Source: Nitrospira sp. (GTDB taxonomy: Bacteria > Nitrospirota > Nitrospiria > Nitrospirales > Nitrospiraceae). Taken from it: 64,000 bases of DNA. The stretch spans positions 248,001-312,000 of the forward strand of contig JAFEBI010000004.1 in NCBI GenBank assembly GCA_018242725.1. Reading direction: 5' to 3'. The notes below the pieces were generated by a model, which was not told the DNA's origin, made no database searches, and saw nothing but the letters and a program-made list of their open reading frames with translations. The position numbers and the translations under genes are program-made. Positions 1 through 64,000 of the stretch are shown piece after piece (positions within the stretch are counted from its first letter, which is position 1; each line of letters opens with the position of its first letter).

Positions 1-1074
1 GCTCGTCTGGCACCGATCTATAACCTCTCTCCGACCGCCATGAGCGTCGTCGCCGTTACCGGAGGGGTCACCATGCTCCTCGGTGCAACCATCGCGTTGA
101 CACAAACAGATATCAAGCGTGTCGTCGCCTACTCGACAGTCAGTCAGCTTGGGTACATGATCATGGCCTGCGGGCTCGGGGCCTACACCTCGGGCATGTA
201 TCATCTTCTCACACACGGTGCGTTTAAGGCCTTGTTGTTCCTCGGCTGTGGGTCGGTCATTATCGCGCTCCACCACGAGCAGGACATCCGCCATATGGGC
301 GGCCTTAAAAATCAGTTGCCGACGACCTATTGGACGTTTGTAGTCGGGTCACTGGCACTCGCAGGATTTCCCCTCACGGCTGGGTTCTTCAGCAAGGACG
401 AGCTCTTGGTCTCTGCATGGTTCTCCGGTAGTCTTGGGCAGGGACTGGCCATTGCCGGCCTGCTGACAGCTCTCCTGACCGCGTTCTACAGTTTCAGACT
501 GGTGTTTGTGACCTTCTGGGGGGAGTCTCATGTCAACCCCCATCACGCGGACCATGTCCATGAACCTTCTAAAACGATGACGACCCCGCTTCTGATTCTG
601 GCATTTTTTAGTATCATCACCGGTTACCTTGGTATTCCATCGTTTCTCGAACCGGTCTTCGCCACTGGCCAACCGCCGGTGGCGCACCATGGGGAAGCCG
701 GGATCGTCATTATGATCACCGCCACGGTGCTCGGATTGATCGGCATTGCCGCGGCCTACTACGCCTATGTGCTCAAACCGGATCTCCCGACGCGCCTGGC
801 TCAGCAGTGGAACAGTTTGTACCAAGCTTCGTTGAACAAGTGGTATGTCGATGAAGCCTACGATCGCCTGTTCGTACGGCCCACATGCATCGCAGCTTCG
901 GCACTCTGGAAACGGGTCGATGTCGCCGTCATCGACGGTGCGGTCAACGGAGTCGCGCAAACGATCCGGTGGGGCGGATGGATCTTGCGGTTGATCCAGA
1001 GCGGACAAACCCAACATTATGCATTGGCGATGGCGATGGGCATCGTGATCATCACAGCCTATCTGCTGCTCTGA
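1..1074 (+). CDS. nuoL: NADH-quinone oxidoreductase subunit L, C-terminal part (cut by window start)
   Basis: This is the C-terminal 357 residues of the largest antiporter-like membrane subunit of complex I, which helps couple NADH oxidation and quinone reduction to proton pumping. The frame is open from base 1, so the true start lies upstream of the window. Visible hallmarks are the proton-antiporter fold segments (TQTDIKRVVAYSTVSQLGYM, then THGAFKALLFL with the conserved His and Lys) and the long C-terminal lateral-helix region ending in a final hydrophobic helix. It is followed by nuoM and nuoN in the usual L-M-N order, with about 60 bp before nuoM. Function is assigned by family; identification is very secure. 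Confidence 0.97.
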   Translation, partial: ARLAPIYNLSPTAMSVVAVTGGVTMLLGATIALTQTDIKRVVAYSTVSQLGYMIMACGLGAYTSGMYHLLTHGAFKALLFLGCGSVIIALHHEQDIRHMGGLKNQLPTTYWTFVVGSLALAGFPLTAGFFSKDELLVSAWFSGSLGQGLAIAGLLTALLTAFYSFRLVFVTFWGESHVNPHHADHVHEPSKTMTTPLLILAFFSIITGYLGIPSFLEPVFATGQPPVAHHGEAGIVIMITATVLGLIGIAAAYYAYVLKPDLPTRLAQQWNSLYQASLNKWYVDEAYDRLFVRPTCIAASALWKRVDVAVIDGAVNGVAQTIRWGGWILRLIQSGQTQHYALAMAMGIVIITAYLLL

Positions 1075-1137
1075 AGCGCACGAGTGAAGATGTATGTTTG
1101 ACACACAGTACTCGACATGTGATGGATTGAAACCTTG

Positions 1138-2751
1138 ATGACTGGCTTTCCTTGGTTAACCGCATTGATCATCCTTCCCTTGCTGGGAGCGGTGGCTGTC
1201 TTTGTCGTAAAAGATGCCTCTGTCCGGCTTACCGCGCTCTCCGTGACCATTGCCGATCTCCTGATCTCGCTTCCGCTGTGGTGGCTCTTCGACGCCACTT
1301 CCGGTGAGATGCAATTCCTAGAATCAGCAGCATGGATCCCATCACTGTCGATCAACTATCGACTCGGTTTGGATGGAATCAGCCTACCGCTGGTTCTCAT
1401 GACGACCATCCTCATGCCCCTCTGCGTCCTGATTTCATGGCATGCCATCGAAACTAGGCTCCGGAGTTTCATGGCGGTGTTGCTCATCATGGAAGGCGCC
1501 ATGGTCGGCGTGTTCACGGCACTCGATTTCGTCTTGTTCTACGTGTTTTGGGAGGCGATGCTGATCCCCATGTACCTCCTGATCGGAGTGTGGGGTGGAC
1601 CGAATCGCCTGTATGCCGCGATCAAATTCTTTCTCTATACGTTTGCCGGAAGCGTGTTGCTGTTGGTCGCGATCTTGGTGCTGTATTTCCAGGGTGGCCA
1701 TACGTTCGATATTCTTGCGCTGAGCCGGCAGACTTATGCTCTCTCTCTTCAAACATGGTTGTTTTTTGCCTTCTTTGCCGCGTTTGCCGTGAAGGTCCCG
1801 ATGTTCCCATTCCACACCTGGCTGCCCGACGCACACGTGGAGGCCCCCACTGCCGGCAGTGTGATCCTCGCCAGTGTGCTGCTCAAGATGGGCACCTATG
1901 GCTTTGTGCGCTTTAGCTTGCCGATGCTCCCGGATGCCTCACGTCTCTTCACCCCCCTGATGGCCGCCCTGTCGATTGTGGCGATCATCTACGGGGCCTA
2001 CATGGCATTGGCCCAGGCTGATCTCAAAAAGCTGATTGCCTATTCGAGCGTCAGCCACATGGGATTCATCACCCTCGGCCTGTTCATGTTCAATATCCAA
2101 GGTATCGAGGGTGCCGTCATGCAGATGGTGAATCACGGCATCACGACCGGTGGACTCTTTCTCTGTGTCGGGATGATTTACGAACGCACCCATAGCCGGC
2201 AGATTGCCGATAACATCGGGTTGACCAAGCCGATGCCTCGGTATGCGACCTTTCTTGTTATTTTTGCCCTCTCTTCACTGGGACTTCCAGGGACCAACAG
2301 TTTCGTTGGAGAATTTATGGTCCTCGTCGGCACATTTCTCTGGAGTAAGGTGGCGACAGCCTTCGCCTCACTAGGCATCATTCTGGCCGCGGCCTACCTT
2401 CTCTGGATGATCCAACGTGTCGCGTTTGGCACACCGGCTCCTCACATGCTCCACAAACTTTCTGACCTAAACCAACGAGAAATAGCGACGTTGTTACCTC
2501 TGGCAGTGCTGATCTTCGTGATCGGCCTATTTCCCAACCCTCTCCTCAGCCGGATGCACACCACGGTCGAACGGGTCATCGCTCGCACCGGTCCCTCTTC
2601 ACCTCAACAGAGTTCCGATCAGTCTGTTCTGGGCCAGCCAATGCTCTCGCAGAATGACGGCTTGATCTCGACGCTCAACGTGGTCCGTGCCTCAACCGTT
2701 CATCCCACCGGCAGCCTGCCACTCACGGATACGCAGGGAGAACGGCCATGA
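1138..2751 (+). CDS. nuoM: NADH-quinone oxidoreductase subunit M
   Basis: Antiporter-like proton-pumping subunit of complex I in the inner membrane, about 537 residues, a normal length for NuoM. The conserved helix with the essential Glu (FYVFWEAMLIPMYLLIG), the Lys-containing helix (FAVKVPMFPFHTWLPDAH) and the ADLKKLIAYSSVSHMGF segment are all present. A TTG at 1135 could also initiate, but the adjacent ATG at 1138 is the simpler choice. The C-terminal tail after the last helix (about 50 residues, Ser/Thr/Gln-rich) is a little longer than in E. coli. The stop overlaps the nuoN start as ATGA, so the two are probably translationally coupled. Confidence 0.97.
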   Translation: MTGFPWLTALIILPLLGAVAVFVVKDASVRLTALSVTIADLLISLPLWWLFDATSGEMQFLESAAWIPSLSINYRLGLDGISLPLVLMTTILMPLCVLISWHAIETRLRSFMAVLLIMEGAMVGVFTALDFVLFYVFWEAMLIPMYLLIGVWGGPNRLYAAIKFFLYTFAGSVLLLVAILVLYFQGGHTFDILALSRQTYALSLQTWLFFAFFAAFAVKVPMFPFHTWLPDAHVEAPTAGSVILASVLLKMGTYGFVRFSLPMLPDASRLFTPLMAALSIVAIIYGAYMALAQADLKKLIAYSSVSHMGFITLGLFMFNIQGIEGAVMQMVNHGITTGGLFLCVGMIYERTHSRQIADNIGLTKPMPRYATFLVIFALSSLGLPGTNSFVGEFMVLVGTFLWSKVATAFASLGIILAAAYLLWMIQRVAFGTPAPHMLHKLSDLNQREIATLLPLAVLIFVIGLFPNPLLSRMHTTVERVIARTGPSSPQQSSDQSVLGQPMLSQNDGLISTLNVVRASTVHPTGSLPLTDTQGERP

Positions 2752-4214
2752 CCTTCTCTGCCACAGATTTCTTCCTCATTCTACCTGAGTTACTGGTCAT
2801 CACAGCCGCCTGCATCGTACTCGTGCTCGACCCGGTGCTACGACCATCCAATAAGGATAGCTTGGTATGGGTAAGCCTGGGAACGCTCGCCATATGTATG
2901 GGCCTGACGGCGTCCCAAATGGAGACGCATGCGTCAATATTTAGCGGCCTTGTCGTCATCGACGCCTATGGAACCTTCTGGAAGCTGCTGTTGTACTTCG
3001 TGACGGGACTCACAATCCTCCTGTCCTACTCCTATTTAAAAGAAGAGCAACTGTATTTCGGTGAATACTACGGCTTCATATTGCTCTCGCTGTGCGGCAT
3101 GATGGTCATGGTCTCCGCAACCGATTTGTTGACGATCTATCTGGGTACGGAACTGATGTCGCTCTCTCTGTACGTCATGGCAGGTCTCAAGCGGAAGGAA
3201 CCTCGCTCTCTTGAAGCATCGGCAAAATACTTTGTATTGGGTGCATTCTCCTCCGGCATTCTTCTCTATGGCATCTCCCTCCTCTACGGAGCGACCGGCA
3301 GCACGAGACTGCCGGCGATCGCCTCGACAATTGCGACCCAGGGGTTCGCCGACCCGTTGCTGTTATTTTCAACGATCCTGTTGGCGGTGGGGTTTGGATT
3401 CAAACTGGCCATCGTTCCGTTTCATATGTGGACACCGGACGTCTATCAAGGCGCCCCGACGTCCGTCACGGCATTCATGGCCGTCGCATCCAAAGCCGCC
3501 AGCTTCGGCGCATTCCTCCGTGTGTTTGTGGAAGGTTTGGGTGGGGTCAAGGCCGATTGGTCCGCCATCTTTCTCTTACTCAGTCTTGCTACTCTCGTCG
3601 TGGGCAACATCGTTGCTCTGGTTCAGACAAACATCAAGCGGATGCTGGCTTATTCAAGCATTGCGCACGCAGGCTATGCCCTGATCGGTGTCGTCGCCGC
3701 CGGACGTATTGAGCACTCGTCTGGCATTGCCAGCGTTCTACTCTATATTGCCTTGTACACGTTCATGACATTCGGGGCGTTCGCCATTGTCGCAATGCTG
3801 CGAAAAGGCACGATTGAAGGTGAAGAGATCGAGGATTTCACCGGCCTGGCAAAACGCCACCCTCTCGCCGCGCTATTGATGCTGGTCTTTATGGTTTCGC
3901 TGGCGGGCATTCCCCCGACTGCGGGCTTTATCGGGAAATTGTATGTCTTCAGATCCGCCGTGGAAGCTGGCATGGCATGGCTGGCGGCCATTGCCCTCCT
4001 GTTTGCGGCAATCTCAGCCTATTACTATCTTCGGGTCGTCATGGTCATGTATATGCGGGATCCTATTGATGGAACGGACCCCGCCCCGCGGTTGGTGATG
4101 TCCCCAACCCTTTCCCTTGTGCTCGCCTGCGCGGTCGCTGGAGTGGTGATCTTCGGTATCTACCCCAACCCACTCGTCAGTCTCGCCCAGCACGCCGTGT
4201 TGACGCTGAAATAA
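2748..4214 (+). CDS. nuoN: NADH-quinone oxidoreductase subunit N
   Basis: Third antiporter-like membrane subunit of complex I, 488 residues, typical length. It shows the NuoN pattern: the GTELMSLSLYVMAG helix with its Glu, the KLAIVPFHMWTPDVYQGAP segment and the TNIKRMLAYSSIAHAGYAL segment. The start codon overlaps the nuoM stop by 4 bp (ATGA). It is the last gene of the nuo operon here; the next gene starts 37 bp downstream with its own Shine-Dalgarno and an unrelated function, though it could be read through. Nothing unusual is seen in the conserved residues. Confidence 0.97.
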   Translation: MTFSATDFFLILPELLVITAACIVLVLDPVLRPSNKDSLVWVSLGTLAICMGLTASQMETHASIFSGLVVIDAYGTFWKLLLYFVTGLTILLSYSYLKEEQLYFGEYYGFILLSLCGMMVMVSATDLLTIYLGTELMSLSLYVMAGLKRKEPRSLEASAKYFVLGAFSSGILLYGISLLYGATGSTRLPAIASTIATQGFADPLLLFSTILLAVGFGFKLAIVPFHMWTPDVYQGAPTSVTAFMAVASKAASFGAFLRVFVEGLGGVKADWSAIFLLLSLATLVVGNIVALVQTNIKRMLAYSSIAHAGYALIGVVAAGRIEHSSGIASVLLYIALYTFMTFGAFAIVAMLRKGTIEGEEIEDFTGLAKRHPLAALLMLVFMVSLAGIPPTAGFIGKLYVFRSAVEAGMAWLAAIALLFAAISAYYYLRVVMVMYMRDPIDGTDPAPRLVMSPTLSLVLACAVAGVVIFGIYPNPLVSLAQHAVLTLK

Positions 4215-4251
4215 GGCCGTCCATACTCCAACTATTTGACGGAAGGACCTT

Positions 4252-5094
4252 ATGCATGTCGTTCGCTTCCTGAGTGAGGCGGTCACATCGTTTTTACGCC
4301 ACGGATGCCCGAGCCTCGCCGCGGCGTTGGCGTTTTTCTCGCTGCTCTCATTGTTTCCTCTTGTCTTTCTTCTCTTGTATGGAGTCAGTTTCCTTGTGAG
4401 TCAGAACGTGATCGGCGAACAGTTCATGCTTAGTTTTCTCAAAGGATTTCTGCCTTCCTTAGGTGAGCGATTAGCGCAAGAGCTGCATCGGATCAGTTCA
4501 TTGGAAAGCGTCCGATGGATCGTGCTGCTGTCGTTCTTCTGGTTTGGCGGGCTTGTGTTCTATGAGCTCGACTATGCGCTCAATGTCGTATTTCAGAGCA
4601 CTCAAAAGCGCCACCCGCTTATTTCCACTGCAATTTCCATCGCGCTGTTGGGATCCACCGGCCTGTTACTCTTCACTTCCTATGTCGCCACTCAAGCCAT
4701 TGCCTTTTTGACGGCCTACGCACCTCGGCTCTGGGGGTTGGATCTTGTCGCCTTGGCCGCCCACGACTTTCATATGACCTACACTCTCCCTTTTGCGCTC
4801 GCATTCCTGGCGGTCAGCCTGCTCTACCGTCTTGTACCTCGACGTCGTCCACAATGGAGGGATGCCATGGCCGGCGCCCTCACGTTCAGTTTGCTGTGGG
4901 TTGCAGCCAAGCTCTTGTTCGTCAATTATGGAGATTTTGCGACGGTCTATGCACGACTCTATGGATCGTTGCTCGAGGTCGTGCTCTTGTTGCTCTGGGT
5001 CTATTATTCTGCGGGACTCTTTCTCTTCGGCGGCATCATCGCGCACAATCTGAAACAGATTGCCCGGCCATCGCCCCCGGTTGATGGCCGATAG
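4252..5094 (+). CDS. YihY/BrkB family inner membrane protein
   Basis: A 280-residue polytopic membrane protein of the YihY/BrkB family (once annotated as ribonuclease BN, which it is not). Six hydrophobic segments are visible, with the family's early CPSLAAALAFFSLLSLFPL signature near residues 20-40 and the late YGSLLEVVLLLLWVYYSAG segment before a short polar tail. The start has a GGAAGGA ribosome binding site. Molecular function is not established for the family; transport and roles in envelope physiology have been suggested. It lies 37 bp behind nuoN on the same strand and may be co-transcribed with it, and is convergent with the protease gene downstream. Confidence 0.9.
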   Translation: MHVVRFLSEAVTSFLRHGCPSLAAALAFFSLLSLFPLVFLLLYGVSFLVSQNVIGEQFMLSFLKGFLPSLGERLAQELHRISSLESVRWIVLLSFFWFGGLVFYELDYALNVVFQSTQKRHPLISTAISIALLGSTGLLLFTSYVATQAIAFLTAYAPRLWGLDLVALAAHDFHMTYTLPFALAFLAVSLLYRLVPRRRPQWRDAMAGALTFSLLWVAAKLLFVNYGDFATVYARLYGSLLEVVLLLLWVYYSAGLFLFGGIIAHNLKQIARPSPPVDGR

Positions 5095-5136
5095 TGAAAA
5101 TGCCGCGACAACAATGATCTAAGTGAATGCCGCAAT

Positions 5137-6297
5137 TCAACGGATGGCGTGGCTACGAAGCTGCAGAAAATGCACAAGGGCTGACTGTGTCACGAGTCCA
5201 ACAATTTCTCCATCCTGCACGACGACGAGTTGATCCCATCCCTCACGAGCCATGCGCCCCATCGCGTGAATCGCTGGAACCTCAGGCGAGATAACCATCG
5301 ATTCTGAAAAGGGACGCATCACCTGATCAACCCGACGCCAGGACCAGGTGGCTGCCGGCACAGCCTGAATGTCGGGTACGGTCACAAGGCCGATCAGACG
5401 GCGATCTTCGACGACGGGAAATCCTCCATAACCATAGGCCTGGAAATACCGATTCACGGCCTCATCAAGCGTGGTTTGAGCTGGAATCGATACAACCGTC
5501 GTCACCATCATGTCTTGAATCCTGGTTGTCGAGATGGACTGCCGTAACATCGCTTGTCGTCGGCTCGCCAGCGCCGCAATGTAGAGAAAGATTCCAATCA
5601 GTGCCAGCCATCCTCCCGTCCAGACCATCGACGCATCCAGCTCACCGGTTGCCGCTTGCTGGATTCGCAGCAACCCCCACAGCACGAAGACCACACCAAA
5701 CCCGAGGCCTGCCCCTGCAGCCTGTTTCGTCGCGCGATAATAATCTTTCCCCCAAGCCCACAGACCGGCACGCAGGATTCTGCCTCCGTCCAACGGAAAA
5801 CCAGGAATCAAATTAAACACCCCGAGCTGAAGATTCCCCATTCCAAGCAGGAGTCCAAGCATGATCACCCCACGGAGCGTCTGTTCCTGTTGAATCGCCT
5901 CCGCCAATGCAACGATCGCCAAGCAGCTTCCACTGATGACGAAACTGACGATTGGTCCGGCGATCGCAATGAGGAACTCTGCCTTGGGCGAGGGGGCTTC
6001 CTGGCGCATATGCGCGACCCCACCGAAGAGAAACAAGGTAATCTGCTCGATCGGAATTCGGTAGCGCAGCGCCACGTAGGAATGTCCTAGTTCATGCAGG
6101 AGCACAGACAAGAAGAGAAGCGCCGCCCCGACGGCTCCCATCAACCAATAGCGCCCAGAGCTGAGTCCCGGCAACGTTTCCGGTAGATAGTCTGTTGAGA
6201 GAGTCCAGGTGGCAAGGAGGAAGACCAGAAACCAGGACGCATGGATTCGAATGGGAATGCCCAACGCTCGGCCGATTTCCCACGAACGCATCTGCAT
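5137..6297 (-). CDS. Site-2 protease family (M50) metalloprotease with two CBS domains
   Basis: Intramembrane zinc metalloprotease of the M50/S2P class, about 386 residues. Membrane helices surround the HELGH zinc motif (near residue 65) and the second metal site PGFPLDGGRILRAG (near residue 165). After about six helices a cytosolic tail holds two CBS domains (from TRIQDMMVTTVVSIPA to the C-terminus), which in this subfamily are thought to sense nucleotides. The ATG at 6297 was chosen; a GTG at 6306 and an ATG at 6291 are alternatives. The gene is divergent from the deacetylase at 6367, with about 70 bp of shared upstream DNA. The substrate is unknown. Confidence 0.9.
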   Translation of the reverse strand: MQMRSWEIGRALGIPIRIHASWFLVFLLATWTLSTDYLPETLPGLSSGRYWLMGAVGAALLFLSVLLHELGHSYVALRYRIPIEQITLFLFGGVAHMRQEAPSPKAEFLIAIAGPIVSFVISGSCLAIVALAEAIQQEQTLRGVIMLGLLLGMGNLQLGVFNLIPGFPLDGGRILRAGLWAWGKDYYRATKQAAGAGLGFGVVFVLWGLLRIQQAATGELDASMVWTGGWLALIGIFLYIAALASRRQAMLRQSISTTRIQDMMVTTVVSIPAQTTLDEAVNRYFQAYGYGGFPVVEDRRLIGLVTVPDIQAVPAATWSWRRVDQVMRPFSESMVISPEVPAIHAMGRMAREGWDQLVVVQDGEIVGLVTQSALVHFLQLRSHAIR

Positions 6298-6353
6298 ACC
6301 CCACACCGTAACAGTGGAATGGGGAAGGGGTCAATCTTCTCTCTGTGTTCATG

Positions 6354-6359
6354 TATACT
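6354..6359 (+). promoter_or_regulatory. -10 element of a probable leaderless promoter for the deacetylase gene
   Basis: TATACT lies 7 nt before the ATG at 6367, so transcription should begin at or within a few bases of the start codon. No Shine-Dalgarno is seen. No clear -35 hexamer is visible. Confidence 0.5.
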
Positions 6360-6366
6360 AGCCCTC

Positions 6367-7083
6367 ATGCGTCGACTCGTTCCAACACGTGCGCTGCTAT
6401 ACTTGACCTTCCTCATCGCACTTGGGCCGATGCCTTCGCCCCCTACCTTTGCCCAAGTCATCACGTCTGGTTCATCGAGCTGTCCCGGGGTAGCCCTGAC
6501 GTTTGATCTCTGTCCTGTGCGCAAAGGATCCGGCTATGATCAGCCGTTAATGGACTATCTGATTACCCATCGCATTCCGGCCACATTTTTTATGTCCGGC
6601 AAGTGGATGGCCAAACATGATGCGGAAGTGGAACAGCTACTGGGTCTGGACTTTTTTGAAATTGGGACCCATGGTGAGGTGCACGCTCACCTTCCCATGC
6701 ATGATGCCGATGAACAACGGACAGAGATTCTAGGCCCCGTCAAGCTGCTGAAGGAACACTATGGCCATAAGGCCTCACTCTTTCGCCCACCGTATGGAGA
6801 ATACAACGACGTAACCGTTGCCGTAGTCAAACTGCTTGGCCTGCAATTCATCCAATGGGACATCGAATCAGGCGATCCAGATCCCACACTTTCCGCGGGG
6901 AAAATTCTGCTCAGGGTTGCCAAGCGCGCAAAGCCCGGCAGTATCATCGTGCTTCATGCCAATGGAAAGGGTAAGCAGACCCGGCTGGTTATCGAGCATC
7001 TGACTCGAGAGGTTCTCCCGGCCAAGAAGCTTCGGCCGATGACCGTGAGCGAGCTGTTGGATTGTACAGCCAAGACCCCATGA
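6367..7083 (+). CDS. Secreted polysaccharide deacetylase (NodB homology, CE4)
   Basis: A 238-residue exported carbohydrate esterase-4 family protein. The start at 6367 gives a classical signal peptide (MRRLVPTRALLYLTFLIAL then a cleavage region near PPTFAQ); in-frame starts further upstream would bury it. NodB motifs are visible: LTFDLCP (motif 1, with the usual second Asp replaced by Leu, as in one recognised subclade), GTHGEVHAH (metal-binding histidines), FRPPYGEYN (motif 3), DIESGDP and a late IIVLHANGKG. It probably removes acetyl groups from envelope or peptidoglycan-type polymers; the substrate cannot be told. The stop overlaps the next ATG by 4 bp, so it is coupled to the acetyltransferase gene. 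Confidence 0.88.
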   Translation: MRRLVPTRALLYLTFLIALGPMPSPPTFAQVITSGSSSCPGVALTFDLCPVRKGSGYDQPLMDYLITHRIPATFFMSGKWMAKHDAEVEQLLGLDFFEIGTHGEVHAHLPMHDADEQRTEILGPVKLLKEHYGHKASLFRPPYGEYNDVTVAVVKLLGLQFIQWDIESGDPDPTLSAGKILLRVAKRAKPGSIIVLHANGKGKQTRLVIEHLTREVLPAKKLRPMTVSELLDCTAKTP

Positions 7084-7553
7084 CGCCTTCGGCTGTCAGA
7101 ACCATGGTCCCGGATGATCGAAAGCCGGTCATTCAATTGTTGGGGGATTCTGAGCCTTGGAACCGCCTGGGCTATGGAGCGGACGATTGGAGCCGTATCT
7201 TTTGCCCGCTACCTCAGGGGCGAGATTGTTATGTCGCGGAATATGATGGACAAGTGGCAGGCGTCGCGATCGTGAAGCAGAAGTTTCTCTTGGGGGACTA
7301 CCTTGAACTCTTAGGTGTGGCCGTATGGGCCCGACAGAAGGGGACCGGCAGTCAGCTGTTGAAGCACATCGAGACTCTCGTGTTTCAAAGAACCAAGAAT
7401 CTGTTTGCCTGTGTGTCGGACTTCAATCAACCAGCTCGGGCATTTTACAAGAAACAGGGTTATCAAGAAATCGGCCCCATGCCCAACTTTCTGATCCCTG
7501 GAAGTGCCGAGATACTCCTCCGCAAAACAGCGGGACCAGCCAGAAAGAACTAA
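7080..7553 (+). CDS. GNAT family N-acetyltransferase
   Basis: A 157-residue GCN5-related acetyltransferase transferring acetyl from acetyl-CoA to an unknown amine. The central strand and acetyl-CoA loop are recognisable (LELLGVAVWARQKGTGSQLL, variant of the Q/RxxGxG/A motif), followed by the ACVSDFNQPARAFYKKQGY segment typical of the GNAT C-terminal half. The ATG at 7080 overlaps the deacetylase stop (ATGA), supporting translational coupling. Pairing with a deacetylase suggests a linked acylation/deacylation role, but that is inference only. Confidence 0.85.
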   Translation: MTPSAVRTMVPDDRKPVIQLLGDSEPWNRLGYGADDWSRIFCPLPQGRDCYVAEYDGQVAGVAIVKQKFLLGDYLELLGVAVWARQKGTGSQLLKHIETLVFQRTKNLFACVSDFNQPARAFYKKQGYQEIGPMPNFLIPGSAEILLRKTAGPARKN

Positions 7554-7614
7554 TGGCTGATGTCACAAAATGGTTTTTTTGATCTGGCCCTGCCATTCGT
7601 GATACGCCATCTGC

Positions 7615-7620
7615 TATAAG
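7615..7620 (+). promoter_or_regulatory. Extended -10 element of a probable leaderless promoter for the VOC gene
   Basis: TGCTATAAG matches an extended -10 (TGn plus TATAAG). It ends 8 nt before the ATG at 7629, too close to leave room for a ribosome binding site. Confidence 0.5.
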
Positions 7621-7628
7621 CTCTGCTC

Positions 7629-8027
7629 ATGAAGGTTACAAAGTTGCTCCACACCCGCATGCGGGTCAGCGATTTGGATGAGACTATCCGATTCTACACA
7701 ACTGTGTTGGGGCTTGAGGTCATTGAGCAAAAGACCTCTCCTCGGGGATCTCAACTGGCCTTCCTGAAAGTGCCCAACAGTGCCGAGTTGATTGAATTGA
7801 CCAGCTTCCCTCCCAGCGGACCAGTGAGGGTACAAGAAGACCTGGTCCACCTGGCCTTTCAAGTTGAGAGTCTTGATGAAACAATCGCCTTACTCACAAT
7901 GCAAGGGGTCAAAATCACTGATGGTCCAACGAACTCTTCCTCCGGGAGTCGCTTCATTTTTATCGACGCTCCGGACGGCTACGAGATTGAGCTGATCGAA
8001 CGGCCAGCCGGTGAGGACATCGTCTAG
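7629..8027 (+). CDS. VOC family (glyoxalase/bleomycin resistance) protein
   Basis: A 132-residue vicinal-oxygen-chelate protein. The paired beta-alpha-beta-beta-beta modules are visible: the first begins LLHTRMRVSDLDETIRFYTT with a metal-ligand His near position 8, the second begins around VHLAFQVESLDETIALL, and the terminal DPDG-like element is DAPDGYEIELIE with its metal-ligand Glu. Spacing resembles lactoylglutathione lyase (GloA), so methylglyoxal detoxification is possible. VOC enzymes are diverse and the exact substrate is uncertain. It is monocistronic, with a probable leaderless promoter just upstream. Confidence 0.85.
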   Translation: MKVTKLLHTRMRVSDLDETIRFYTTVLGLEVIEQKTSPRGSQLAFLKVPNSAELIELTSFPPSGPVRVQEDLVHLAFQVESLDETIALLTMQGVKITDGPTNSSSGSRFIFIDAPDGYEIELIERPAGEDIV

Positions 8028-8151
8028 CCCAAAGAACTCGTCAAACGGTCTGTTCTCAATCGCTCGTCCACATTGACGACATACCTCTCCTCGCAGTACC
8101 TTCTCTCCTTCAAATGACCATGCCGATTGACATATCTGGAGGATTGCAGAA

Positions 8152-9021
8152 ATGAAAAACGGGTTTTTCCGTGGACACGGGTTGGGCAACGATTATATCG
8201 TGATGGACCCCAAAGAACTGACGTTCAAATTAACGCCAAAGACTATCAAAGCGATCTGCAACCGCAATTGGGGGTTGGGCAGTGACGGGATACTAGCCTT
8301 GGTCCCCTCAAAAAAGGCCGATTTTGGGTTGCGCATTTTCAACCCGGATGGGAGTGAAGCCGAAAAGTCAGGAAACGGGCTTCGTATTTTCGCCCGATAC
8401 CTCCATGCGACCGGAAGGACCAAGAAAAAACACTTCGCGGTAGACACCAAAGGTGGGAACGTGACGATTGCGTTGCATGTAGACCGTCATGGCGACGCGG
8501 CCGCTGCAACCGTTGAGATGGGAATCGCCACCTTCAAGCCTGGGGCGCTCCCCTGCTCATTGGACGTGCCGGAGTTGATCCAACAACCGATTGACGCAGC
8601 TGGAACTCCACTGACGTTTACCGGCGTAAGTGTCGGGAATCCCCATTGTGTCGTCTTCAAGCCGACGGGAGCATCCTGGTCGCATGAAGACCTCGTGACA
8701 CTTGGCCCGGCCCTCGAAAACCACACACTGTTTCCCAAACGAACGAACGTGCAACTGGCTGTTCCAATCGGACCAAAAGAAATCTTCATTCTGATTTGGG
8801 AGCGTGGGGCCGGAGAAACACAGGCCTCTGGTTCATCATCCTGCGCGGCAGCGAGTGCCGCAGTACGCCTCGGACTGGTGAAGAGCCCCGTGACGGTGAA
8901 GATGCCGGGAGGCACGCTGAATATCGAGGTGGCTTCTGACTTTAGCCTCACCATGAAAGGCCCCGTTGCCGAAGTGGCCCGTGGCACGTTGAGTCCATCA
9001 TTTGTCCGTTCGCTGAAGTAG
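8152..9021 (+). CDS. dapF: Diaminopimelate epimerase family protein with both catalytic cysteines replaced by serine
   Basis: A 289-residue protein matching DapF along its length: GHGLGNDYIVMD at the N-terminus, FNPDGSEAEKSGNG around residue 73, GNPHCVVF near 161 and ERGAGETQASGSSSCAA near 217-232. DapF normally uses two cysteines (E. coli Cys73 and Cys217) as acid/base pair to convert LL- to meso-diaminopimelate. Here the corresponding residues are Ser73 (codon TCA) and Ser225 (codon TCT). The other active-site framework is kept. It has a Shine-Dalgarno (GGAGGA). It may be a slow or altered isomerase, or a paralogue with another substrate; the lysine/peptidoglycan assignment is therefore uncertain. 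Confidence 0.85.
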   Translation: MKNGFFRGHGLGNDYIVMDPKELTFKLTPKTIKAICNRNWGLGSDGILALVPSKKADFGLRIFNPDGSEAEKSGNGLRIFARYLHATGRTKKKHFAVDTKGGNVTIALHVDRHGDAAAATVEMGIATFKPGALPCSLDVPELIQQPIDAAGTPLTFTGVSVGNPHCVVFKPTGASWSHEDLVTLGPALENHTLFPKRTNVQLAVPIGPKEIFILIWERGAGETQASGSSSCAAASAAVRLGLVKSPVTVKMPGGTLNIEVASDFSLTMKGPVAEVARGTLSPSFVRSLK

Positions 9022-9140
9022 TCCGCGCGCAACGAATAGCTGTCAGCCTGATTGCCATCTCGAGATTGCTCACGCCTTCTTCACACCGTACAATGTCCAA
9101 AATCATCTTGTGGTTTCTCCTACCTGGAGGCTGATAGCTG

Positions 9141-10949
9141 ATGGCCGCCTCATCGGATTTACAATCAAAACTCGCCCATCTTCCCGAGAGTCCCGGTTGT
9201 TATCTGTTCAAGAACGAGCACCGAGAGATCATTTACATCGGGAAAGCCGCAGTACTCGCCGACCGTGTCCGATCGTATTTCCAGAAGAGTGCCGACCACA
9301 GCCCCAAGACCAGCTTGCTCGTCACTCAGGTGGCCGATCTGGAAACGATGGTGACTCGATCCGAGCTCGAAGCGCTGATTCTTGAGAGCAACCTCGTCAA
9401 GCGCCACAAACCCCGCTTCAACGTCGTGTTGCGGGACGACAAGCAGTATCCTTACGTGCGGCTGCCGATCAAGGATGATTTTCCTCGACTGTCGATCGTG
9501 CGCCGCGTGCAAAAGGACGGGGCGCTCTACTATGGTCCCTATACTCCAGCGAACGCCCTACGAGAGACCTTAAAAGTCATCAAGCACGTCTTCCCGCTCG
9601 CCACCTGCGCGATCGATATCGACGGAACGGCCGATCGCGCCTGTATCGAGTTTGAAATCAAACGATGCATGGCGCCTTGTACAGGGAATCAGTCGAAAGC
9701 CGACTATCATCAGATCGTCAAACAGGTCCGTCAGTTTCTGGAAGGCCGAGACCACGAATTGCTGGATGGTCTTCGGACTCGGATGGAGGCCGCAGCAGAC
9801 CGGGAGGAATTTGAGGAAGCCGCACGGTTACGGGATCGTCTCTTTAAGATCGAACGGATGCTGGAGAAGCAACGGATCACGCAAACCTCAGCCGCTGATC
9901 AAGATGTGATCGGCTTATCCAGACAAGGCACCGCCGTCGATCTCCAGATTCTATTCGTGCGTGGCGGCTTGCTGATCGGGCGGAAAGATTTCTTCTGGCC
10001 TGAGTCGGCTGATGCCTCGGACGAGGAGCTTGTTCGCTCAGCCATCGAGCAATTCTATAACAAGGATGGGCAACCACCGAGAGAACTTCTCATCCCCACC
10101 GACCTCGAAGACACGGCACTGATTCAACAATGGCTTTCCGAGAAGCGAGGCGATTCGGTTCGTGTCTGCTCGCCAGAGCGAGGCACCAAGCATCAACTCG
10201 TCCTCTTAGCCGAGGAGAATGCGGCTGCGGCTGTGGCCAACCACTTACGTGACGAAGAACTTGACCGACAAGCCGGTGAAGAACTGAAGCGGATGCTACG
10301 ACTCGATCAGGCTCCGCGCCGCATTGAAGGATTCGACATTTCCAATACCATGGGCAACCAATCGGTCGCATCGATGGTCGTCTGGGAAGACGGTCAGATG
10401 AAGAAAGCGGACTATCGGCGGTTCAAGATCCAAACCGTCGTAGGCGCCAATGATTTTGCCAGTATGAAGGAAGTAGTCACACGACGATATGGGCTGGAAG
10501 AGAACCTGCCCCAACCCGATCTGATTCTGATCGACGGCGGGCTAGGACAACTGGCGGCAGCGCTCGAGGGGCTCAAAGCGGTTGGGCAACAGACCTTACC
10601 GATCCTCGGATTAGCCAAGGCCCGCGGGGAAAAGGAGGAGCGTGTTTTTCTGGCAGGGAGGAAAAATCCTATTGCCCTCAAACCGCAATCTCCTTCCACC
10701 CACCTGCTCCAACGCATCCGGGATGAGGCCCATCGCTTTGCGATCACCTTCCATCGAAAGCTGCGCGGCAAAGCGCTGGTCAGCTCCAAACTTGATCACG
10801 TCATCGGAATCGGTGAGATTCGTCGTAACCAGCTTTTGGAACGATTCGGGAGCCTCGATCAGTTGGCTTCAGTCAGCGACGAAGCTCTACGAGAGGCCGG
10901 ATTAAGTGTGGAAACAATTTTAAAGCTCCGTAGGGCCCTCGAAAAATAG
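9141..10949 (+). CDS. uvrC: Excinuclease ABC subunit C
   Basis: The 602-residue dual-incision nuclease of nucleotide excision repair, cutting 3' and 5' of lesions in complex with UvrB. Domains in order: GIY-YIG nuclease (about residues 12-95, SPGCYLF ... IIYIGKA), a Cys-rich segment (CIEFEIKRCMAPCTG), the UVR motif that binds UvrB (EFEEAARLRDRLFKIERML), the RNase H-like 5' nuclease (GFDISNTMGNQSVASMVV with its Asp; LILIDGGLGQL) and a C-terminal helix-hairpin-helix pair (VIGIGEIRRNQLLERFGS). Length is normal. The 5' region has a GGAGG about 10 nt before ATG. uvrA lies elsewhere in the window, as is usual for uvr genes. Confidence 0.97.
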   Translation: MAASSDLQSKLAHLPESPGCYLFKNEHREIIYIGKAAVLADRVRSYFQKSADHSPKTSLLVTQVADLETMVTRSELEALILESNLVKRHKPRFNVVLRDDKQYPYVRLPIKDDFPRLSIVRRVQKDGALYYGPYTPANALRETLKVIKHVFPLATCAIDIDGTADRACIEFEIKRCMAPCTGNQSKADYHQIVKQVRQFLEGRDHELLDGLRTRMEAAADREEFEEAARLRDRLFKIERMLEKQRITQTSAADQDVIGLSRQGTAVDLQILFVRGGLLIGRKDFFWPESADASDEELVRSAIEQFYNKDGQPPRELLIPTDLEDTALIQQWLSEKRGDSVRVCSPERGTKHQLVLLAEENAAAAVANHLRDEELDRQAGEELKRMLRLDQAPRRIEGFDISNTMGNQSVASMVVWEDGQMKKADYRRFKIQTVVGANDFASMKEVVTRRYGLEENLPQPDLILIDGGLGQLAAALEGLKAVGQQTLPILGLAKARGEKEERVFLAGRKNPIALKPQSPSTHLLQRIRDEAHRFAITFHRKLRGKALVSSKLDHVIGIGEIRRNQLLERFGSLDQLASVSDEALREAGLSVETILKLRRALEK

Positions 10950-10973
10950 CATTCGTCGCCCTCGAGCTTCCGC

Positions 10974-12341
10974 TTAGAACAGATACCTCAAGCTAAATGT
11001 CCCCAGATGTACGGAGGCGTGATACGACCCGTCCACGGTGGGATTTATATTACCGACGACTGTTCGTGACTCGTAGAACCACTCCTGATAGGCAAGATCA
11101 ACCCCTATTCCCTTTGGTGACAAAAGAGTTTCTCCACCGCATGGGATGAGGCCCAAAAATCGACCAGCGCCTTTACACAAGAAGCCCACGCCAACGGACA
11201 AGGTATGCGCCGGCAACGAAATCGTACCGGGGCTAAAAGTCCGATCGGGGATGGGGTCCTGCGTATAGGTATACCCTGATCGGACCGCGACCTCCCAATG
11301 CGGTAGCCAGTTCGACTTCAACCATCGATACTGGGTCCCCAACGCAATTACCGGTACATTCTCCCATTGCTGAGGTTGAGGAATCGTCGCCCCGTTAGAC
11401 AGACGAATATCAAGAGTCCTATTCTGACTCCATCCCACGTACTCGACATCGAGTTCCAGCTTCCACTCCCGTTCACTGGTGCGTACAGGCCAAACCGCTA
11501 CAGCTCCAGTAAATATTTGAGGTAGTACAAGATTGGTTGAGGCATCGGCTATTTTTGTTCCGTTAATCAACAAGGATCCGTCCAGGGGGACGACCGCCTG
11601 ACTGCGGTACACAAATCCAATGGAAACCATAGGCAACCCAGCACTATTTCTCAAGGGAGAATAGAGAGCACTCACGGTTACTCCCGCGCCGGTTCCTTTA
11701 CCATTGAATTCGACGGATGCCCCAGCTGGAATACCAAAGGCTCCAGAACTAATCTGTTTCTGCTCTGCATGCCCCTCTCCCAAAAAGCTGGCAAAGGTAT
11801 AAATGTCGGCGCTCACACCTACAGAGAAAGCATCGCTTACTTTGTACGCTATCGTGGGTTTGATATCGATTAATGGAAGAGCAGCGGAGGTTACCGCGGT
11901 GTTGAAGGGGCCGTCGACTGGATACCGATTGTTCGAACCAAATGGAGATGTCAGTCCCAGGCCGATGGTCACTGATGAGAGTTTCGTTCTAACGAGAGAC
12001 CCAAGATTCGCACTCCAATAAAAGTGACTAGGGGGGGGAGTAGAAACACTATCACCAAGATCACCGCGACTATCAATGCCTGTCAGCCCTTGAGACTTGA
12101 TCGAGCCACCCATGACGTTGGTTCCAAGATAGGCTTGAATGCCGGGGACCTGAATCAAACCTGCAGGATTAAAATGGATGGCGGAGGGATCATCTGCTTG
12201 AGCTGCGAATGCATTTCCCTGCCCTGTTGCCGCTGCCCCTTGAGGCTGGAACCTTATTGCCTGAGCCGACGCATTCTCCGCAATCAGTACGGCCCATAAG
12301 CAGAAGCACGCAGATCTATGAAAACAATTAGCCATATCCAT
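10974..12341 (-). CDS. FadL/TodX-type outer membrane transport protein (OMPP1 family)
   Basis: A 455-residue outer membrane beta-barrel of the FadL family, which carries long-chain fatty acids and other hydrophobic molecules across the outer membrane. It has a signal peptide (cleavage near ENASA-QAI), the FadL N-terminal hatch signature (AAATGQGNAFAAQADDPSAI then NPAGL) and a C-terminal aromatic residue (LRYLF) typical of barrel proteins. It is divergent from the luxR gene, sharing a 192-bp intergenic region with two 20-bp dyads. FadL proteins are known to take up long-chain acyl-homoserine lactones in Sinorhizobium, so a link with the neighbouring quorum-sensing genes is conceivable but unproven. 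Confidence 0.88.
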   Translation of the reverse strand: MDMANCFHRSACFCLWAVLIAENASAQAIRFQPQGAAATGQGNAFAAQADDPSAIHFNPAGLIQVPGIQAYLGTNVMGGSIKSQGLTGIDSRGDLGDSVSTPPPSHFYWSANLGSLVRTKLSSVTIGLGLTSPFGSNNRYPVDGPFNTAVTSAALPLIDIKPTIAYKVSDAFSVGVSADIYTFASFLGEGHAEQKQISSGAFGIPAGASVEFNGKGTGAGVTVSALYSPLRNSAGLPMVSIGFVYRSQAVVPLDGSLLINGTKIADASTNLVLPQIFTGAVAVWPVRTSEREWKLELDVEYVGWSQNRTLDIRLSNGATIPQPQQWENVPVIALGTQYRWLKSNWLPHWEVAVRSGYTYTQDPIPDRTFSPGTISLPAHTLSVGVGFLCKGAGRFLGLIPCGGETLLSPKGIGVDLAYQEWFYESRTVVGNINPTVDGSYHASVHLGTFSLRYLF

Positions 12342-12373
12342 TTCTTAAGTAGTGTCGGCATGATACCGAGCTA

Positions 12374-12393
12374 TTCCTGACCATGTCCAGGAA
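12374..12393. promoter_or_regulatory. 20-bp dyad between fadL-like gene and luxR
   Basis: TTCCTG and CAGGAA are perfect inverted arms separated by 8 bp, with the central four bases CATG also symmetric. It sits 33 bp upstream of the fadL-like start codon and is a candidate operator. Its CCTG-to-CAGG spacing is 8, not the 10 of the lux boxes at 14760 and 14953, so it is probably not the same site. Confidence 0.4.
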
Positions 12394-12425
12394 CCTTCTA
12401 ACTGCCTGTCAAGCATATCCGGTAG

Positions 12426-12445
12426 GGCCATTTCACCCTATGGCC
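12426..12445. promoter_or_regulatory. Second 20-bp dyad in the fadL-luxR intergenic region
   Basis: GGCCAT and ATGGCC form perfect 6-bp arms with an 8-bp spacer, the same 6-8-6 geometry as the dyad at 12374 but with a different sequence. A TATATT at 12487-12492 is a possible -10 for luxR downstream of it. No binding protein can be named. Confidence 0.35.
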
Positions 12446-12533
12446 ACTCTGTACTCAATCCTGTATCTTTACCGAGTCAAGGTTGTTATATTCCTAGCGT
12501 CATCTTGGATATCTTGAAATAGGATTACTCATC

Positions 12534-13328
12534 ATGACGACTGATATCCTTCCTTTTCCTGGTCATACCTTCGAAGGGGCCTCGAGAGCCGACCTACAGA
12601 ATCTACTTGAAATCATGCACTATACGGCGATGGCTGAGACCACGCAGGATGTCAAAGACATATTGGTCCGCACTAAGAAGTTTCTTCCGTTCGAACATCA
12701 GATTGGTGGCCTTGTTCGGTTGGGTGTAGATAGCACATTTGAGGGATTCTCGGATGTATTGAACGTAAGTTTTCCGCAGATTTGGCTCTTTCAGTATTGG
12801 AGAAACGGCTACGGAGAGGTCGACCCAGTTCTCCATGAATTGGTACGCTCCCAAAAGGCGCAAGTTTGGAACAAGGTGTATTCCAATGTAAAAACAGAAA
12901 AAGAAAAGATGTTCGTTGAAACCGCGGCATCGTTCGGACTCAGTCACGGAGTAACGGTCGGGTCACTGGATCCTTCCTGCAAGGTAGCTTCATTCTTCGC
13001 ATTCGCCGGAGGTGATCCAGCTGAGCATGCCCGGTATGTGGAACTGTTAGATTATGTCGGTCAACACCTCCATTTAGCCCTCGTAAGGTCTTCCTCAAAA
13101 ATTGCCTGTTCTACTGACCAGTGTGTGAACAAGCTTTCCCCAAAAGAAGTCACGATCTTGAATTGGATGAAAGTTGGAAAGACCAACTGGGAAATCGCAC
13201 AAATTACGGGGGGCACTGAACGTACCATTCGTTTTCATGTTGAGAGCATCTTCTCCAAGTTAAATGTCACGTCTCGGACTCAAGCCGTTGCCGTCGCAGT
13301 ACAACACGGACTTCCCAACTTGGCATAG
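12534..13328 (+). CDS. luxR: LuxR-family acyl-homoserine lactone receptor / transcriptional regulator
   Basis: A 264-residue quorum-sensing regulator. The N-terminal autoinducer-binding domain (about 20-165) carries W84, Y88, D97, P98 and W112, which reproduce exactly the spacing of TraR W57, Y61, D70, P71 and W85, the AHL pocket residues; G139 fits the conserved Gly. The C-terminal GerE helix-turn-helix (about 185-250) has LSPKEVTILNWMKVGKTNWE and the RTIRFHVESIFSKLNV recognition helix. It faces a convergent luxI and is divergent from a FadL-like gene. When bound to AHL, such proteins usually dimerise on 20-bp lux boxes; matching sites occur at 14760 and 14953. The intact pocket argues against a signal-independent solo. 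Confidence 0.92.
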   Translation: MTTDILPFPGHTFEGASRADLQNLLEIMHYTAMAETTQDVKDILVRTKKFLPFEHQIGGLVRLGVDSTFEGFSDVLNVSFPQIWLFQYWRNGYGEVDPVLHELVRSQKAQVWNKVYSNVKTEKEKMFVETAASFGLSHGVTVGSLDPSCKVASFFAFAGGDPAEHARYVELLDYVGQHLHLALVRSSSKIACSTDQCVNKLSPKEVTILNWMKVGKTNWEIAQITGGTERTIRFHVESIFSKLNVTSRTQAVAVAVQHGLPNLA

Positions 13329-13349
13329 ATGATGTGCGTAATCATCTAT
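13325..13349 (+). terminator. Hairpin at the end of luxR (possible terminator)
   Basis: ATAGATGAT and ATCATCTAT form a perfect 9-bp stem with a 7-nt loop, starting at the luxR stop codon. A short T run (GATTTTATC) follows about 8 nt later, so it is an imperfect intrinsic terminator or an mRNA-stabilising hairpin. Confidence 0.4.
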
Positions 13350-13891
13350 ACAGACCGATTTTATCGTTCGAACTCTTACCTCGCACACCACTAACTGTAT
13401 TTACATCAAGACTCAATTTCCTGACGAATCAGGCGTTCCCCTATTGCCGCCTACCTACCAGTCAGTCCACAGCTCTCCGCCACAGAACCAGCTTTGGATG
13501 AGCACGGATGAACAGCTAGTGATTTGCATCCATCTAAATCGCTTCTGTCTCAAATAGGTTCCCATGCCTTTACAAGCCTGGACTTTAATTGATTGCGAGC
13601 GAGACTCATCCTGCTCCTGCGGAGCCTTGCTCTCACTCCCACTTGATTAGAAACCGCGCCTCAATCTCTACCCTCTGTTCCTCGTATATCTGTCATCACC
13701 GCTTCATCAAGTGGCATCATGCTACGCTTCGCCGGCCGAATGATGTGCTGGTAGGTTTGCCTTACACAGTTGGCTCCGTTCCGTACACCCTAAGCCCTCC
13801 GGTCTGTCCTACCCCAGAAGGCACCAGAGAAAATTATCCCCATGGCGATTGATTCATTACTGGGATATCATCTCAACGGCTCGGGTTTCAT
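13350..13891. other. Gene-free stretch between convergent luxR and luxI
   Basis: About 540 bp with no convincing coding sequence: open frames are short, lack ribosome binding sites and have no recognisable protein pattern. No tRNA or clear riboswitch is seen. It may hold untranslated 3' ends or a small RNA, but nothing positive supports this. Confidence 0.4.
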
Positions 13892-14665
13892 TTAGGCACA
13901 CACTGGTATGTCTCTTTGCGCCCTGCTTAATACGCCTACGCCAGGTAACACCGGAAAACTTGGTTCCGACTCTTTATATCCAGCAACTTTTCGCTTTACA
14001 GTGTTTCCTCCTGTCGTGGTAACAGTCGACATCCATTCCATTACCCGAGGACGTTTCCTGCCAAGAACCTTTTCGCATCGTACGATGTCCATGACGGCCG
14101 CGATTGATAGTGCACCCGCAGGAGGAAGTGCCACAGGAGGGCCTAGCGGGTCACAGGCGATAGCCATAGCGTTGAGTACTCGAAAGAACCGGTAGTCAAC
14201 TTCCATATAAAGAAATCGAACATCATGTGCCAAGGCCCAATGGTATATTCCTTTTACGAGGGTAAGTAAGAGTCGAGCAGATAACCCTTTGTCCTTAATG
14301 TCAGGATTGATAGCCAGCCTGGTAATCTCCGCTGTATCGCGTTCCTTCCTAAGAATATGACTCGATGGCAGCAACATACGCAGGTCTTGTTCAAGCATAA
14401 AGAGCCCGGTAGCAGGTAGTAGTCTCGCCATTCCATGGAGTGTACCGCTGGAGTCGAGAAGTCCAATCGATGTACCCCACAGGTCATACATGTCCATTTC
14501 CTGCCCATCATCTGTTGGTGGGACCCACCGCAGCGCTTCGGCAAAAACCTTATGCCGTAGCCGGTAAGCTTGAGTGAACTCGGCCTCCCCTTGAAGCGTC
14601 TTAACTAAAAACTCACCTTCGGAAAATGTGATTCCCTTCGCCTCTGCTACGGTTGAAGCATGCAT
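13892..14665 (-). CDS. luxI: LuxI-family acyl-homoserine lactone synthase
   Basis: A 257-residue autoinducer synthase that would join an acyl chain from acyl-ACP to S-adenosylmethionine and lactonise it. Conserved LuxI residues are visible: R37 and F41 (RLRHKVF), W47, D58 and D61 in the acidic stretch after PPTDDGQ, R81 (MARLLP), E113 and R116 (EITRLAI). The ATG at 14665 is preferred because a strong AAGGAGGT lies at 14670-14677; longer starts at 14758/14761 would overlap the lux box. It is longer than the usual 190-230 residues because of a C-terminal extension of low similarity. The ORF is convergent with luxR. A lux-box-like palindrome 95 bp upstream suggests positive feedback. The acyl chain length cannot be read from sequence. 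Confidence 0.92.
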   Translation of the reverse strand: MHASTVAEAKGITFSEGEFLVKTLQGEAEFTQAYRLRHKVFAEALRWVPPTDDGQEMDMYDLWGTSIGLLDSSGTLHGMARLLPATGLFMLEQDLRMLLPSSHILRKERDTAEITRLAINPDIKDKGLSARLLLTLVKGIYHWALAHDVRFLYMEVDYRFFRVLNAMAIACDPLGPPVALPPAGALSIAAVMDIVRCEKVLGRKRPRVMEWMSTVTTTGGNTVKRKVAGYKESEPSFPVLPGVGVLSRAQRDIPVCA

Positions 14666-14669
14666 AGCT

Positions 14670-14677
14670 ACCTCCTT
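14670..14677 (-). promoter_or_regulatory. Ribosome binding site that fixes the luxI start
   Basis: AAGGAGGT on the minus strand, 4 nt before the ATG at 14665. It is an almost perfect anti-16S match, far better than anything before the upstream ATG at 14758 or GTG at 14761. Confidence 0.8.
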
Positions 14678-14758
14678 AACGAATAGATTGATGTGGGAAC
14701 GAGTAAGACTGGTCGTCGAATGAAGGAGCGGGATGATTCCATCAGAGTTGGAATCCAT

Positions 14759-14808
14759 CACCTGGCGGACCCGCCAGGTGCGTTTCTGGTCACAAGCGCG
14801 TAGATACT
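14759..14808 (+). repeat. 50-bp promoter module, copy 1
   Basis: Direct repeat of 14952-15001, 44 of 50 positions identical. It comprises the lux-box-like palindrome, a spacer and a TAGATACT that would be a -10 on the plus strand, centred 34 bp from the palindrome centre, the spacing expected for a LuxR-activated class II promoter. Rightward transcription from here has no immediate ORF other than the kinase at 15061. Confidence 0.7.
14760..14779. promoter_or_regulatory. lux-box-like palindrome 1 (luxI-proximal)
   Basis: ACCTGGCGG and CCGCCAGGT form perfect 9-bp arms around an AC spacer (10-bp arms if 14759-14780 is counted). The outer ACCTG...CAGGT and overall length of 20 bp equal the classical Vibrio lux box (14 of 20 positions identical by my alignment). 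It lies 95 bp upstream of the luxI start and is the start of a 50-bp module repeated 193 bp further on. Being symmetric it could serve luxI on the left and a transcript going right. Confidence 0.75.
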
Positions 14809-14951
14809 AAAATGGCGACGACAGGATGTGACTTTGTGAGGAGTCAATCCGCAGTGAGGATGTTGTCACGAAATGATGGTCGATCTACTAGAGCCAATCG
14901 ACCTCTCTTAGAGGACACAATGGTAATGGTTCCTGCTCATTGGCCATGCCG

Positions 14952-15001
14952 CACCTGGCGGAGTCGCCAGGTGCATTCCTGGTCATAAGCGCGTAGGTAC
15001 T
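14952..15001 (+). repeat. 50-bp promoter module, copy 2
   Basis: Direct repeat of 14759-14808 in the same orientation. The substitutions fall mostly in the palindrome centre and the spacer, while the outer palindrome arms and the TAGRTACT element are kept. It precedes the histidine kinase start by about 60 bp. Confidence 0.7.
14953..14972 (+). promoter_or_regulatory. lux-box-like palindrome 2 (upstream of histidine kinase)
   Basis: ACCTGGCG and CGCCAGGT form perfect 8-bp arms around GAGT; counting flanking bases the arms are 10 bp (14951-14974). A TAGGTA at 14994-14999 is a plausible -10 with its centre 34 bp from the palindrome centre. This makes the kinase/regulator pair at 15061-16541 a predicted target of the LuxR protein. 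Confidence 0.72.
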
Positions 15002-15060
15002 TAGTACACCATACTGTATCGTTCACCTTTGTGAATAAAACCTGAAAGGAAGGTGGGAGC

Positions 15061-15864
15061 GTGACAGAAGGTAAGGCCCGATTTCAATTACTAGATGGGG
15101 GAATGCGGTCAATTTCGGCGATCTCAATTCCACAGTCGGTACGGCCTCCGAAAGAATCGCTCAATATCTATCACTTGAAGCCTTGTGCAGGTGAATTAAC
15201 AACCGCATTTAAAGCGACTGAAAACCGCTTGAGCAAGCTCCTGGAAGACCGAATCCGTATCGGTCGCGATCTACATGACTCCGTATTGCAATCGTTATAT
15301 GCGCTAGGCTTGAGCATTGAAACAGCACGGCGGACTCGAAACCATCACACGCCAGAAGCAACAGAGACTAACGTCCGCATGATCCAACAGATCAATCAAC
15401 TCATTCATGAAGTCCGTGGGATGATTCGCGAGCTAGAGTCGGGAACTGTTCAGGAGTTTGACTTATCCACAGAACTGTCAGCTTTGTGTATGACCTACGA
15501 ACAAACAGGGCGCATGCAGGTAAAGCTCGATATCCAGCGTACTGCACTTGAGGTTCTCACGAACGAGGAAGAACGGGAAATCTTGAATATTGTACGTGAA
15601 GCTCTTAGTAATTGTGCCCGCCACGCCAACGCAACGCAGGCGACCGTCTCCATCCGTATGCGAGATATGAAAATTCGGGTGAGCATCAATGACGACGGAA
15701 TCGGATTTTCGTCGATAGTTGGGCAACCACGAGGATATGGGCTTGCCAATATGGAAGCTCGGACGAAACGACTGGGTGGAGTTTTTCGCGTCCTAGCCAA
15801 GACCGGAAAAGGCACGCAGATCATGGCAGAATTTTCAATGGAACCCTTACTGACATCCATATGA
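15061..15864 (+). CDS. Sensor histidine kinase, NarL/DesK class (HisKA_3), no obvious sensor domain
   Basis: A 267-residue soluble kinase. The HisKA_3 dimerisation/phosphoacceptor segment has RIGRDLHDSVLQSLYALGLS with phosphoacceptor His72; the HATPase_c domain shows an N-box (REALSNCARHAN), G1 (NDDGIGF) and G2 (GYGLANMEAR). The first 50 residues are not a known sensor and no membrane helix is visible, so input may come from another protein or simply from expression level. GTG start with a good ribosome binding site (GGAAGGTGGGAG). It overlaps the response regulator by 4 bp. The lux-box-like module just upstream suggests quorum control. Confidence 0.9.
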   Translation: MTEGKARFQLLDGGMRSISAISIPQSVRPPKESLNIYHLKPCAGELTTAFKATENRLSKLLEDRIRIGRDLHDSVLQSLYALGLSIETARRTRNHHTPEATETNVRMIQQINQLIHEVRGMIRELESGTVQEFDLSTELSALCMTYEQTGRMQVKLDIQRTALEVLTNEEEREILNIVREALSNCARHANATQATVSIRMRDMKIRVSINDDGIGFSSIVGQPRGYGLANMEARTKRLGGVFRVLAKTGKGTQIMAEFSMEPLLTSI

Positions 15865-16541
15865 AACACCCACAAACCAGCATTGTGCTCGTCGACGATC
15901 ATGAAATGGTCCGCCGAGGGCTGCGTGCCCTGCTTCATCTTGAAGCAGATCTTGCAATTGCGGGCGAGGCAGCAACCGTCGCCAGCGGTGTGGAGCTCGT
16001 CGAGCGACTGATGCCTCAGATGGTCTTGCTGGATGCAAAACTTCCCGACGCGTCGGTCACTGAAGCCATCCGCCGGTTGCTGGCCGTTTCACCAAAACTC
16101 CGAATTCTTATTCTCACCAGTTACGCTGAAGATACGACCGTCATGGCTGCCGTCCAGAACGGCGCCCATGGCTATGTACTCAAAGACGTTCGTATGGACG
16201 ACTTGATTCGAGCCATTCGCACGGTCGCCTCAGGTCAGGGCTATCTTGATCCCCGAGTGACACAGCAAGCGCTGCATTGGATTCGGACCAGTTCGCACCT
16301 GGGAGTCACGTCACAAGGAGTCTCTCGACTTTCTCCGCAGGAACGCTTAATCTTGCCGCTCTTGGCAGAAGGTAAAACCAATAAGGAAATTGCCGTCCAA
16401 CTACGCTTGAGCGACAAGACCATCAAGAACTATCTGGCCAATATTTTTGACAAGCTCCATGTGAAACGACGTACCGAAGCTGTGGCCTGGTTCATGAAGG
16501 AATCTCGTATGTCTAGTGCGAACCAAAGTCCGAAACTCTGA
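15861..16541 (+). CDS. NarL/FixJ-family response regulator
   Basis: A 226-residue two-domain regulator. The receiver domain (1-125) has acidic pocket residues DD12-13, phosphoacceptor Asp58 (VLLDAKLPD), Thr/Ser in ILTSYAED and Lys in YVLKDV. The LuxR-type helix-turn-helix (about 155-215) has LSPQERLILPLLAEGKTNKE and SDKTIKNYLANIFDKLHV. The start overlaps the kinase stop (ATGA), so this is the cognate partner. It is a close relative of the regulator at 19423, suggesting duplication of the kinase-regulator unit. Target genes are unknown. Confidence 0.92.
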   Translation: MKHPQTSIVLVDDHEMVRRGLRALLHLEADLAIAGEAATVASGVELVERLMPQMVLLDAKLPDASVTEAIRRLLAVSPKLRILILTSYAEDTTVMAAVQNGAHGYVLKDVRMDDLIRAIRTVASGQGYLDPRVTQQALHWIRTSSHLGVTSQGVSRLSPQERLILPLLAEGKTNKEIAVQLRLSDKTIKNYLANIFDKLHVKRRTEAVAWFMKESRMSSANQSPKL

Positions 16542-16718
16542 CGCTCCTGTAACCGCCACAGTTATCTTGTTCACCTTCTCATGCCGCCCCCTCGGCCGCC
16601 ATCCCCCTCTGGTTTTGTCAGACCACCAGGTTCTATACTATTCATCGCTTTTTCAGATCATTGATTGCAACGATACTGGTATCAACACTTTGTTTAGACC
16701 GTCCAGAGGTTTCCGTTC

Positions 16719-19430
16719 ATGAGTTTACCGCTAGAGACCGACCGTTCAACGATCAGCGAGCTCACCCAACTGCGCCATCAGATTCTGGAACTACAGCAGG
16801 CGCTCGTTCATGCCAAACAAGACTGTCCCTCAATGCCGACCACGGTATTCGAGGCTACTCACGTGGGGACGTGGGAGTGGAACAGCCAGACAAATCGGGT
16901 GACCTGGTCTCATAAAACTGAACAGATCTTCGGTCTTTCCCCTGATATGCTTGATCACTCATATGAAGGGTTCCTTGCTCTCGTGCATCCTGATGACCGC
17001 CATTGTCTCAGTGCCGCCATGACGAAGGCCATCAATGACCGTTCTCCCTATAGCGTAGAATATCGCATCATCATTCCTACTGGAGCCACTCGATGGGTAG
17101 CCTGCCATGGTCATGCCACATGCAGTGAGAATGGGCCGGTGTCGGGCATGATGGGCACGATTGAAGATATCACCGCCCGCAAAGAATTCCAGTTCGCCCA
17201 GCGCGCTCTCCGAGAAAACGTGGAACCTCTTGCCCGAGAACGAACAGCCGGATCAGAACAGGCGGTCCATGACCTGAAGCCTGAAATTGCGCAAAGACGA
17301 CAGGCTGAATCGGTACTCAAAGCCAGTGGGCAATACTACCAATTCCTCTATGAGCAAACCCCCTTCATATATTTCACGCTCTCCCCTGATGGCACCATGC
17401 TATCCGTCAATAATTTTGGAGAGGATCAACTCGGATACCAGAAAGAAGATCTCATCGGCCAATCCATCTTGCAGCTATTTGACCAGAAAGATCACCAGAC
17501 TGTGCTGGGGCAGTTGCTCACGTGCGCCGCCAACCCCTACGCTGTGTTTCAGCGGGAAGTTCAACAACTCCGGAAAGACGGAGGCAGAACATGGGTCAGC
17601 GTGCGCGCGAGGGCCATCCACGACCACACACATCAGCTCCTCGTTCTTATGGTCTGCGAGGATGTGACCGAGCACAAACGGACGGAAGCATACATCCGAG
17701 AAAGCGAGACTCGATGGAGAGCGCTTTATGAACATGCGGGGGTTGGTATCGCCCAACTGAGCATCGACGGACGATTTCTTCGAGTCAATCCACACCTCTG
17801 CGCGCTGCTAGGATACTCATCGGAGACACTACGTCAGCGAACGTTTCAAGACCTCACGCACCCGGATGACCTCAAAGCGAATCTTGCCTACCTTGATGAA
17901 CTACTCACGGACAAGCGTCATTCCTTCTCCATGGAGAAACGGTATCGTAGAAGCAACGACACCTGGGCGTGGGTCGACTTGACCGTCTCGCTTGTTCAGA
18001 GCGGCTCGTCCGATCAGGACTATTTGATCGCGATCATTCAGAACATTGACGATCGCAAACATTCCTACTCACTCCTTCAAGCCGCTATGAATTCCGTCAC
18101 GGACGGGCTACTCGCCGTCGACCGACAGGGAATGGTCACCAGTTTAAACCAGCGATTCTTACACCTATGGAATATCCCCCTGACGCTCGTGGACAACAGG
18201 AACGATGAGCAGCTGTTGAACTTTGTGGTCGACCAGCTTCAGGAGTCCGAGGCATTTTGGCACACGGTCCGTGAGCTGTCTGCGCATCCGGAGAAAAAAA
18301 GTTTCGACGTCCTCACTTGCAAGGATGGGCGAGTGTTTGAACGGTATTCTCACCCCCAGATCCTTGACAACGAAATCGTCGGCCGTGTCTGGAGCTTTCG
18401 GGATATCACCGAACACAAGCGCGCCGAGCAAGCATTACGGGAGAGCGAACTACGGCTCCAGCGCTTCGTCGCCAAAGCCCCTGTCGGGCTCTGCATTCTC
18501 GATGAAAACTGGCGCGCAATCACCGCGAATCTTGCCTTTTGCCAATTGACCGGATACGAGGCTCATGAAATCATCGGCAGCACATACGCGTTGTATACCC
18601 ACCCAGAAGATCTCTCTGCCAGTATTCGATTGACTGAAGAATTCTACCGTGGAATCAGATCCGGCTACACCTATGAGAAGCGGTATATTCATAAATCAGG
18701 TGAAATTATTTGGGTTCTGGTTAAAACCACCAGGGTCGACCTACCTGGCCGGCAAGGTCCACTGCTGCTTGCTGCAGTACAGGATATTACCGATCGTAAA
18801 CGAGCGCTGGAAGAACGAGAGCAACTCAGTCGAGACCTACATGATAACCTTCTTCAAGCCCTGTACGCGGTCGGGATGCAGCTTGAAGCCGGCAAGCTTG
18901 CAATGGGCCGGTCTCCGCGCCTGGCGAAAACGCACATGTCACAGTCTATCCGCCAGCTGAACGGTCTCATGGTCGATGTTCGACGGTTTATTACCCTACT
19001 CACAGAACGGACCTCCGTTCAAATGGACTTTGGACAGTCACTTCATGAACTTATTGCCTCCACGACCGACGCCGAAGGTGTCGCAACGCAGCTCGACATT
19101 ACGAGCCCCGTGCTCTCCTTTATCACTCCTCAGATCGGAGAGCAGCTATTGAACATTGCGCGCGAAGGCCTGAGCAACAGCTTGCGCCATGCTCGCGCTT
19201 CTCGTCGCTGGCTGCATCTGAGCCTCGCTCACAACTCGATCCGGTTACTCATCGGAGACAATGGCATCGGCTTCTCTCCTTCACGCAAACGCCGTACTGG
19301 AGGAGGACTTGCGAATATGGCCGCTCGCGCACGACACTTGGCTGCTTCCTTTACTCTCGAAAGCGTACCAAGACATGGGACCACGATCACGGTCGACGTG
19401 CCGTTGAAAAAGGACGCGCTGCATGAGTAG
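16719..19430 (+). CDS. Multi-PAS sensor histidine kinase, NarL class
   Basis: A 903-residue cytosolic kinase with about five PAS/PAC modules in tandem (roughly residues 45-150, 205-325, 330-445, 450-565 and 570-695, each ending in an IT[DE]xKR-like PAC tail), then HisKA_3 with SRDLHDNLLQALYAVGMQ (phosphoacceptor His near 708) and HATPase_c with an N-box (REGLSNSLRHARA), G1 (IGDNGIGF) and G2 (GGGLANMAAR). No transmembrane helix is seen, so it probably senses redox, oxygen or small ligands inside the cell. No haem- or flavin-binding residue can be assigned. It overlaps the next regulator by 8 bp and pairs with it. Promoter not obvious; the gene starts 177 bp after the preceding regulator. Confidence 0.9.
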   Translation: MSLPLETDRSTISELTQLRHQILELQQALVHAKQDCPSMPTTVFEATHVGTWEWNSQTNRVTWSHKTEQIFGLSPDMLDHSYEGFLALVHPDDRHCLSAAMTKAINDRSPYSVEYRIIIPTGATRWVACHGHATCSENGPVSGMMGTIEDITARKEFQFAQRALRENVEPLARERTAGSEQAVHDLKPEIAQRRQAESVLKASGQYYQFLYEQTPFIYFTLSPDGTMLSVNNFGEDQLGYQKEDLIGQSILQLFDQKDHQTVLGQLLTCAANPYAVFQREVQQLRKDGGRTWVSVRARAIHDHTHQLLVLMVCEDVTEHKRTEAYIRESETRWRALYEHAGVGIAQLSIDGRFLRVNPHLCALLGYSSETLRQRTFQDLTHPDDLKANLAYLDELLTDKRHSFSMEKRYRRSNDTWAWVDLTVSLVQSGSSDQDYLIAIIQNIDDRKHSYSLLQAAMNSVTDGLLAVDRQGMVTSLNQRFLHLWNIPLTLVDNRNDEQLLNFVVDQLQESEAFWHTVRELSAHPEKKSFDVLTCKDGRVFERYSHPQILDNEIVGRVWSFRDITEHKRAEQALRESELRLQRFVAKAPVGLCILDENWRAITANLAFCQLTGYEAHEIIGSTYALYTHPEDLSASIRLTEEFYRGIRSGYTYEKRYIHKSGEIIWVLVKTTRVDLPGRQGPLLLAAVQDITDRKRALEEREQLSRDLHDNLLQALYAVGMQLEAGKLAMGRSPRLAKTHMSQSIRQLNGLMVDVRRFITLLTERTSVQMDFGQSLHELIASTTDAEGVATQLDITSPVLSFITPQIGEQLLNIAREGLSNSLRHARASRRWLHLSLAHNSIRLLIGDNGIGFSPSRKRRTGGGLANMAARARHLAASFTLESVPRHGTTITVDVPLKKDALHE

Positions 19431-20106
19431 GCCGCCAACGATTCGACTTGTGATCGTCGATGACCACGAAGTCGTGCGAATCGGTCTCTGTGCCGTCCTC
19501 AATCTGACGCCTGGACTAAAAGTCATTGGGCAGGGGAAGCGAATGATAGAGGCCCAAAAGCTTTGCGTTCGCCTGAAACCGGACATCGTCTTGCTTGATA
19601 TCCGATTACCTGACGGAAGCGGTGTGGATGCAGCCCGTGAGATCCTTGCCCGATGTCCGACAACCCGAGTATTGTTTCTCACGAGTTTCGCCGATGATCA
19701 TACGGTGCTCGAGGCAGTTCTCGCCGGCGCTCATGGATATCTCCTCAAAGACATCGCTTCTCAGACGCTCGTGCGCGCTATTCGAACGGTTGCAGCCGGA
19801 AAGACGCTGATGGACTCTCGCTTGTCCCAACACACGGTGAACTGGCTGAAGCACGTCCCCACCGAGCCGGGACAATCTAAACGTCCCCTCCTCTCGCCTC
19901 AAGAACAACGGCTCCTTCCGCTAGTTGCCAAGGGCCTCACCAACAAAGAAATCGCTCAATTTTTGCGACTCAGCGAAAAAACGGTCAAGAACTACCTTGC
20001 CAATATCTATTCCAAGCTGAGTATAGGTCGCCGATCGCAGATCGCTGCCTTCTACGCCGGAAGCTTCAAGGGGTCTGACTCTCGCCTAACGCCTGGTCGC
20101 GCCTAA
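19423..20106 (+). CDS. NarL/FixJ-family response regulator
   Basis: A 227-residue regulator: receiver (1-125) with DD13-14, phosphoacceptor Asp59 (VLLDIRLPDGSG), FLTSFADD and YLLKDI; C-terminal LuxR-type helix-turn-helix with LSPQEQRLLPLVAKGLTNKE and SEKTVKNYLANIYSKLSI. Its start lies inside the end of the multi-PAS kinase gene (8-bp overlap), so it is the cognate output protein. Sequence similarity to the regulator at 15861 in the helix-turn-helix is high, so the two may recognise related DNA. Confidence 0.92.
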   Translation: MSRPPTIRLVIVDDHEVVRIGLCAVLNLTPGLKVIGQGKRMIEAQKLCVRLKPDIVLLDIRLPDGSGVDAAREILARCPTTRVLFLTSFADDHTVLEAVLAGAHGYLLKDIASQTLVRAIRTVAAGKTLMDSRLSQHTVNWLKHVPTEPGQSKRPLLSPQEQRLLPLVAKGLTNKEIAQFLRLSEKTVKNYLANIYSKLSIGRRSQIAAFYAGSFKGSDSRLTPGRA

Positions 20107-20190
20107 GCACATGCTGACGGCAGATTCTTGGAAAACTGCTCCGGTAAAGTACGGTGGACCTTATTCCGATAAGAACAAAGTCACTCTAAG

Positions 20191-20321
20191 GTAGAGTTTC
20201 ATGAGCACTTTGCATTGGGCGTTCGCCTTAGGCTTGCCGGAGGCCAAGTGTTTTAACTGGTCCCGTTCATGGTTCGACAAGCTCACCACGAACGGAAGAT
20301 GAGGGATTTATGAAACCCTAC
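20191..20321. repeat. MITE-like element with internal REP-type hairpin
   Basis: A 131-bp segment bounded by imperfect 12-bp inverted ends (GTAGAGTTTCAT at 20191-20202 and ATGAAACCCTAC at 20310-20321, one mismatch). Inside, near 20265-20295, is the dyad CGTTCATGGT...ACCACGAACG around TTCGACAAGCTC, a repeat type found scattered between genes in many bacterial genomes. It has no coding capacity. Confidence 0.55.
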
Positions 20322-20395
20322 ACTAGTCTGGAATACGGGCCTGATAGGCGACGCCGTCCCGTATCATGACACGGTAGATCATCGCCATATTGAAT

Positions 20396-21082
20396 ATGCC
20401 CACAGAGCTACCATCGTCACGTGCGGCTCTTTTGATCGAGTCTGATCCAGACCTTGCCCGGGCATTCCGAGAGCTGATACGCCTTGCCTATCATTCATCG
20501 GTGACATTTGATGTCGTTGTCTCCCTCACAGAGGGTCTCACCTACCTACGGGCCCATCCCGTCCCAGTGATTCTCATGGACCTCTCTCTGCCGGATAGTG
20601 CCGGACAAGAGGCGGTGGAGCGGGTACGAGAGACAGCCCCTTCCAGTGCCATCATCGGCTTCCACCGAACGAGCGATGCCACAAGGCTGTCTGACGCCAT
20701 CCGTGCTGGAGCCCATGAAGTGTTGCCCGTCATTCCACCCTCAGCTGAGACCCTCCGTCTGTCTATCACCAACGCCTTGGTCAGAGCCGCTCACCCTCAG
20801 ACAGTGGCCGAGCCAGTGCCCTCGACTGAAGCTCTCCCGACCTCATCGTTACCCCTCGCAAAAGTGGCACACGACTTAAACAACTGCCTGACATCCATCA
20901 ACGGATATACCGACATTCTCCTCGCACGATTGTCCGTGGAAGATCCGTCACAATATTGTGCTGAACAGATCAAACTGGCATGTGGACGAGCCGAGAATTT
21001 AATCAAGCAGTTACGAGGTACGACCAGTCCGTCCCTCGTTCCTCAGCCTTCAACGCCAATCAACAGCGCTCCTGCCGCCTGA
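20396..21082 (+). CDS. Receiver domain protein with an isolated histidine-kinase dimerisation domain
   Basis: About 228 residues. The N-terminal receiver (about 10-130) has an ESDPD acidic pocket, phosphoacceptor Asp in LMDLSLPDSAG and a fairly divergent second half (no clear KP motif; LPVIPPS instead). After a Pro/Ser linker, VAHDLNNCLTSINGYTDILL is a typical HisKA H-box, but the ORF ends about 60 residues later with no ATP-binding domain. It could be a phosphotransfer protein or dimerisation decoy fed by neighbouring kinases. Start uncertain: TTG 20390 or ATG 20396, neither with a strong ribosome binding site. The stop at 21082 is clean, so it need not be truncated. Confidence 0.75.
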   Translation: MPTELPSSRAALLIESDPDLARAFRELIRLAYHSSVTFDVVVSLTEGLTYLRAHPVPVILMDLSLPDSAGQEAVERVRETAPSSAIIGFHRTSDATRLSDAIRAGAHEVLPVIPPSAETLRLSITNALVRAAHPQTVAEPVPSTEALPTSSLPLAKVAHDLNNCLTSINGYTDILLARLSVEDPSQYCAEQIKLACGRAENLIKQLRGTTSPSLVPQPSTPINSAPAA

Positions 21083-21193
21083 CATCACCATCAATCTCAC
21101 GAATTGACAGTGCGTCATCCCCTGACTAGGATACGGACGACCATCGACTGACCAAATTGAACAGGTCGTCATTTCTTCTGAAAGGAGCTCCTA

Positions 21194-21769
21194 ATGTCCG
21201 ACTCTGGTTTACCCGATAGCCGGGAAACCCACCGTTTGCCTAAAGCCACTCACTCCGCCAGCAACCAGGTTGAAGCCTTCTTTGAATCGGTCGTCTTTGC
21301 CAGCCGCTGGATTCAGGCTCCGCTCTACGCAGGACTTATCGTAGCCGAACTGCTCTACGCGTATAAGTTCCTGGTCGAACTCTGGCACATGGTGACCCAC
21401 ATCAACACGATGGAAGAAACGGTTTTCATGCTTGGTGTCTTAGGCTTGATTGATGTCACCATGGTTGCCAATCTTCTGACCATGGTCGTGATCGGAGGGT
21501 ACGCCACGTTTGTCAGCAAGCTGGATCTGGAACACCATCCGGATCGTCCTGATTGGCTGACACATGTTGATCCCGGGACCATCAAGATCAAATTGGCGGC
21601 ATCCTTGATCGGCATCTCCAGCATTCATCTCTTAAAGGGATTCGTCGACGTCGCGCACGAGGATCCGGAGCATTTGAAGTGGAAAATCTTCATCCACATG
21701 ACCTTCTTGGCCTCAGCTATCCTCCTGGCCTGGACCGACAAAATTATGCAAAAGGACAAAAAGCATTGA
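21194..21769 (+). CDS. YqhA family (UPF0114, TIGR00645) membrane protein
   Basis: A 191-residue inner membrane protein with four hydrophobic segments and the family's signature stretches: the SRWIQAPLYAGLIVAE region, a GLIDVTMVANLLTMVVIGGY helix and the cytosolic KLAASLIGISSIHLLK helix. The family is widespread but has no settled biochemical function. It has a strong ribosome binding site (AAAGGAGCTCCT before ATG). It stands alone between the signalling genes, and about 320 bp of non-coding DNA follows. Confidence 0.88.
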   Translation: MSDSGLPDSRETHRLPKATHSASNQVEAFFESVVFASRWIQAPLYAGLIVAELLYAYKFLVELWHMVTHINTMEETVFMLGVLGLIDVTMVANLLTMVVIGGYATFVSKLDLEHHPDRPDWLTHVDPGTIKIKLAASLIGISSIHLLKGFVDVAHEDPEHLKWKIFIHMTFLASAILLAWTDKIMQKDKKH

Positions 21770-21966
21770 GCTGCGGCATCCAGTACAAATAGGTGGGCGC
21801 ATCGGTCGTTGCCTGGGTATGATTCGGCATTCTGTGGAACAACTGGACCGGCGAGTTCAGTCGGTTGAGTCTAACCCCTCTCGGCAAATTAGTTGCTCAC
21901 TGCTTCGCGGCGGAACACACAGCCCACAGATCGAGCAATTTTCACCGGTGCATTGAGGAGGCACCG

Positions 21967-22076
21967 CTAATGTCGTGAGTCTGAAATGCGGTGAACAAGT
22001 CCATGAGATAAAGTCGCCATCCGTCAAGAAAATGAACTGCGCAATTATGATACAGGCTTCAGACTCATGGCATTAG
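21967..22076. repeat. 110-bp segment bounded by 19-bp inverted repeats
   Basis: CTAATGTCGTGAGTCTGAA (21967-21985) and TTCAGACTCATGGCATTAG (22058-22076) are inverted repeats matching at 17 of 19 positions, with 72 bp between them. It lies in a 318-bp gene-free gap at the 3' end of the minus-strand kinase operon. It could be a MITE relic or a long-stem structure affecting the end of that transcript. Confidence 0.5.
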
Positions 22077-22087
22077 ACCGCCTCGGT

Positions 22088-23632
22088 TCACGCCGCAGCC
22101 TTGATGGCTTCGACAGTAAGGGGCCTTTTGAGATAGGCATCGACGACAAATGGAAACTCGGGTGGGATTTCGCCGCAAGGCATATCGTGAGTCAGTCCAA
22201 GAATTCGTAGCTGAGGAAACCGTTCTTTCAGCCGTCGCACCGGAATGCGCTCTGTCTCCGAGATCAACAGACTACACTCCGCCACCAATAAACTGGGCAA
22301 ACGTTCAGGGCCAATCTGATCCAGATCTGCCACGTTCATAACGCTTAGGACTTGGTAACCCAGTTTTTCCAAGGTTCTTCTGACAATCGCCTGACTGACC
22401 GCTTCCTTCGCATACATGAGCGCATTTCGCTGTTCCACGACATGCAGGAGGCTCTGGCTTGCAGGGAGAGATGGGAGATCGAACCAGAACCGGCTTCCTC
22501 TCCCGAGTACACTCTCAAATGCGATTGTTCCGCCCATCACTTCCACAAGCTGCTTTGCGAGGGCTAACCCCAGTCCCATCCCTCCATATTTTCTTCGATA
22601 GGATCCATCTGCCTGGACGAACGGCTGGAACAATCGAGCCGCATCGGCCTCATCAATACCAATTCCTGTGTCAGCCACGGTAAATCGTATCCAGCTTGCG
22701 CCATCTGAAGACTTGGTCTCCGTGTCTGCGTTCACCTGTGGAATGAGACCTACGTGTAGAGAGATCTCACCTTGCTCCGTGAACTTGAGCGCATTGTTGA
22801 GTAGCACAGACAGCAGACGACCAAGGCGCACCCGATCACCCCAGAGCCTTGCTGGAACCGTTGACGCGATATCATGCCGAAGTAGGATGTTTTTCTCCTT
22901 TGCGCGCGCTCGAAACGGTGTCAGATAGTCCTGTATCATCTCGTGGATCTCGAACTCCTCTTGATTCAGTGTCACGCGTCCAGAGTCCAACTTGGAGAAA
23001 TCTAAAATGTCGTTGACGATTTCCAACAATGTCTTGGCAGAAGTCTTGATCGTTTCCGCACAGTCTCGTTGTGCCGGTGTCAGATCTGTGTCGAGCAGCA
23101 AGTCATCCATTCCAATAATGCCGTTCATCGGTGTCCGGATCTCATGGCTAATGGTAGCCAAGAACTCAGATTTCAACCGCGCTCCTTCCAATGCAGCGTC
23201 ACGAGCCTGAACCAGCTTCGCCTGGCTGTCACGCAACTCGCGCATGGCCTGGCCGGCCCTCAGCATATAGCGAACCCGATGGCTGAGCAGGAGCCCATTG
23301 ATCGGTTTGACGATAAAATCGGTGGCTCCGACATCATAGGCCTGCGTAATCGATTGATAGTCCTCCAGCCCCGTCATCATGAGCACCGGCGTATGCATTC
23401 CTTTGGGTAACCGCCTCACCTCCGCGCAGACGGCAAACCCATCCATCTCCGGCATCATGATATCCAGAAGCACCAGATCAGGATACTCACGGGCAAACGC
23501 CTCGATTCCGAGACGCCCGTTCTCTGCCTCCTGCACCGACCAGCCGGACTGTTCAAGCGCTTCGCGTGCGAGCATGCGGGCGACGGTATCATCGTCGATA
23601 ATCAAGACTGTCGGACGTCGTTCGGTAGTCAT
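22088..23632 (-). CDS. Receiver-histidine kinase protein with degenerate C-terminal receiver
   Basis: A 514-residue cytosolic signalling protein. Order: receiver (about 5-125, DDD pocket, phosphoacceptor in [16 protein letters not shown] motif), HisKA (about 165-230, [16 protein letters not shown]), HATPase_c (about 275-395, [33 protein letters not shown]), then a C-terminal segment resembling a receiver (about 405-514) that has VAECSLL where the phosphoacceptor Asp would be, so it is probably inactive. It overlaps the upstream hybrid kinase by 4 bp (ATGA) and is the last gene of the FIST operon. Likely takes phosphate from the hybrid kinase HPt domain; the output is unknown. Confidence 0.9.
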
Positions 23633-26600
23633 GCCGCCATTCTTTCTTTAGTCACTTCGCCTTGAAGCGCAACACAGGCCGCCACATAATGTTGCTCCAA
23701 CCGGACTACCACCTCATCGACATGCGTCAAATCTTGGCGCTCCCCCATCTGCTCCAACTCTCGACAATCAGCGGAAACCGCCATGGCTCCAAGCTGAGCG
23801 CTACTCGACTTAAGGCGATGCGCGGCAGCACGCAGTTCCGTGGCATTCTGTGACCGTGAGGCTGAACGTATTCGCTCAATAATGTCCGGCGATGTTTCAA
23901 GATACGCCGTCACGACACGTACGACAATATCAGGCTGTCCCGAACGTTGAAGCGCTCGAATTCCCGCCAACGCGGTTTGATCAATGATTGATCCAGTGGG
24001 CTGCTCCACCGGAACGGATACAGGACGTGGATCCTGCTGCAAGTTACCCACCATCTCCTTCCCAACGGAACGGGATGGAATCGTCTGCTGACTGGCCCCA
24101 CCCCTATGCCAGCTTGGAAGCCACCGAGCAAGCATGTATTCAAGCTGCACGAGGGTAAATGGTTTGCTGAGGTGATCATCCATGCCGGCGGCAAGACACT
24201 GTTCTCTGTCGCCCTGCATCGCATGTGCCGTCAACGCCACGATCGGCAGTCGTGACGAAGGAGCGTCTGTAAAGTCTCCAGCCTGTTTGGCTCGTTCCGC
24301 TTCACGAGCTCTAATCAGTTTGGTCGCCGTCAACCCATCCATCTCCGGCATCTGACAGTCCATAAAGACAAGTGCATAGTCTGTCTTGGCTATCACATCG
24401 ACGGCTTCTCGGCCATTCTCCGCCGTGTCGATACGACAATTGAGTGCTTCCAACATGCCGCACGCCACTTCGCGATTCACGGGATTGTCCTCCACGAGGA
24501 GAATACGAACCTCTCGCCTTCTCACAGGGGGCTGATCGCTGACCGTTTCACCACGGTTGGCCGACACGACGAATACTTCCGTCGGCCTCTGAGTCGGTAT
24601 ATCAGCGGGCTTACAGTAGACCGTAAATCGAAAACAGGTCCCCTTGCTTGGACGACTCTGAAGCTCAATCGTCCCACCCATGAGGGTTACCAGTTGCTTG
24701 ACGATTGCCAGGCCTAATCCTGTTCCACCATACTTCCTCGTCGTCGACCCATCTGCCTGGGAGAATGCATCGAAGATGTTCGTCTGGGCTTCAAGGGAAA
24801 TCCCAATACCTGTATCGGTCACACTGACAGACAGCCCATATCGCCCTTCTCTTATCCCCTCCAACTCGGCGCTGACGGTAATCGTGCCCTGCTCAGTGAA
24901 TTTGACCGCATTACTGACTAAGTTGACGATGATCTGTCTCAATCTTGTCGGATCGCCGATCAGGCAAGACGGAATGTTCGGGTCGATGTGACATGATAGT
25001 ATCAGCCCTTTCTGTTCCGCGGTAGGAGAGGACACTGCAATGGCTTCCTCAAAGGTCCGTCGAACCTCAAAGGCGATGGCCTCCAACAGCAATTTCCCTG
25101 CCTCGATTTTTGAAAAATCAAGAATGTCATTGATGATCGCGAGGAGCACGGATCCAGATCGATGAATCGATTGGGTCAAATGACGCTCTTTCTCATTGAG
25201 CGAACAGCGAAGCAACAACTCCGCCAGGCCCAGCACGCCGTTCATCGGTGTCCTGATCTCGTGGCTCATATTTGCGAGGAATTGGCTCTTCGCACGACTC
25301 GCCGCTTCAGCTGCGTCCTTGGCTTGCCGCAGGACTTCTTCAGCGGCTTTCCGGTCAGTCACATCGATGTGGATGCCAACCATGCGGGACGAAAGTGCTC
25401 CCTCATTTCTAATGATGGTCCCACGGGTGAGGATCCATCGATATGACCCGTCTTTATGGCGAAGGCGATGTTCATTCTCGAGTGATCCCGCTCGTCCATT
25501 CAGATAGGCCTCAATCGCACCAAGAAAGCGCTCCTGGTCGTCCGGATGGACTCGACATTCCCATTCCTGAAACGAATTGCTGAACTCATGATCCTCATAT
25601 CCCAGCTGCCGTTTCCATTCAGGTGAAAAATACACATCTTTCGAACTGAGATCCCAATCCCAAATCCCGATATTCGTGCTCTGCACCGTCATCGCCAGAC
25701 GTCCTTCGCTCGTCCGTAAGGCCTGCTCAACTTTTTTCCGATCAGCCGCCTCAAGTGCCAACGTGAGCGTGTTGGCCACCGACACGGCAAAATGTTGCTC
25801 CTCCAACGTCCAATACCGTATAGGACCGATGTGCTCGTGACAGATCACCCCCACCATCTGCCCCCCGGAACGGATCGGCACATCAAGCATCGAGGTAATC
25901 CCCAGAGGGGTTAAATAGCTTGCAGTGAACTCCGCTGTCTTTGGATCATGCTGTGCATCATCCGCCACCACGGGTTGTTCCGTCTCCAACTCTCTAAAAT
26001 ATCGTGGGTACGCCGTTGCGGCCAGTACAGTGCCTTGCGAATACTCCTGAGAGGTAAACTGAAAGAGCTTGGCACATTGAATCGTGGAACGCTTCTCCGT
26101 GAAAAACCAAATACTGACCCGCTCGACACACAGAAAGACTGCCGCCACACGCGTGATTGTTTGAAAGGCCTGCTCGAGGTTTCCATTATAAATTTCCGGA
26201 CTTTCTGCCAATTCAGACAGGCCGGTCTTAATGCGCCGGAGCAGGCCCTCTGTCTGTTGACGCTCTCGCTCAACCCGCTTCTGATGAGAGATGTCTCTGA
26301 GCACCAACACCGCACCGATGGCCTTTCCCCCCAACAACATCGGAGTCACGACCAGGGCAATGGGCAGCAGTTCGCCACTCCTAGTCAACAGCACTCCATC
26401 ATCCGTTCGATAGGGGTCACCGGATGCGAGTGAAGGAAATGTCGAGTCGGTAATGAGACATTCGGCTCGGTACTCTTCGGGGCCAGGTGAAATCATCCGA
26501 TACACAGACTGACCTATGAGCGCACGACTGGTTTCTCCAAACAACAGTTCGGCTTGAGGATTGACCATCTGGATCTTCCACTCCGCGTCCACGACGCAGA

Positions 26601-26868
26601 GTCCATCACCCAGTGAATGCAGTACCGTCTGGAGTGTGTTCCGCTCCTGCTCAAGTTGAGTTTCGCTACTGTGCTTGAGCTGAACATACAGCTCCTGCAT
26701 TTCTGCGGAAGAAAGAGCCAATGACCGCTCCAGGAGGGCATGCCCTTGGTCGGCTTCGACATAGCTCTGATCGATTTTCTTCAGCAGCTCATTCCACGCC
26801 ACCGAAGATGGAGGATGCGCCTCATCCAAATCCAGGCGTTTCAGTTGTCGCGCCAGCAAGGGATGCAT
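23629..26868 (-). CDS. Hybrid sensor histidine kinase with PAS, GAF, receiver and HPt domains
   Basis: A 1079-residue protein. N-terminal helical segment, PAS (about 75-195, [20 protein letters not shown]), GAF (about 225-380), PAS/PAC (about 385-510, [18 protein letters not shown]), HisKA ([17 protein letters not shown]), HATPase_c ([35 protein letters not shown]), receiver ([13 protein letters not shown]; phosphoacceptor in [18 protein letters not shown]) and a C-terminal HPt ([16 protein letters not shown]). It therefore contains a full internal phosphorelay. No membrane helices are seen. It starts 5 nt after the FIST gene stop and overlaps the next kinase gene, so the three form an operon, with the FIST protein as the probable sensory partner. 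Confidence 0.92.
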
Positions 26869-26873
26869 CGTAA

Positions 26874-28022
26874 TCAGGCAGCCTCACTCAAGGTCGTCAA
26901 AGTCATTGTCTGATTATGAAGATCACAGGTTCCTGTGGCATAAGGGGAAATCTCACCGTAAGAATAGAATCCGATCTGTTGCGTCCCTTTGGGGAGCACA
27001 TCGAGTGTCGCCTCGATTTCCTCCTCCGTTCTTCCGCCTAGCACGAGCCGACGACCGACGCAGCTGATCGCGAGCGCGAGTGTACAGGCAATCCCGTCGG
27101 CCGAGAGTCTGGTTGATGTTGATGTGGCGGCTTCTGAAGCACCTTGAACCAATCGGTCGAAATTCGCCTTCATGAGCTGAGCCAGCGTTCCCTCTTGAAT
27201 ATCGCCCGCGAAGGTGAGCGACTGGTCCCGTTCATTCACGGCTAAAATGGTCCTGACGAGACTCTTGGGATCCGACGCGCTGGCGCGCAGCGCGAGCGGA
27301 AACAAGAGGCCGGTTGCAGGTAACCCAGCTGCTCGATCACCCAAGTATTCCTTGTACAGTTCGAGTGCGGGGCGGCCATCAAGCTCATAGAGCACATTCC
27401 CTTTCGATTTGGTGACCCGGCGCTCAGGCCCAAACCGATCCCAGCCTCCTTTTGATCCATGTCCGATTCGGATGTGCTCACCATAGAACCCAACCGCGGT
27501 GACAAAACCAGTCTGAGGACGCCTGTTGTGTAACACCCATGTCCGATGAAACCGATCTCCATCCCCGGCTAAACCTCCCGTGACGACCACCGACGAAGAC
27601 ACCTGAGAGTTGAGACCTCGCACCAGCTCACTCCCGTTCACCTGAAGCCCATCGGAAAGGACAAAGATGCCCCTGAGTCGCGCATCGTTCAGCTGCCGAG
27701 CGATATCTTGTCCAGCAGCGAACGAGCCTTCTACCGACTGTACAGGAGCGCTGGCCATCCGAATATCGGTATGATCAAATCGCACGATCGCCGCGCTTAC
27801 ACTCTCGTCACAAATTCGTGTTCCCAGAATTTCTCCTGCTGTCGAACAACCGATGGCAAGCGAGCCCGGATAGTCATGAAGCAATTCAGCAATCGGATCT
27901 TCGCCATCCAGGAGGCTTGAAGATCCAAACAGCACTACGAGCGTTCGAGACGAGTCAATCTTTGGTCGATGGCTGACTGACCAGCGTTTCTTCTGATCGA
28001 ACCCAAGCGTATGGATTTCCAT
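26874..28022 (-). CDS. FIST N/C domain sensory protein
   Basis: A 382-residue protein made of FIST_N (about 30-225, LLDGEDPIAELLHDYPGSLAIGCSTAGEI and GGLAGDGDRF) and FIST_C (about 230-360, ELYKEYLGD ... GTQQIGFYSYGEISP with the terminal LHNQTMTL). FIST proteins are cytosolic ligand sensors, proposed to bind amino-acid-like molecules, that work with kinases or chemoreceptors. Here it is the first gene of an operon with two histidine kinases. A strong AAAGGAGG ribosome binding site precedes the ATG at 28022. A decayed kinase fragment lies immediately upstream, hinting at an earlier rearrangement. Confidence 0.9.
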   Translation of the reverse strand: MEIHTLGFDQKKRWSVSHRPKIDSSRTLVVLFGSSSLLDGEDPIAELLHDYPGSLAIGCSTAGEILGTRICDESVSAAIVRFDHTDIRMASAPVQSVEGSFAAGQDIARQLNDARLRGIFVLSDGLQVNGSELVRGLNSQVSSSVVVTGGLAGDGDRFHRTWVLHNRRPQTGFVTAVGFYGEHIRIGHGSKGGWDRFGPERRVTKSKGNVLYELDGRPALELYKEYLGDRAAGLPATGLLFPLALRASASDPKSLVRTILAVNERDQSLTFAGDIQEGTLAQLMKANFDRLVQGASEAATSTSTRLSADGIACTLALAISCVGRRLVLGGRTEEEIEATLDVLPKGTQQIGFYSYGEISPYATGTCDLHNQTMTLTTLSEAA

Positions 28023-28047
28023 TTCACAGCCTCCTTTGTGTCTTGCA

Positions 28048-28375
28048 CTATGCGGCGATTTGCCCAGAGCCAGAATCCTGATCCATCGCCGCGCCCTCTA
28101 TTCCCTTTTCAGCAAACTGCACCGTAAACCAACATCTCGACCCGGTTCCCAGTGCCGACTCCGCTCCAATCGCCCCTTGCACCATCCCGACAAGTCGTTG
28201 AGAAGATCGCCAGGCCTAACTCCGTGCCTCCGTGGTATCACAGCTTGTCCCGTCTCCCAACTTCCTGATACTGCAGACTTTTCGGCAAACCAATGCGGTA
28301 CTTTTTCGGTCTGCTGAGCAGAAAACTTGATGGTGTTTAATAAGGAGGTCGTTTGAAGGAATACTCTGCTTGACC
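28048..28375 (-). pseudogene. Relic of a histidine kinase catalytic domain
   Basis: On the minus strand, the stretch 28375-28315 encodes VFLQTTSLLNTIKFS, like an N-box. Further down GTELGLAI (G2 box) is followed, after a change of frame, by LVGMVQGAIGAES and LGTGSRCWFTVQF, the usual end of a HATPase_c domain, then a short tail and a TAG at 28048. The G1 box is not recognisable and the frame is broken, so this is a decayed 3' end of a hybrid or sensor kinase. It sits directly in front of the FIST gene, where an active kinase gene may once have been the first gene of the operon. Confidence 0.6.
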
Positions 28376-28461
28376 GCCTAGCAGTGCTTTGATGCGTAGG
28401 CAGCCAGCTTGAGCCTGAGATGAAGGGGAAGGCAGCGGTTACAAAACAGAAACGGTACGCG

Positions 28462-30993
28462 CTAGATCCAAGCCGGATTGAGACTCCCGCTTGCATCCCG
28501 CCAGTGTGGAGTCCAGGCCAGAGCTATCAGCTTGACGGCTATGTTGGCCTTCGTGGGCTTGATGGAGATGCTTTCGAGCTTTTCATTCAGTGGGTCCGTA
28601 GCCGCCGCGAGTGCATCGCTTTCGGATTTGAATTGCGCCTCAAGATCGGCCAACTGCTGCTGGAGGGCTGCCACGTTTTCTTCGGCTGCGCCGACATCCT
28701 TTGACTCTTTCATGACGCGGCCGGCACTGCGAATGGCTGTCGTGGCCCGGCCAATGTTGGTTGCGCTGATGGTTTTCCGTCCCATAAAAGCCCCAAGGAT
28801 CGAGGCTCCGACGGAAATTGCTGCTTGCACTTGACTGGAACGAGACTCGGCCTGTTGCTTTTCTTTCTGCAATTCAGCTCGCCTGATACGATCTTGCAGT
28901 GTTGCAATCTTTGGAGCGTACTTTTGGCGTAGCGAGTCGGCCCCCTTGTCACGGGATTCACGCCCAGACTGCTGCAACCGCACACGGAAATCCCGTTCGG
29001 ACTCTCCTGGCCGCGACACATCCTTGGTGCTCGGGCTCTTGAACAACTCGATTTTCTGTGTCCGGAAGAGCCACCCGCCGAAGTCTTTGTTCCAATCGGT
29101 ATAACTCTTGGCCTTGGCAGCACTGCCCGGTAACGCCGAAAACTGGGCCCCTTCTCCCGGCTCACGCTCAAGATCACCCACCGCTACCCCTGCTGTAAGG
29201 GCCTTATCCCAATCGACTGCCACAGGCCCATCCGAGATGGGCGCTAATACCGTCAGGTCTTGAGTCGTATCGATCCCGCTCTTTGAGTCGGAGAAACGGA
29301 TTTGTGACAAACCCAGCAGCATCGGTACATAGAACAATTCACTTCCTCCAGGCTTGCTTCCACGCAACGGGATGAACTGCTGTGCCACATCGGGCGGCAA
29401 CATAGGTCTTGAGGCCGATGCTGAAGACTGAGAACTGAGAGCTGGGTGCTGACCCGCTGACGGTTCACGTTTCACGGTGAACGTTTCACGCCGTACAGGG
29501 TCCATCAGCTGCTTGATCTGCGTTCTGGTCAGTGGCCCACGGAGGTAGGACAGGCACCAGCGTGTTTCAAACACAACCGGCTCATCTTCATGGACGTTGT
29601 TCATCAGGAAAATCCGATTGCCGAGACCGGCCAATGTTTGCTCCATACGGCCTCGGTCGAACTTCTTCCCGGCGCTGGTGGAGGCTCCTTCCAATCCCTC
29701 CAAGACGCGGGCTTTATCTCGTTCCGTCTGCAACCGTCCGATGAACCAGGTCCCCGTGTTAGCCAAGCCCTTATAGTCAAGATCGACGGGATTCTGCGTG
29801 GCAAGCACGACTCCCAAACCAAACGCGCGCGCCTGCTTGAGCAACGTCATCAGCGGGAGTTTGGATGGCGGATTTGAGACCGGCGGGAAGTAGCCGAAGA
29901 TCTCGTCCATGTACAGAAGCGCTCGCAAGCTCGTCGTGCCAGACTGCGCCCGCATCCACCCGACCATTTGACTGAGCAACAGCGTCACGAAGAACATCCG
30001 TTCAGCATCGTTCAAATGTGCGATGGAGAAAATAGCCAATCGTGGTTTGCCCTGGGGGGTGTACAGGATTGACTGAATATCGAGCGCTTCTCCCTCGAGC
30101 CAGGCCTGAAATCCTGGTGCGGCAAGCAGATTGTTCAGCTTCATGGCAAGGGCAAAACGATCTTTAGACGGAAAGAACGAATCGACATCCATCACGCCGA
30201 TCTTTGCCACTGGCGGTACTTGAATGGCTTGGATTAAGGCCGCCAAATCAAGGTCCTGGCCTTTTCTCCACGTCTGGTCCAGGATTGTAGACAGGAGAAT
30301 GTGTTCGCGGCTCTGGATGGGATCAGCCTCAATCCCAAGCAAGCCAAGTAAACTGGTCACGGTAGTGCTGATCCGATCACGCAAGAGCTCCGAGTCCTCA
30401 AGCACATCAGACGTCGGCGCCGAAAACGACTTTAGAATAGAGACCGGCAATCCAGCACTACTCCCAGGCGTGTACATCACCACATCCGCGGCATCTCGTA
30501 GACGCTGAATCCTGGCACCATCCTGTTGCCAACTTGCAAGGCCTTTGCCCCACAAGTCCGCTTGCGCCTGCGCATAGTCGGCAAGAGCCAACCCCTTCTT
30601 GCGCGCATCATCTTCGTTAGTCCATGGCTGAAAGTCTTCCCCCTTCAGACTTGGGAACGTCAGCATCAAGTTGCCCAAGTCACCTTTCGGATCGATGATG
30701 ATGGCCGGAATATTGTCGATTGCCGCTTCTTCGAGGAGCGCTAGACAGAGGCCTGTCTTCCCGCTGCCGGTCATCCCCACACAGACCGCGTGGGTCACGA
30801 GATCTTTTGAATCATATAAGAGCCACCCTGGCTTCGCCTGTTTCGCTGCGAGGTCATACGGCCGTCCCAGATAAAAAACGCCAAGCTTTTCAAATTCTTC
30901 GGAAGTCTGGGTGGTGGTCGCTACAGACATCTCCGACTTCGTGGTTTCCTTCTCAGCCTTTGCACCGGACTCTGATTTCTTTGCTTTCGGCAT
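28462..30993 (-). CDS. HerA/FtsK-like ATP-binding protein with coiled-coil C-terminus
   Basis: About 843 residues from the ATG at 30993, chosen for its GGGGGAG ribosome binding site; an upstream start at 31086 adds 31 unlikely residues. A charged N-terminus rich in Lys/Glu/Ser precedes a HerA-type P-loop ATPase: Walker A (GMTGSGKTGL), IDPKGDLGNL, Walker B (LLYMDEIFGYFPP), VLATQNPVDL and a GTWFIGRL segment. A Ser/Ala-rich linker (about 560-590) leads to a second region with charged coiled coils flanking a glycine-rich helix (VGASILGAFMGRK). The family (DUF87/DUF853-like) is thought to pump or remodel DNA or proteins; its role is not known. It appears monocistronic. Confidence 0.85.
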   Translation of the reverse strand: MPKAKKSESGAKAEKETTKSEMSVATTTQTSEEFEKLGVFYLGRPYDLAAKQAKPGWLLYDSKDLVTHAVCVGMTGSGKTGLCLALLEEAAIDNIPAIIIDPKGDLGNLMLTFPSLKGEDFQPWTNEDDARKKGLALADYAQAQADLWGKGLASWQQDGARIQRLRDAADVVMYTPGSSAGLPVSILKSFSAPTSDVLEDSELLRDRISTTVTSLLGLLGIEADPIQSREHILLSTILDQTWRKGQDLDLAALIQAIQVPPVAKIGVMDVDSFFPSKDRFALAMKLNNLLAAPGFQAWLEGEALDIQSILYTPQGKPRLAIFSIAHLNDAERMFFVTLLLSQMVGWMRAQSGTTSLRALLYMDEIFGYFPPVSNPPSKLPLMTLLKQARAFGLGVVLATQNPVDLDYKGLANTGTWFIGRLQTERDKARVLEGLEGASTSAGKKFDRGRMEQTLAGLGNRIFLMNNVHEDEPVVFETRWCLSYLRGPLTRTQIKQLMDPVRRETFTVKREPSAGQHPALSSQSSASASRPMLPPDVAQQFIPLRGSKPGGSELFYVPMLLGLSQIRFSDSKSGIDTTQDLTVLAPISDGPVAVDWDKALTAGVAVGDLEREPGEGAQFSALPGSAAKAKSYTDWNKDFGGWLFRTQKIELFKSPSTKDVSRPGESERDFRVRLQQSGRESRDKGADSLRQKYAPKIATLQDRIRRAELQKEKQQAESRSSQVQAAISVGASILGAFMGRKTISATNIGRATTAIRSAGRVMKESKDVGAAEENVAALQQQLADLEAQFKSESDALAAATDPLNEKLESISIKPTKANIAVKLIALAWTPHWRDASGSLNPAWI

Positions 30994-31169
30994 ACCAATC
31001 TCCCCCTTCGCGCGACTGTCACGATAACGTGGACCGTATTTTAGTGAGCTCACGGAAGAGCTGCAAGCAGAAGTGAAGGGATGCAATAGGAAAAGGATTG
31101 TGACCGTAGTCCTTACTGTGCTGTGGAAGACCGTAACTTAAGTAGACCTATCGTAGCATGAGTCCACCA

Positions 31170-31499
31170 TCACCATTCTTTGAAAATCACAAATACCGCG
31201 CCAACCATCATGCCAAAGCCAACAAGATAGTTCCACTTCAGCGGTTCTCGTAGGTAGAGCACCGAGAAAACACAAAACACCACAAGCGTGATGACTTCCT
31301 GGATCGTCTTTAGTTGGGCCGCCGTGAATTCATAGTGGCCGATCCGATTGGCGGGGACTTGGAGACAGTATTCAAAAAACGCGATCCCCCAACTGACCAC
31401 AATCGCCAGCCACAAGGGCGAATCTTTATATTTCAGATGCCCATACCAGGCAAAGGTCATAAAGATGTTCGAGATCGTCAGCAAGAGAATGGTCTGCAT
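31170..31499 (-). CDS. DMT family membrane protein (DUF486)
   Basis: A 109-residue four-helix membrane protein of the DUF486 branch of the drug/metabolite transporter superfamily, visible from the full-length pattern: SNIFMTFAWYGHLK early, FEYCLQVPANRIGH in the middle and a terminal VGFGMMVGAVFVIFK helix. The ATG at 31499 has GGAGGA 9 nt upstream; the ATG at 31508 would abut that site and is less likely. Such small proteins usually work as dimers; the substrate is unknown. It lies between the HerA-like ATPase and the HEPN cluster on the same strand. Confidence 0.85.
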   Translation of the reverse strand: MQTILLLTISNIFMTFAWYGHLKYKDSPLWLAIVVSWGIAFFEYCLQVPANRIGHYEFTAAQLKTIQEVITLVVFCVFSVLYLREPLKWNYLVGFGMMVGAVFVIFKEW

Positions 31500-31590
31500 C
31501 GGACACATTCCTCCTTCGCTTCAACAATGTTGACGTATTGCCTCTTGAATCGGCACGGCAGGAAAGGAAACGAGCAAAAACTAGAATGGC

Positions 31591-32289
31591 CTACAAAGAG
31601 CTTCCAACTGTATACTCTGCCATATGTTGCTTGTGATATTTCCGAAGTGTACTCAGGAGATGGTCGAAATCATTAATGTTAGCCGATGTCGGTGCATAGA
31701 ACATTCCGTCATATGCCGCAGAATATGTATTGACTATGCCCCATAAAACTTCTACCGCTTTTCCAAGATCCCTTGTTGCCACAGGAGCGTCGTGATTCAG
31801 ACGTTCGAGATCAAAGAAATACTTCTTGTCGAAGTGAGCATGATACTTATCCCTGCGAGTTTTGAGGCTTTGCAAGCATCTAAGCCTTGAGAGGCGTTTT
31901 CGATCTCTTTCAACCTGGCTGACCGTTATCTCCCCCTCCTTACGTCTCTCTCTGAGCACCCAGTGATCATCTGAGTAGTTCCTCCGGCGCTTAAGCTGCG
32001 CAATCGAGAATATACCTGCATTAGTCTCTATGAACTTCAAGAAGTCGAAGATCCCTCGCTGGCCTTTATCATCAAGCAGCTTATCAGTCCATAGAACAAT
32101 CGAAGAGAATACTGACTTAGTTATCAGAGAGAAGAACGTCGGTGCCGAGTTGACTTCAAAAGAATAATTTCTTCTGCTCTCATAAAGCTTGCGAAATAGC
32201 CGGACGTAGTCTGCAAGAAGCCCAACTTCTCTTCTTAAATTATCTCGATATTTCTCGAACTTCTTTTCGGCTTCATGCACATTCGTCAT
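31591..32289 (-). CDS. AbiU2-type HEPN domain protein
   Basis: A 232-residue all-helical protein resembling the HEPN_AbiU2 family, whose founding member contributes to phage abortive infection in Lactococcus. The key feature is LKTRRDKYHAHFDKKYF near residues 160-178, matching the AbiU2 R-x-K-x-x-A-H-x-D signature and containing the Arg/His pair expected of HEPN ribonucleases. The ATG at 32289 with AGGGAG upstream is preferred over the ORF maximum at 32367. Base composition is visibly more AT-rich than the neighbours, consistent with recent acquisition. It lies 103 bp behind a HEPN-MNT pair on the same strand. A defence role is inferred from family and context. Confidence 0.75.
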   Translation of the reverse strand: MTNVHEAEKKFEKYRDNLRREVGLLADYVRLFRKLYESRRNYSFEVNSAPTFFSLITKSVFSSIVLWTDKLLDDKGQRGIFDFLKFIETNAGIFSIAQLKRRRNYSDDHWVLRERRKEGEITVSQVERDRKRLSRLRCLQSLKTRRDKYHAHFDKKYFFDLERLNHDAPVATRDLGKAVEVLWGIVNTYSAAYDGMFYAPTSANINDFDHLLSTLRKYHKQHMAEYTVGSSL

Positions 32290-32392
32290 ATACTCCCTAG
32301 TATCCGAATGAAGGCCTTGAGCGCAATCAGCCGCCTTTGCCATCTCCCCGCCACGATCGTCAAACATCTAGAGAAACGACTTCACCTTGATT

Positions 32393-32776
32393 CTACGAGA
32401 CCTGCTGCTCTGCCCAGTCCCGAACAGCTGCTACAACTACACGCGCCTGTTCGCGATCCAGGGGCTCCGTCGTCATCAGATCGTATCGCAACTCGACTGC
32501 GAATGGACCTAGGGTGTGGATTCCCTCGCACAACGGTGGGATCGGCAGATTGTTCTGAATGAGCAGGTCGATGAGAAGCTGTAGATCATGAGTTTTGCGC
32601 AGTTCGAGGCGGTGCTTGGCCAACACTGCTTTGAGAGACTTCTCGACCGCTTGCTGAGCGTGGAATCCGACAACCTCATCGTCGATTTCCTGATCGTCTG
32701 ACAGCTTGCGGAACGCTCTGATGTCACGGTCAGCCAGGGCAAGAAAGCGGCGGGCGAGATCCTCAGGCCGCTTCAT
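32393..32776 (-). CDS. HEPN domain protein paired with nucleotidyltransferase
   Basis: A 127-residue HEPN-domain protein (PF05168 type). It shows the characteristic early DLARRFLALADRDIRAF helix, the GFHAQQAVEKSLKAVLA helix, RKTHDLQLLIDLL and the ELRYDLMTTEPLDREQA loop. It lacks an obvious RX4-6HxY ribonuclease motif, so it may be a non-catalytic partner rather than a classical HepT toxin. Its start overlaps the end of the nucleotidyltransferase gene by 14 bp, the arrangement seen in MNT-HEPN modules of the type VII toxin-antitoxin kind. Biological role is inferred. Confidence 0.82.
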   Translation of the reverse strand: MKRPEDLARRFLALADRDIRAFRKLSDDQEIDDEVVGFHAQQAVEKSLKAVLAKHRLELRKTHDLQLLIDLLIQNNLPIPPLCEGIHTLGPFAVELRYDLMTTEPLDREQARVVVAAVRDWAEQQVS

Positions 32777-33080
32777 AGAGGACCTTCCCCTCCTTCAAAG
32801 CCCAGTACATGGCCGTTCCGGGGAGATGTCCCCAGTCAGCAATTTCCCCTTCCGAAACGACAAGCACATCGACGGGAAACCCGATCGATCCAATTGCTTT
32901 CCGCAAACGAACCATTTCTGCTCGTTTGGAGCTGACCTCACGTTTGATCACCAGTAAATCCACATCGGATTCCGACGTGGCTGTTCCTTCCGCGAAGGAA
33001 CCGAAGAGAATGACTTTTTTCGGATCGGCCGCAGTCACGAGCCGTCGAACCGCAGTATCAATCGCTTCTTGAGCTGTCAT
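32763..33080 (-). CDS. MNT-family minimal nucleotidyltransferase
   Basis: A 105-residue minimal nucleotidyltransferase of the MNT/MntA class. The active site motif GSFAEGTATSESDVDLLVI (GSx10DxD) is complete near residues 27-45, and a third acidic position lies in FPVDVLVV near 72-78. Such proteins adenylylate a partner HEPN protein to neutralise it. The ATG at 33080 is chosen over 33122 because the family starts about 25 residues before the GS motif. It overlaps the downstream HEPN gene and is the first gene of this small cluster. Confidence 0.85.
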   Translation of the reverse strand: MTAQEAIDTAVRRLVTAADPKKVILFGSFAEGTATSESDVDLLVIKREVSSKRAEMVRLRKAIGSIGFPVDVLVVSEGEIADWGHLPGTAMYWALKEGKVLYEAA

Positions 33081-33243
33081 TGTGGCCTGTTTCGGACCAA
33101 TCTTGACTACACATCGGCCCACTCAAAAGCATACTAAACATATGTGCGATGGTAGCATTCATTCCTATCAAAGTCATGCCGGATGCGTCATGACTCGCTT
33201 CATGGAGATAGGCATCATTCAGCAAGCTCAGGGCGCTAGTCCC

Positions 33244-35751
33244 TTACACCCCCGCCTCCTTTAACACTTGCCCCGTGTACGACCGCTTCGACTTGGCGAT
33301 TTCTTTCGGCGGGCCTTCAGCCACGATCTCACCGCCGCGATCGCCGCCTTCTGGTCCAAGATCGATGATCCAATCGGCATTCTTGATCATGTCGAGATTG
33401 TGCTCGATCACGAGCACGGTGTTGCCGGCCTCAACAAGCCGATCCAGCACGTCGAGCAACCGCTGCACATCGGCGAAATGAAGCCCGGTCGTCGGTTCAT
33501 CGAGGATGTACATCGTCCGCCCTGTGGCACGCTTCGAAAGCTCTCGCGACAGTTTGACTCGTTGCGCTTCGCCGCCGGAGAGTGTCGTTGCCGATTGGCC
33601 GAGCTTCACATAGTGTAGTCCGACATCGTGTAAGGTCTGGAGCTTCGTCTTGATCAACGGAATATGTTCGAAGAATTCCAAGGCATCATCCACTGTCATA
33701 TTCAAGACATCGGCGATGCTTTTGCCTTTATGGAGAATTTCCAACGTTTCGCGGTTGTAACGTTGCCCCTTACAGACCTCGCAGGTCACATAGACATCGG
33801 GCAGGAAATGCATCTCGATCTTGATCAGTCCGTCGCCCTGACAGGCTTCGCATCGCCCACCTTTCACATTGAAGCTGTATCGGCCCGGCTTATAGCCACG
33901 AACACGTGACTCCGGAAGATTCGAATAGAGGTCGCGAATATAGCCGAACAAGCCCGTATAGGTCGCAGGGTTCGATCGTGGTGTGCGGCCGATCGGCGAT
34001 TGATCGATATCGATCACTTTGTCGAGCCCATCGACCCCTTTGAGTTCTTTGCATCCATCGATCTTCGGCTTCTTGTGGTAGAGCAGTTGCGAAAGCGAAT
34101 GGAAGAGCACCTCCAGCACCAGCGTGCTCTTTCCTGATCCTGAGACTCCTGTCACACAGGTGAAGAGCCCCATTGGGATACGTGCGGTCACATTTTTTAA
34201 ATTGTGCTTCTGTGCCCCAACCACTGAGAGTGTTCCACGGGGCTTCCGCTGCCGCTGCGGTACGGACACCGTCTGCGTCCCTCGCAGGTATTGACCGGTC
34301 AGCGACCTGGGATCGCCCATGATCTGCTGAGGTGTTCCCTGTGCAATCACGTACCCACCCTGCGAACCAGCACCTGGCCCCATATCGAGCACATGGTCGG
34401 CAGCCATCATCGTTTCGGTGTCATGCTCCACAACCACGACGGTGTTGCCAAGATCCCGCAACCGCAGCAACGTTTGTAGCAACCGGCGATTGTCCCGCTG
34501 GTGCAAACCGATCGATGGTTCATCGAGGATGTACAACACACCGACCAGACCGGACCCTATCTGCGTCGCCAACCGGATACGCTGCCCCTCGCCGCCGGAG
34601 AGAGTTGCCGCTGCTCGATCGAGCGTCAAGTAATCCAAGCCTACGTTGACCAAAAATCCAAGACGCTCCCGAATCTCTTTCAGAATCCGATGTGCGATGA
34701 CCAACTCACGATCGGTGAACTTGAGCGACAGGAAGAAGTCAGCCGCTGCACGGACGGAAAGCCTGGTCACCTCGGCGATCGACTTCTTAGCCAATTTGAT
34801 CGATAGACTCTCCGGCCTGAGCCGTGCCCCATGGCAAACCTCGCAAGGCTCAAGCAACGTGAAGTCTTCTTCTTCCTCGTCGCCCGGAGAAACGGCATAG
34901 CCGATACCATCGCAGGCTGGACAGGCGCCGTGGGGGCTATTGAAGGAAAACACCCGAGGTGTCACTTCCGGATAACTCACACCGCACTTGATGCAGGCAA
35001 GTCGATCGCTGTAGAGCCTTGTTTGACCATCCTCCGTCAACACACCAACCAACCCACCGGTCAGCTTCACAGACGTTTCGACTGAATCCGCGAGCCGGCG
35101 CATCAACGCATCGCCTGCTTTCATCACCAACCGATCGACGATGATTTCAATCGTGTGCTTCTTCTGCTTATCGAGCGAGATGTCCTCACCGAGGTCTACC
35201 ATCTTCTCATCGATCCTGGCGCGCACATATCCCGCCTTGCGCATCTCCAGCAATTCTTTCCGATATTCCCCCTTCCGTCCACGCACGATCGGCGCCAGGA
35301 TCTGGAACTTCATGCCTTCCGGCTGCGCAGCAATCGCATCGACCATCTGCTGCACCGTCTGCGCGGTAATTTCTTCGCCACATTGGAAACAGTAGGGTCG
35401 CCCGACACGGGCAAAGAGCAATCGTAAATAGTCGTAGATTTCCGTGACCGTGCCGACCGTCGAACGAGGGTTATGGCTCGTGCTTTTCTGTTCGATGGAA
35501 ATCGCGGGAGACAGGCCCTCAATCGAATCGACGTCCGGCTTCCCCATCTGCTCGAGGAACTGCCGCGCATAGGCCGAGAGTGACTCGACATATCGTCGCT
35601 GCCCTTCGGCATAAATCGTATCGAAGGCGAGCGACGACTTCCCCGATCCGCTCAAACCGGTGATGACCACCAACTTGTCACGCGGAATCTCCACATCGAT
35701 GTTCTTGAGATTGTGCTCCCGCGCACCCTTGATGATGATGGAATTGCCCAT
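33244..35751 (-). CDS. uvrA: Excinuclease ABC subunit A lacking the insertion domain
   Basis: The damage-recognition ATPase of nucleotide excision repair, 835 residues against about 940 usually. Both ABC modules are complete: Walker [12 protein letters not shown] and GVSGSGKST, signatures [13 protein letters not shown] and [13 protein letters not shown], Walker [13 protein letters not shown] and [12 protein letters not shown]. The UvrB-binding region (about 120-230) and C-terminal zinc finger (CEACQGDG ... CEVCKGQR) are present. The shortfall is at the first zinc module: CPACDG (about 277) and CEVCHG (about 301) are separated by only about 20 residues, where other UvrAs carry the roughly 110-residue insertion domain that contacts DNA. 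A near-leaderless promoter with a perfect TATAAT is upstream. Confidence 0.95.
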
Positions 35752-35761
35752 ACGAGGCGGG

Positions 35762-35767
35762 ATTATA
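35762..35767 (-). promoter_or_regulatory. Extended -10 of the uvrA promoter, near-leaderless
   Basis: TGCTATAAT on the minus strand is a perfect extended -10. It ends 10 nt before the uvrA ATG at 35751, so the 5' leader would be at most a few bases and no Shine-Dalgarno is present. Confidence 0.65.
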
Positions 35768-35780
35768 GCATGCGAGAATT

Positions 35781-35801
35781 ATGGAGTCCGAATGACTCCA
35801 T
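35781..35801. promoter_or_regulatory. 21-bp palindrome over the -35 region of uvrA
   Basis: ATGGAGTC and GACTCCAT are perfect 8-bp inverted arms around CGAAT. The position of a -35 hexamer for the TATAAT at 35762 would be about 35785-35790, inside the palindrome, so a bound protein would block the uvrA promoter. Identity of the binder (an SOS repressor is one option) is unknown; it does not match the E. coli LexA box. Confidence 0.45.
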
Positions 35802-35950
35802 GATCTACCGATGTGGACAAGAATACTCCCCCGCCTCGAAAACCGATTCATCGGCATAACTTCGCTGTCCTGGGCACACCCAGGGTGTTCTCCCACGGCT
35901 GGATTGGGTTAGAGCCGTAACAGTATCGCATGGGCCCCATTATCCTCACC

Positions 35951-35956
35951 TTGACA
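35951..35956 (+). promoter_or_regulatory. -35 element upstream of ubiE/menG
   Basis: A perfect TTGACA with a weak TAACAC-like -10 18 bp downstream (35975-35980). The ATG at 35987 is only 6 nt beyond it, so the transcript may be leaderless. Confidence 0.4.
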
Positions 35957-35986
35957 AAGCTTAAAACCGGGTGCTAACACCGTGAC

Positions 35987-36763
35987 ATGGTGGGAGCCGA
36001 GCCTCATTCTATGACTCAGGATCCGCAAACTCCGGCGAAAGTGGTGTCGACCTGGTCCGGCCAGGCCCGAGAAGATGCCGTCCAGAGGATGTTCACGTCC
36101 ATTGCCGGAGCCTATGACCTGAACAACACACTCTTAAGCTTCGGCCTCCATTACTATTGGAAGAAGATTACCGCCTCCTTCATTACTCCGGTTGGCCGAG
36201 GAACCGCCCTTGATGTCGGATCAGGCACAGCCGACCTTGCGCTTTTGATCGAGTCTCGTATGGGACCGAAGGGCCGTGTGATTGCCTCAGACCTGAACCA
36301 TGCCATGCTCGCCGAAGGCCTCAAGAAGATCGGCGACAAGGGTCTCAGCGAAAAAATCACCTGCCTGCAGGCCAGCGCGGAACATCTTGGATTCGGTGAC
36401 AATACCTTTGATGCGGTCACCACCGGGTTCTGCATGCGAAACGTCGGAGATCTGCCGCAAGCCGTACGGGAAATTCGTCGGGTGATGAAGCCCGGCGGCC
36501 GTTTCGTGTGCCTGGAGTTTTCCCGTCCGGTCTTCGGTTGGTTGCGAACCCTGTACGACTGGTATTCTTTCAAGCTGTTGCCCTTTATCGGCACCATAGT
36601 CGCCCGCGACCGTACCGGCGTCTATGAATATCTTCCCGCCTCGATCCGGACATTTCCCGATCAAGAGCGGTTGTGTCAGATCCTACGCGATGCCGGGTTT
36701 CGTCAGGTCTCGTATAAGAATCTCAGTGGCGGCATCGTCGCCATCCATATCGCCACAAAGTAG
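35987..36763 (+). CDS. ubiE: Demethylmenaquinone / ubiquinone biosynthesis C-methyltransferase
   Basis: A 258-residue SAM-dependent methyltransferase of the UbiE/MenG family, which methylates the quinone ring in menaquinone (and ubiquinone) synthesis. Visible motifs: FTSIAGAYDLNNTLLSFGLH early, the SAM-binding ALDVGSGTADLALL, the FGDNTFDAVTTGFCMRNVG signature and LEFSRPVFGWLRTLYDWYSF. Start at 35987 is supported by an upstream TTGACA; an ATG at 36011 is an alternative. It is followed after 9 bp by a radical SAM gene on the same strand, so the two may form an operon. Quinone type is not deducible, though complex I and a menaquinone-based chain are likely. Confidence 0.92.
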   Translation: MVGAEPHSMTQDPQTPAKVVSTWSGQAREDAVQRMFTSIAGAYDLNNTLLSFGLHYYWKKITASFITPVGRGTALDVGSGTADLALLIESRMGPKGRVIASDLNHAMLAEGLKKIGDKGLSEKITCLQASAEHLGFGDNTFDAVTTGFCMRNVGDLPQAVREIRRVMKPGGRFVCLEFSRPVFGWLRTLYDWYSFKLLPFIGTIVARDRTGVYEYLPASIRTFPDQERLCQILRDAGFRQVSYKNLSGGIVAIHIATK

Positions 36764-36772
36764 TCTGACGCT

Positions 36773-38398
36773 GTGAACTCCATTCTCTATATTTTTCTTC
36801 CCTGCAAAAAGGTCTATCCGATCGGCATCACCTACTTGGCGGACTTTATCCATCGGCGGAAGCCGGATGTTCGTCAGCGCATCCTCGACCTCTCGTTGTT
36901 TCCGGTCAGTCAACGCAGCCAGGCCATCCGCGATGCCGCCACGGAGTTCAAACCAGACTTGGTCTGCTTTTCATGGCGCGATATCCAGATTTTTTCCCCG
37001 CATGAAGGGGATTCATCGCTGGAACATGCGTTCAACTTCTATTTTGCCAGCAACCCGATCAAACGTGTCGCCGCGTCATTCGCCGGCATCAAGCAGTTGT
37101 ACCGATACTACAGCCATATCTATACGATCCTGTCCTATCCAGCCCTAATTCGCAAAGAATTCCCCAAGACGCAGATCATGATCGGAGGCGGGGCATTCAC
37201 CGCGTTTGCCGATCAGCTCATCGAAAAGCTTCCGGAAGGCACGATTGGTATCCTGGGTGAAGGGGAAGATGCGATCCTCAAGCTCCTTGAAGGTCGTTCG
37301 ATCGACGACGAACGCTACATCGTCAAAGAAGGGGGCCGAATTCGAAAAGGATCCCATGGTTCGCCCCCGCTGCTCGATGCACCGGCTGTCGACCTTCCCT
37401 TTTTGACCTCTATCTTCCCGCAGTGGCAGGAGTACAAGGGAGAATCGATCGGGGTGCAGTCAAAACGAGGCTGTCCGTATGATTGTGCCTTTTGTCTCTA
37501 TCCCTACATTGAGGGCAAGCGGGTGCGGTACCGGCCTGCGGAGATGGTCGTGAAAGACATCTCCCAGCATTATCACCAGTGGGGAGCCCGTCGTTTTTGG
37601 TTTACCGACGCTCAATTCATTACGGGCAAGGAAGCCTACCCGCAATGTACGGAGATCATGGAACGCATCATCAGTGAGAAGCTGGAGATCGAGTGGTCCG
37701 GCTATATCCGCACTTCATTGATCACCCCCGACTTCGCCAAGCTGATGGTTCGTTCCGGAGTCGGCGACCTGGAAGTCGCCATCACCTCAGGCTCGCAGGA
37801 GGTCCTGAACAATCTCCACATGGGGTTCAAGCTGGAGCGGCTCTATGACGGGTGTCGCTACCTGGCGGAAGCGGGATTCAAGGGTAAGGTGATCCTCAAC
37901 TATTCATTGAACAGCCCCAAAGAGACGGAAGAAACTCTGCTTCAGAGCGTGGAGTCTTATAAGGTGGTGGCCTCGATCCTCGGCGAGGAGCGGGTCTTCC
38001 CCCTGATGTTCTTCTTGGGCATCCAGCCCAATACCGATCTTGAACAACGGCTATTGGAAGAGGGCTATCTGTCAGCGGGCTATAACCCCCTGATGCTGAC
38101 CCCGACCAGTATCCGAAAGCTCCTCTATAACCCAGCACCATTGAATTCATTTATTGCCAAGGCCTGCCTTCGTGCCTGGGAACGAAAGCAAGGGAGCCGT
38201 GACCCACGCAAATGGACAGGCTCTCTGTCGCAGACGACCGATCAGTCGCATGCGTATGCCGATAAGAGCTTGAGCAAAGGAATTGAAGGCAACTCTGGAC
38301 GAGATGCCCTCCTCTCCCTCGAAGAGATCCTTCGTTCCCGCCGCCAAGCTTCACCGCCGTCGCAGGCAACTGAGCCAAGAGCAAGTTCAGTCGGTTAA
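36773..38398 (+). CDS. B12-binding-type radical SAM protein
   Basis: A 541-residue radical SAM enzyme. The N-terminal 170 residues look like a cobalamin-binding/Rossmann domain (IGITYLADFIHRR, FKPDLVCFSWRDIQ, TQIMIGGGAFTAFA, GEGEDAILKLL) although the canonical DxHxxG cobalamin motif is not evident. The radical SAM core begins with RGCPYDCAFCLYP (Cys positions near 232, 236, 239), followed by the RYRPAEMVVKDI and ITSGSQEVLNNLHMGF elements. The last 80 residues are charged and probably disordered. GTG start, no strong ribosome binding site, 9 bp behind ubiE. The substrate is unknown; the neighbouring PCP_red proteins suggest cofactor or tetrapyrrole chemistry. Confidence 0.85.
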   Translation: MNSILYIFLPCKKVYPIGITYLADFIHRRKPDVRQRILDLSLFPVSQRSQAIRDAATEFKPDLVCFSWRDIQIFSPHEGDSSLEHAFNFYFASNPIKRVAASFAGIKQLYRYYSHIYTILSYPALIRKEFPKTQIMIGGGAFTAFADQLIEKLPEGTIGILGEGEDAILKLLEGRSIDDERYIVKEGGRIRKGSHGSPPLLDAPAVDLPFLTSIFPQWQEYKGESIGVQSKRGCPYDCAFCLYPYIEGKRVRYRPAEMVVKDISQHYHQWGARRFWFTDAQFITGKEAYPQCTEIMERIISEKLEIEWSGYIRTSLITPDFAKLMVRSGVGDLEVAITSGSQEVLNNLHMGFKLERLYDGCRYLAEAGFKGKVILNYSLNSPKETEETLLQSVESYKVVASILGEERVFPLMFFLGIQPNTDLEQRLLEEGYLSAGYNPLMLTPTSIRKLLYNPAPLNSFIAKACLRAWERKQGSRDPRKWTGSLSQTTDQSHAYADKSLSKGIEGNSGRDALLSLEEILRSRRQASPPSQATEPRASSVG

Positions 38399-38622
38399 TT
38401 TCGTCATTGGGTGGGAGTGAATGGTCACGTGACAAGTTTGCGGTCTTGGCTGTTAAGTACTGATGACCAGCGACCATTGACCGTTCCTCGTCTTGCAATC
38501 CAGTTTAAGCCGATGCTATCATCCCGCTTCTCTAGAGGCTGGGGGAGCGCTTCAATCATCTGGTTTTTCAGACCATTACGTTCCTGACCTCTGTACAACC
38601 TGCGCCTTAAGGAGGCGCCTCA

Positions 38623-40689
38623 ATGTATAAGACGATCTATATTCCGGTCGATAATTCCGACCATTCCAATACAGCAGTGGATGTCGGTGTCCAGTTGGCA
38701 AAAACCTTCGGCTCCAAGATTGTGGGAAGCCATGTTTATGCAGCCAAGATGCATGACAAACGCTTCAAACAGATGGAAGCCGGCCTCCCCGAGGAATACC
38801 ACGACGAGAAGGAACTCGACCGCCAACGCCAGATCCACGATTCTCTGATTACACGTGGGCTGCAAATCATTACAGATTCCTATCTCGACTACGTTGATAA
38901 GAAGTGTAACGAAGCAAACCTGCCCATCGAACGACGCTCGTTGGAAGGGCGTAACTGGAAGGTCTTGTCCGAAGATATTAATACCAACGCCTACGATCTC
39001 GTCATCATGGGTGCGCTGGGAGTGGGGGCTGTGAAAGACAGCGTGATCGGCAGCAACACCGAGCGAGTCATCCGTCGTGTTCGGAACTCCGACATGCTCA
39101 TCATTAAGAACATCCAGCCCATGACCAGCGGCAAGATCGTCGTCGCCGTGGACGGCAGCCCTTATTCGTTCGGTGGTTTAATGACGGGTCTGCAGCTCGG
39201 CAAAGCGTTGAACATGCCGGTTGAAGCGATTTCCGCCTTTGATCCCTACTTCCACTATGCCGCGTTCCACAGCATCTCAGGGGTCTTGAACGAGGAGGCT
39301 GGCAAGGTCTTCCGTTTCAAGGAGCAGGAAAAGCTCCACGAGGAGATCATCGACAGTGGTTTGGCTAAGATTTATCAATCACACTTGGACATCTCCCGCG
39401 AGATCGCTCAAGCCGAAAAAACTGATGTAAAAACGACGCTACTCGACGGCAAAGCTTTTGAAAAGATTATTCAGTACGTCCGCAAGGATGTCCCCGCTCT
39501 CCTGATCGTGGGCCGTATCGGCGTGCACAGCGATGAGGATATGGATGTGGGTAGCAACACGGAGAATCTACTCCGAAGTGCGCCCTGTAACATTCTTGTC
39601 TCCAACCGAAAATATGTTCCCCCGATCGATACCCAGGCCGAATACACCATCGCCTGGACCGAAGAAGCGTTGCGGCGGATGGAAAAGATTCCGGTCTTTG
39701 CTCGTGGCGTGGCAAAAACGGCCATTCATCGGTATGCCATTGAAAAGGGCCACACGATTATCAGCAACACGGTGGTCGATGCTGCAGTGGGACACATTCT
39801 TCCCAAAGGCGCCATGGACGCGATGCGAGCGCTTGGCGGAAGCTTGGATGCTGCAGGGATTGACCGCGATCGAATGCAAGCCGATCAGGCGGTGACTCAA
39901 GATCTCATGGGTCCGACCTTAAGTGGAATCATGACCCAGATCGTGGAAGAGAAACCAAAGGAAATCAGCGTATCGACGCAGGCCTACCTTGACCGTATGG
40001 CACAGACCTATTTCGTGTGCGACGGATGTGGATACATCGGGAAAGGTGATACGCCCGTTAAATGCCCCGTGTGCAGCGCCGATGGGACCAAATTTAAGCA
40101 GGTTGATAAGAAGATTTTTGAAGTGGCGGCGACGGCGGAAGGTGAGCTGGAGACCGACGTGGCCTACGACGATGTGCCGATGCAATGGACCAAGGATGCG
40201 AAAGAAGCCATCCGTGCTGTCCCGGCTGGCTTCCAGCGGAGACGGGCCAAGGCGAGGATTGAAAAAACCGCGCGGAAATTGGGGATGACGACCATCACGC
40301 TTGAATACGCAGCCCCGATGATCAAAGAAGCGGCATCCGAAGACTATACACCGATTTTTTCGAATAAAGGCACCGGGACTGCCCCGGCAGCGGAAGGGAT
40401 GCTGACTGCGGCCAATGGGAATGGGACGAACGGCCATGCGGAAAATACGTCACCCTATACCTGGACGAGCGACGCACAGGCTCGATTAGATCGAGCTCCG
40501 GAAGGCTTCATGCGCGATTGTACAAAGGCCTTGATTCTCAAACATGCCGAGAAAATCGGTGCGACCGTAATCACGCTTGAGGTTGCGAATGAAGGCATCG
40601 AACAAGCCAAGGGCTATATGGCGGAAGCGATGAAGACCGGCAACCTCAAAGACATGATCGCCGACCTGACCGGCAAGGGAAGTGCCTAG
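38623..40689 (+). CDS. Double UspA protein fused to three PCP_red domains and a rubredoxin-like zinc knuckle
   Basis: A 688-residue multidomain cytosolic protein. Two universal-stress (UspA) domains (about 1-165 and 167-335) each carry an ATP-binding glycine loop (GALGVGAVKDSVIGSNTE; GRIGVHSDEDMDVGSNTE). Then come a PCP_red-like domain (about 341-395, WTEEALRRMEKIPVFARG), a CDGCGYI...CPVCSA rubredoxin-like knuckle (about 463-492), and two more PCP_red-like domains (about 521-568, WTKDAKEAIRAVP; about 611-660, WTSDAQARLDRAPEGF). PCP_red is known from the C-terminus of ChlB, where it helps bind protochlorophyllide. It has a strong ribosome binding site (AAGGAGGCG) and its own 220-bp upstream region. 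The next gene, a radical SAM protein, ends in the same domain. Function unknown; sensing or shuttling of a redox cofactor is inferred. Confidence 0.88.
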   Translation: MYKTIYIPVDNSDHSNTAVDVGVQLAKTFGSKIVGSHVYAAKMHDKRFKQMEAGLPEEYHDEKELDRQRQIHDSLITRGLQIITDSYLDYVDKKCNEANLPIERRSLEGRNWKVLSEDINTNAYDLVIMGALGVGAVKDSVIGSNTERVIRRVRNSDMLIIKNIQPMTSGKIVVAVDGSPYSFGGLMTGLQLGKALNMPVEAISAFDPYFHYAAFHSISGVLNEEAGKVFRFKEQEKLHEEIIDSGLAKIYQSHLDISREIAQAEKTDVKTTLLDGKAFEKIIQYVRKDVPALLIVGRIGVHSDEDMDVGSNTENLLRSAPCNILVSNRKYVPPIDTQAEYTIAWTEEALRRMEKIPVFARGVAKTAIHRYAIEKGHTIISNTVVDAAVGHILPKGAMDAMRALGGSLDAAGIDRDRMQADQAVTQDLMGPTLSGIMTQIVEEKPKEISVSTQAYLDRMAQTYFVCDGCGYIGKGDTPVKCPVCSADGTKFKQVDKKIFEVAATAEGELETDVAYDDVPMQWTKDAKEAIRAVPAGFQRRRAKARIEKTARKLGMTTITLEYAAPMIKEAASEDYTPIFSNKGTGTAPAAEGMLTAANGNGTNGHAENTSPYTWTSDAQARLDRAPEGFMRDCTKALILKHAEKIGATVITLEVANEGIEQAKGYMAEAMKTGNLKDMIADLTGKGSA

Positions 40690-40774
40690 TGCTGAGTCCT
40701 GAGTAGGGAAGGCCTCGGTCTGGCCTATTCCCATTACTTGGCCCTCAACCCTCAGATCTCAGTACTCACTCGTC

Positions 40775-42154
40775 ATGGGAAAATCTCTCCCTATTTTCAA
40801 CGGTCCTTCAGGCACTCTAGGCTCTTTGGAGCAACAGATTGCTAGATTCTCCACCCCCACTCCAAAGGGGGACGGACCGTTTGATGGCCGAACAGTTGAC
40901 GACTTCAAACCCTACCTCGTCGCGCTCAACCTGACCAAGCGCTGTAACCTCAAATGCGATCACTGTTATCTTGATGCCACGACAAAAGCCGCAGGTGGTG
41001 ACGACGAACTCACGACCGAAGAATGTTACCGGTTAATTGATCAGATTGCCCAAGTCAACAAAGGCTGTCTCTTGGTCATTACCGGCGGAGAGCCGCTGGT
41101 CCGCCCCGACATTCTCGATATTGCCCGGTATGCCGTAAAGCTCGGCTTCATGGTGGTCTTCGGGACGAACGGCATGCTGATCGACGATCAGATGGCCAAG
41201 ACGCTTGTTGAAATCGGCGTCATGGGCGTTGGGATCAGCATCGATTCGTTGGATGCCGCCAAACATAATTCCTTTCGTGGAGTCCCCGGTGCCTGGGAAG
41301 CCGCAGTTGCAGGTATTGAGGCGAGTAAACGAAACGGCCTGCAGTTCCAAGTTCATTTCAGCGCACAGCCGATGAATTACAAAGAACTGCCGGAAGTCAT
41401 CACCTGGGCGCATCAACTCGGAGCCCGCGTGCTCAACGTGTTCTTTATGGTATGCACGGGCCGAGGTGAAGAGCTGACGGATATCACTCCGGCTCAGTAC
41501 GAAGAGGTACTTGGCTACCTGATTGACTGCCAAGACAATTACAAAGGTATGCTGGTCCGTGCCCGTTGTGCTCCACACTTTAAACGACTGGCCTACGAGA
41601 AGGATCCCAACTCTCCGATCACGAAGGCAACTGGGTACATGGGAGGCGGATGTCTAGCCGGGACGAATTATGCCCGAGTGACCCCAAATGGCGAACTTAC
41701 GCCATGCCCGTATATGCCGCTCTCGGCAGGGAATCTCCGTGAGCATAGCTTCGTCGATCTTTGGGAACAATCAGACATCTTCAACTCATTTCGATACCCC
41801 CAACTGAAGGGGAAATGCGGGGACTGTGAATACAGTGACATCTGCGGTGGCTGCCGTGCCCGCCCCTACGTCGACCACGGCGACTGGCTCGATGAGGATC
41901 AGTGGTGCTTGTACGAACCGAAAGGCGGCGAAAAGATCAAGGTGGCGTTCAACGTCGTAGAAGAGACCGAAGTGGTGTGGGACGAAGCCTCCGCACTCAG
42001 ATTGAGCCGTATCCCTTACTTTCTCCGCGCCATGGTGAAGAAAGGCGTAGAGAAGCACGCTCGTGAGAATAAGGTACAGACCATCACCATTGAGCTGATG
42101 GAGGAACTGCGAAAAAAGCGGTTCGGCAACGACGCACCGGTCTTTAAGTTCTAA
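40775..42154 (+). CDS. Radical SAM/SPASM protein with C-terminal PCP_red domain
   Basis: A 459-residue enzyme. The radical SAM core has TKRCNLKCDHCYLDAT (Cys near 59, 63, 66) and ITGGEPLVRPD; a SPASM region holds extra cysteines (GKCGDCEYSDICGGCRARPY, then QWCLYEP). This layout resembles the NirJ/AhbD family that modifies side chains of haem precursors, and PqqE-type enzymes. The last 50 residues (WDEASALRLSRIPYFLRAMV and following) form a PCP_red domain as in the preceding protein. It lies 85 bp downstream of that gene in the same direction. No good ribosome binding site is seen. A tetrapyrrole substrate is a reasonable but unproven guess. Confidence 0.88.
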   Translation: MGKSLPIFNGPSGTLGSLEQQIARFSTPTPKGDGPFDGRTVDDFKPYLVALNLTKRCNLKCDHCYLDATTKAAGGDDELTTEECYRLIDQIAQVNKGCLLVITGGEPLVRPDILDIARYAVKLGFMVVFGTNGMLIDDQMAKTLVEIGVMGVGISIDSLDAAKHNSFRGVPGAWEAAVAGIEASKRNGLQFQVHFSAQPMNYKELPEVITWAHQLGARVLNVFFMVCTGRGEELTDITPAQYEEVLGYLIDCQDNYKGMLVRARCAPHFKRLAYEKDPNSPITKATGYMGGGCLAGTNYARVTPNGELTPCPYMPLSAGNLREHSFVDLWEQSDIFNSFRYPQLKGKCGDCEYSDICGGCRARPYVDHGDWLDEDQWCLYEPKGGEKIKVAFNVVEETEVVWDEASALRLSRIPYFLRAMVKKGVEKHARENKVQTITIELMEELRKKRFGNDAPVFKF

Positions 42155-42240
42155 GTGAGAAGTAAGACGTTTCCTTTCTTGGATATTCGGGCATAGCCCA
42201 ACCTTTCACTCTTTACTTTTTACTTTTCAAGCTGTTGACT

Positions 42241-42750
42241 ATGGATACTCTCGAAAGCATTACGACCGATCTCAATATCCTGATTCCAATCATCAATCAT
42301 TGGTTTCATTTGCTCTCCGCGATTATTTGGATCGGCGGTCTCGCATTTCTCGTCATGGCGGTGACCCCAGGTCTGGAGAAGGCCGTACCGAAGGATCAAA
42401 TTAAGCCCATCACCGATATTTTTTATCGGCACTATAAAAAGGTCGCCGGTATTTTACTCGTCGTCCTGCTGTTCACCGGGGGAGTCAATCTCCACTACGT
42501 CAATCAAGTCATTATTTCGCAAACGGGCACCGGGGTGCAGCACCACTCCAAGTATCTGATGGTCTTCATGATTAAGCTGCTCCTTGTATTGGGCCTTCTA
42601 ACGCTGTTTCTCTACACCGTCATTTTCAAGTCAGATGATGAGGCTGAAGATGGAGAGTCCTATGAAGCCATTCCCTTCCAGCGAGCGGCCCTCTGGATGG
42701 GATTCTTCATCATTCTGTGCGCCGCAGCCATGAAACATCTCCATCAATAG
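42241..42750 (+). CDS. Small CopD/HemJ-like integral membrane protein
   Basis: A 169-residue protein with four hydrophobic helices: NHWFHLLSAIIWIGGLAFL, a central VAGILLVVLLFTGGVNL, an MVFMIKLLLVLGLLTLFLY and a C-terminal MGFFIILCAAAMKHL. Histidines in helices 1 and 3 (NHWFHL; HHSKYLMVF) resemble those of CopD-like and HemJ-like families, which bind copper or haem/porphyrinogen. The ATG at 42241 is used; a TTG at 42235 is possible. It follows the radical SAM/SPASM gene by 86 bp on the same strand, which is compatible with a role in haem maturation. The assignment is to a broad fold, not to an activity. Confidence 0.7.
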   Translation: MDTLESITTDLNILIPIINHWFHLLSAIIWIGGLAFLVMAVTPGLEKAVPKDQIKPITDIFYRHYKKVAGILLVVLLFTGGVNLHYVNQVIISQTGTGVQHHSKYLMVFMIKLLLVLGLLTLFLYTVIFKSDDEAEDGESYEAIPFQRAALWMGFFIILCAAAMKHLHQ

Positions 42751-43001
42751 CCTCTCTACAGCAACTCACTCCATCCCCTGAGACATCTACCCCTGTCTCA
42801 TATGAGACAGCCCTTGTGTCAATCAGATACAGTTCCGCCTGTCATTCCAACGGTAATCCACACCAACCTGCAGAGGAATCAATAACTTAACTTATCGTCA
42901 GCCCCTGTCACCATGGGAATGGAGATTGCTTAGCATACAAAACAAGAAGCACCGGGCGTTCTGATTCACCCCTAACCCAATCCCTTGATATGGAGCACAC
43001 T

Positions 43002-43517
43002 ATGGCGCTGGTGGTTACTGAAGCAGAGCTGAAGAATGCGGTCACCCCTGCATCCTGTTACCTCGACTCCCAAACAAGGTGGCTAGATTCGCCATGTAGC
43101 GATGCGCCGGAGCTGCTTGAGGCAACTGATGAAAGAAGAAAACTCAGGACCGTGCATTCCACGTTAGTCGTTGAAGATGATCCTGATATCGCATTGGCAC
43201 TGCAGGACTTGCTTGAATTCGAAGGATTCCAGGTCCATTGTGCGTCGACCTGTCGCCAAGCCTTTTCCGTAATCGAACAGAATATCTACGATGTGGTTCT
43301 GCTTGACCTTGGATTACCTGATGGGGATGGAAGTTCGATTTTGGATAAGCTCCGCGTTTCCCATCCCTTACTTCCCGTGATCATCTTAACCGCGTCGAAC
43401 AGAGACATTGGCTCCTTGCCCGCATTTGCCCACGTGACGAAACCCTGGGTGAGAAGAGACCTCTGTAGCGTCATACACCGGGCTCTCGACGCGATATCAA
43501 CATCGCTTGCAGAATGA
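43002..43517 (+). CDS. Orphan single-domain response regulator
   Basis: About 171 residues. The first 50 residues are not conserved in pattern; the receiver domain (about 55-165) has VVEDDPDIALALQDLLEFE, phosphoacceptor Asp in VVLLDLGLPDGDGSS, a Thr in ILTASN and a KP pair in HVTKPWVRR. The alpha4-beta5 stretch is shortened (about 10 residues fewer than usual). No output domain follows. The ATG at 43002 has GGAG 6 nt upstream; the ATG at 42990 is an alternative. No kinase gene is adjacent. It may act by protein contact or as a phosphate sink. Confidence 0.82.
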   Translation: MALVVTEAELKNAVTPASCYLDSQTRWLDSPCSDAPELLEATDERRKLRTVHSTLVVEDDPDIALALQDLLEFEGFQVHCASTCRQAFSVIEQNIYDVVLLDLGLPDGDGSSILDKLRVSHPLLPVIILTASNRDIGSLPAFAHVTKPWVRRDLCSVIHRALDAISTSLAE

Positions 43518-43556
43518 CTGAGGGAGGAGCATGCCCACGCCACAGATGCTGCGGCG

Positions 43557-44315
43557 TTACTTCGTTCGATTGAGACCTAGCGCCCGCTTGAAGACTGTGG
43601 CAAAACCGAAATACCCGAAAGAGTCTTTGAGATTCGAATAGAGCCGCTTGACGGTCCCCATCTCAGGATTAGTGACATACTCCATCGTCAGCGCGATCCG
43701 CTCTTCTCCTTCTCCTAGAGGCGTCACTGCGTGCCAGAGCTTATCTCCGTTGAAAATCACCATATCCCCTGGCTCAGTAATCAGCTCAAGATGACGCGGC
43801 TGCTTGGTCGGATGATCTTTGAAGAGCTCACAGACGAGCTTGCATTGAGTTGATCGATCCACCAGCCCCATGAGAATAGTATAGCGCGCACCATTGTAAT
43901 ACGACGTATCGTAATGGAAACCGATGTGGTCACCTGGCTCAGTATAGTAGTAGAGGGCACAGGAGTGAGGGTCGTTATCCGGACAGAACATCAGTTTCGC
44001 TTGCACGAGGCGATCTAAGAATCCTCTGAACGAGTCAGCGCGATACAATTCTAGAAAGCGCGGAGCCTTTTCCTGCACCGTATAGTAGCTGACACTCCCA
44101 CCTTTCTTATGCCCTGGAATGTAATTACGATTCAGCTCGGATTTGACGGCCTGGGCTTGGGGGACGAAGACCTCTTCGACGAAGATACGAGGCAGGAATT
44201 GCTTGATGACTAAAAATTCGTTTTGTTCCCAATACTCCTGATGGAGACGGTCGAAATCCAACCGCGCCACTGCGTGATCAATAGCTTCGATCAGGCTGCC
44301 CGTTTCTACCGTCAT
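43557..44315 (-). CDS. 2-oxoglutarate/Fe(II)-dependent oxygenase family protein
   Basis: A 252-residue protein of the double-stranded beta-helix dioxygenase type. The metal triad is recognisable: H134 and D136 (IGFHYDTSYY), H195 (GDKLWHAVTPL), with R206 (EERIALTMEY) as the likely 2-oxoglutarate anchor. The region YYYTEPGD before the HxD and PGDMVIFNGD before the distal His are typical of PKHD/prolyl-hydroxylase-like hydroxylases acting on free or bound amino acids. The substrate cannot be predicted. The gene is convergent with the orphan receiver gene and lies upstream of, but not obviously coupled to, lolA on the same strand. Confidence 0.82.
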   Translation of the reverse strand: MTVETGSLIEAIDHAVARLDFDRLHQEYWEQNEFLVIKQFLPRIFVEEVFVPQAQAVKSELNRNYIPGHKKGGSVSYYTVQEKAPRFLELYRADSFRGFLDRLVQAKLMFCPDNDPHSCALYYYTEPGDHIGFHYDTSYYNGARYTILMGLVDRSTQCKLVCELFKDHPTKQPRHLELITEPGDMVIFNGDKLWHAVTPLGEGEERIALTMEYVTNPEMGTVKRLYSNLKDSFGYFGFATVFKRALGLNRTK

Positions 44316-44440
44316 ATTTCACCTCGATCCCTACCGCAAATGATGAGTCCTGATCCATGACTCAACGTTCGTCATTGAGAGACGGAACTATTCCCCTGCC
44401 CCTGAAGAGAATGCTCCCCATCACAAGTGACGGTGGCCAA

Positions 44441-45148
44441 CTACGGGCCATTCAACACCGGGGCCTTCATCACTTCGGCATCCGGAGGTGTTTTGAAATC
44501 AAACACCTCATTCCCCAATCCAAGATTAGGTTTCAAGTTCGAGAACTCAAAGATGGCGACATTTCCGCTGATTTCATAGAGAGATACAGTTCGAATATAG
44601 TACGTTTTGGGAAACACCTCGACGACGATCTTTTGCAGATTCTGAGCCGATTCATGTTCCTTGGATTTGGGAATCAGGGTCAAAAGCGGCAAACCGGCAG
44701 CCCCTTGCTCCTTCCCCCTCGTCGGCTCAATCTCAAATGACTCATCCAATTTGGCTGCGCCTTGCAACAGTTCCAGCGGTGCTTTAGAGGCAGCCATGTG
44801 CGTAAGTTTTCCGATCAGCACCTGCTTGTGTTCAGGCACATATACTTTCACATCATCCTGATTCACATAGATCTGCTCCGTCGCAGGGTCAAGATAATCC
44901 CATCTCAGTCGACCGGGTTTTTTGATATAGACCTTGCCGGATGATGTTACCGGGCGTTCAAACCCTTCGATCTTTGTTTTTTGTGAAAAGTCAGCTTGGA
45001 GATCGGTTGTCTTCTCGTATCGCATCTGCAATTGTTTGACGACGTCGCGAACTTCCTGGGCTGCCTTGTCACCCTTGGCTCCATCAGCAGCAAAGGCCGG
45101 CAAGACGAAGAGCACAGAGATCGTTGCTGCCGTCCACCACCTTATCAT
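44441..45148 (-). CDS. lolA: Outer membrane lipoprotein carrier protein LolA
   Basis: A 235-residue periplasmic chaperone that carries lipoproteins from LolCDE to the outer membrane. It has a signal peptide (TISVLFVLPAFA-ADG), then the LolA half-barrel pattern: LQMRYEKTTDLQADFSQKT, GKVYIKKPGRLRWDYLDPAT and a C-terminal FEFSNLKPNLGLGNEVFDF. Length is normal with a slightly longer C-terminus. The start codon overlaps the ftsK stop (ATGA), an arrangement found in many Gram-negative genomes where ftsK and lolA are neighbours. Confident assignment. Confidence 0.94.
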   Translation of the reverse strand: MIRWWTAATISVLFVLPAFAADGAKGDKAAQEVRDVVKQLQMRYEKTTDLQADFSQKTKIEGFERPVTSSGKVYIKKPGRLRWDYLDPATEQIYVNQDDVKVYVPEHKQVLIGKLTHMAASKAPLELLQGAAKLDESFEIEPTRGKEQGAAGLPLLTLIPKSKEHESAQNLQKIVVEVFPKTYYIRTVSLYEISGNVAIFEFSNLKPNLGLGNEVFDFKTPPDAEVMKAPVLNGP

Positions 45149-47565
45149 GCTTCCGCCGCACCGACGGGGCCTCGTCGCCCAAGCACTTCCCGTCGTCCAT
45201 CACGCCCTGCCGCCCCCACAATTCCCTCCGACTCCATTTGCTCAATCATGCGCGCTGCCCGAGGATAGCCGACACGTAGCCGCCGTTGGATCAACGATGC
45301 CGACGCCTGCCCGCTCGAGAGAACCAATTCTTTCGCCTGCTCGTACACTTCGTCTTTAGACTCCTCTTCTGCTGCTTCATCTAATTTAAGCGACTGTAAT
45401 TCGGGATTATAGACCGGCAGGGCCTGTTTTTTCACAAACTCAACGACCGAACGTACATCATCATCCGAGACAAACGAGCCATGCAGGCGGGCAAGCCGAC
45501 CGGTTCCAGAGGCCAGATACAGCATGTCACCTCGCCCAAGAAGCGCCTCGGCCCCATTCGCATCCAAAATGGTGCGAGAATCGGTCTTGGACGATACTTG
45601 AAAGGCAATCCGGGCTGGGAAGTTCGCCTTGATCAAACCGGTCAGGACATCAACCGACGGACGCTGTGTCGCGAGAACAAGATGAATCCCTGAGGCACGC
45701 GCCATCTGGGCCAGACGGGCGATCTTATCCTCCACGTCTTTGGGAGCCACCATCATCAGATCTGCCAACTCGTCGATCATGACCACAATAAAGGGGAGAG
45801 GTTCCGGCGGTGTCGGTTTCGGCTGCATACACCCCTGCTCTCCTTCGGGAATCGACGTCTCCCCGGCTGAAAGACGCGCTTCTTCGGAGAGAAAGGCCAT
45901 TGAACGTTCCGTCTGTTCCCCAATGGACGAATTCTGTTCCGCGAACGTCTCATGCAGATCGGCGACCTTCCGATTATAGGCATCAATATTTCGTACCCCG
46001 GCTTCCGCCAAGAGCTTATACCGCCGTTCCATCTCAGCCACCACCCACCCCAATCCCCTCGCAGCGGACTTGGGGTCCGTAATAACCGGTCTCAGAAGAT
46101 GGGGAATGCCATCGTAGGATTGAAACTCCAGCATCTTTGGGTCGATCAGTAATAGTTTGACTTCGCTGGGCTTGGCAGAAAAGAGGATACTGAGCAACAT
46201 TGTATTCAGGCTGACGCTCTTCCCGGCTCCCGTCGCACCGGCCACCAAGAGATGTGGCATCGTCTTGAGATCCGCCGTAACAGGCGCACCGAAGATGTCT
46301 TTTCCCAAGGCCATCGTCAATCTCGATCGAGCACGACGAAACGCGTCGCTCATGATGACTTCTCTCAGCGAGACAGATTCTCGCGAGCGATTCGGCACCT
46401 CGATCCCCACCACCGACTTGCCGGGCAACGGCGCAACAATTCGCAGGCTGATCGCTTTCAGCGCCAATGCGAGATCATCCGCCAAATTTACGATGCGGGC
46501 CACTTTCGTTCCAGGCGCCGGCTCAAACTCATACATCGTCACAACCGGGCCAGGCCTTACCTCCGTCACAGTGCCGTCCACTCCGAAGCTTCTGAGCGCA
46601 CGAGACAATACCTCGGATTGCGCCTTCAACTCCTCATCCGACATTCGATCCAGTGGTCCCGAAGAATCACTGAGCATCTCCGGATCCGGAAGACGGTAGT
46701 CTTCGGACTCTCTTGCCGGAACCATCACCTCCGAGTCGGTAGGCTCTACATCTCTGGATGAACTCGCGACACGAAAGGGCTGAATGATCGGAGCGGGTAA
46801 CGCAGCGATCACCTCCGGCTCCTGATCCCTTCCCGCAACCGATTCCGCTTCATCGCCGAAAGTCGTCAACCTTGCAGACTTGCTTCGTACTCGTCGATTG
46901 CCGACCACCTTTTCAACATCCATTGAACGTTCAGGCATCAGGGAGGCCGCCCCTTCACGGACTGTGGCCCACGATTGCGGAATGCGTCGCACTGCCTCTC
47001 CCAAGGAGAGCGGCGCCGACAAGAGGAGCGACACTACGAATCCTGCGATGATCACAATATGAGCGCCGGTCCCTGCGAAAACAGTCCGGAGCCCTTCGGC
47101 AATCGTCTCGCCAACGACACCACCGGCGCTCCCCTGGGCGATGATTCCACTGGTCATAGTTGGAATGCCATTCGCTTCAAGGTGCAAAAATGCGCTAAAA
47201 AACACGATGGAGGCCAACGAACTGCCGGCAGTCCACAATTCAAGACTCATCGGCACCTGAGAGAAGCAGCGAAGACCCCATCGCCCCAGCAACAGTGGGC
47301 AAAGATACGCTGCGCTACCGATCCCATAAAAGAAACCGCCGGCCAACAACGCCCCAAACGAACCAATGAGGTTTCGTGGCGGATGTGCTACAGGATCTCC
47401 AGTAGCCACCACCGTTGCCTCTCCCGGGACAAAAGACAAGAGGCTGAGGAGCATGAGCAAGCTCAGCGCGATTAGGATCACGCCGAAGACTTCCCGTTGA
47501 ATATGAGAAGAAGGAGAAGGGGCCCGGCGGGCTTCGCCCCGCTTGCCCGAAGTGGTCGCACCCAT
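45145..47565 (-). CDS. ftsK: DNA translocase FtsK
   Basis: An 806-residue septal DNA pump that clears chromosome dimers and coordinates segregation with division. N-terminal part (about 25-190) has four membrane segments; a variable linker follows (about 200-330). The motor has Walker A AGATGAGKSVSLN (near 437), LLIDPKMLEFQSYDGIPHL, Walker B FIVVMIDELADLMM and VLATQRPSVDVLTG. The C-terminal gamma winged-helix (ASLIQRRLRVGYPRAARMIEQ) reads KOPS-like polar sequences. The linker is short compared with E. coli, as in most phyla. It overlaps lolA by 4 bp and is the first gene of that pair. Confidence 0.95.
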   Translation of the reverse strand: MGATTSGKRGEARRAPSPSSHIQREVFGVILIALSLLMLLSLLSFVPGEATVVATGDPVAHPPRNLIGSFGALLAGGFFYGIGSAAYLCPLLLGRWGLRCFSQVPMSLELWTAGSSLASIVFFSAFLHLEANGIPTMTSGIIAQGSAGGVVGETIAEGLRTVFAGTGAHIVIIAGFVVSLLLSAPLSLGEAVRRIPQSWATVREGAASLMPERSMDVEKVVGNRRVRSKSARLTTFGDEAESVAGRDQEPEVIAALPAPIIQPFRVASSSRDVEPTDSEVMVPARESEDYRLPDPEMLSDSSGPLDRMSDEELKAQSEVLSRALRSFGVDGTVTEVRPGPVVTMYEFEPAPGTKVARIVNLADDLALALKAISLRIVAPLPGKSVVGIEVPNRSRESVSLREVIMSDAFRRARSRLTMALGKDIFGAPVTADLKTMPHLLVAGATGAGKSVSLNTMLLSILFSAKPSEVKLLLIDPKMLEFQSYDGIPHLLRPVITDPKSAARGLGWVVAEMERRYKLLAEAGVRNIDAYNRKVADLHETFAEQNSSIGEQTERSMAFLSEEARLSAGETSIPEGEQGCMQPKPTPPEPLPFIVVMIDELADLMMVAPKDVEDKIARLAQMARASGIHLVLATQRPSVDVLTGLIKANFPARIAFQVSSKTDSRTILDANGAEALLGRGDMLYLASGTGRLARLHGSFVSDDDVRSVVEFVKKQALPVYNPELQSLKLDEAAEEESKDEVYEQAKELVLSSGQASASLIQRRLRVGYPRAARMIEQMESEGIVGAAGRDGRREVLGRRGPVGAAEA

Positions 47566-47751
47566 AAGAAATGAATGCTAGCACAGGGGGGAGGTCATTT
47601 CAAACGAACACGTATCTGGGTCACCATTTGAAGCAGGCTCTGTACGAAAGCCTCGGCCAAGCCCTAGCCTTCGACATGAGCGTCCCACTGTACTGGTCCA
47701 GAACCCACCATTCTGAGACGCTCTCAATGAACGAGCCCGCCGCCTGTTGAA

Positions 47752-47946
47752 TTATGAAAGCGCTCGTAATTCGTAGTCGACACCAAGCCGATGCAAGCCA
47801 ATTAACGCATGACGACTGAGATTATCCACGAGCGAGAAGGCCTGATTCCAACTGAGCTCAGGACAGCTGGCCAGGAGCTCTTCAAGCGGAATACGTTGCC
47901 GCTCGTGAACGATAGCCAGTAGTTTTGCCGCCGGTGATTGAGTCAT
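47752..47946 (-). CDS. Small protein of unknown function (64 aa), helical
   Basis: A 64-residue soluble protein starting at the ATG at 47946, which has an excellent TAGGAGGAGG ribosome binding site 7 nt upstream. Its sequence (AKLLAIVHERQRIPLEELLA, then FSLVDNLSRHALIGLHRLG) looks like a small winged-helix or MarR-like fold, but I do not recognise a family. It begins 20 bp downstream of the psiE-like gene stop, so the two are probably co-transcribed; a regulatory role next to a phosphate-linked gene is possible. Confidence 0.7.
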   Translation of the reverse strand: MTQSPAAKLLAIVHERQRIPLEELLASCPELSWNQAFSLVDNLSRHALIGLHRLGVDYELRALS

Positions 47947-47965
47947 TGAGCACCTCCTCCTACTA

Positions 47966-48463
47966 TTAGAGATCAACAGGCCCCGTATCGTGAGAGCGTG
48001 TTCCTATTGTTGGACTCCATCGCACAGCCATGACACGAACAACGCTAAGGATCACCAGAATTCCCAAGAGTGCCGTCAGAGAATGCCAGTCTCCTCCTTT
48101 GAACCATTGGGAGATCACTTCGGTCAGCATAACGACGAGGATGGTATCCACGATGAAGGTCACTTTGACGCGTCCCTCTCGGAAGTAGGTGACGGTGGTT
48201 TTGAAGACCTCGACAAGTGCCAATAACATGAGCGTATTGACGATGACTTGGCGCAAAACAACTTCGGCGGAGTGATCAATGAGGAGCCGAACCTCCCACA
48301 AGGTCTTCACCGCGCCGCCGGTCACGGCGGTCAGAAGCGTCAGCATCACCAAACTGAGTACTCCTTTCATGCCCGTGCCCCACATCTCCAAGAGATCGAA
48401 ATGAGGGAGCCGGCGCCACAGAAGCTCACTATCAAACGGACGAAGTGCTTTGAGTGCTGACAT
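47966..48463 (-). CDS. PsiE-type (phosphate-starvation-inducible) membrane protein
   Basis: About 165 residues, four membrane helices. The family pattern is seen in TLWEVRLLIDHSAEVVLRQV, LVEVFKTTVTYFREGRVKV and ISQWFKGGDWHSL. The ATG at 48463 with AAGGA is preferred over 48499. PsiE proteins are induced by phosphate starvation in E. coli; their function is unknown. The position near polyphosphate and phosphate-uptake genes fits. No convincing Pho box was found immediately upstream. A 64-aa gene follows 20 bp downstream. Confidence 0.82.
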   Translation of the reverse strand: MSALKALRPFDSELLWRRLPHFDLLEMWGTGMKGVLSLVMLTLLTAVTGGAVKTLWEVRLLIDHSAEVVLRQVIVNTLMLLALVEVFKTTVTYFREGRVKVTFIVDTILVVMLTEVISQWFKGGDWHSLTALLGILVILSVVRVMAVRWSPTIGTRSHDTGPVDL

Positions 48464-48610
48464 CGCGTCCTTCCTTTCTTCCGCTCTATTGTTATTCAAA
48501 CTGAAGCTATCGGATACTCATTCCAGGGAGGTTACGAACAGGTAAAACTTCTGTTAATTGGATGGTCTTTTTGTGGTAGGGTTTGTGTCCCAGTCATTGG
48601 AACGGGAATT

Positions 48611-49141
48611 ATGAACTGTATTTTGGTTCGTCATGGAATCGCTGTGGAGCCTCATGAATGGGAAGGGACGGAGGAGAATCGCCCGCTCACGGAGAAAGGG
48701 AAACGACGTGTCCGACAGGCGGCTGAAGGATTGGCAACCCTAGACTGTACGCCGACCCACCTCTTCACGAGTCCATTCATACGAGCCTATAATACTGCGA
48801 GACTGCTGCAGACGGTCATCTGTCCGACGCTCAAGATCGAGACGAGAGACGAATTGGCCGCTGGAACGAAGCCAGAGCGATTTGTGGCGTTTCTCCGCAC
48901 GCTCCCACCTGATGCGGTAGTGATCTGTGTGGGACATGAACCTCAGCTTGGCGAGGTTGTCAGTCTGTTGCTCTGCGGGAAAGCCCTTCCCAACTTTCCA
49001 CTCAAGAAAGCTGGGGCTGCATGTATTGAGTCAGAGCGGCTCATGGGCCTTGGCCAGGGGCGATTGCGTTGGTGGCTGCAGCCCATGCAACTACGGGCCT
49101 TCGGGAAGCGAGCCCGGATCAAGAGACGTGAGGATTCGTGA
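48611..49141 (+). CDS. sixA: Phosphohistidine phosphatase SixA
   Basis: A 176-residue histidine phosphatase superfamily member. The catalytic motif is LVRHGIAVEP at the N-terminus, and the second histidine lies in VGHEPQLGEVVSLLL near residue 105-118; ENRPLTEKGKRRVRQAA and FTSPFIRAYNTARLL complete the SixA pattern. SixA removes phosphate from phosphohistidine proteins. The C-terminal 30 residues are basic and extend beyond E. coli SixA. SixA genes often neighbour CHAD and polyphosphate genes in many genomes; here a broken CHAD gene lies just downstream on the opposite strand. Confidence 0.88.
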   Translation: MNCILVRHGIAVEPHEWEGTEENRPLTEKGKRRVRQAAEGLATLDCTPTHLFTSPFIRAYNTARLLQTVICPTLKIETRDELAAGTKPERFVAFLRTLPPDAVVICVGHEPQLGEVVSLLLCGKALPNFPLKKAGAACIESERLMGLGQGRLRWWLQPMQLRAFGKRARIKRREDS

Positions 49142-49279
49142 GACGAGGTCTGACGGACCTTGCTCGCAGACCTGTGCCGGAGCGCGTATCGATACCTGTG
49201 ACTTCAGCGTGATACTGTTTACCCCCATGCCTTCTTTCCTTGCTTCAGCAACGTTTTGAATCGCGGTTTCATTCCTGCC

Positions 49280-49705
49280 CTACCAAATTCCGACGATAGC
49301 GCTGCTGTTCGACCATGAATCCGGCAAAAATCCGACACACGCACTGGTCGAGTACTTGAGGAACTGTCGGGTATGACATTCGGCTTGGATCGCGTCTTGA
49401 TGGATGCCTAACAGATCTTGAGCAACCCGAGACACCTTTATGAAACGGACTGCTGTCTTTCTCACAACTCAGCGGGCAAGGTCTGCCGCATAGCGGGCTC
49501 GTTTGACCAGGATACGGATCTTGTGGAGCGCGGCATCCGATGGCGAAGCTTTGAGACGTCGGATCGCTTTGCACAGCTTCTTAAAAGTATGTCTCGCCAG
49601 CTGATTGATGGTGAGGGGCAACTCCATGACTGGGGGGACCTGAGCAGCCTGCTGAAGCCGTTGGATAGGGTTGAGATACCACGCGCTCATCAGCTCATTG
49701 AGCAA
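49280..49705 (-). pseudogene. CHAD domain protein remnant with in-frame stop
   Basis: The minus strand encodes a piece of a CHAD domain: INQLARHTFKKLCKAIRRL, then ALHKIRILVKRARYAADLAR, a TGA stop (49469-49471), and in the same frame TAVRFIKVSRVAQDLLGIHQDA, the usual next helix. The paired basic helices and the LHKxRxxxKRxRYA pattern are characteristic of CHAD domains, which bind inorganic polyphosphate. The in-frame stop, the lack of a good upstream start and the missing N-terminal half indicate a decayed gene, unless the stop is a sequencing error. It lies between sixA and ppk. Confidence 0.75.
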
Positions 49706-49880
49706 CAGCTGATATGGGCAAAGGTGGTTCTGCTCAGTGTGGATGTGAGAGGGATAAAATGCACTGCAGGGAAGGCATTAAAGAATATCCGAGGAAGTCA
49801 CCCATTCACCCAGACATCATATGAAGAGAGGATAGGTGACGCCTCGTGATGAAGACAGAAGGCAGGAAAAGCTAGAGCGG

Positions 49881-50264
49881 TTAAAACTCGTCGAGGGAGA
49901 CTGGTCGGAGAAAGTCGCGGACCGATATCAAACCGATAAATGAACCTGCTCTGGTCACACTGAGATAGAGCGTGCGATGTTTTTCCATGAGGTCAGCCGC
50001 TTCCGTCAAGGGCCGTCGTTCTTCGATGCCGGGTAACGGGCTGCTCATGATCACCTCCACCGGCACGTAGTACGCTGTATTCTCTCCGCCGAGGAATTTC
50101 TTGACGACATCCGATTCCGTCACAATCCCGATGATCTTGGCTTTGCGGGTGACCAGCACACTTTCAATGTTGCGGGACTTCATCAATTTCGCAGCTTCGA
50201 CGACCGACGTACCGGTCTCCACTGTCACAGGTTCTGCCTGCATTACGTTACCTACTGTTACCAT
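49881..50264 (-). CDS. CBS domain pair protein
   Basis: A 127-residue protein made of two CBS repeats: VGNVMQAEPVTVETGTSVVEA and, second, VPVEVIMSSPLPGIEERRPL, each followed by the IGIVTESDVV / IGLISVRDFL strand-helix ending. Such stand-alone pairs bind adenosine nucleotides or other ligands and modulate partner proteins. The ATG at 50264 has GGAGGA immediately upstream; the upstream in-frame start at 50321 is rejected. No operon partner; it is read toward the CHAD remnant. Confidence 0.88.
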   Translation of the reverse strand: MVTVGNVMQAEPVTVETGTSVVEAAKLMKSRNIESVLVTRKAKIIGIVTESDVVKKFLGGENTAYYVPVEVIMSSPLPGIEERRPLTEAADLMEKHRTLYLSVTRAGSFIGLISVRDFLRPVSLDEF

Positions 50265-50493
50265 GGATCCTCCATTTTTAGTGTTGTATTGATTCCAACC
50301 TACCAACGCTCCGTTGCGCAAGCGTTAGGTAAATATTACAGCTCAGTAAACTATTCAAAGGAGAAGGCTGGAATGTCACACGATGTTTACCATTCAGCAA
50401 TCACGCTGTGACACGCAAGCGCTAGTCTCTCTGTGAAGCCAATGAATCGGGAAGGTGGCGGCATCTTTCAACACAACACAGAGAGGAAAACAT

Positions 50494-50610
50494 ATGGGCA
50501 CTCGACGGCTACGAGTAGGTCTCTCGCTCGTGAAATCTCTCATGACCTGTTTGGCCATCATCGTCTTAAGCCTCTGTGGTTTATTCATTAGACTAAGGCC
50601 AGCTCCGTGA
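50494..50610 (+). CDS. Small single-pass membrane peptide (38 aa), hypothetical
   Basis: A 38-codon ORF with a basic N-terminus (MGTRRLRVGLSLVKSLM) and one hydrophobic helix (CLAIIVLSLCGLFI). GAGAGG lies 8 nt before the ATG. It fits a single-pass small protein with the inside-positive rule, but no homologous family is recognised and coding is not certain. Confidence 0.4.
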   Translation: MGTRRLRVGLSLVKSLMTCLAIIVLSLCGLFIRLRPAP

Positions 50611-51094
50611 AGTGACCAACTGAGGGGCAACGACCTCTGCTCGGAGCTGGGTTGGCACCGAATGCAATATCAAGTCACCTAGCGCCTTGTTCCGATCCAG
50701 CTTTCTTCCAATGGTGCCCTCACATGATTGCTGTCCGCCCACGCCTCTTGTGCCTTCGATCAACAACGATGCAGCGGCATGCAAACGTTGATCACTATCC
50801 CTACCATGCCGTCAATCCGAATGAGCCGTGGCCAGCCATCGAGAAAAAGCATTTAAGTAGGTAAGACACAGTCCATCGCGTGTGAGGTGGTGAGGTAGAA
50901 ACTACGGAGACGTGGAGCCCATCTGATCCGGATGACTGTCGTAGTGTACATCAAGAGGTATGCGACCGAGGCCATAGCACCGGAGACCACTTCTACTTCC
51001 TGACGAGAGCCGGTGGAGCGAGGAGGCTCCTTCCGACTCCCGTCTAACCGTTTCTGCTCACTGTCGAGTCTCCTCTTACGACCATGCCTTTCTG
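50611..51094. other. Gene-free stretch
   Basis: About 480 bp with no convincing ORF, RNA gene or repeat. Several short frames exist without ribosome binding sites or recognisable protein patterns. Confidence 0.35.
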
Positions 51095-51178
51095 TTACTC
51101 ACGACCCACAGACAACACGGCATACGTGAGGCCCACTATGGCGCTCAACAGAAACGCTTCGATGATCCATGTAATCAC
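51095..51178 (-). CDS. Tiny membrane peptide (27 aa), second of an overlapping pair
   Basis: A GTG-started 27-codon ORF: MITWIIEAFLLSAIVGLTYA plus a short polar tail ending in Arg-Glu. It has an excellent AAAGGAGGT 8 nt before the GTG. Its start overlaps the stop of the 17-codon ORF at 51175-51228 (GTGA), the usual signature of translational coupling. Length and single helix resemble accessory peptides such as KdpF or CydX, but no partner operon is present, so the function is unknown. Confidence 0.5.
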   Translation of the reverse strand: MITWIIEAFLLSAIVGLTYAVLSVGRE

Positions 51179-51228
51179 TGCCGTTCACCTCCTTTCGGGT
51201 TCTGTACGATAGGATGAGGAGCGTGCAT
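51175..51228 (-). CDS. 17-aa leader-like peptide, first of an overlapping pair
   Basis: ATG-started 17-codon ORF (MHAPHPIVQNPKGGERQ) with GAGGAGGTGACG upstream. Its 3' end contains the Shine-Dalgarno of the following 27-codon ORF, and the stop overlaps that ORF's GTG by 4 bp. It may be a coupling leader peptide rather than a functional protein. Confidence 0.4.
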   Translation of the reverse strand: MHAPHPIVQNPKGGERQ

Positions 51229-51623
51229 CGTCACCTCCTCGCTACTGCATATGAGGTGAGCTTACTACGGAGGTGTTTCATTTTCGTTACAAACATGCCA
51301 ATTCTGTGTGAAGAAACAGGACGACTCTAGAATGGTTGATATGGTGAGACGTAATCTGAAGTCTTGCTGCATCCTAAGACTTGCCTCTTTCTGTAACATG
51401 CTCGCAACAGCCGTGTGATCGAAGGTAGGATAGATGCATCCGTTTCACATGTCAGATAAGGTCATGAGCAACTTCAGCGCTATGAGCACGAATACGGCTA
51501 AACCAGCGTAAGGGCATGTATTTTTATGAAGATCTATGGTTGCACACCCTCTTCCAGCACGATCATATCTCCCACTGTTATGCAAAGGATTCGGTTCGAT
51601 AAACTGCTCGTGAAGGAGTTGTC
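51229..51623. other. Gene-free region upstream of ppk
   Basis: About 395 bp, AT-richer than the flanks. It must contain the ppk promoter, but no confident -35/-10 pair or tandem Pho box is seen; single TTACA/TGTAACA heptamers near 51286 and 51394 lack a partner at 11-bp spacing. Confidence 0.35.
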
Positions 51624-53762
51624 ATGACTGATCAATCTGCTGAGCCGGGAGAGCCAACCATCGTGCGTTCGGAGGGGATCGATAAAACCAGTCTGTTCTT
51701 GAACCGGGAGCTCAGCTGGTTGCGATTCAATTTGCGGGTGCTCGAAGAAGCGGAAAACAAGCAGCATCCGCTCCTGGAACGGGTGAAGTTTCTGACTATT
51801 TTCTCCACGAATCTTGACGAATTCTTCATGATTCGCGTATCCGGTCTTCGTCGCCAAGTCACGGCTGCGACAGGCGGGGCCACGCCCGACGGCATGACAC
51901 CATCTGAGCAGATCCTGACAATTAACCGAGAACTGGACGTCCACTGTGAACGGTACAACAGGTGCTGGAAAGAGGACATTCTACCGGCATTGCGGGAAGC
52001 ACGTATCCGTGTGCTCCATTATGCGGAGTTGACGCAGACGGAGAGAGAAGCGATTCAACAATACTTTCACCGCGAGATCTTTCCCGTACTCACTCCTCTG
52101 GCCTTTGATCCGACCCACCCGTTCCCACATATTTCAAATCTGAGTTTCAATCTTGCCGTGCTGGTCAAGCACCCTGAACGTGGTGACTGCTTTGCCCGGG
52201 TCAAAGTGCCGGACGCCTTTCCCCGACTCGTTCCCCTTCCCAGTGATGAAAATGTCGCCCTCCAACAGATGGGATTGGGAAAGGTGGGGAAGACGCAACG
52301 ATTTGTGTGGCTGGATGAGGTCATCGCACATAATTTGGACGATCTGTTTCCCGGTTTGGGCGTGATTGCCTCCTACCTGTTCCGTGTGACGAGAGATGCG
52401 GAAGTCGCCATTGAGGAGGATGAAGCATCGGACCTCATCGAAGCCATGGAAGAACAGCTCGATCAGCGAGATTTCACATCGGCCGTTCGATTGGAATTGG
52501 ATGCCACGACACCGGATCATATCCGCGAGGTCTTGACCAGAAATCTTCAACTCCCACCGTACCTGGTCTATACCAATAATAGTCCGATCGGTATGGCAGG
52601 ACTTCGTGAACTGTACGCACTTGAACGTCCAGACCTGAAGGATCCACCGTTTTTGCCCTCCGCACCCTCCTCTTTGAGCAAGTCCAGCAGCCTCCTGACC
52701 GCAATCCGCCAACGGGATATGCTCCTGTACCATCCTTATGACAGCTTTATGCCGGTCGTTGAATTTCTGCGAGAAGCGGCAAACGATCCGGATGTGGTCG
52801 CCATCAAGCAGACCCTCTATCGCGTCAATCCAAAATCTCCCATCATTGATGCACTCCTGGAAGCTCGTGTCAACGGCAAGCAAGTTGCCGTGCTGGTCGA
52901 GCTGAAAGCCCGCTTCGACGAGGAAAATAATATTGAATGGGCTCGTAAACTTGAAGATGAAGGGGTTCACGTCGTGTATGGCGTACGAGGACTCAAGACG
53001 CATGCAAAGGTGTGTCTCATCGTGCGTCGTGAGACGGAGGGAATCCGACGCTACGTCCATCTCGGCACGGGAAACTATAACGTGATCACCAGTCGCATCT
53101 ATACCGATGCGAGCTACTTCACGTGCGATGAAGCGATTTGCAGTGATGTATCCGATCTCTTCAACTCCTTGACCGGCTACTCTCGTAAGAACTCCTATTC
53201 CAAACTGCTCGTGGCGCCGACGATGCTGAGGCAAGAAATACTTGCTCGAATCGAGCGTGAGACCAGCCGCCACCGTCGACACGGCGACGGATATATCGCG
53301 TTCAAGATGAATGCATTGGTCGATACGCAATGTATCCAGTCGCTCTATGACGCCTCGCAGGCTGGCGTCAAGATCGATCTTCAGGTGCGAGGCATTTGTT
53401 GCCTTCGGCCGGGCCTCCCGGGGATCAGTGAGACCATTACCGTGACGTCGGTGGTCGGACGGTTTCTCGAACACGCGCGGATCTATTATTTCCACAACGG
53501 TGGTCACAAGGAAGTATTGATGGGGAGTGCGGATCTGATGCCTCGCAACCTGGATCACAGAGTGGAAGTCATTTTCCCTGTTGAGGATCCTCAGTGGCGT
53601 GACGTCATCATCAGTGACATTCTCGGTGTCGGACAACGAGACAATGTGCAGGCCAGACGATTGCTCGCGGACGGAACATACGAGCGTCTACAGCCTGCCA
53701 CGGGGGAAGTCGCCCTGAATTCTCAGCAGTGGCTGTTAGATCATTGGAAGCCTCGATCGTGA
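51624..53762 (+). CDS. ppk1: Polyphosphate kinase 1
   Basis: A 712-residue PPK1 that reversibly polymerises the gamma-phosphate of ATP into polyphosphate. N-terminal domain FLNRELSWLRFNLRVLEEA, the FSTNLDEFFMIRVSGL helix, then the C1 domain with YRVNPKSPIIDAL and the active histidine stretch RYVHLGTGNYNVITSRIYTD, and the C2 domain with the second motif near SADLMPRNLDHRVEVIFPV. All are intact and the length is standard. A good GAAGGAG ribosome binding site precedes the ATG. The gene sits between a CHAD remnant/SixA and the pst-phoU operon, making a phosphate/polyphosphate island. Confidence 0.97.
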   Translation: MTDQSAEPGEPTIVRSEGIDKTSLFLNRELSWLRFNLRVLEEAENKQHPLLERVKFLTIFSTNLDEFFMIRVSGLRRQVTAATGGATPDGMTPSEQILTINRELDVHCERYNRCWKEDILPALREARIRVLHYAELTQTEREAIQQYFHREIFPVLTPLAFDPTHPFPHISNLSFNLAVLVKHPERGDCFARVKVPDAFPRLVPLPSDENVALQQMGLGKVGKTQRFVWLDEVIAHNLDDLFPGLGVIASYLFRVTRDAEVAIEEDEASDLIEAMEEQLDQRDFTSAVRLELDATTPDHIREVLTRNLQLPPYLVYTNNSPIGMAGLRELYALERPDLKDPPFLPSAPSSLSKSSSLLTAIRQRDMLLYHPYDSFMPVVEFLREAANDPDVVAIKQTLYRVNPKSPIIDALLEARVNGKQVAVLVELKARFDEENNIEWARKLEDEGVHVVYGVRGLKTHAKVCLIVRRETEGIRRYVHLGTGNYNVITSRIYTDASYFTCDEAICSDVSDLFNSLTGYSRKNSYSKLLVAPTMLRQEILARIERETSRHRRHGDGYIAFKMNALVDTQCIQSLYDASQAGVKIDLQVRGICCLRPGLPGISETITVTSVVGRFLEHARIYYFHNGGHKEVLMGSADLMPRNLDHRVEVIFPVEDPQWRDVIISDILGVGQRDNVQARRLLADGTYERLQPATGEVALNSQQWLLDHWKPRS

Positions 53763-53907
53763 CGAGCAGCAATAGATCGAGATATCCATGACCATCAAAG
53801 CGGCAGGGCAATTATACTGTGTCGGAGGATGATCCAAGAGTTTGTACCCGAGCGTCTTGGGACTGAGAGGCGGTTCCATACCGGCACCTACAACGACACC
53901 GAGACCA

Positions 53908-54585
53908 TCAACGTTCTGAAATTGCCGGTGATGATGTATGCCGAATGATCTTCCCTTCCACCAGATACACGACCAGCTCTGCGATATTCGTCGCATGGTC
54001 CCCCACCCGCTCAAGAGACTTGGCGATAAAGCTCAGCCGAATGGCTCGTGAAATTGTGTGTGGATTCTCGACCATGAAAGAGAGGAGCTCACGAAACAAC
54101 TGTTCCATGAGGTCATCGACGAAGTCGTCATCCATGATCACTTTTCTGGCCAGTTTGGCATCTTCTTTCACGAAGGCATCGATGCTTTCTTTCACCATCA
54201 CCCGGGCCAGATTTCCCATCCGTGGGATGTCGATGTAGGGCTTCAGTTGAGGCTCTTCGTTCAGCTCGATCGCGCGTTCACAAATGCTCTCCGCCAGGTC
54301 GCTGATGCGTTCGAGCTCCGTGGAGAGCTTCATGGCCGTCGTGACCAACCGTAGATCACGCGCCGCCGGTTGATGGAGCGCCAACAACTCGATACAAGCT
54401 TCGTCGATCTCCACGTCCAACGCGTTCACCTTGTGGTCGCGTTCAATCACGCGACAGGCCAGGGCCGAATCGCGCGCGACCAGCGCAGTCAACGCCTTGT
54501 CGATCTGGTCTTCGGCCAACCCGGCCATGCGAGCCAATTTTGTCTTTAACTCGGCAAGTTCTTCGTCGAAATGTCGTTGGATCAT
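53908..54585 (-). CDS. phoU: Phosphate signalling protein PhoU
   Basis: A 225-residue two-repeat helical protein that links the Pst transporter to PhoR/PhoB signalling. The start at 54585 (MIQRHFDEELAELKTKLARM) is typical; an upstream frame to 54666 would overlap pstB. Repeats show the E/DxxxD metal-binding motifs (EIDEACIELLALHQPAARDLR; DDFVDDLMEQLFRELLSFM). It starts 4 bp after the pstB stop and is the last gene of the pst operon. No phoB or phoR is found in the window. Confidence 0.93.
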   Translation of the reverse strand: MIQRHFDEELAELKTKLARMAGLAEDQIDKALTALVARDSALACRVIERDHKVNALDVEIDEACIELLALHQPAARDLRLVTTAMKLSTELERISDLAESICERAIELNEEPQLKPYIDIPRMGNLARVMVKESIDAFVKEDAKLARKVIMDDDFVDDLMEQLFRELLSFMVENPHTISRAIRLSFIAKSLERVGDHATNIAELVVYLVEGKIIRHTSSPAISER

Positions 54586-54589
54586 GGCT

Positions 54590-55468
54590 TCACCCAAATC
54601 GCCCGGTGATGTAGTCTTCGGTCTGTTTGTTCGAGGGATTCGTGAACAGTTGCTTGGTACGACCAAACTCGATCAGCCGGCCGAGGTACATAAACGCCGT
54701 ACAATCCGATACTCGCGCCGCTTGCTGCATGTTGTGTGTGACGATGACGACGGTCAACTCCTTCTTCAGAGAAAACAACAGCTCTTCGATGATCCCGGTG
54801 GCGATCGGATCCAACGCCGAGCAAGGCTCGTCCATCAGGAGAACCTCCGGCTTCACGGCGAGGGCCCGCGCGATGCAGAGCCGTTGTTGCTGACCGCCGG
54901 ATAACCCGAGGGCGCTCTTGTGGAGCCGGTCCTTCACTTCTTCCCAAAGGCCTGCCCCTCGGAGACTGCGCTCGACAATCTCGTCCAACACCGCCCGGTT
55001 CTTCAAACCCTGCAACCGTGGGCCGTATGCGACATTTTCATGGATCGATTTCGGGAAGGGATTGGATTTTTGAAAGACCATTCCCACGCGTTTGCGAAGA
55101 TCGGTGATATCGATCATGGGATTGAAAATATCCATATTGTCGATGAGGATATTCCCCTCATGCCGAGCCCCTTCAATGAGATCGTTGAGGCGATTCATGC
55201 AGCGAAGCAACGTGGACTTCCCGCAACCCGACGGCCCAATAAACGCCGTCACTTGGTGCTCGGGAATGTCCATATCGATGTTAAACAGAGATTGAACCGG
55301 TCCATAGTAAAAGTTAAATCCATGAACCCGGAGCTTCGGTTTCCCCGAAGCACCAGGCTGAAGCGGTAGGGCGGAATCAGAATAGTCCATGCTCTCCATC
55401 TCCAACGAGGAAACAGCCGGTGGAAGGGTCGAGACACTGGATTTCAGATCATACTGCTGATCCAGCAT
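54590..55468 (-). CDS. pstB: Phosphate ABC transporter ATP-binding protein PstB
   Basis: A 292-residue ABC ATPase energising phosphate import. Walker [13 protein letters not shown], the Q-loop, signature [16 protein letters not shown], Walker [16 protein letters not shown] and [10 protein letters not shown] are visible. A 40-residue N-terminal extension precedes the usual start of the domain ([18 protein letters not shown]). The ATG at 55468 has a strong GAGGAGG site and lies inside the end of pstA (20-bp overlap). Part of pstSCAB-phoU. Confidence 0.96.
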
Positions 55469-56864
55469 ATTTCCTCCTCATTCGATTTCGCAAGACGATT
55501 CCGGTGAGATTCAGCGTCACCACCACGAGAATCAACACCAATGTGGTCACATAGACCATCGGCTTGGCTGCTTCCACATTCGGCGATTGAAACCCCACGT
55601 CATAGATATGAAACCCCAAGTGCATGAATTTCCGGTCCAGATGCAGAAAGGGCCAGGTCCAGTCGATCGGCATGGCCGGCGCCAGCTTGACCACGCCGGT
55701 CAACATCAAGGGAGCCACCTCACCGGCCGCACGAGCCATGGCCAATATCAATCCGGTCAGGATCGCTGGGAGTGCAGTGGGGAGCACGACTTTCCATATG
55801 GTTTCCCATTTGGTCGCTCCCAAACCAATCGACCCCTCTCGATATTCTCGCGGCACTGCAGCCAGTCCTTCTTCCGTGGCGACAATGACGACGGGAACCG
55901 TCAGAAGCGCAAGCGTGAGAGAGGCCCAGAGAATGCCGCCTGTGCCGAAAGTCGGAGCCGGCAGCCGGTCGGAGAACCACAAGGCATCAATCGTCCCGCC
56001 GACGCCATACACGAAAAAACCCAACCCGAACACACCAAAGACGATCGAGGGAACTCCGGCCAAATTATTGACGGCAATACGGACGATCCTCACGATCACA
56101 CCCTGACGGGCATATTCTCTAAGATACAAGGCCCCGATCACGCCGAAGGGCGTCACCACGAGGCTCATGATCAACACCATCATCACAGTTCCAAAAATAG
56201 CGGGAAAGATTCCGCCCTCCGTATTGGCCTCTCTCGGTTCCGTGCTCAACACCATCCAGACGTTACCGCCGTATACCCACAGCTTTCCCCAGGTCGACAG
56301 ATCATTGGGGCGCAAGACGCGCACGACTTGGCTGAGTCCGATGGACTGTTCTCTAGCATTGGCATCCGCTACGAGTACCGTGTAGAGACTGTCTCCTTCA
56401 CTTGTTTTCGTCTGTCCAATCAGGGCTGGGAGGGACTGCCAAACGGCTTCCGCTCCTTCAGTCACAGGCTGGTCTTCCTTGGTCAGTGTCCGGAGACGTC
56501 CATAGAAATTCCCCCACTCGCGTCGCTCCACCATGACAAGATCGGCCGGTGTGGCTCGTTCGACAATCTGATCGGTATCAATCCACCGATAGTCGAGCCC
56601 GTAGAGATCGCGGTTGCCGATTTTTATCCTTATGCGTGGGATCCCTTTGGGACTCACCTCTTCACCTGCCAATTGGCCGATCACGTGTTTACCGTCCTTG
56701 AGGGTCAACTCAACAAGGTCAGCCGGCCAGAAATACCCGAATCCGTTCATCAGAATCAGAACAAGCAGTCCTCCGATCATCAGAAGCGACAAAGATAGCC
56801 CTGCCCCACAGCCCCAAATGAAGAGCTCCCCGCTTGCCATGAAATGTCTGACCCACTGCTTCAT
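55449..56864 (-). CDS. pstA: Phosphate ABC transporter permease PstA, with periplasmic insertion
   Basis: A 471-residue permease, longer than the usual 290 or so. One helix near the N-terminus ([20 protein letters not shown]) is followed by a roughly 190-residue soluble region (about 45-230) that is absent from E. coli PstA, then the typical five-helix permease core with the EAA-like loop [20 protein letters not shown]. The final residues RNRMRRKY are basic. Good GAGGG ribosome binding site. It overlaps pstB. The soluble insertion echoes that of PstC and may be characteristic of this PstC/PstA type. Confidence 0.93.
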
Positions 56865-56957
56865 TGAATCCCTCGTCCACCGGCATGGCCGGATCTCCGC
56901 ACGAAACCTGGTTTCTTTCGACCCATCTCAACTCTGGTTTTTTGACCACTCTTTTGT

Positions 56958-59279
56958 CTAGAACTGACTATACTTTTTCCTAAGCCGCTGTCGGACCAGC
57001 TCCGCGACCGTATTGAGAAGAAAGGTCGCGATAAAGAGGAGCAACCCAGCCAGAAAGAGCGTGCGATAGAGGGTCCCTCCATGCGGCGCCTCAGGGATTT
57101 CCACGGCAATATTAGCGGAGAGCGTCCGAAAGCCGTTCAACACGCTCCAGTCCATGATGGGGGTATTTCCCGTCGCCATCAACACGATCATGGTCTCCCC
57201 CACAGCACGACCGAGCCCAATCATTAATGCGGAGAAGATGCCCGGACTGGCTGAGATGAGGACGAGATACATCAGTGTCTGCCAACGCGTCGCGCCAAGC
57301 GCCAAAGAGCCGGCAATCAGATTCTTGGGAACATTGGTCAAGGCCTCCTCTGAAATACTGTAAATGATGGGAATGATAGCGAATCCCATGGCGATTCCGA
57401 CGACAATGGCATTGCGTTGATCATAATTCAGGCCCAAGTGGGTCTGCAGCCACGGCTTGTAGTGACCATTAAACAAAAAGGATTCCCACCAGGCATTCGT
57501 CGCCAAGCACCCCCAGACCACGGCGATAATGACAGGCATCATGAGTAACGCCTCAACACCAGGCCGGATTCGATGCCGAATAGAAGCAGGCAACAACAGA
57601 AAGAGTCCGGCAGACGCGGCGACGGCAAAGGGAGCCACCAAGACCATCCCGGTCATGGCGGGAAAGTTCCGTTCAAGCACCGGCGCAAACCAGAGCCCTG
57701 CCAGAAATCCCAGGACCACCGTCGGAAGTGCCGCCATGATTTCAATCGTCGGCTTGATCTTGGCTCGATAATCAGGATGCATGAACATGGACGTGTAGAT
57801 GGCGGCTAATACCGCCAACGGCACAGCGAGGAGAATCGCATAGAAAGTCCCTTTGATCGTCCCAAAGATGAGCGGGGTCAAGCTAAACTTGGCCTCGAAG
57901 TCGTCTGACCCGCTGGAGGATTGCCAGACCAGTTCCGGTCGTTCATACCCCTCGTACATCACCGGAGCAAACAAGGTTGCCAGGGTAATTTCCGGATACG
58001 GATTCGCAATATGAAATTGGAGCAGGTGATTATTTTCGCTCACACTGACCAGGCCATCGGCCTTCGGCGAAAAATAGGCGCTGCGCAACGACCCCAGTTT
58101 CGGAGAGAGCGTAAGGAGCGTCTGCGCAGATGTCGAATGGTGCAGCCGGATTCCTCCTTCGGCATCGGTGGTGATGAACCCCTTATCGCGTTGTGAAATC
58201 GTGATATCCGTCACGGCACTTTGATGCGGAGCGAACCGATGGACGGCCGTCATACGAGTCTGATTCGTTCCAGGATGCTCCCGTACTGGCATCCATACGA
58301 CCACCTGCCCGGCCGCATCACCGACCACGAGACTTCGGTCCCCCATGAGATAGGCCATAGCGGTAATCGTGTTGCCTTGTTCGGACGCCTGGGTCGTCTC
58401 AGCAAGAAGAGGCTTGGCTGTATCCCGAAGATCAAAATGATACACCTTGCCGTCTTCCGTGCCGACGGCGAGCAGTTCCATACGGCTCGCGAGCGTCAAT
58501 GCGGTCACGCGACCGGGAACGTTGGGCGTCAGATCGATCTGGACGGTCGAAGCAGCGGTCGTCCCATCAGGGCGAGAGACGGTGCGAGTGCTGGTCAGCC
58601 AGAGATGCTGGTCTTGAAGCAGGGCGGCAATACGTACTTCGGAATCCGTGCTCTGATAGGCGAGCTTGGTGACCGGTTGCGGAGTCGGCGCGGCAGCAAT
58701 CGGAGTCCCAACCCTCACAGATGGAGCGATCGAACGTGCTTCGTCGTGAAAGTCCTGCGTAAACTCAATCGTCACAGGGATGAGACGCCCGTCCCCCGTG
58801 CCCAGTGCGAGGCTGTGTCCCTTCCCCAAGGCTCGTGCTAATGCGGTAACCGTTCCATCTGGCAACAAGCCGCGCGACGGCACTTTGGATAGGGCCGCCG
58901 TGCCTTCCCCTAAGAAGACAAACTCCAAGACGTGATCACGGAGCACATACGCGAGCTCTTGATGTTCGTCAATGCCGACCAGGGTTGATGCCGCCGGACG
59001 ATCTAGCGGGGAAAGTTGAATCGGCTCGATCGGGGTTGCGTGGGGCGAGAGAAACAGTGGAATGACCTCCTTGACGAGAAACACACACATCCCCAGAATG
59101 CACAGCATGATACTTATCCCACCCATTTTGATAATGAAATGAGTGATTCTATCGGTCAGTAATCTGATTTGCCGTCGAGTCAACAGCCTCTCCACAAGTG
59201 TCGGGGTCGCCGCTTGACCCTGTCCTGGAGATGGTTCTTCTGGGAACACTGATACCGGAGTGAGCGGTGGCACATTCAT
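56958..59279 (-). CDS. pstC: Phosphate ABC transporter permease PstC with large periplasmic beta-propeller-like domain
   Basis: A 773-residue permease, over twice the length of E. coli PstC. After one helix (about 50-75) comes a soluble region of about 370 residues (about 80-450) with repeated GxxDGx and WD-like blades (LAVGTEDGKVYHFDLRD; LVVGDAAGQVVVWMPV; FITTDAEGGIRLHHS), consistent with a WD40-type beta-propeller on the outer face. The permease core follows (about 470-770) with the SLALGATRWQTLMYLVLISA loop. Long PstC proteins with periplasmic insertions are known in some gammaproteobacteria. It follows pstS and precedes pstA. Confidence 0.93.
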   Translation of the reverse strand: MNVPPLTPVSVFPEEPSPGQGQAATPTLVERLLTRRQIRLLTDRITHFIIKMGGISIMLCILGMCVFLVKEVIPLFLSPHATPIEPIQLSPLDRPAASTLVGIDEHQELAYVLRDHVLEFVFLGEGTAALSKVPSRGLLPDGTVTALARALGKGHSLALGTGDGRLIPVTIEFTQDFHDEARSIAPSVRVGTPIAAAPTPQPVTKLAYQSTDSEVRIAALLQDQHLWLTSTRTVSRPDGTTAASTVQIDLTPNVPGRVTALTLASRMELLAVGTEDGKVYHFDLRDTAKPLLAETTQASEQGNTITAMAYLMGDRSLVVGDAAGQVVVWMPVREHPGTNQTRMTAVHRFAPHQSAVTDITISQRDKGFITTDAEGGIRLHHSTSAQTLLTLSPKLGSLRSAYFSPKADGLVSVSENNHLLQFHIANPYPEITLATLFAPVMYEGYERPELVWQSSSGSDDFEAKFSLTPLIFGTIKGTFYAILLAVPLAVLAAIYTSMFMHPDYRAKIKPTIEIMAALPTVVLGFLAGLWFAPVLERNFPAMTGMVLVAPFAVAASAGLFLLLPASIRHRIRPGVEALLMMPVIIAVVWGCLATNAWWESFLFNGHYKPWLQTHLGLNYDQRNAIVVGIAMGFAIIPIIYSISEEALTNVPKNLIAGSLALGATRWQTLMYLVLISASPGIFSALMIGLGRAVGETMIVLMATGNTPIMDWSVLNGFRTLSANIAVEIPEAPHGGTLYRTLFLAGLLLFIATFLLNTVAELVRQRLRKKYSQF

Positions 59280-59390
59280 GCTCTGACCTTAACCTGTCCT
59301 TCCCATGTTCCGGTCTAGCTCACTGAACAAAGATGATGCGTGGTCATGATCTTGCCGCAATTACGCCACTCCGAACAACCGACTTCGCCC

Positions 59391-60383
59391 CTATTCGACC
59401 TTTGGCAATTCCTTCTCAATCACGCTCTTTGGCAGCGGGAAAAACCCGTCCTTGATGACGATGGCTTGGCCTTCTTTGCTATAGATAAACTTGATGAATT
59501 CTTTCACGAGTGGATCAAGTGGTTTATTCGGCGCCTTGTTGACATAGACCAACAGATGCCGCCACAGAGGATAGGATCCGTTCATTGCATTTGTCTGTGT
59601 GGGAGCCACGAAGGATGCTCCCTCTTTTTCGGCTAACGGAAGGATTCGAACTCCGGAAGTCAGGTATCCGATCCCGCTATAACCAATACCGGCCGGATCT
59701 TCTGTGATGCCCTGTACCACGGATGCTGAGCCTGGTTGCTCCTTGACTTCATCCTTGAAATCCCCGTTTTTCAGCGCGAAATCTTTGAAGAATCCATAGG
59801 TGCCGGATGCGGAGTTGCGACCGTAAATGCTGATCGGAGAGGAGCCTACCTCTCCTGTTATACCTAGTTGGCCCCATCGATCCAAGTTTCCTGGCGCACC
59901 ATATCGCCTCGTTTTTGAAAAAATCGCATCAATCTGCGCCATGGTGAGTCCTTGGACAGGGTTGTCCTTGTTCACATAGACAGCCAGCGCATCGATGGCA
60001 ACGGGAAATGCCGTGGGCTTGTATCTGAATTTCCTCTCGAATGAATCGATCTCGGTGCTTTTCATTGCTCGGGACATTGGCCCCAGCTGTGCCGTCCCTT
60101 CAATCAAAGCCGGAGGCGCGGTGCTCGATCCCTTGCCTTCTATTTGAATCTTCACGCTTGGGTACTGCTTGCGAAATCCTTCCGCCCAGAGTGTCATGAG
60201 GTTGTTGAGTGTGTCCGAACCGATACTGTTAACGTTGCCGGACACCCCCGTCACTTTGATATATCCTTTTAACGCAGGGTCCAATACGATGGCATCATCA
60301 GCGTGAGACGGCGAAATAGCCGAAACAAGAACTCCCAAAAGGGCAACACCGGAAAGACTGGACTTGATAATCGACATATTCAT
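59391..60383 (-). CDS. pstS: Phosphate ABC transporter substrate-binding protein PstS
   Basis: A 330-residue periplasmic phosphate receptor. The ATG at 60383 is favoured by AAAGGA 6 nt upstream; an ATG at 60398 is possible. A signal peptide (LSGVALLGVLVSAISPSHA-DDA) precedes the mature protein; phosphate-contacting stretches such as VSGNVNSIGSDTLNNL, EGKGSSTAPPALIEGTAQLG and SPISIYGRNSASGTYGFF are present. First gene of pstSCAB-phoU. Four Pho-box-like heptamers lie about 60-100 bp upstream, so induction by phosphate limitation through PhoB is expected. Confidence 0.95.
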   Translation of the reverse strand: MNMSIIKSSLSGVALLGVLVSAISPSHADDAIVLDPALKGYIKVTGVSGNVNSIGSDTLNNLMTLWAEGFRKQYPSVKIQIEGKGSSTAPPALIEGTAQLGPMSRAMKSTEIDSFERKFRYKPTAFPVAIDALAVYVNKDNPVQGLTMAQIDAIFSKTRRYGAPGNLDRWGQLGITGEVGSSPISIYGRNSASGTYGFFKDFALKNGDFKDEVKEQPGSASVVQGITEDPAGIGYSGIGYLTSGVRILPLAEKEGASFVAPTQTNAMNGSYPLWRHLLVYVNKAPNKPLDPLVKEFIKFIYSKEGQAIVIKDGFFPLPKSVIEKELPKVE

Positions 60384-60440
60384 AGACAGTCCTTTCATAA
60401 ATCACGAAGCTCCATCATTACCGTTACTCTAATAGCCTCG

Positions 60441-60480
60441 CATTACGGCGACATTACATGAATGTTACATGCGTGTTACG
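60441..60480 (-). promoter_or_regulatory. Array of four Pho-box-like heptamers upstream of pstS
   Basis: On the minus strand CGTAACA, TGTAACA, TGTAATG and CGTAATG occur at exactly 11-bp intervals (plus-strand starts 60441, 60452, 60463, 60474). An 11-bp repeat of a 7-mer with 4-bp gaps is the hallmark of PhoB binding sites; two adjacent copies make one box, so this is a double box. It lies 58-97 bp upstream of the pstS ATG at 60383. Confidence 0.75.
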
Positions 60481-60514
60481 CAGAGTGTGAGCCGCACTAA
60501 ATTCTGGTTGTTTT

Positions 60515-60540
60515 AAGGGGCAGGCTGCTGCCTGCCCCTT
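60515..60540 (-). terminator. GC-rich hairpin, probable bidirectional terminator
   Basis: AAGGGGCAGGC and GCCTGCCCCTT form a perfect 11-bp stem with a TGCT loop. It lies between the porin remnant and the Pho boxes. T-runs on either side are short, so it may work weakly as an intrinsic terminator. Confidence 0.55.
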
Positions 60541-60547
60541 TCTATCA

Positions 60548-60735
60548 TTAGAATTTGTACGGCAATTGTGTCCAAACAAGATCTCCCTCACGGATGTTAT
60601 AGGGCGCGGCCTGCGTGTCGGTGCGTCTGCTTCTGGCATACGCAATCGTGAACTCCAGGGACCTAGCGAAGGTCTGATTAATTCCGTTTTTGAATCGACT
60701 ATAGCTGAGTTCACAATTATGGATAGGATTGAATG
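60548..60735 (-). pseudogene. C-terminal fragment of an outer membrane porin
   Basis: The minus strand encodes about 60 residues (NCELSYSRFKNGINQTFARS and on to DLVWTQLPYKF) with alternating hydrophobic strands and a C-terminal Phe, as expected for the last beta-strands of an outer membrane barrel. Nothing recognisable precedes it in frame and no full gene fits before the next gene, so it looks like a truncated porin. A porin next to pstS would make sense as a former phosphate-linked channel. The family cannot be named with certainty. Confidence 0.45.
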
Positions 60736-60752
60736 ATCTGGTCGAGTGAGGC

Positions 60753-60866
60753 ATGAGCCTGATATTCTCGGCGCTTTTTGAGGGCGGCAAAATCGTGCTC
60801 AAGCAAACCAGGGAGTACGATGAAACGGCTTCCATCGACACAATCGTGAAAGCGTATCAATGGTGA
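60753..60866 (+). CDS. Short ORF of 37 aa, doubtful
   Basis: ATG-started 37-codon ORF (MSLIFSALFEGGKIVLKQTR then a short acidic/hydrophobic tail) with GAGTGAGG just upstream. It could be a fragment of a larger lost gene or a small protein. No family is recognised. Confidence 0.25.
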   Translation: MSLIFSALFEGGKIVLKQTREYDETASIDTIVKAYQW

Positions 60867-60921
60867 AGGGCTTTGCTATAACTGATGGCGACTTCTGTGC
60901 ACGAAGAGTCTCCATCTGAGT

Positions 60922-60927
60922 TAAAAT
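60922..60927 (+). promoter_or_regulatory. -10 element of a probable leaderless promoter
   Basis: TAAAAT ends 6 nt before the ATG at 60934, leaving no room for a ribosome binding site. Confidence 0.4.
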
Positions 60928-60933
60928 ACCAGT

Positions 60934-61362
60934 ATGTCATCCAGTTCAGATCAAGCCAACCGTACTGAGCCGCCGCTGTGGTCAATCGGGATCGCGATGC
61001 TGATCATTCTGCTCGCACCGCTTATTTTGTACTCGTTTGCTCCGGCCGGCCCTATTCGGGAAGGTGACACCGTCTTTTCGGAAGGCCAACAGCGCGCGCA
61101 GTTCAGCAAACCGATTGCGTCCCCGTCTTTTCAACCTGATGAGACCTGTTTACTCGATCCTGACAGCCCATTGATCGTGCTGGAGAATTCAGCAGGTGAG
61201 TCAGATGGTTTTATCAAAGCAGAAGTGCAGGGGAACCCGGCTGCAGAATGGCCGTTTTGTCCGGTACATGCCGTAGTACGGCTCAGTCTTCATCAGGTCT
61301 TTCAAACGCCAGCCGTACTGAGAACTGTACGGGATACACTGATGAGATGGTTTGGGAAGTAG
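60934..61362 (+). CDS. Membrane-anchored protein of unknown function (142 aa)
   Basis: A 142-residue protein with a polar N-terminus, one transmembrane helix (IGIAMLIILLAPLILYSFAP, about 18-37) and a presumably periplasmic domain containing two cysteines (DETCLLDPDS and EWPFCPVHAV) that could form a disulfide. I do not recognise a family. A TAAAAT 6 nt before the ATG suggests a leaderless transcript. It is convergent with msrA, 18 bp apart. Confidence 0.65.
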   Translation: MSSSSDQANRTEPPLWSIGIAMLIILLAPLILYSFAPAGPIREGDTVFSEGQQRAQFSKPIASPSFQPDETCLLDPDSPLIVLENSAGESDGFIKAEVQGNPAAEWPFCPVHAVVRLSLHQVFQTPAVLRTVRDTLMRWFGK

Positions 61363-61380
61363 AAAATAGAATGGTTGGAG

Positions 61381-61944
61381 TTAGGTCTTAAGCCTCGCGG
61401 CGAATTGCTTACGAAGCTTCGCCACTTTTGGTCCTACCACGAATTGGCAGTACCCCTGGAGCGGGTTACGTGCAAAATACTCCTGATGGTAAGCTTCTGC
61501 TTCATACCATCGTGTCGCCGCAATAACTTGCGTCACGATAGGAGCCTCATATCTCTTTTCATCTGTCACAGTTTTGATAACCTGTTCAGCCGTCTGTTGC
61601 TGGGCTGAACTACTATAGAAGATCGCCGAACGGTATTGCGTGCCGATATCGTTACCTTGTCGATTGAGCGTGGTGGGATCGTGAACTACAAAAAAGATAT
61701 TGAGAAGGTCTTGGTACGAGACCACTGCCGGATTGAACGTGATACGCACGGCTTCGGCATGGCCGGTCTGCCCCCCGCATACCGCTTCGTATGTCGGATT
61801 GTCCATGGCTCCACCGATGTACCCGGACTCAACTGCTCCTACTCCCTGGACCTGGTCATAGACAGCTTCAAGGCACCAAAAACAACCACCGGCAAGGATG
61901 GCGACATCCTGCCCTGGTAAGATCGCTGGTCGTCCGTCGTCCAT
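61381..61944 (-). CDS. msrA: Peptide methionine (S)-sulfoxide reductase
   Basis: A 187-residue MsrA that repairs methionine S-sulfoxide using a catalytic Cys in the GGCFWCLEAVYDQ motif near residue 20. The ESGYIGG, CGGQTGHAEAVRI and YRSAIFYSSSAQQQ stretches complete the family pattern. No signal peptide, so it is cytosolic. The C-terminal portion does not carry an obvious resolving Cys pair other than that in YCQFVV. Start at 61944 fits the family; upstream is a 52-aa gene on the same strand 52 bp away. Confidence 0.95.
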   Translation of the reverse strand: MDDGRPAILPGQDVAILAGGCFWCLEAVYDQVQGVGAVESGYIGGAMDNPTYEAVCGGQTGHAEAVRITFNPAVVSYQDLLNIFFVVHDPTTLNRQGNDIGTQYRSAIFYSSSAQQQTAEQVIKTVTDEKRYEAPIVTQVIAATRWYEAEAYHQEYFARNPLQGYCQFVVGPKVAKLRKQFAARLKT

Positions 61945-61996
61945 GGTGTGAGCGAGTCAAGTGACGTGCAGGATTCTTTCAACAGATAGAGACCGG

Positions 61997-62155
61997 CTAA
62001 TCCTCTTCTTCCTCAATGTCCTCGATCCCTTCGTAGCTCATTTCTGAGAACGAAGCCGACGCTTTCTCACAGGCCGTCTCGACCATTTCCTCGGCATCTT
62101 CGGCTGAATCAGCATCGACCACAAACTTCACAGTGATTGCATACCGCTGTTCCAC
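61997..62155 (-). CDS. Small acidic protein (52 aa), hypothetical
   Basis: A 52-codon ORF starting with GTG at 62153-62155, preceded by an AAAGGAG ribosome binding site 7 nt away. The protein begins MEQRYAITVKFVVDADSAED and ends in a run of Glu/Asp. The initial beta-strand and following helix have a regular pattern, which suggests a real small protein. No family is recognised. It precedes msrA on the same strand. Confidence 0.6.
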   Translation of the reverse strand: MEQRYAITVKFVVDADSAEDAEEMVETACEKASASFSEMSYEGIEDIEEEED

Positions 62156-62327
62156 TCTCAACTCCTTTCTCTAATACCCTGCCCGATACCCCGTGATCGA
62201 GGCACCGCATGACCTCGTACTTTCTGACAGTTGTGGTGGCTGTGTCAACCGTTTGTGAGTCGCGAAGAGACAAGCCGCGTGTAGGAACAGACACGGCTGG
62301 AATGCATCAACAAAGGAGATGAGGAGG

Positions 62328-62711
62328 TTACTCGTCCGCTTCGAGATCGGTGAGCACCGATGTCAGCTTGACCAACTCGTCTGGAGCAATGCGCGAAAAT
62401 GCGAGTCCGAAGCTGTTTGTACCAACCCACCGCACGATTGCTTCGTCTACCCGTAACGGCCAGTCAAGTCCCGGGATGTGGAGACGGCATTCGAATTTCT
62501 CGCCTTGCTCCACCTTCATATCGCTTTCAATCTTGCAGCCGCCAGCAGAAATATCTACTGTTCGCCCATGCCCTTCCTGTTGATTCCCAGAAAACGTGCT
62601 GCGAAACTGGGCAGTGAACCGCGGTTGAACTCGACGCTCATCCGGCCCTGGATGTTCCTGGATCAATTCAACGTCTTTCGATTTGAACAATGAACTCAGC
62701 TTTTTCACCAC
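62328..62711 (-). CDS. PilZ domain protein
   Basis: About 127 residues with a PilZ domain, a c-di-GMP-binding module. The binding signature is complete: RRVQPRF (RxxxR-type, near residue 27) and DISAGGCKIES ([D/N]xSxxG, near 55). GTG at 62711 has GAGGA upstream; a longer TTG start at 62750 is less likely. A short basic N-terminus precedes the domain; no output domain follows. It could influence motility, polysaccharide export or another c-di-GMP process, not specified here. Confidence 0.85.
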   Translation of the reverse strand: MVKKLSSLFKSKDVELIQEHPGPDERRVQPRFTAQFRSTFSGNQQEGHGRTVDISAGGCKIESDMKVEQGEKFECRLHIPGLDWPLRVDEAIVRWVGTNSFGLAFSRIAPDELVKLTSVLTDLEADE

Positions 62712-62786
62712 GGATGATTCCTCATCGAGCCGCTCGCCCAGCAAGATCAAGGCGTACCTTGCCCGCCAGTCCCCAGAAACCGTTTC

Positions 62787-63440
62787 TTACTTCGTCGACA
62801 ACAACATGTGTCCCCGTCGATTTTGCTGATAGCAGGATTCCTGTCGCTCGCTGCAAAACGGCCGTTCCTTCCCATACGACACAATCGCGAGCTGATTGGG
62901 ACTGACCCCTGCTTCCTGCAAGTAGTTGCGCGCCGCTTTGGCACGTTTGTCGCCGAGGACCATATTGTAGTCGCTCGTCCCTCGCTCATCACAATGGCCC
63001 TCGATCTTGAGCACTACTCCAGGATGATCTTTCAGATAATGTGCATCGAGATTGAGCGACTCCATGCCTGTTTCGGATAATGTCCATTGGTCATACCCAA
63101 AGAACACATCCTGCAACCCAGCTTCGACAGCAGCTCGTTCTTCTTTCGTCAACTCCGCTTGCTGTCGCACCGTAACACTTGCTGGGTTCAGACTCGTTGA
63201 ATGTCCACCTTGGCCACTTGCTTGGCCAGCCGGCGAAAGGCGCTCCTCACTGGGATTGCGAGAAAACCCCTTGAGCTCGCCGCTTGAGCCTCCTCCTGAA
63301 ATAGTCGGAGTCTTTGAACTAGTGCTTCCGGACCCTCCTTCGCTCTCGGACTGCACCCATTTCTTGCTGCACCCCTGGTTCGACAAGAAAAGAATTCCCA
63401 CGGCCACTACCACCCCCAACTTCACCACTTCTCTAGTCAT
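62787..63440 (-). CDS. pal: Peptidoglycan-associated lipoprotein (Pal/OmpA family)
   Basis: A 217-residue outer membrane lipoprotein. The lipobox is LSNQGC near residue 24; a Ser/Gly-rich linker (about 30-95) leads to an OmpA-like peptidoglycan-binding domain (about 105-217) with VFFGYDQWTLSE, IEGHCDERGTSDYNMVLGDK RAKAAR-like and GKERPFC elements. The Pal pattern fits a role in anchoring the outer membrane to the cell wall with the Tol system, but no tol genes are in the window. The linker is longer than in E. coli Pal. It is the last full-length gene of the window on the minus strand. Confidence 0.9.
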   Translation of the reverse strand: MTREVVKLGVVVAVGILFLSNQGCSKKWVQSESEGGSGSTSSKTPTISGGGSSGELKGFSRNPSEERLSPAGQASGQGGHSTSLNPASVTVRQQAELTKEERAAVEAGLQDVFFGYDQWTLSETGMESLNLDAHYLKDHPGVVLKIEGHCDERGTSDYNMVLGDKRAKAARNYLQEAGVSPNQLAIVSYGKERPFCSERQESCYQQNRRGHMLLSTK

Positions 63441-63777
63441 AGCCTTTCTCCTCTTATGCTCTTCTAAACTTGCAATTCAGCCCCGTCGTCTATTCATGGC
63501 CACTTGACGCAGGAATGATTTCAGAATGCGTCTTCACTCTGCCTGCAAGTATAATTTTCACTGATGATGATAAAGTGATGCAGTAACGGCAGTTTAGCCT
63601 ATTGCCGACAGGATGCCTAACAATTTTTCATATCTGGCCGGATGACTCGGTCAGTAGGGAATGAGCTCTCGAATATGAGTAGAAATGGGATGGGCCGGAG
63701 AGAAGAAACCGTTTGATTAACGAGGCGCACACGGATCAGTCGACCCAATCAGCTATTCTGACAGACCATCGTCCTGG
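63441..63777. other. Intergenic region upstream of pal
   Basis: About 337 bp without a convincing gene. It must hold the pal promoter; a TATACT on the minus strand (63549-63554, reading AGTATA on the plus) is a possible -10, about 110 bp from the pal ATG. No repeat or RNA is recognised. Confidence 0.35.
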
Positions 63778-63918
63778 TCAGCGAGAGCCGTTACGGTCAG
63801 CCCAACGGACAGGTCGCAACACGGCTCCCATTCCAGCGATCGCGCAGATAAACAACAGCATGGCCAGAGCAATCACCAGGAAAAATGCCGCTCTCATGTC
63901 GTGCAAAACAGGGATCAT
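63778..63918 (-). CDS. Small membrane protein (46 aa), hypothetical
   Basis: A 46-codon ORF with ATG at 63916-63918 and GGAGGG 6 nt upstream. One strong hydrophobic helix (AAFFLVIALAMLLFICAIAG) is followed by a short basic tail. The helix and ribosome binding site make it a plausible single-pass membrane protein. No family is recognised, and partner genes may lie beyond the window. Confidence 0.5.
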   Translation of the reverse strand: MIPVLHDMRAAFFLVIALAMLLFICAIAGMGAVLRPVRWADRNGSR

Positions 63919-64000
63919 GCCACGTCCCTCCTCTTGCTCGATACGTCAACTACGCCATCCACAGACACAAACCCATGGACTCATTGGATTGACTTTCTGA

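Follow-up and report, generated by a model that had tools for sequence, protein, structure and literature searches.

A Nitrospira-type AHL quorum-sensing locus with a predicted two-box HK1-RR1 output and a probable exchangeable signal cassette

What does quorum sensing control in Nitrospira, organisms of key importance as nitrite oxidisers and as comammox bacteria? The question is raised here by a luxR-luxI pair in the window, by which we mean the whole stretch of 64,000 nucleotides that was analysed. A preliminary description had pointed out the pair and a lux-box-like palindrome, and had found the box and regulon of the arrangement not obvious. AHL quorum sensing in Nitrospira, to which it also referred, is already published (PMC8553950).

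Analysis with Pfam identified Autoind_bind (1.9e-18) and GerE (2.9e-17) domains in the product of luxR (12534–13328, + strand). Its ligand-pocket residues W84, Y88, D97, P98, and W112 and the pocket G are all present, as in LuxR-type AHL receptors, and the closest solved relative is CviR (1.8e-38), so that the protein is read as an AHL-binding LuxR-type activator. The luxI gene (13892–14665, − strand) starts at the ATG at 14665, which is preceded by the Shine-Dalgarno sequence AAGGAGGT. Its product has an Autoind_synth domain (8e-12, 45.5 bits with a cut-off of 24) and the invariant catalytic residues of LuxI-type enzymes (R37, F41, W47, D58, D61, R81, E113, and R116), and is a predicted AHL synthase. 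Relatives with a solved structure are TofI (3p2f) and LasI. The protein scores under the NCBIfam TraI equivalog cut-off and is therefore not TraI. The catalytic residues are kept in 62/62 homologs of the genus and the pocket residues in 61/61 LuxR proteins of luxI loci, the four exceptions being the LuxRa proteins of luxI-less loci. The pair is thus complete and convergent, as first described, and every LuxR and LuxI residue named at that time was recovered in the translations; convergence is, however, the rule throughout the genus and not the departure from the usual order that it had been taken for.

The window's assembly (4.02 Mb, 34 contigs) contains one luxI copy, and those of its close relatives that bear a name are MAGs of Nitrospira. 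The spacer between luxR and luxI (13329–13891) is ∼560 bp long in the window and similar in a close relative (L064), while it measures tens of bp in most relatives; no convincing gene was found in the window's spacer. A search for AMO, as a marker of comammox versus nitrite oxidiser, gave no match, and the controls were likewise without a match.

Two lux boxes were identified between luxI and the gene that diverges from it. Box 1 (ACCTGGCGGACCCGCCAGGT, 14760–14779), whose palindrome is perfect, sits 94 bp ahead of the luxI ATG, and Box 2 (ACCTGGCGGAGTCGCCAGGT, 14953–14972) is its duplicate. Together with the promoter DNA that follows them, the two are identical in 44 of 53 bases. They are the only exact arm matches in the window, for which the chance expectation is 0.34 even with three mismatches allowed. 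All 16 arm bases are those of ACCTGGCGGTTCCGCCAGGT, the sequence through which the LuxR protein NspR1 acts in another Nitrospira, as verified by experiment (PMC8553950). The identity of the arms lends good support to the predicted autoinduction of a complete AHL pair, and the palindrome reported upstream of luxI is real. The span first described nevertheless stops short of Box 2 and of the divergent histidine kinase and response regulator genes, HK1 and RR1, that Box 2 faces.

Class II lux-type promoters, as known for LuxR and TraR, have a box in place of the −35 element and the same spacing to the −10. The boxes described here have this register: each occupies the −35 position, and a −10-like hexamer begins 22 bp beyond it. 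When 61 loci were aligned on the 20-bp palindrome, TAcAaA was found at +22 to +27 on the HK1 side and TGG-AACCAT in the identical register on the luxI side. In the window the luxI promoter has the extended −10-like element TGGAATCAT (14733–14741, − strand), whose hexamer spans +22 to +27 relative to Box 1. Toward HK1, the −10-like hexamers are TAGATA for Box 1 (14801–14806, + strand) and TAGGTA for Box 2 (14994–14999, + strand, +22 to +27), the latter belonging to the HK1 promoter. A further palindrome, GATGGAACCATC, lies between the box and luxI; it coincides with the position of the extended −10 and is seldom found elsewhere in the loci, and was therefore rejected as a second operator and read as core promoter. 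In the published Nitrospira, NspR1 with C8-HSL induced the divergent gene's promoter 196.6-fold, against 14-fold for the nspI promoter (PMC8553950); the stronger response of the divergent gene fits the HK1 side having the better −10.

HK1 (15061–15864, + strand) is a HisKA_3-HATPase_c kinase with no recognised sensor domain or membrane helix (hydropathy maximum 0.67). It overlaps by 4 bp with RR1 (15861–16541, + strand), which has a Response_reg domain followed by GerE, and the two form a two-component pair of the NarL/FixJ type. The usual next genes are a multi-PAS HisKA_3 kinase (16719–19430) and the NarL-type regulator RR2 (19423–20106), both on the + strand; neither has a box of its own, and we infer that they belong to the circuit. 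On the other side, luxR adjoins a gene for a FadL/TodX-type outer-membrane channel (10974–12341, − strand; Toluene_X 104 bits with a cut-off of 29.7), beyond which lies uvrC. From its adjacency to luxR-luxI and its co-inheritance with them, this channel could possibly serve for AHL import.

In the GTDB genus of the window, luxI is present in 62 of the 79 genomes, many of the compared genomes being MAGs. The usual gene order, with few exceptions, is uvrC, the fadL-type channel gene, luxR converging with luxI, one or more boxes, HK1, and RR1, an arrangement that is near-universal among the luxI-bearing genomes. HK1 is the divergent neighbour of luxI throughout the genus, and the two genes are found together (60/62 versus 7/17; p 7e-7 in a Fisher test, with kinship ignored). 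A box lies near 61 of the 63 luxI loci (one box in 44, two in 15, and three in 2). Of the 175 genomes of the family, 82 have exact boxes and none has the reversed control pattern. Some loci depart from this order. In one (L141, G014), a multi-PAS kinase directly follows luxI, and HK1, RR1, and the box are jointly absent. In another (L189, G086), the box lies between luxI and a lone response regulator, and HK1 and the FadL-type channel gene are absent.

Box 1 and Box 2 are the only exact boxes in the window's own genome, and scanning that genome for sites with two to three mismatches gave no excess over the reversed control (20 versus 22). The sole two-mismatch site falls within an isocitrate dehydrogenase-like coding gene, and a wider direct regulon found no support. 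With two exact boxes and weaker sites not above control, the direct regulon at the tested stringency looks to be the locus itself, with the output passing through a phosphorelay. The earlier view of box and regulon has been superseded, the box by its publication in 2021 (PMC8553950) and the regulon by the comparison, which yields HK1-RR1 as a conserved target. Exact extra boxes were seen in other genomes. A second one in G086 (L190) runs over the start of a gene of the aldolase-II family. One in G068 (L194:6403) lies 33 kb from luxI, and the gene for a PA5033-family protein follows ∼150 bp downstream of it. In another genus, two lie ∼150–170 bp upstream of PilZ-domain genes (L198:5852 in G136 and L200:6294 in G137), a possible link to c-di-GMP there.

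The boxes, HK1, and RR1 stay in place while the signalling genes beside them change. In one pair of loci (L049 and L054), identities are 99% for UvrC, 94% for FadL, 91% for HK1, and 96% for RR1 versus 43% for LuxR and 45% for LuxI. Nucleotide identity drops from ∼90–95% to 30–60% where the channel gene ends toward luxR, and rises again close to the start of luxI and the box. The same mosaic pattern was observed for L053/L043 and L100/L053. Pairwise identities of UvrC, FadL, HK1, and RR1 are mutually correlated (Spearman 0.63–0.81), as are those of LuxI and LuxR (0.66), while LuxI and LuxR correlate with the flanks at 0.21–0.42. Defining LuxI classes at 60% identity gave five classes, which on the trees of LuxI and LuxR require 4 changes, versus 16 on the uvrC tree (minimum 4); the trees are quick LG+G4 trees, and uvrC does not amount to a full species tree. 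Among the 38 loci where all six genes are present, the changes number 3 for LuxI and LuxR, 4 for FadL, 13 for uvrC, 14 for HK1, and 15 for RR1 (minimum 3). Imposing the other trees on the LuxI data costs 151 (LuxR), 458 (FadL), 2611 (uvrC), 2712 (HK1), and 2971 (RR1) log-likelihood units; the uvrC tree is itself about 400 units away from HK1 and RR1. The window is a case in point, as its nearest UvrC relatives (94%) carry a different class (LuxI 39%).

Gene trees and mosaic alignments show that luxR-luxI, often with the FadL-type channel gene, has evidently been swapped between species as a cassette with conserved flanks. Signal and receptor are exchanged as a unit at one locus and the output is kept, which is the pattern of a pherotype. 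The classes would then differ in signal. Between classes, LuxR identity is 50% in the ligand domain and 76% in the DNA-binding domain, a difference suggestive of class-specific signals with little cross-talk. The partial co-exchange of the channel gene is suggestive as well, since FadL of Sinorhizobium takes up long-chain AHL (PMC9938287). The classes might instead be an old trans-species polymorphism, maintained by selection and sorted among species, and several of them do occur side by side in close species. Within a class, however, identities reach 84–90% across differing UvrC backgrounds, which leans toward transfer, and we regard sorting of old alleles in place of repeated transfer as unlikely.

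Genomes without luxI show what else can occupy this position. In four of them (G023, G038, G050, and G067; L101–L104) the genes in the slot encode a LuxR-like protein, a FabF-like ketosynthase, a P450, an unknown protein of ∼440 aa, and a LuxR that lacks the ligand domain. HK1-RR1 is retained there, as is the box apart from a change of its first base; TATGAT lies ∼23 bp beyond the box, and the ligand-domain-less LuxR keeps its recognition helix. The slot content is possibly a module for a non-AHL signal or metabolite. LuxR DNA-binding domains alone, as in V. fischeri LuxR, can activate without inducer. By analogy with this inducer independence, species of this type may run HK1-RR1 without AHL. 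Genes for the ketosynthase, the unknown protein, and the LuxR-like protein also lie beside an intact luxR-luxI in two loci (L040 in G003 and L191 in G089), and the P450 has a weakly similar counterpart in G003.

The presence of a box upstream of HK1-RR1 in luxI-less genomes, and before the lone response regulator of G086, could also mean that RR1 or some other regulator, instead of LuxR, uses the boxes as operators, the two-component system controlling itself and luxI. We consider this improbable, as NspR1, a Nitrospira LuxR, binds and activates through the same sequence (PMC8553950), and four luxI-less genomes with a box still encode a LuxR with the recognition helix ERT(I/V)RFH. The complementary case is G019 (L138), where luxI is absent and no LuxR with that helix is found at the locus; there the box has two changes even though HK1-RR1 is intact.

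Within the locus, conservation is lowest for LuxI, LuxR, and HK1 (mean identities 0.52, 0.55, and 0.59), and the divergence of LuxR and LuxI could in principle be the ordinary fast vertical evolution of signalling genes. This explanation is very hard to uphold, because the mosaic edges are abrupt between near-identical flanks, the classes reappear in distant backgrounds (the 16 changes against a minimum of 4), and the tree of LuxI matches that of LuxR but not those of the flanks. A hairpin or repeat-element nature of the palindromes, without any function as operators, is scarcely credible, for although their perfect GC-rich arms could pair, conservation is 90% or more at every arm position and 100% at 12 of the 16, around a 4-bp centre of 62–82%, where pairing alone would permit compensatory change, and they stand in promoter register on both sides.

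We propose a model for this locus to which we assign a probability of roughly 0.8. In it, LuxI would make an AHL, and LuxR with the AHL would bind the two identical-arm boxes in the luxI-HK1 intergenic region, each standing in for a −35 element. Box 1 would drive luxI, giving autoinduction, and could also serve a + strand promoter, while Box 2 would drive the HK1-RR1 operon. The group-level output would be relayed via RR1 instead of many lux boxes, and luxR-luxI, often with the FadL-type channel gene, would be an exchangeable signal cassette beside stationary boxes, HK1, and RR1. AHL production by the window's LuxI, LuxR binding in its organism, and the targets of RR1 are all parts that we infer from sequence. 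A broader proposal is that the uvrC-HK1 interval is a slot for exchangeable signal modules (the FadL-LuxR-LuxI classes and, in some species, the ketosynthase/P450 module beside a ligand-domain-less LuxR) in front of a constant lux box and HK1-RR1. Such a slot would be to AHL signalling what pherotypes are to peptide systems, its modules passing by exchange from species to species. We see the arguments for and against this as evenly balanced.

The conserved box offers a direct target for Nitrospira quorum sensing, namely a two-component pair. If true, cassette exchange extends the pherotype question of diverse signal alleles with a shared response from Gram-positive peptides to AHL, and there are natural species pairs that differ in little besides LuxI-LuxR at the locus. 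Our literature search, which covered journals available without subscription, found no report of LuxI/LuxR pherotypes or allele exchange.

The closest known system is NspI/NspR1 of an activated-sludge Nitrospira (Lim et al., 2021, PMC8553950), for which use of the box with C8-HSL was shown by reporter and gel shift, both divergent promoters being induced and NspR1 binding the box only with RNA polymerase present. The two systems share the box arms and a box common to luxI and a divergent gene, and would also share autoinduction and the C8-HSL response. They differ in that the window has two boxes and its own LuxI of the predicted AHL-synthase type. The divergent gene of NspI/NspR1 was called GGDEF/EAL, whereas it encodes a HisKA_3-HATPase_c protein in seven genomes examined here with the identical 20-mer; the published name may reflect a mis-annotation or a gene that is different there. 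According to the passages on this topic in the NjpI/NjpR paper on N. japonica NJ1 (PMC5767232) and in a Nitrospirales survey (PMC12342949), a single luxI/luxR locus occurs in Nitrospira, as in the window; those passages report AHLs of C10–C14, mainly C12, for strain NJ1 (PMC5767232) and describe no box, HK1-RR1 target, or cassette exchange. The Sinorhizobium channel (PMC9938287) is likewise an outer-membrane protein of the FadL family, unlike which the channel seen here is suggested to import AHL by adjacency and co-inheritance. The exchange itself resembles the PlcR-PapR pherotypes of the Bacillus cereus group (PMC7267880), agr, and ComQXPA, where the signal and the ligand-sensing part vary from lineage to lineage and the DNA-binding part and targets are kept, and the contrast between the two LuxR domains has the pattern of the PlcR pherotypes. 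Those are peptide systems established by function, whereas the present one is a LuxI/LuxR (AHL) system read from genomes. The type of system and its box are already known; the new elements are a two-component target that is conserved, a promoter region built around two boxes, and cassette exchange against a constant box and output.
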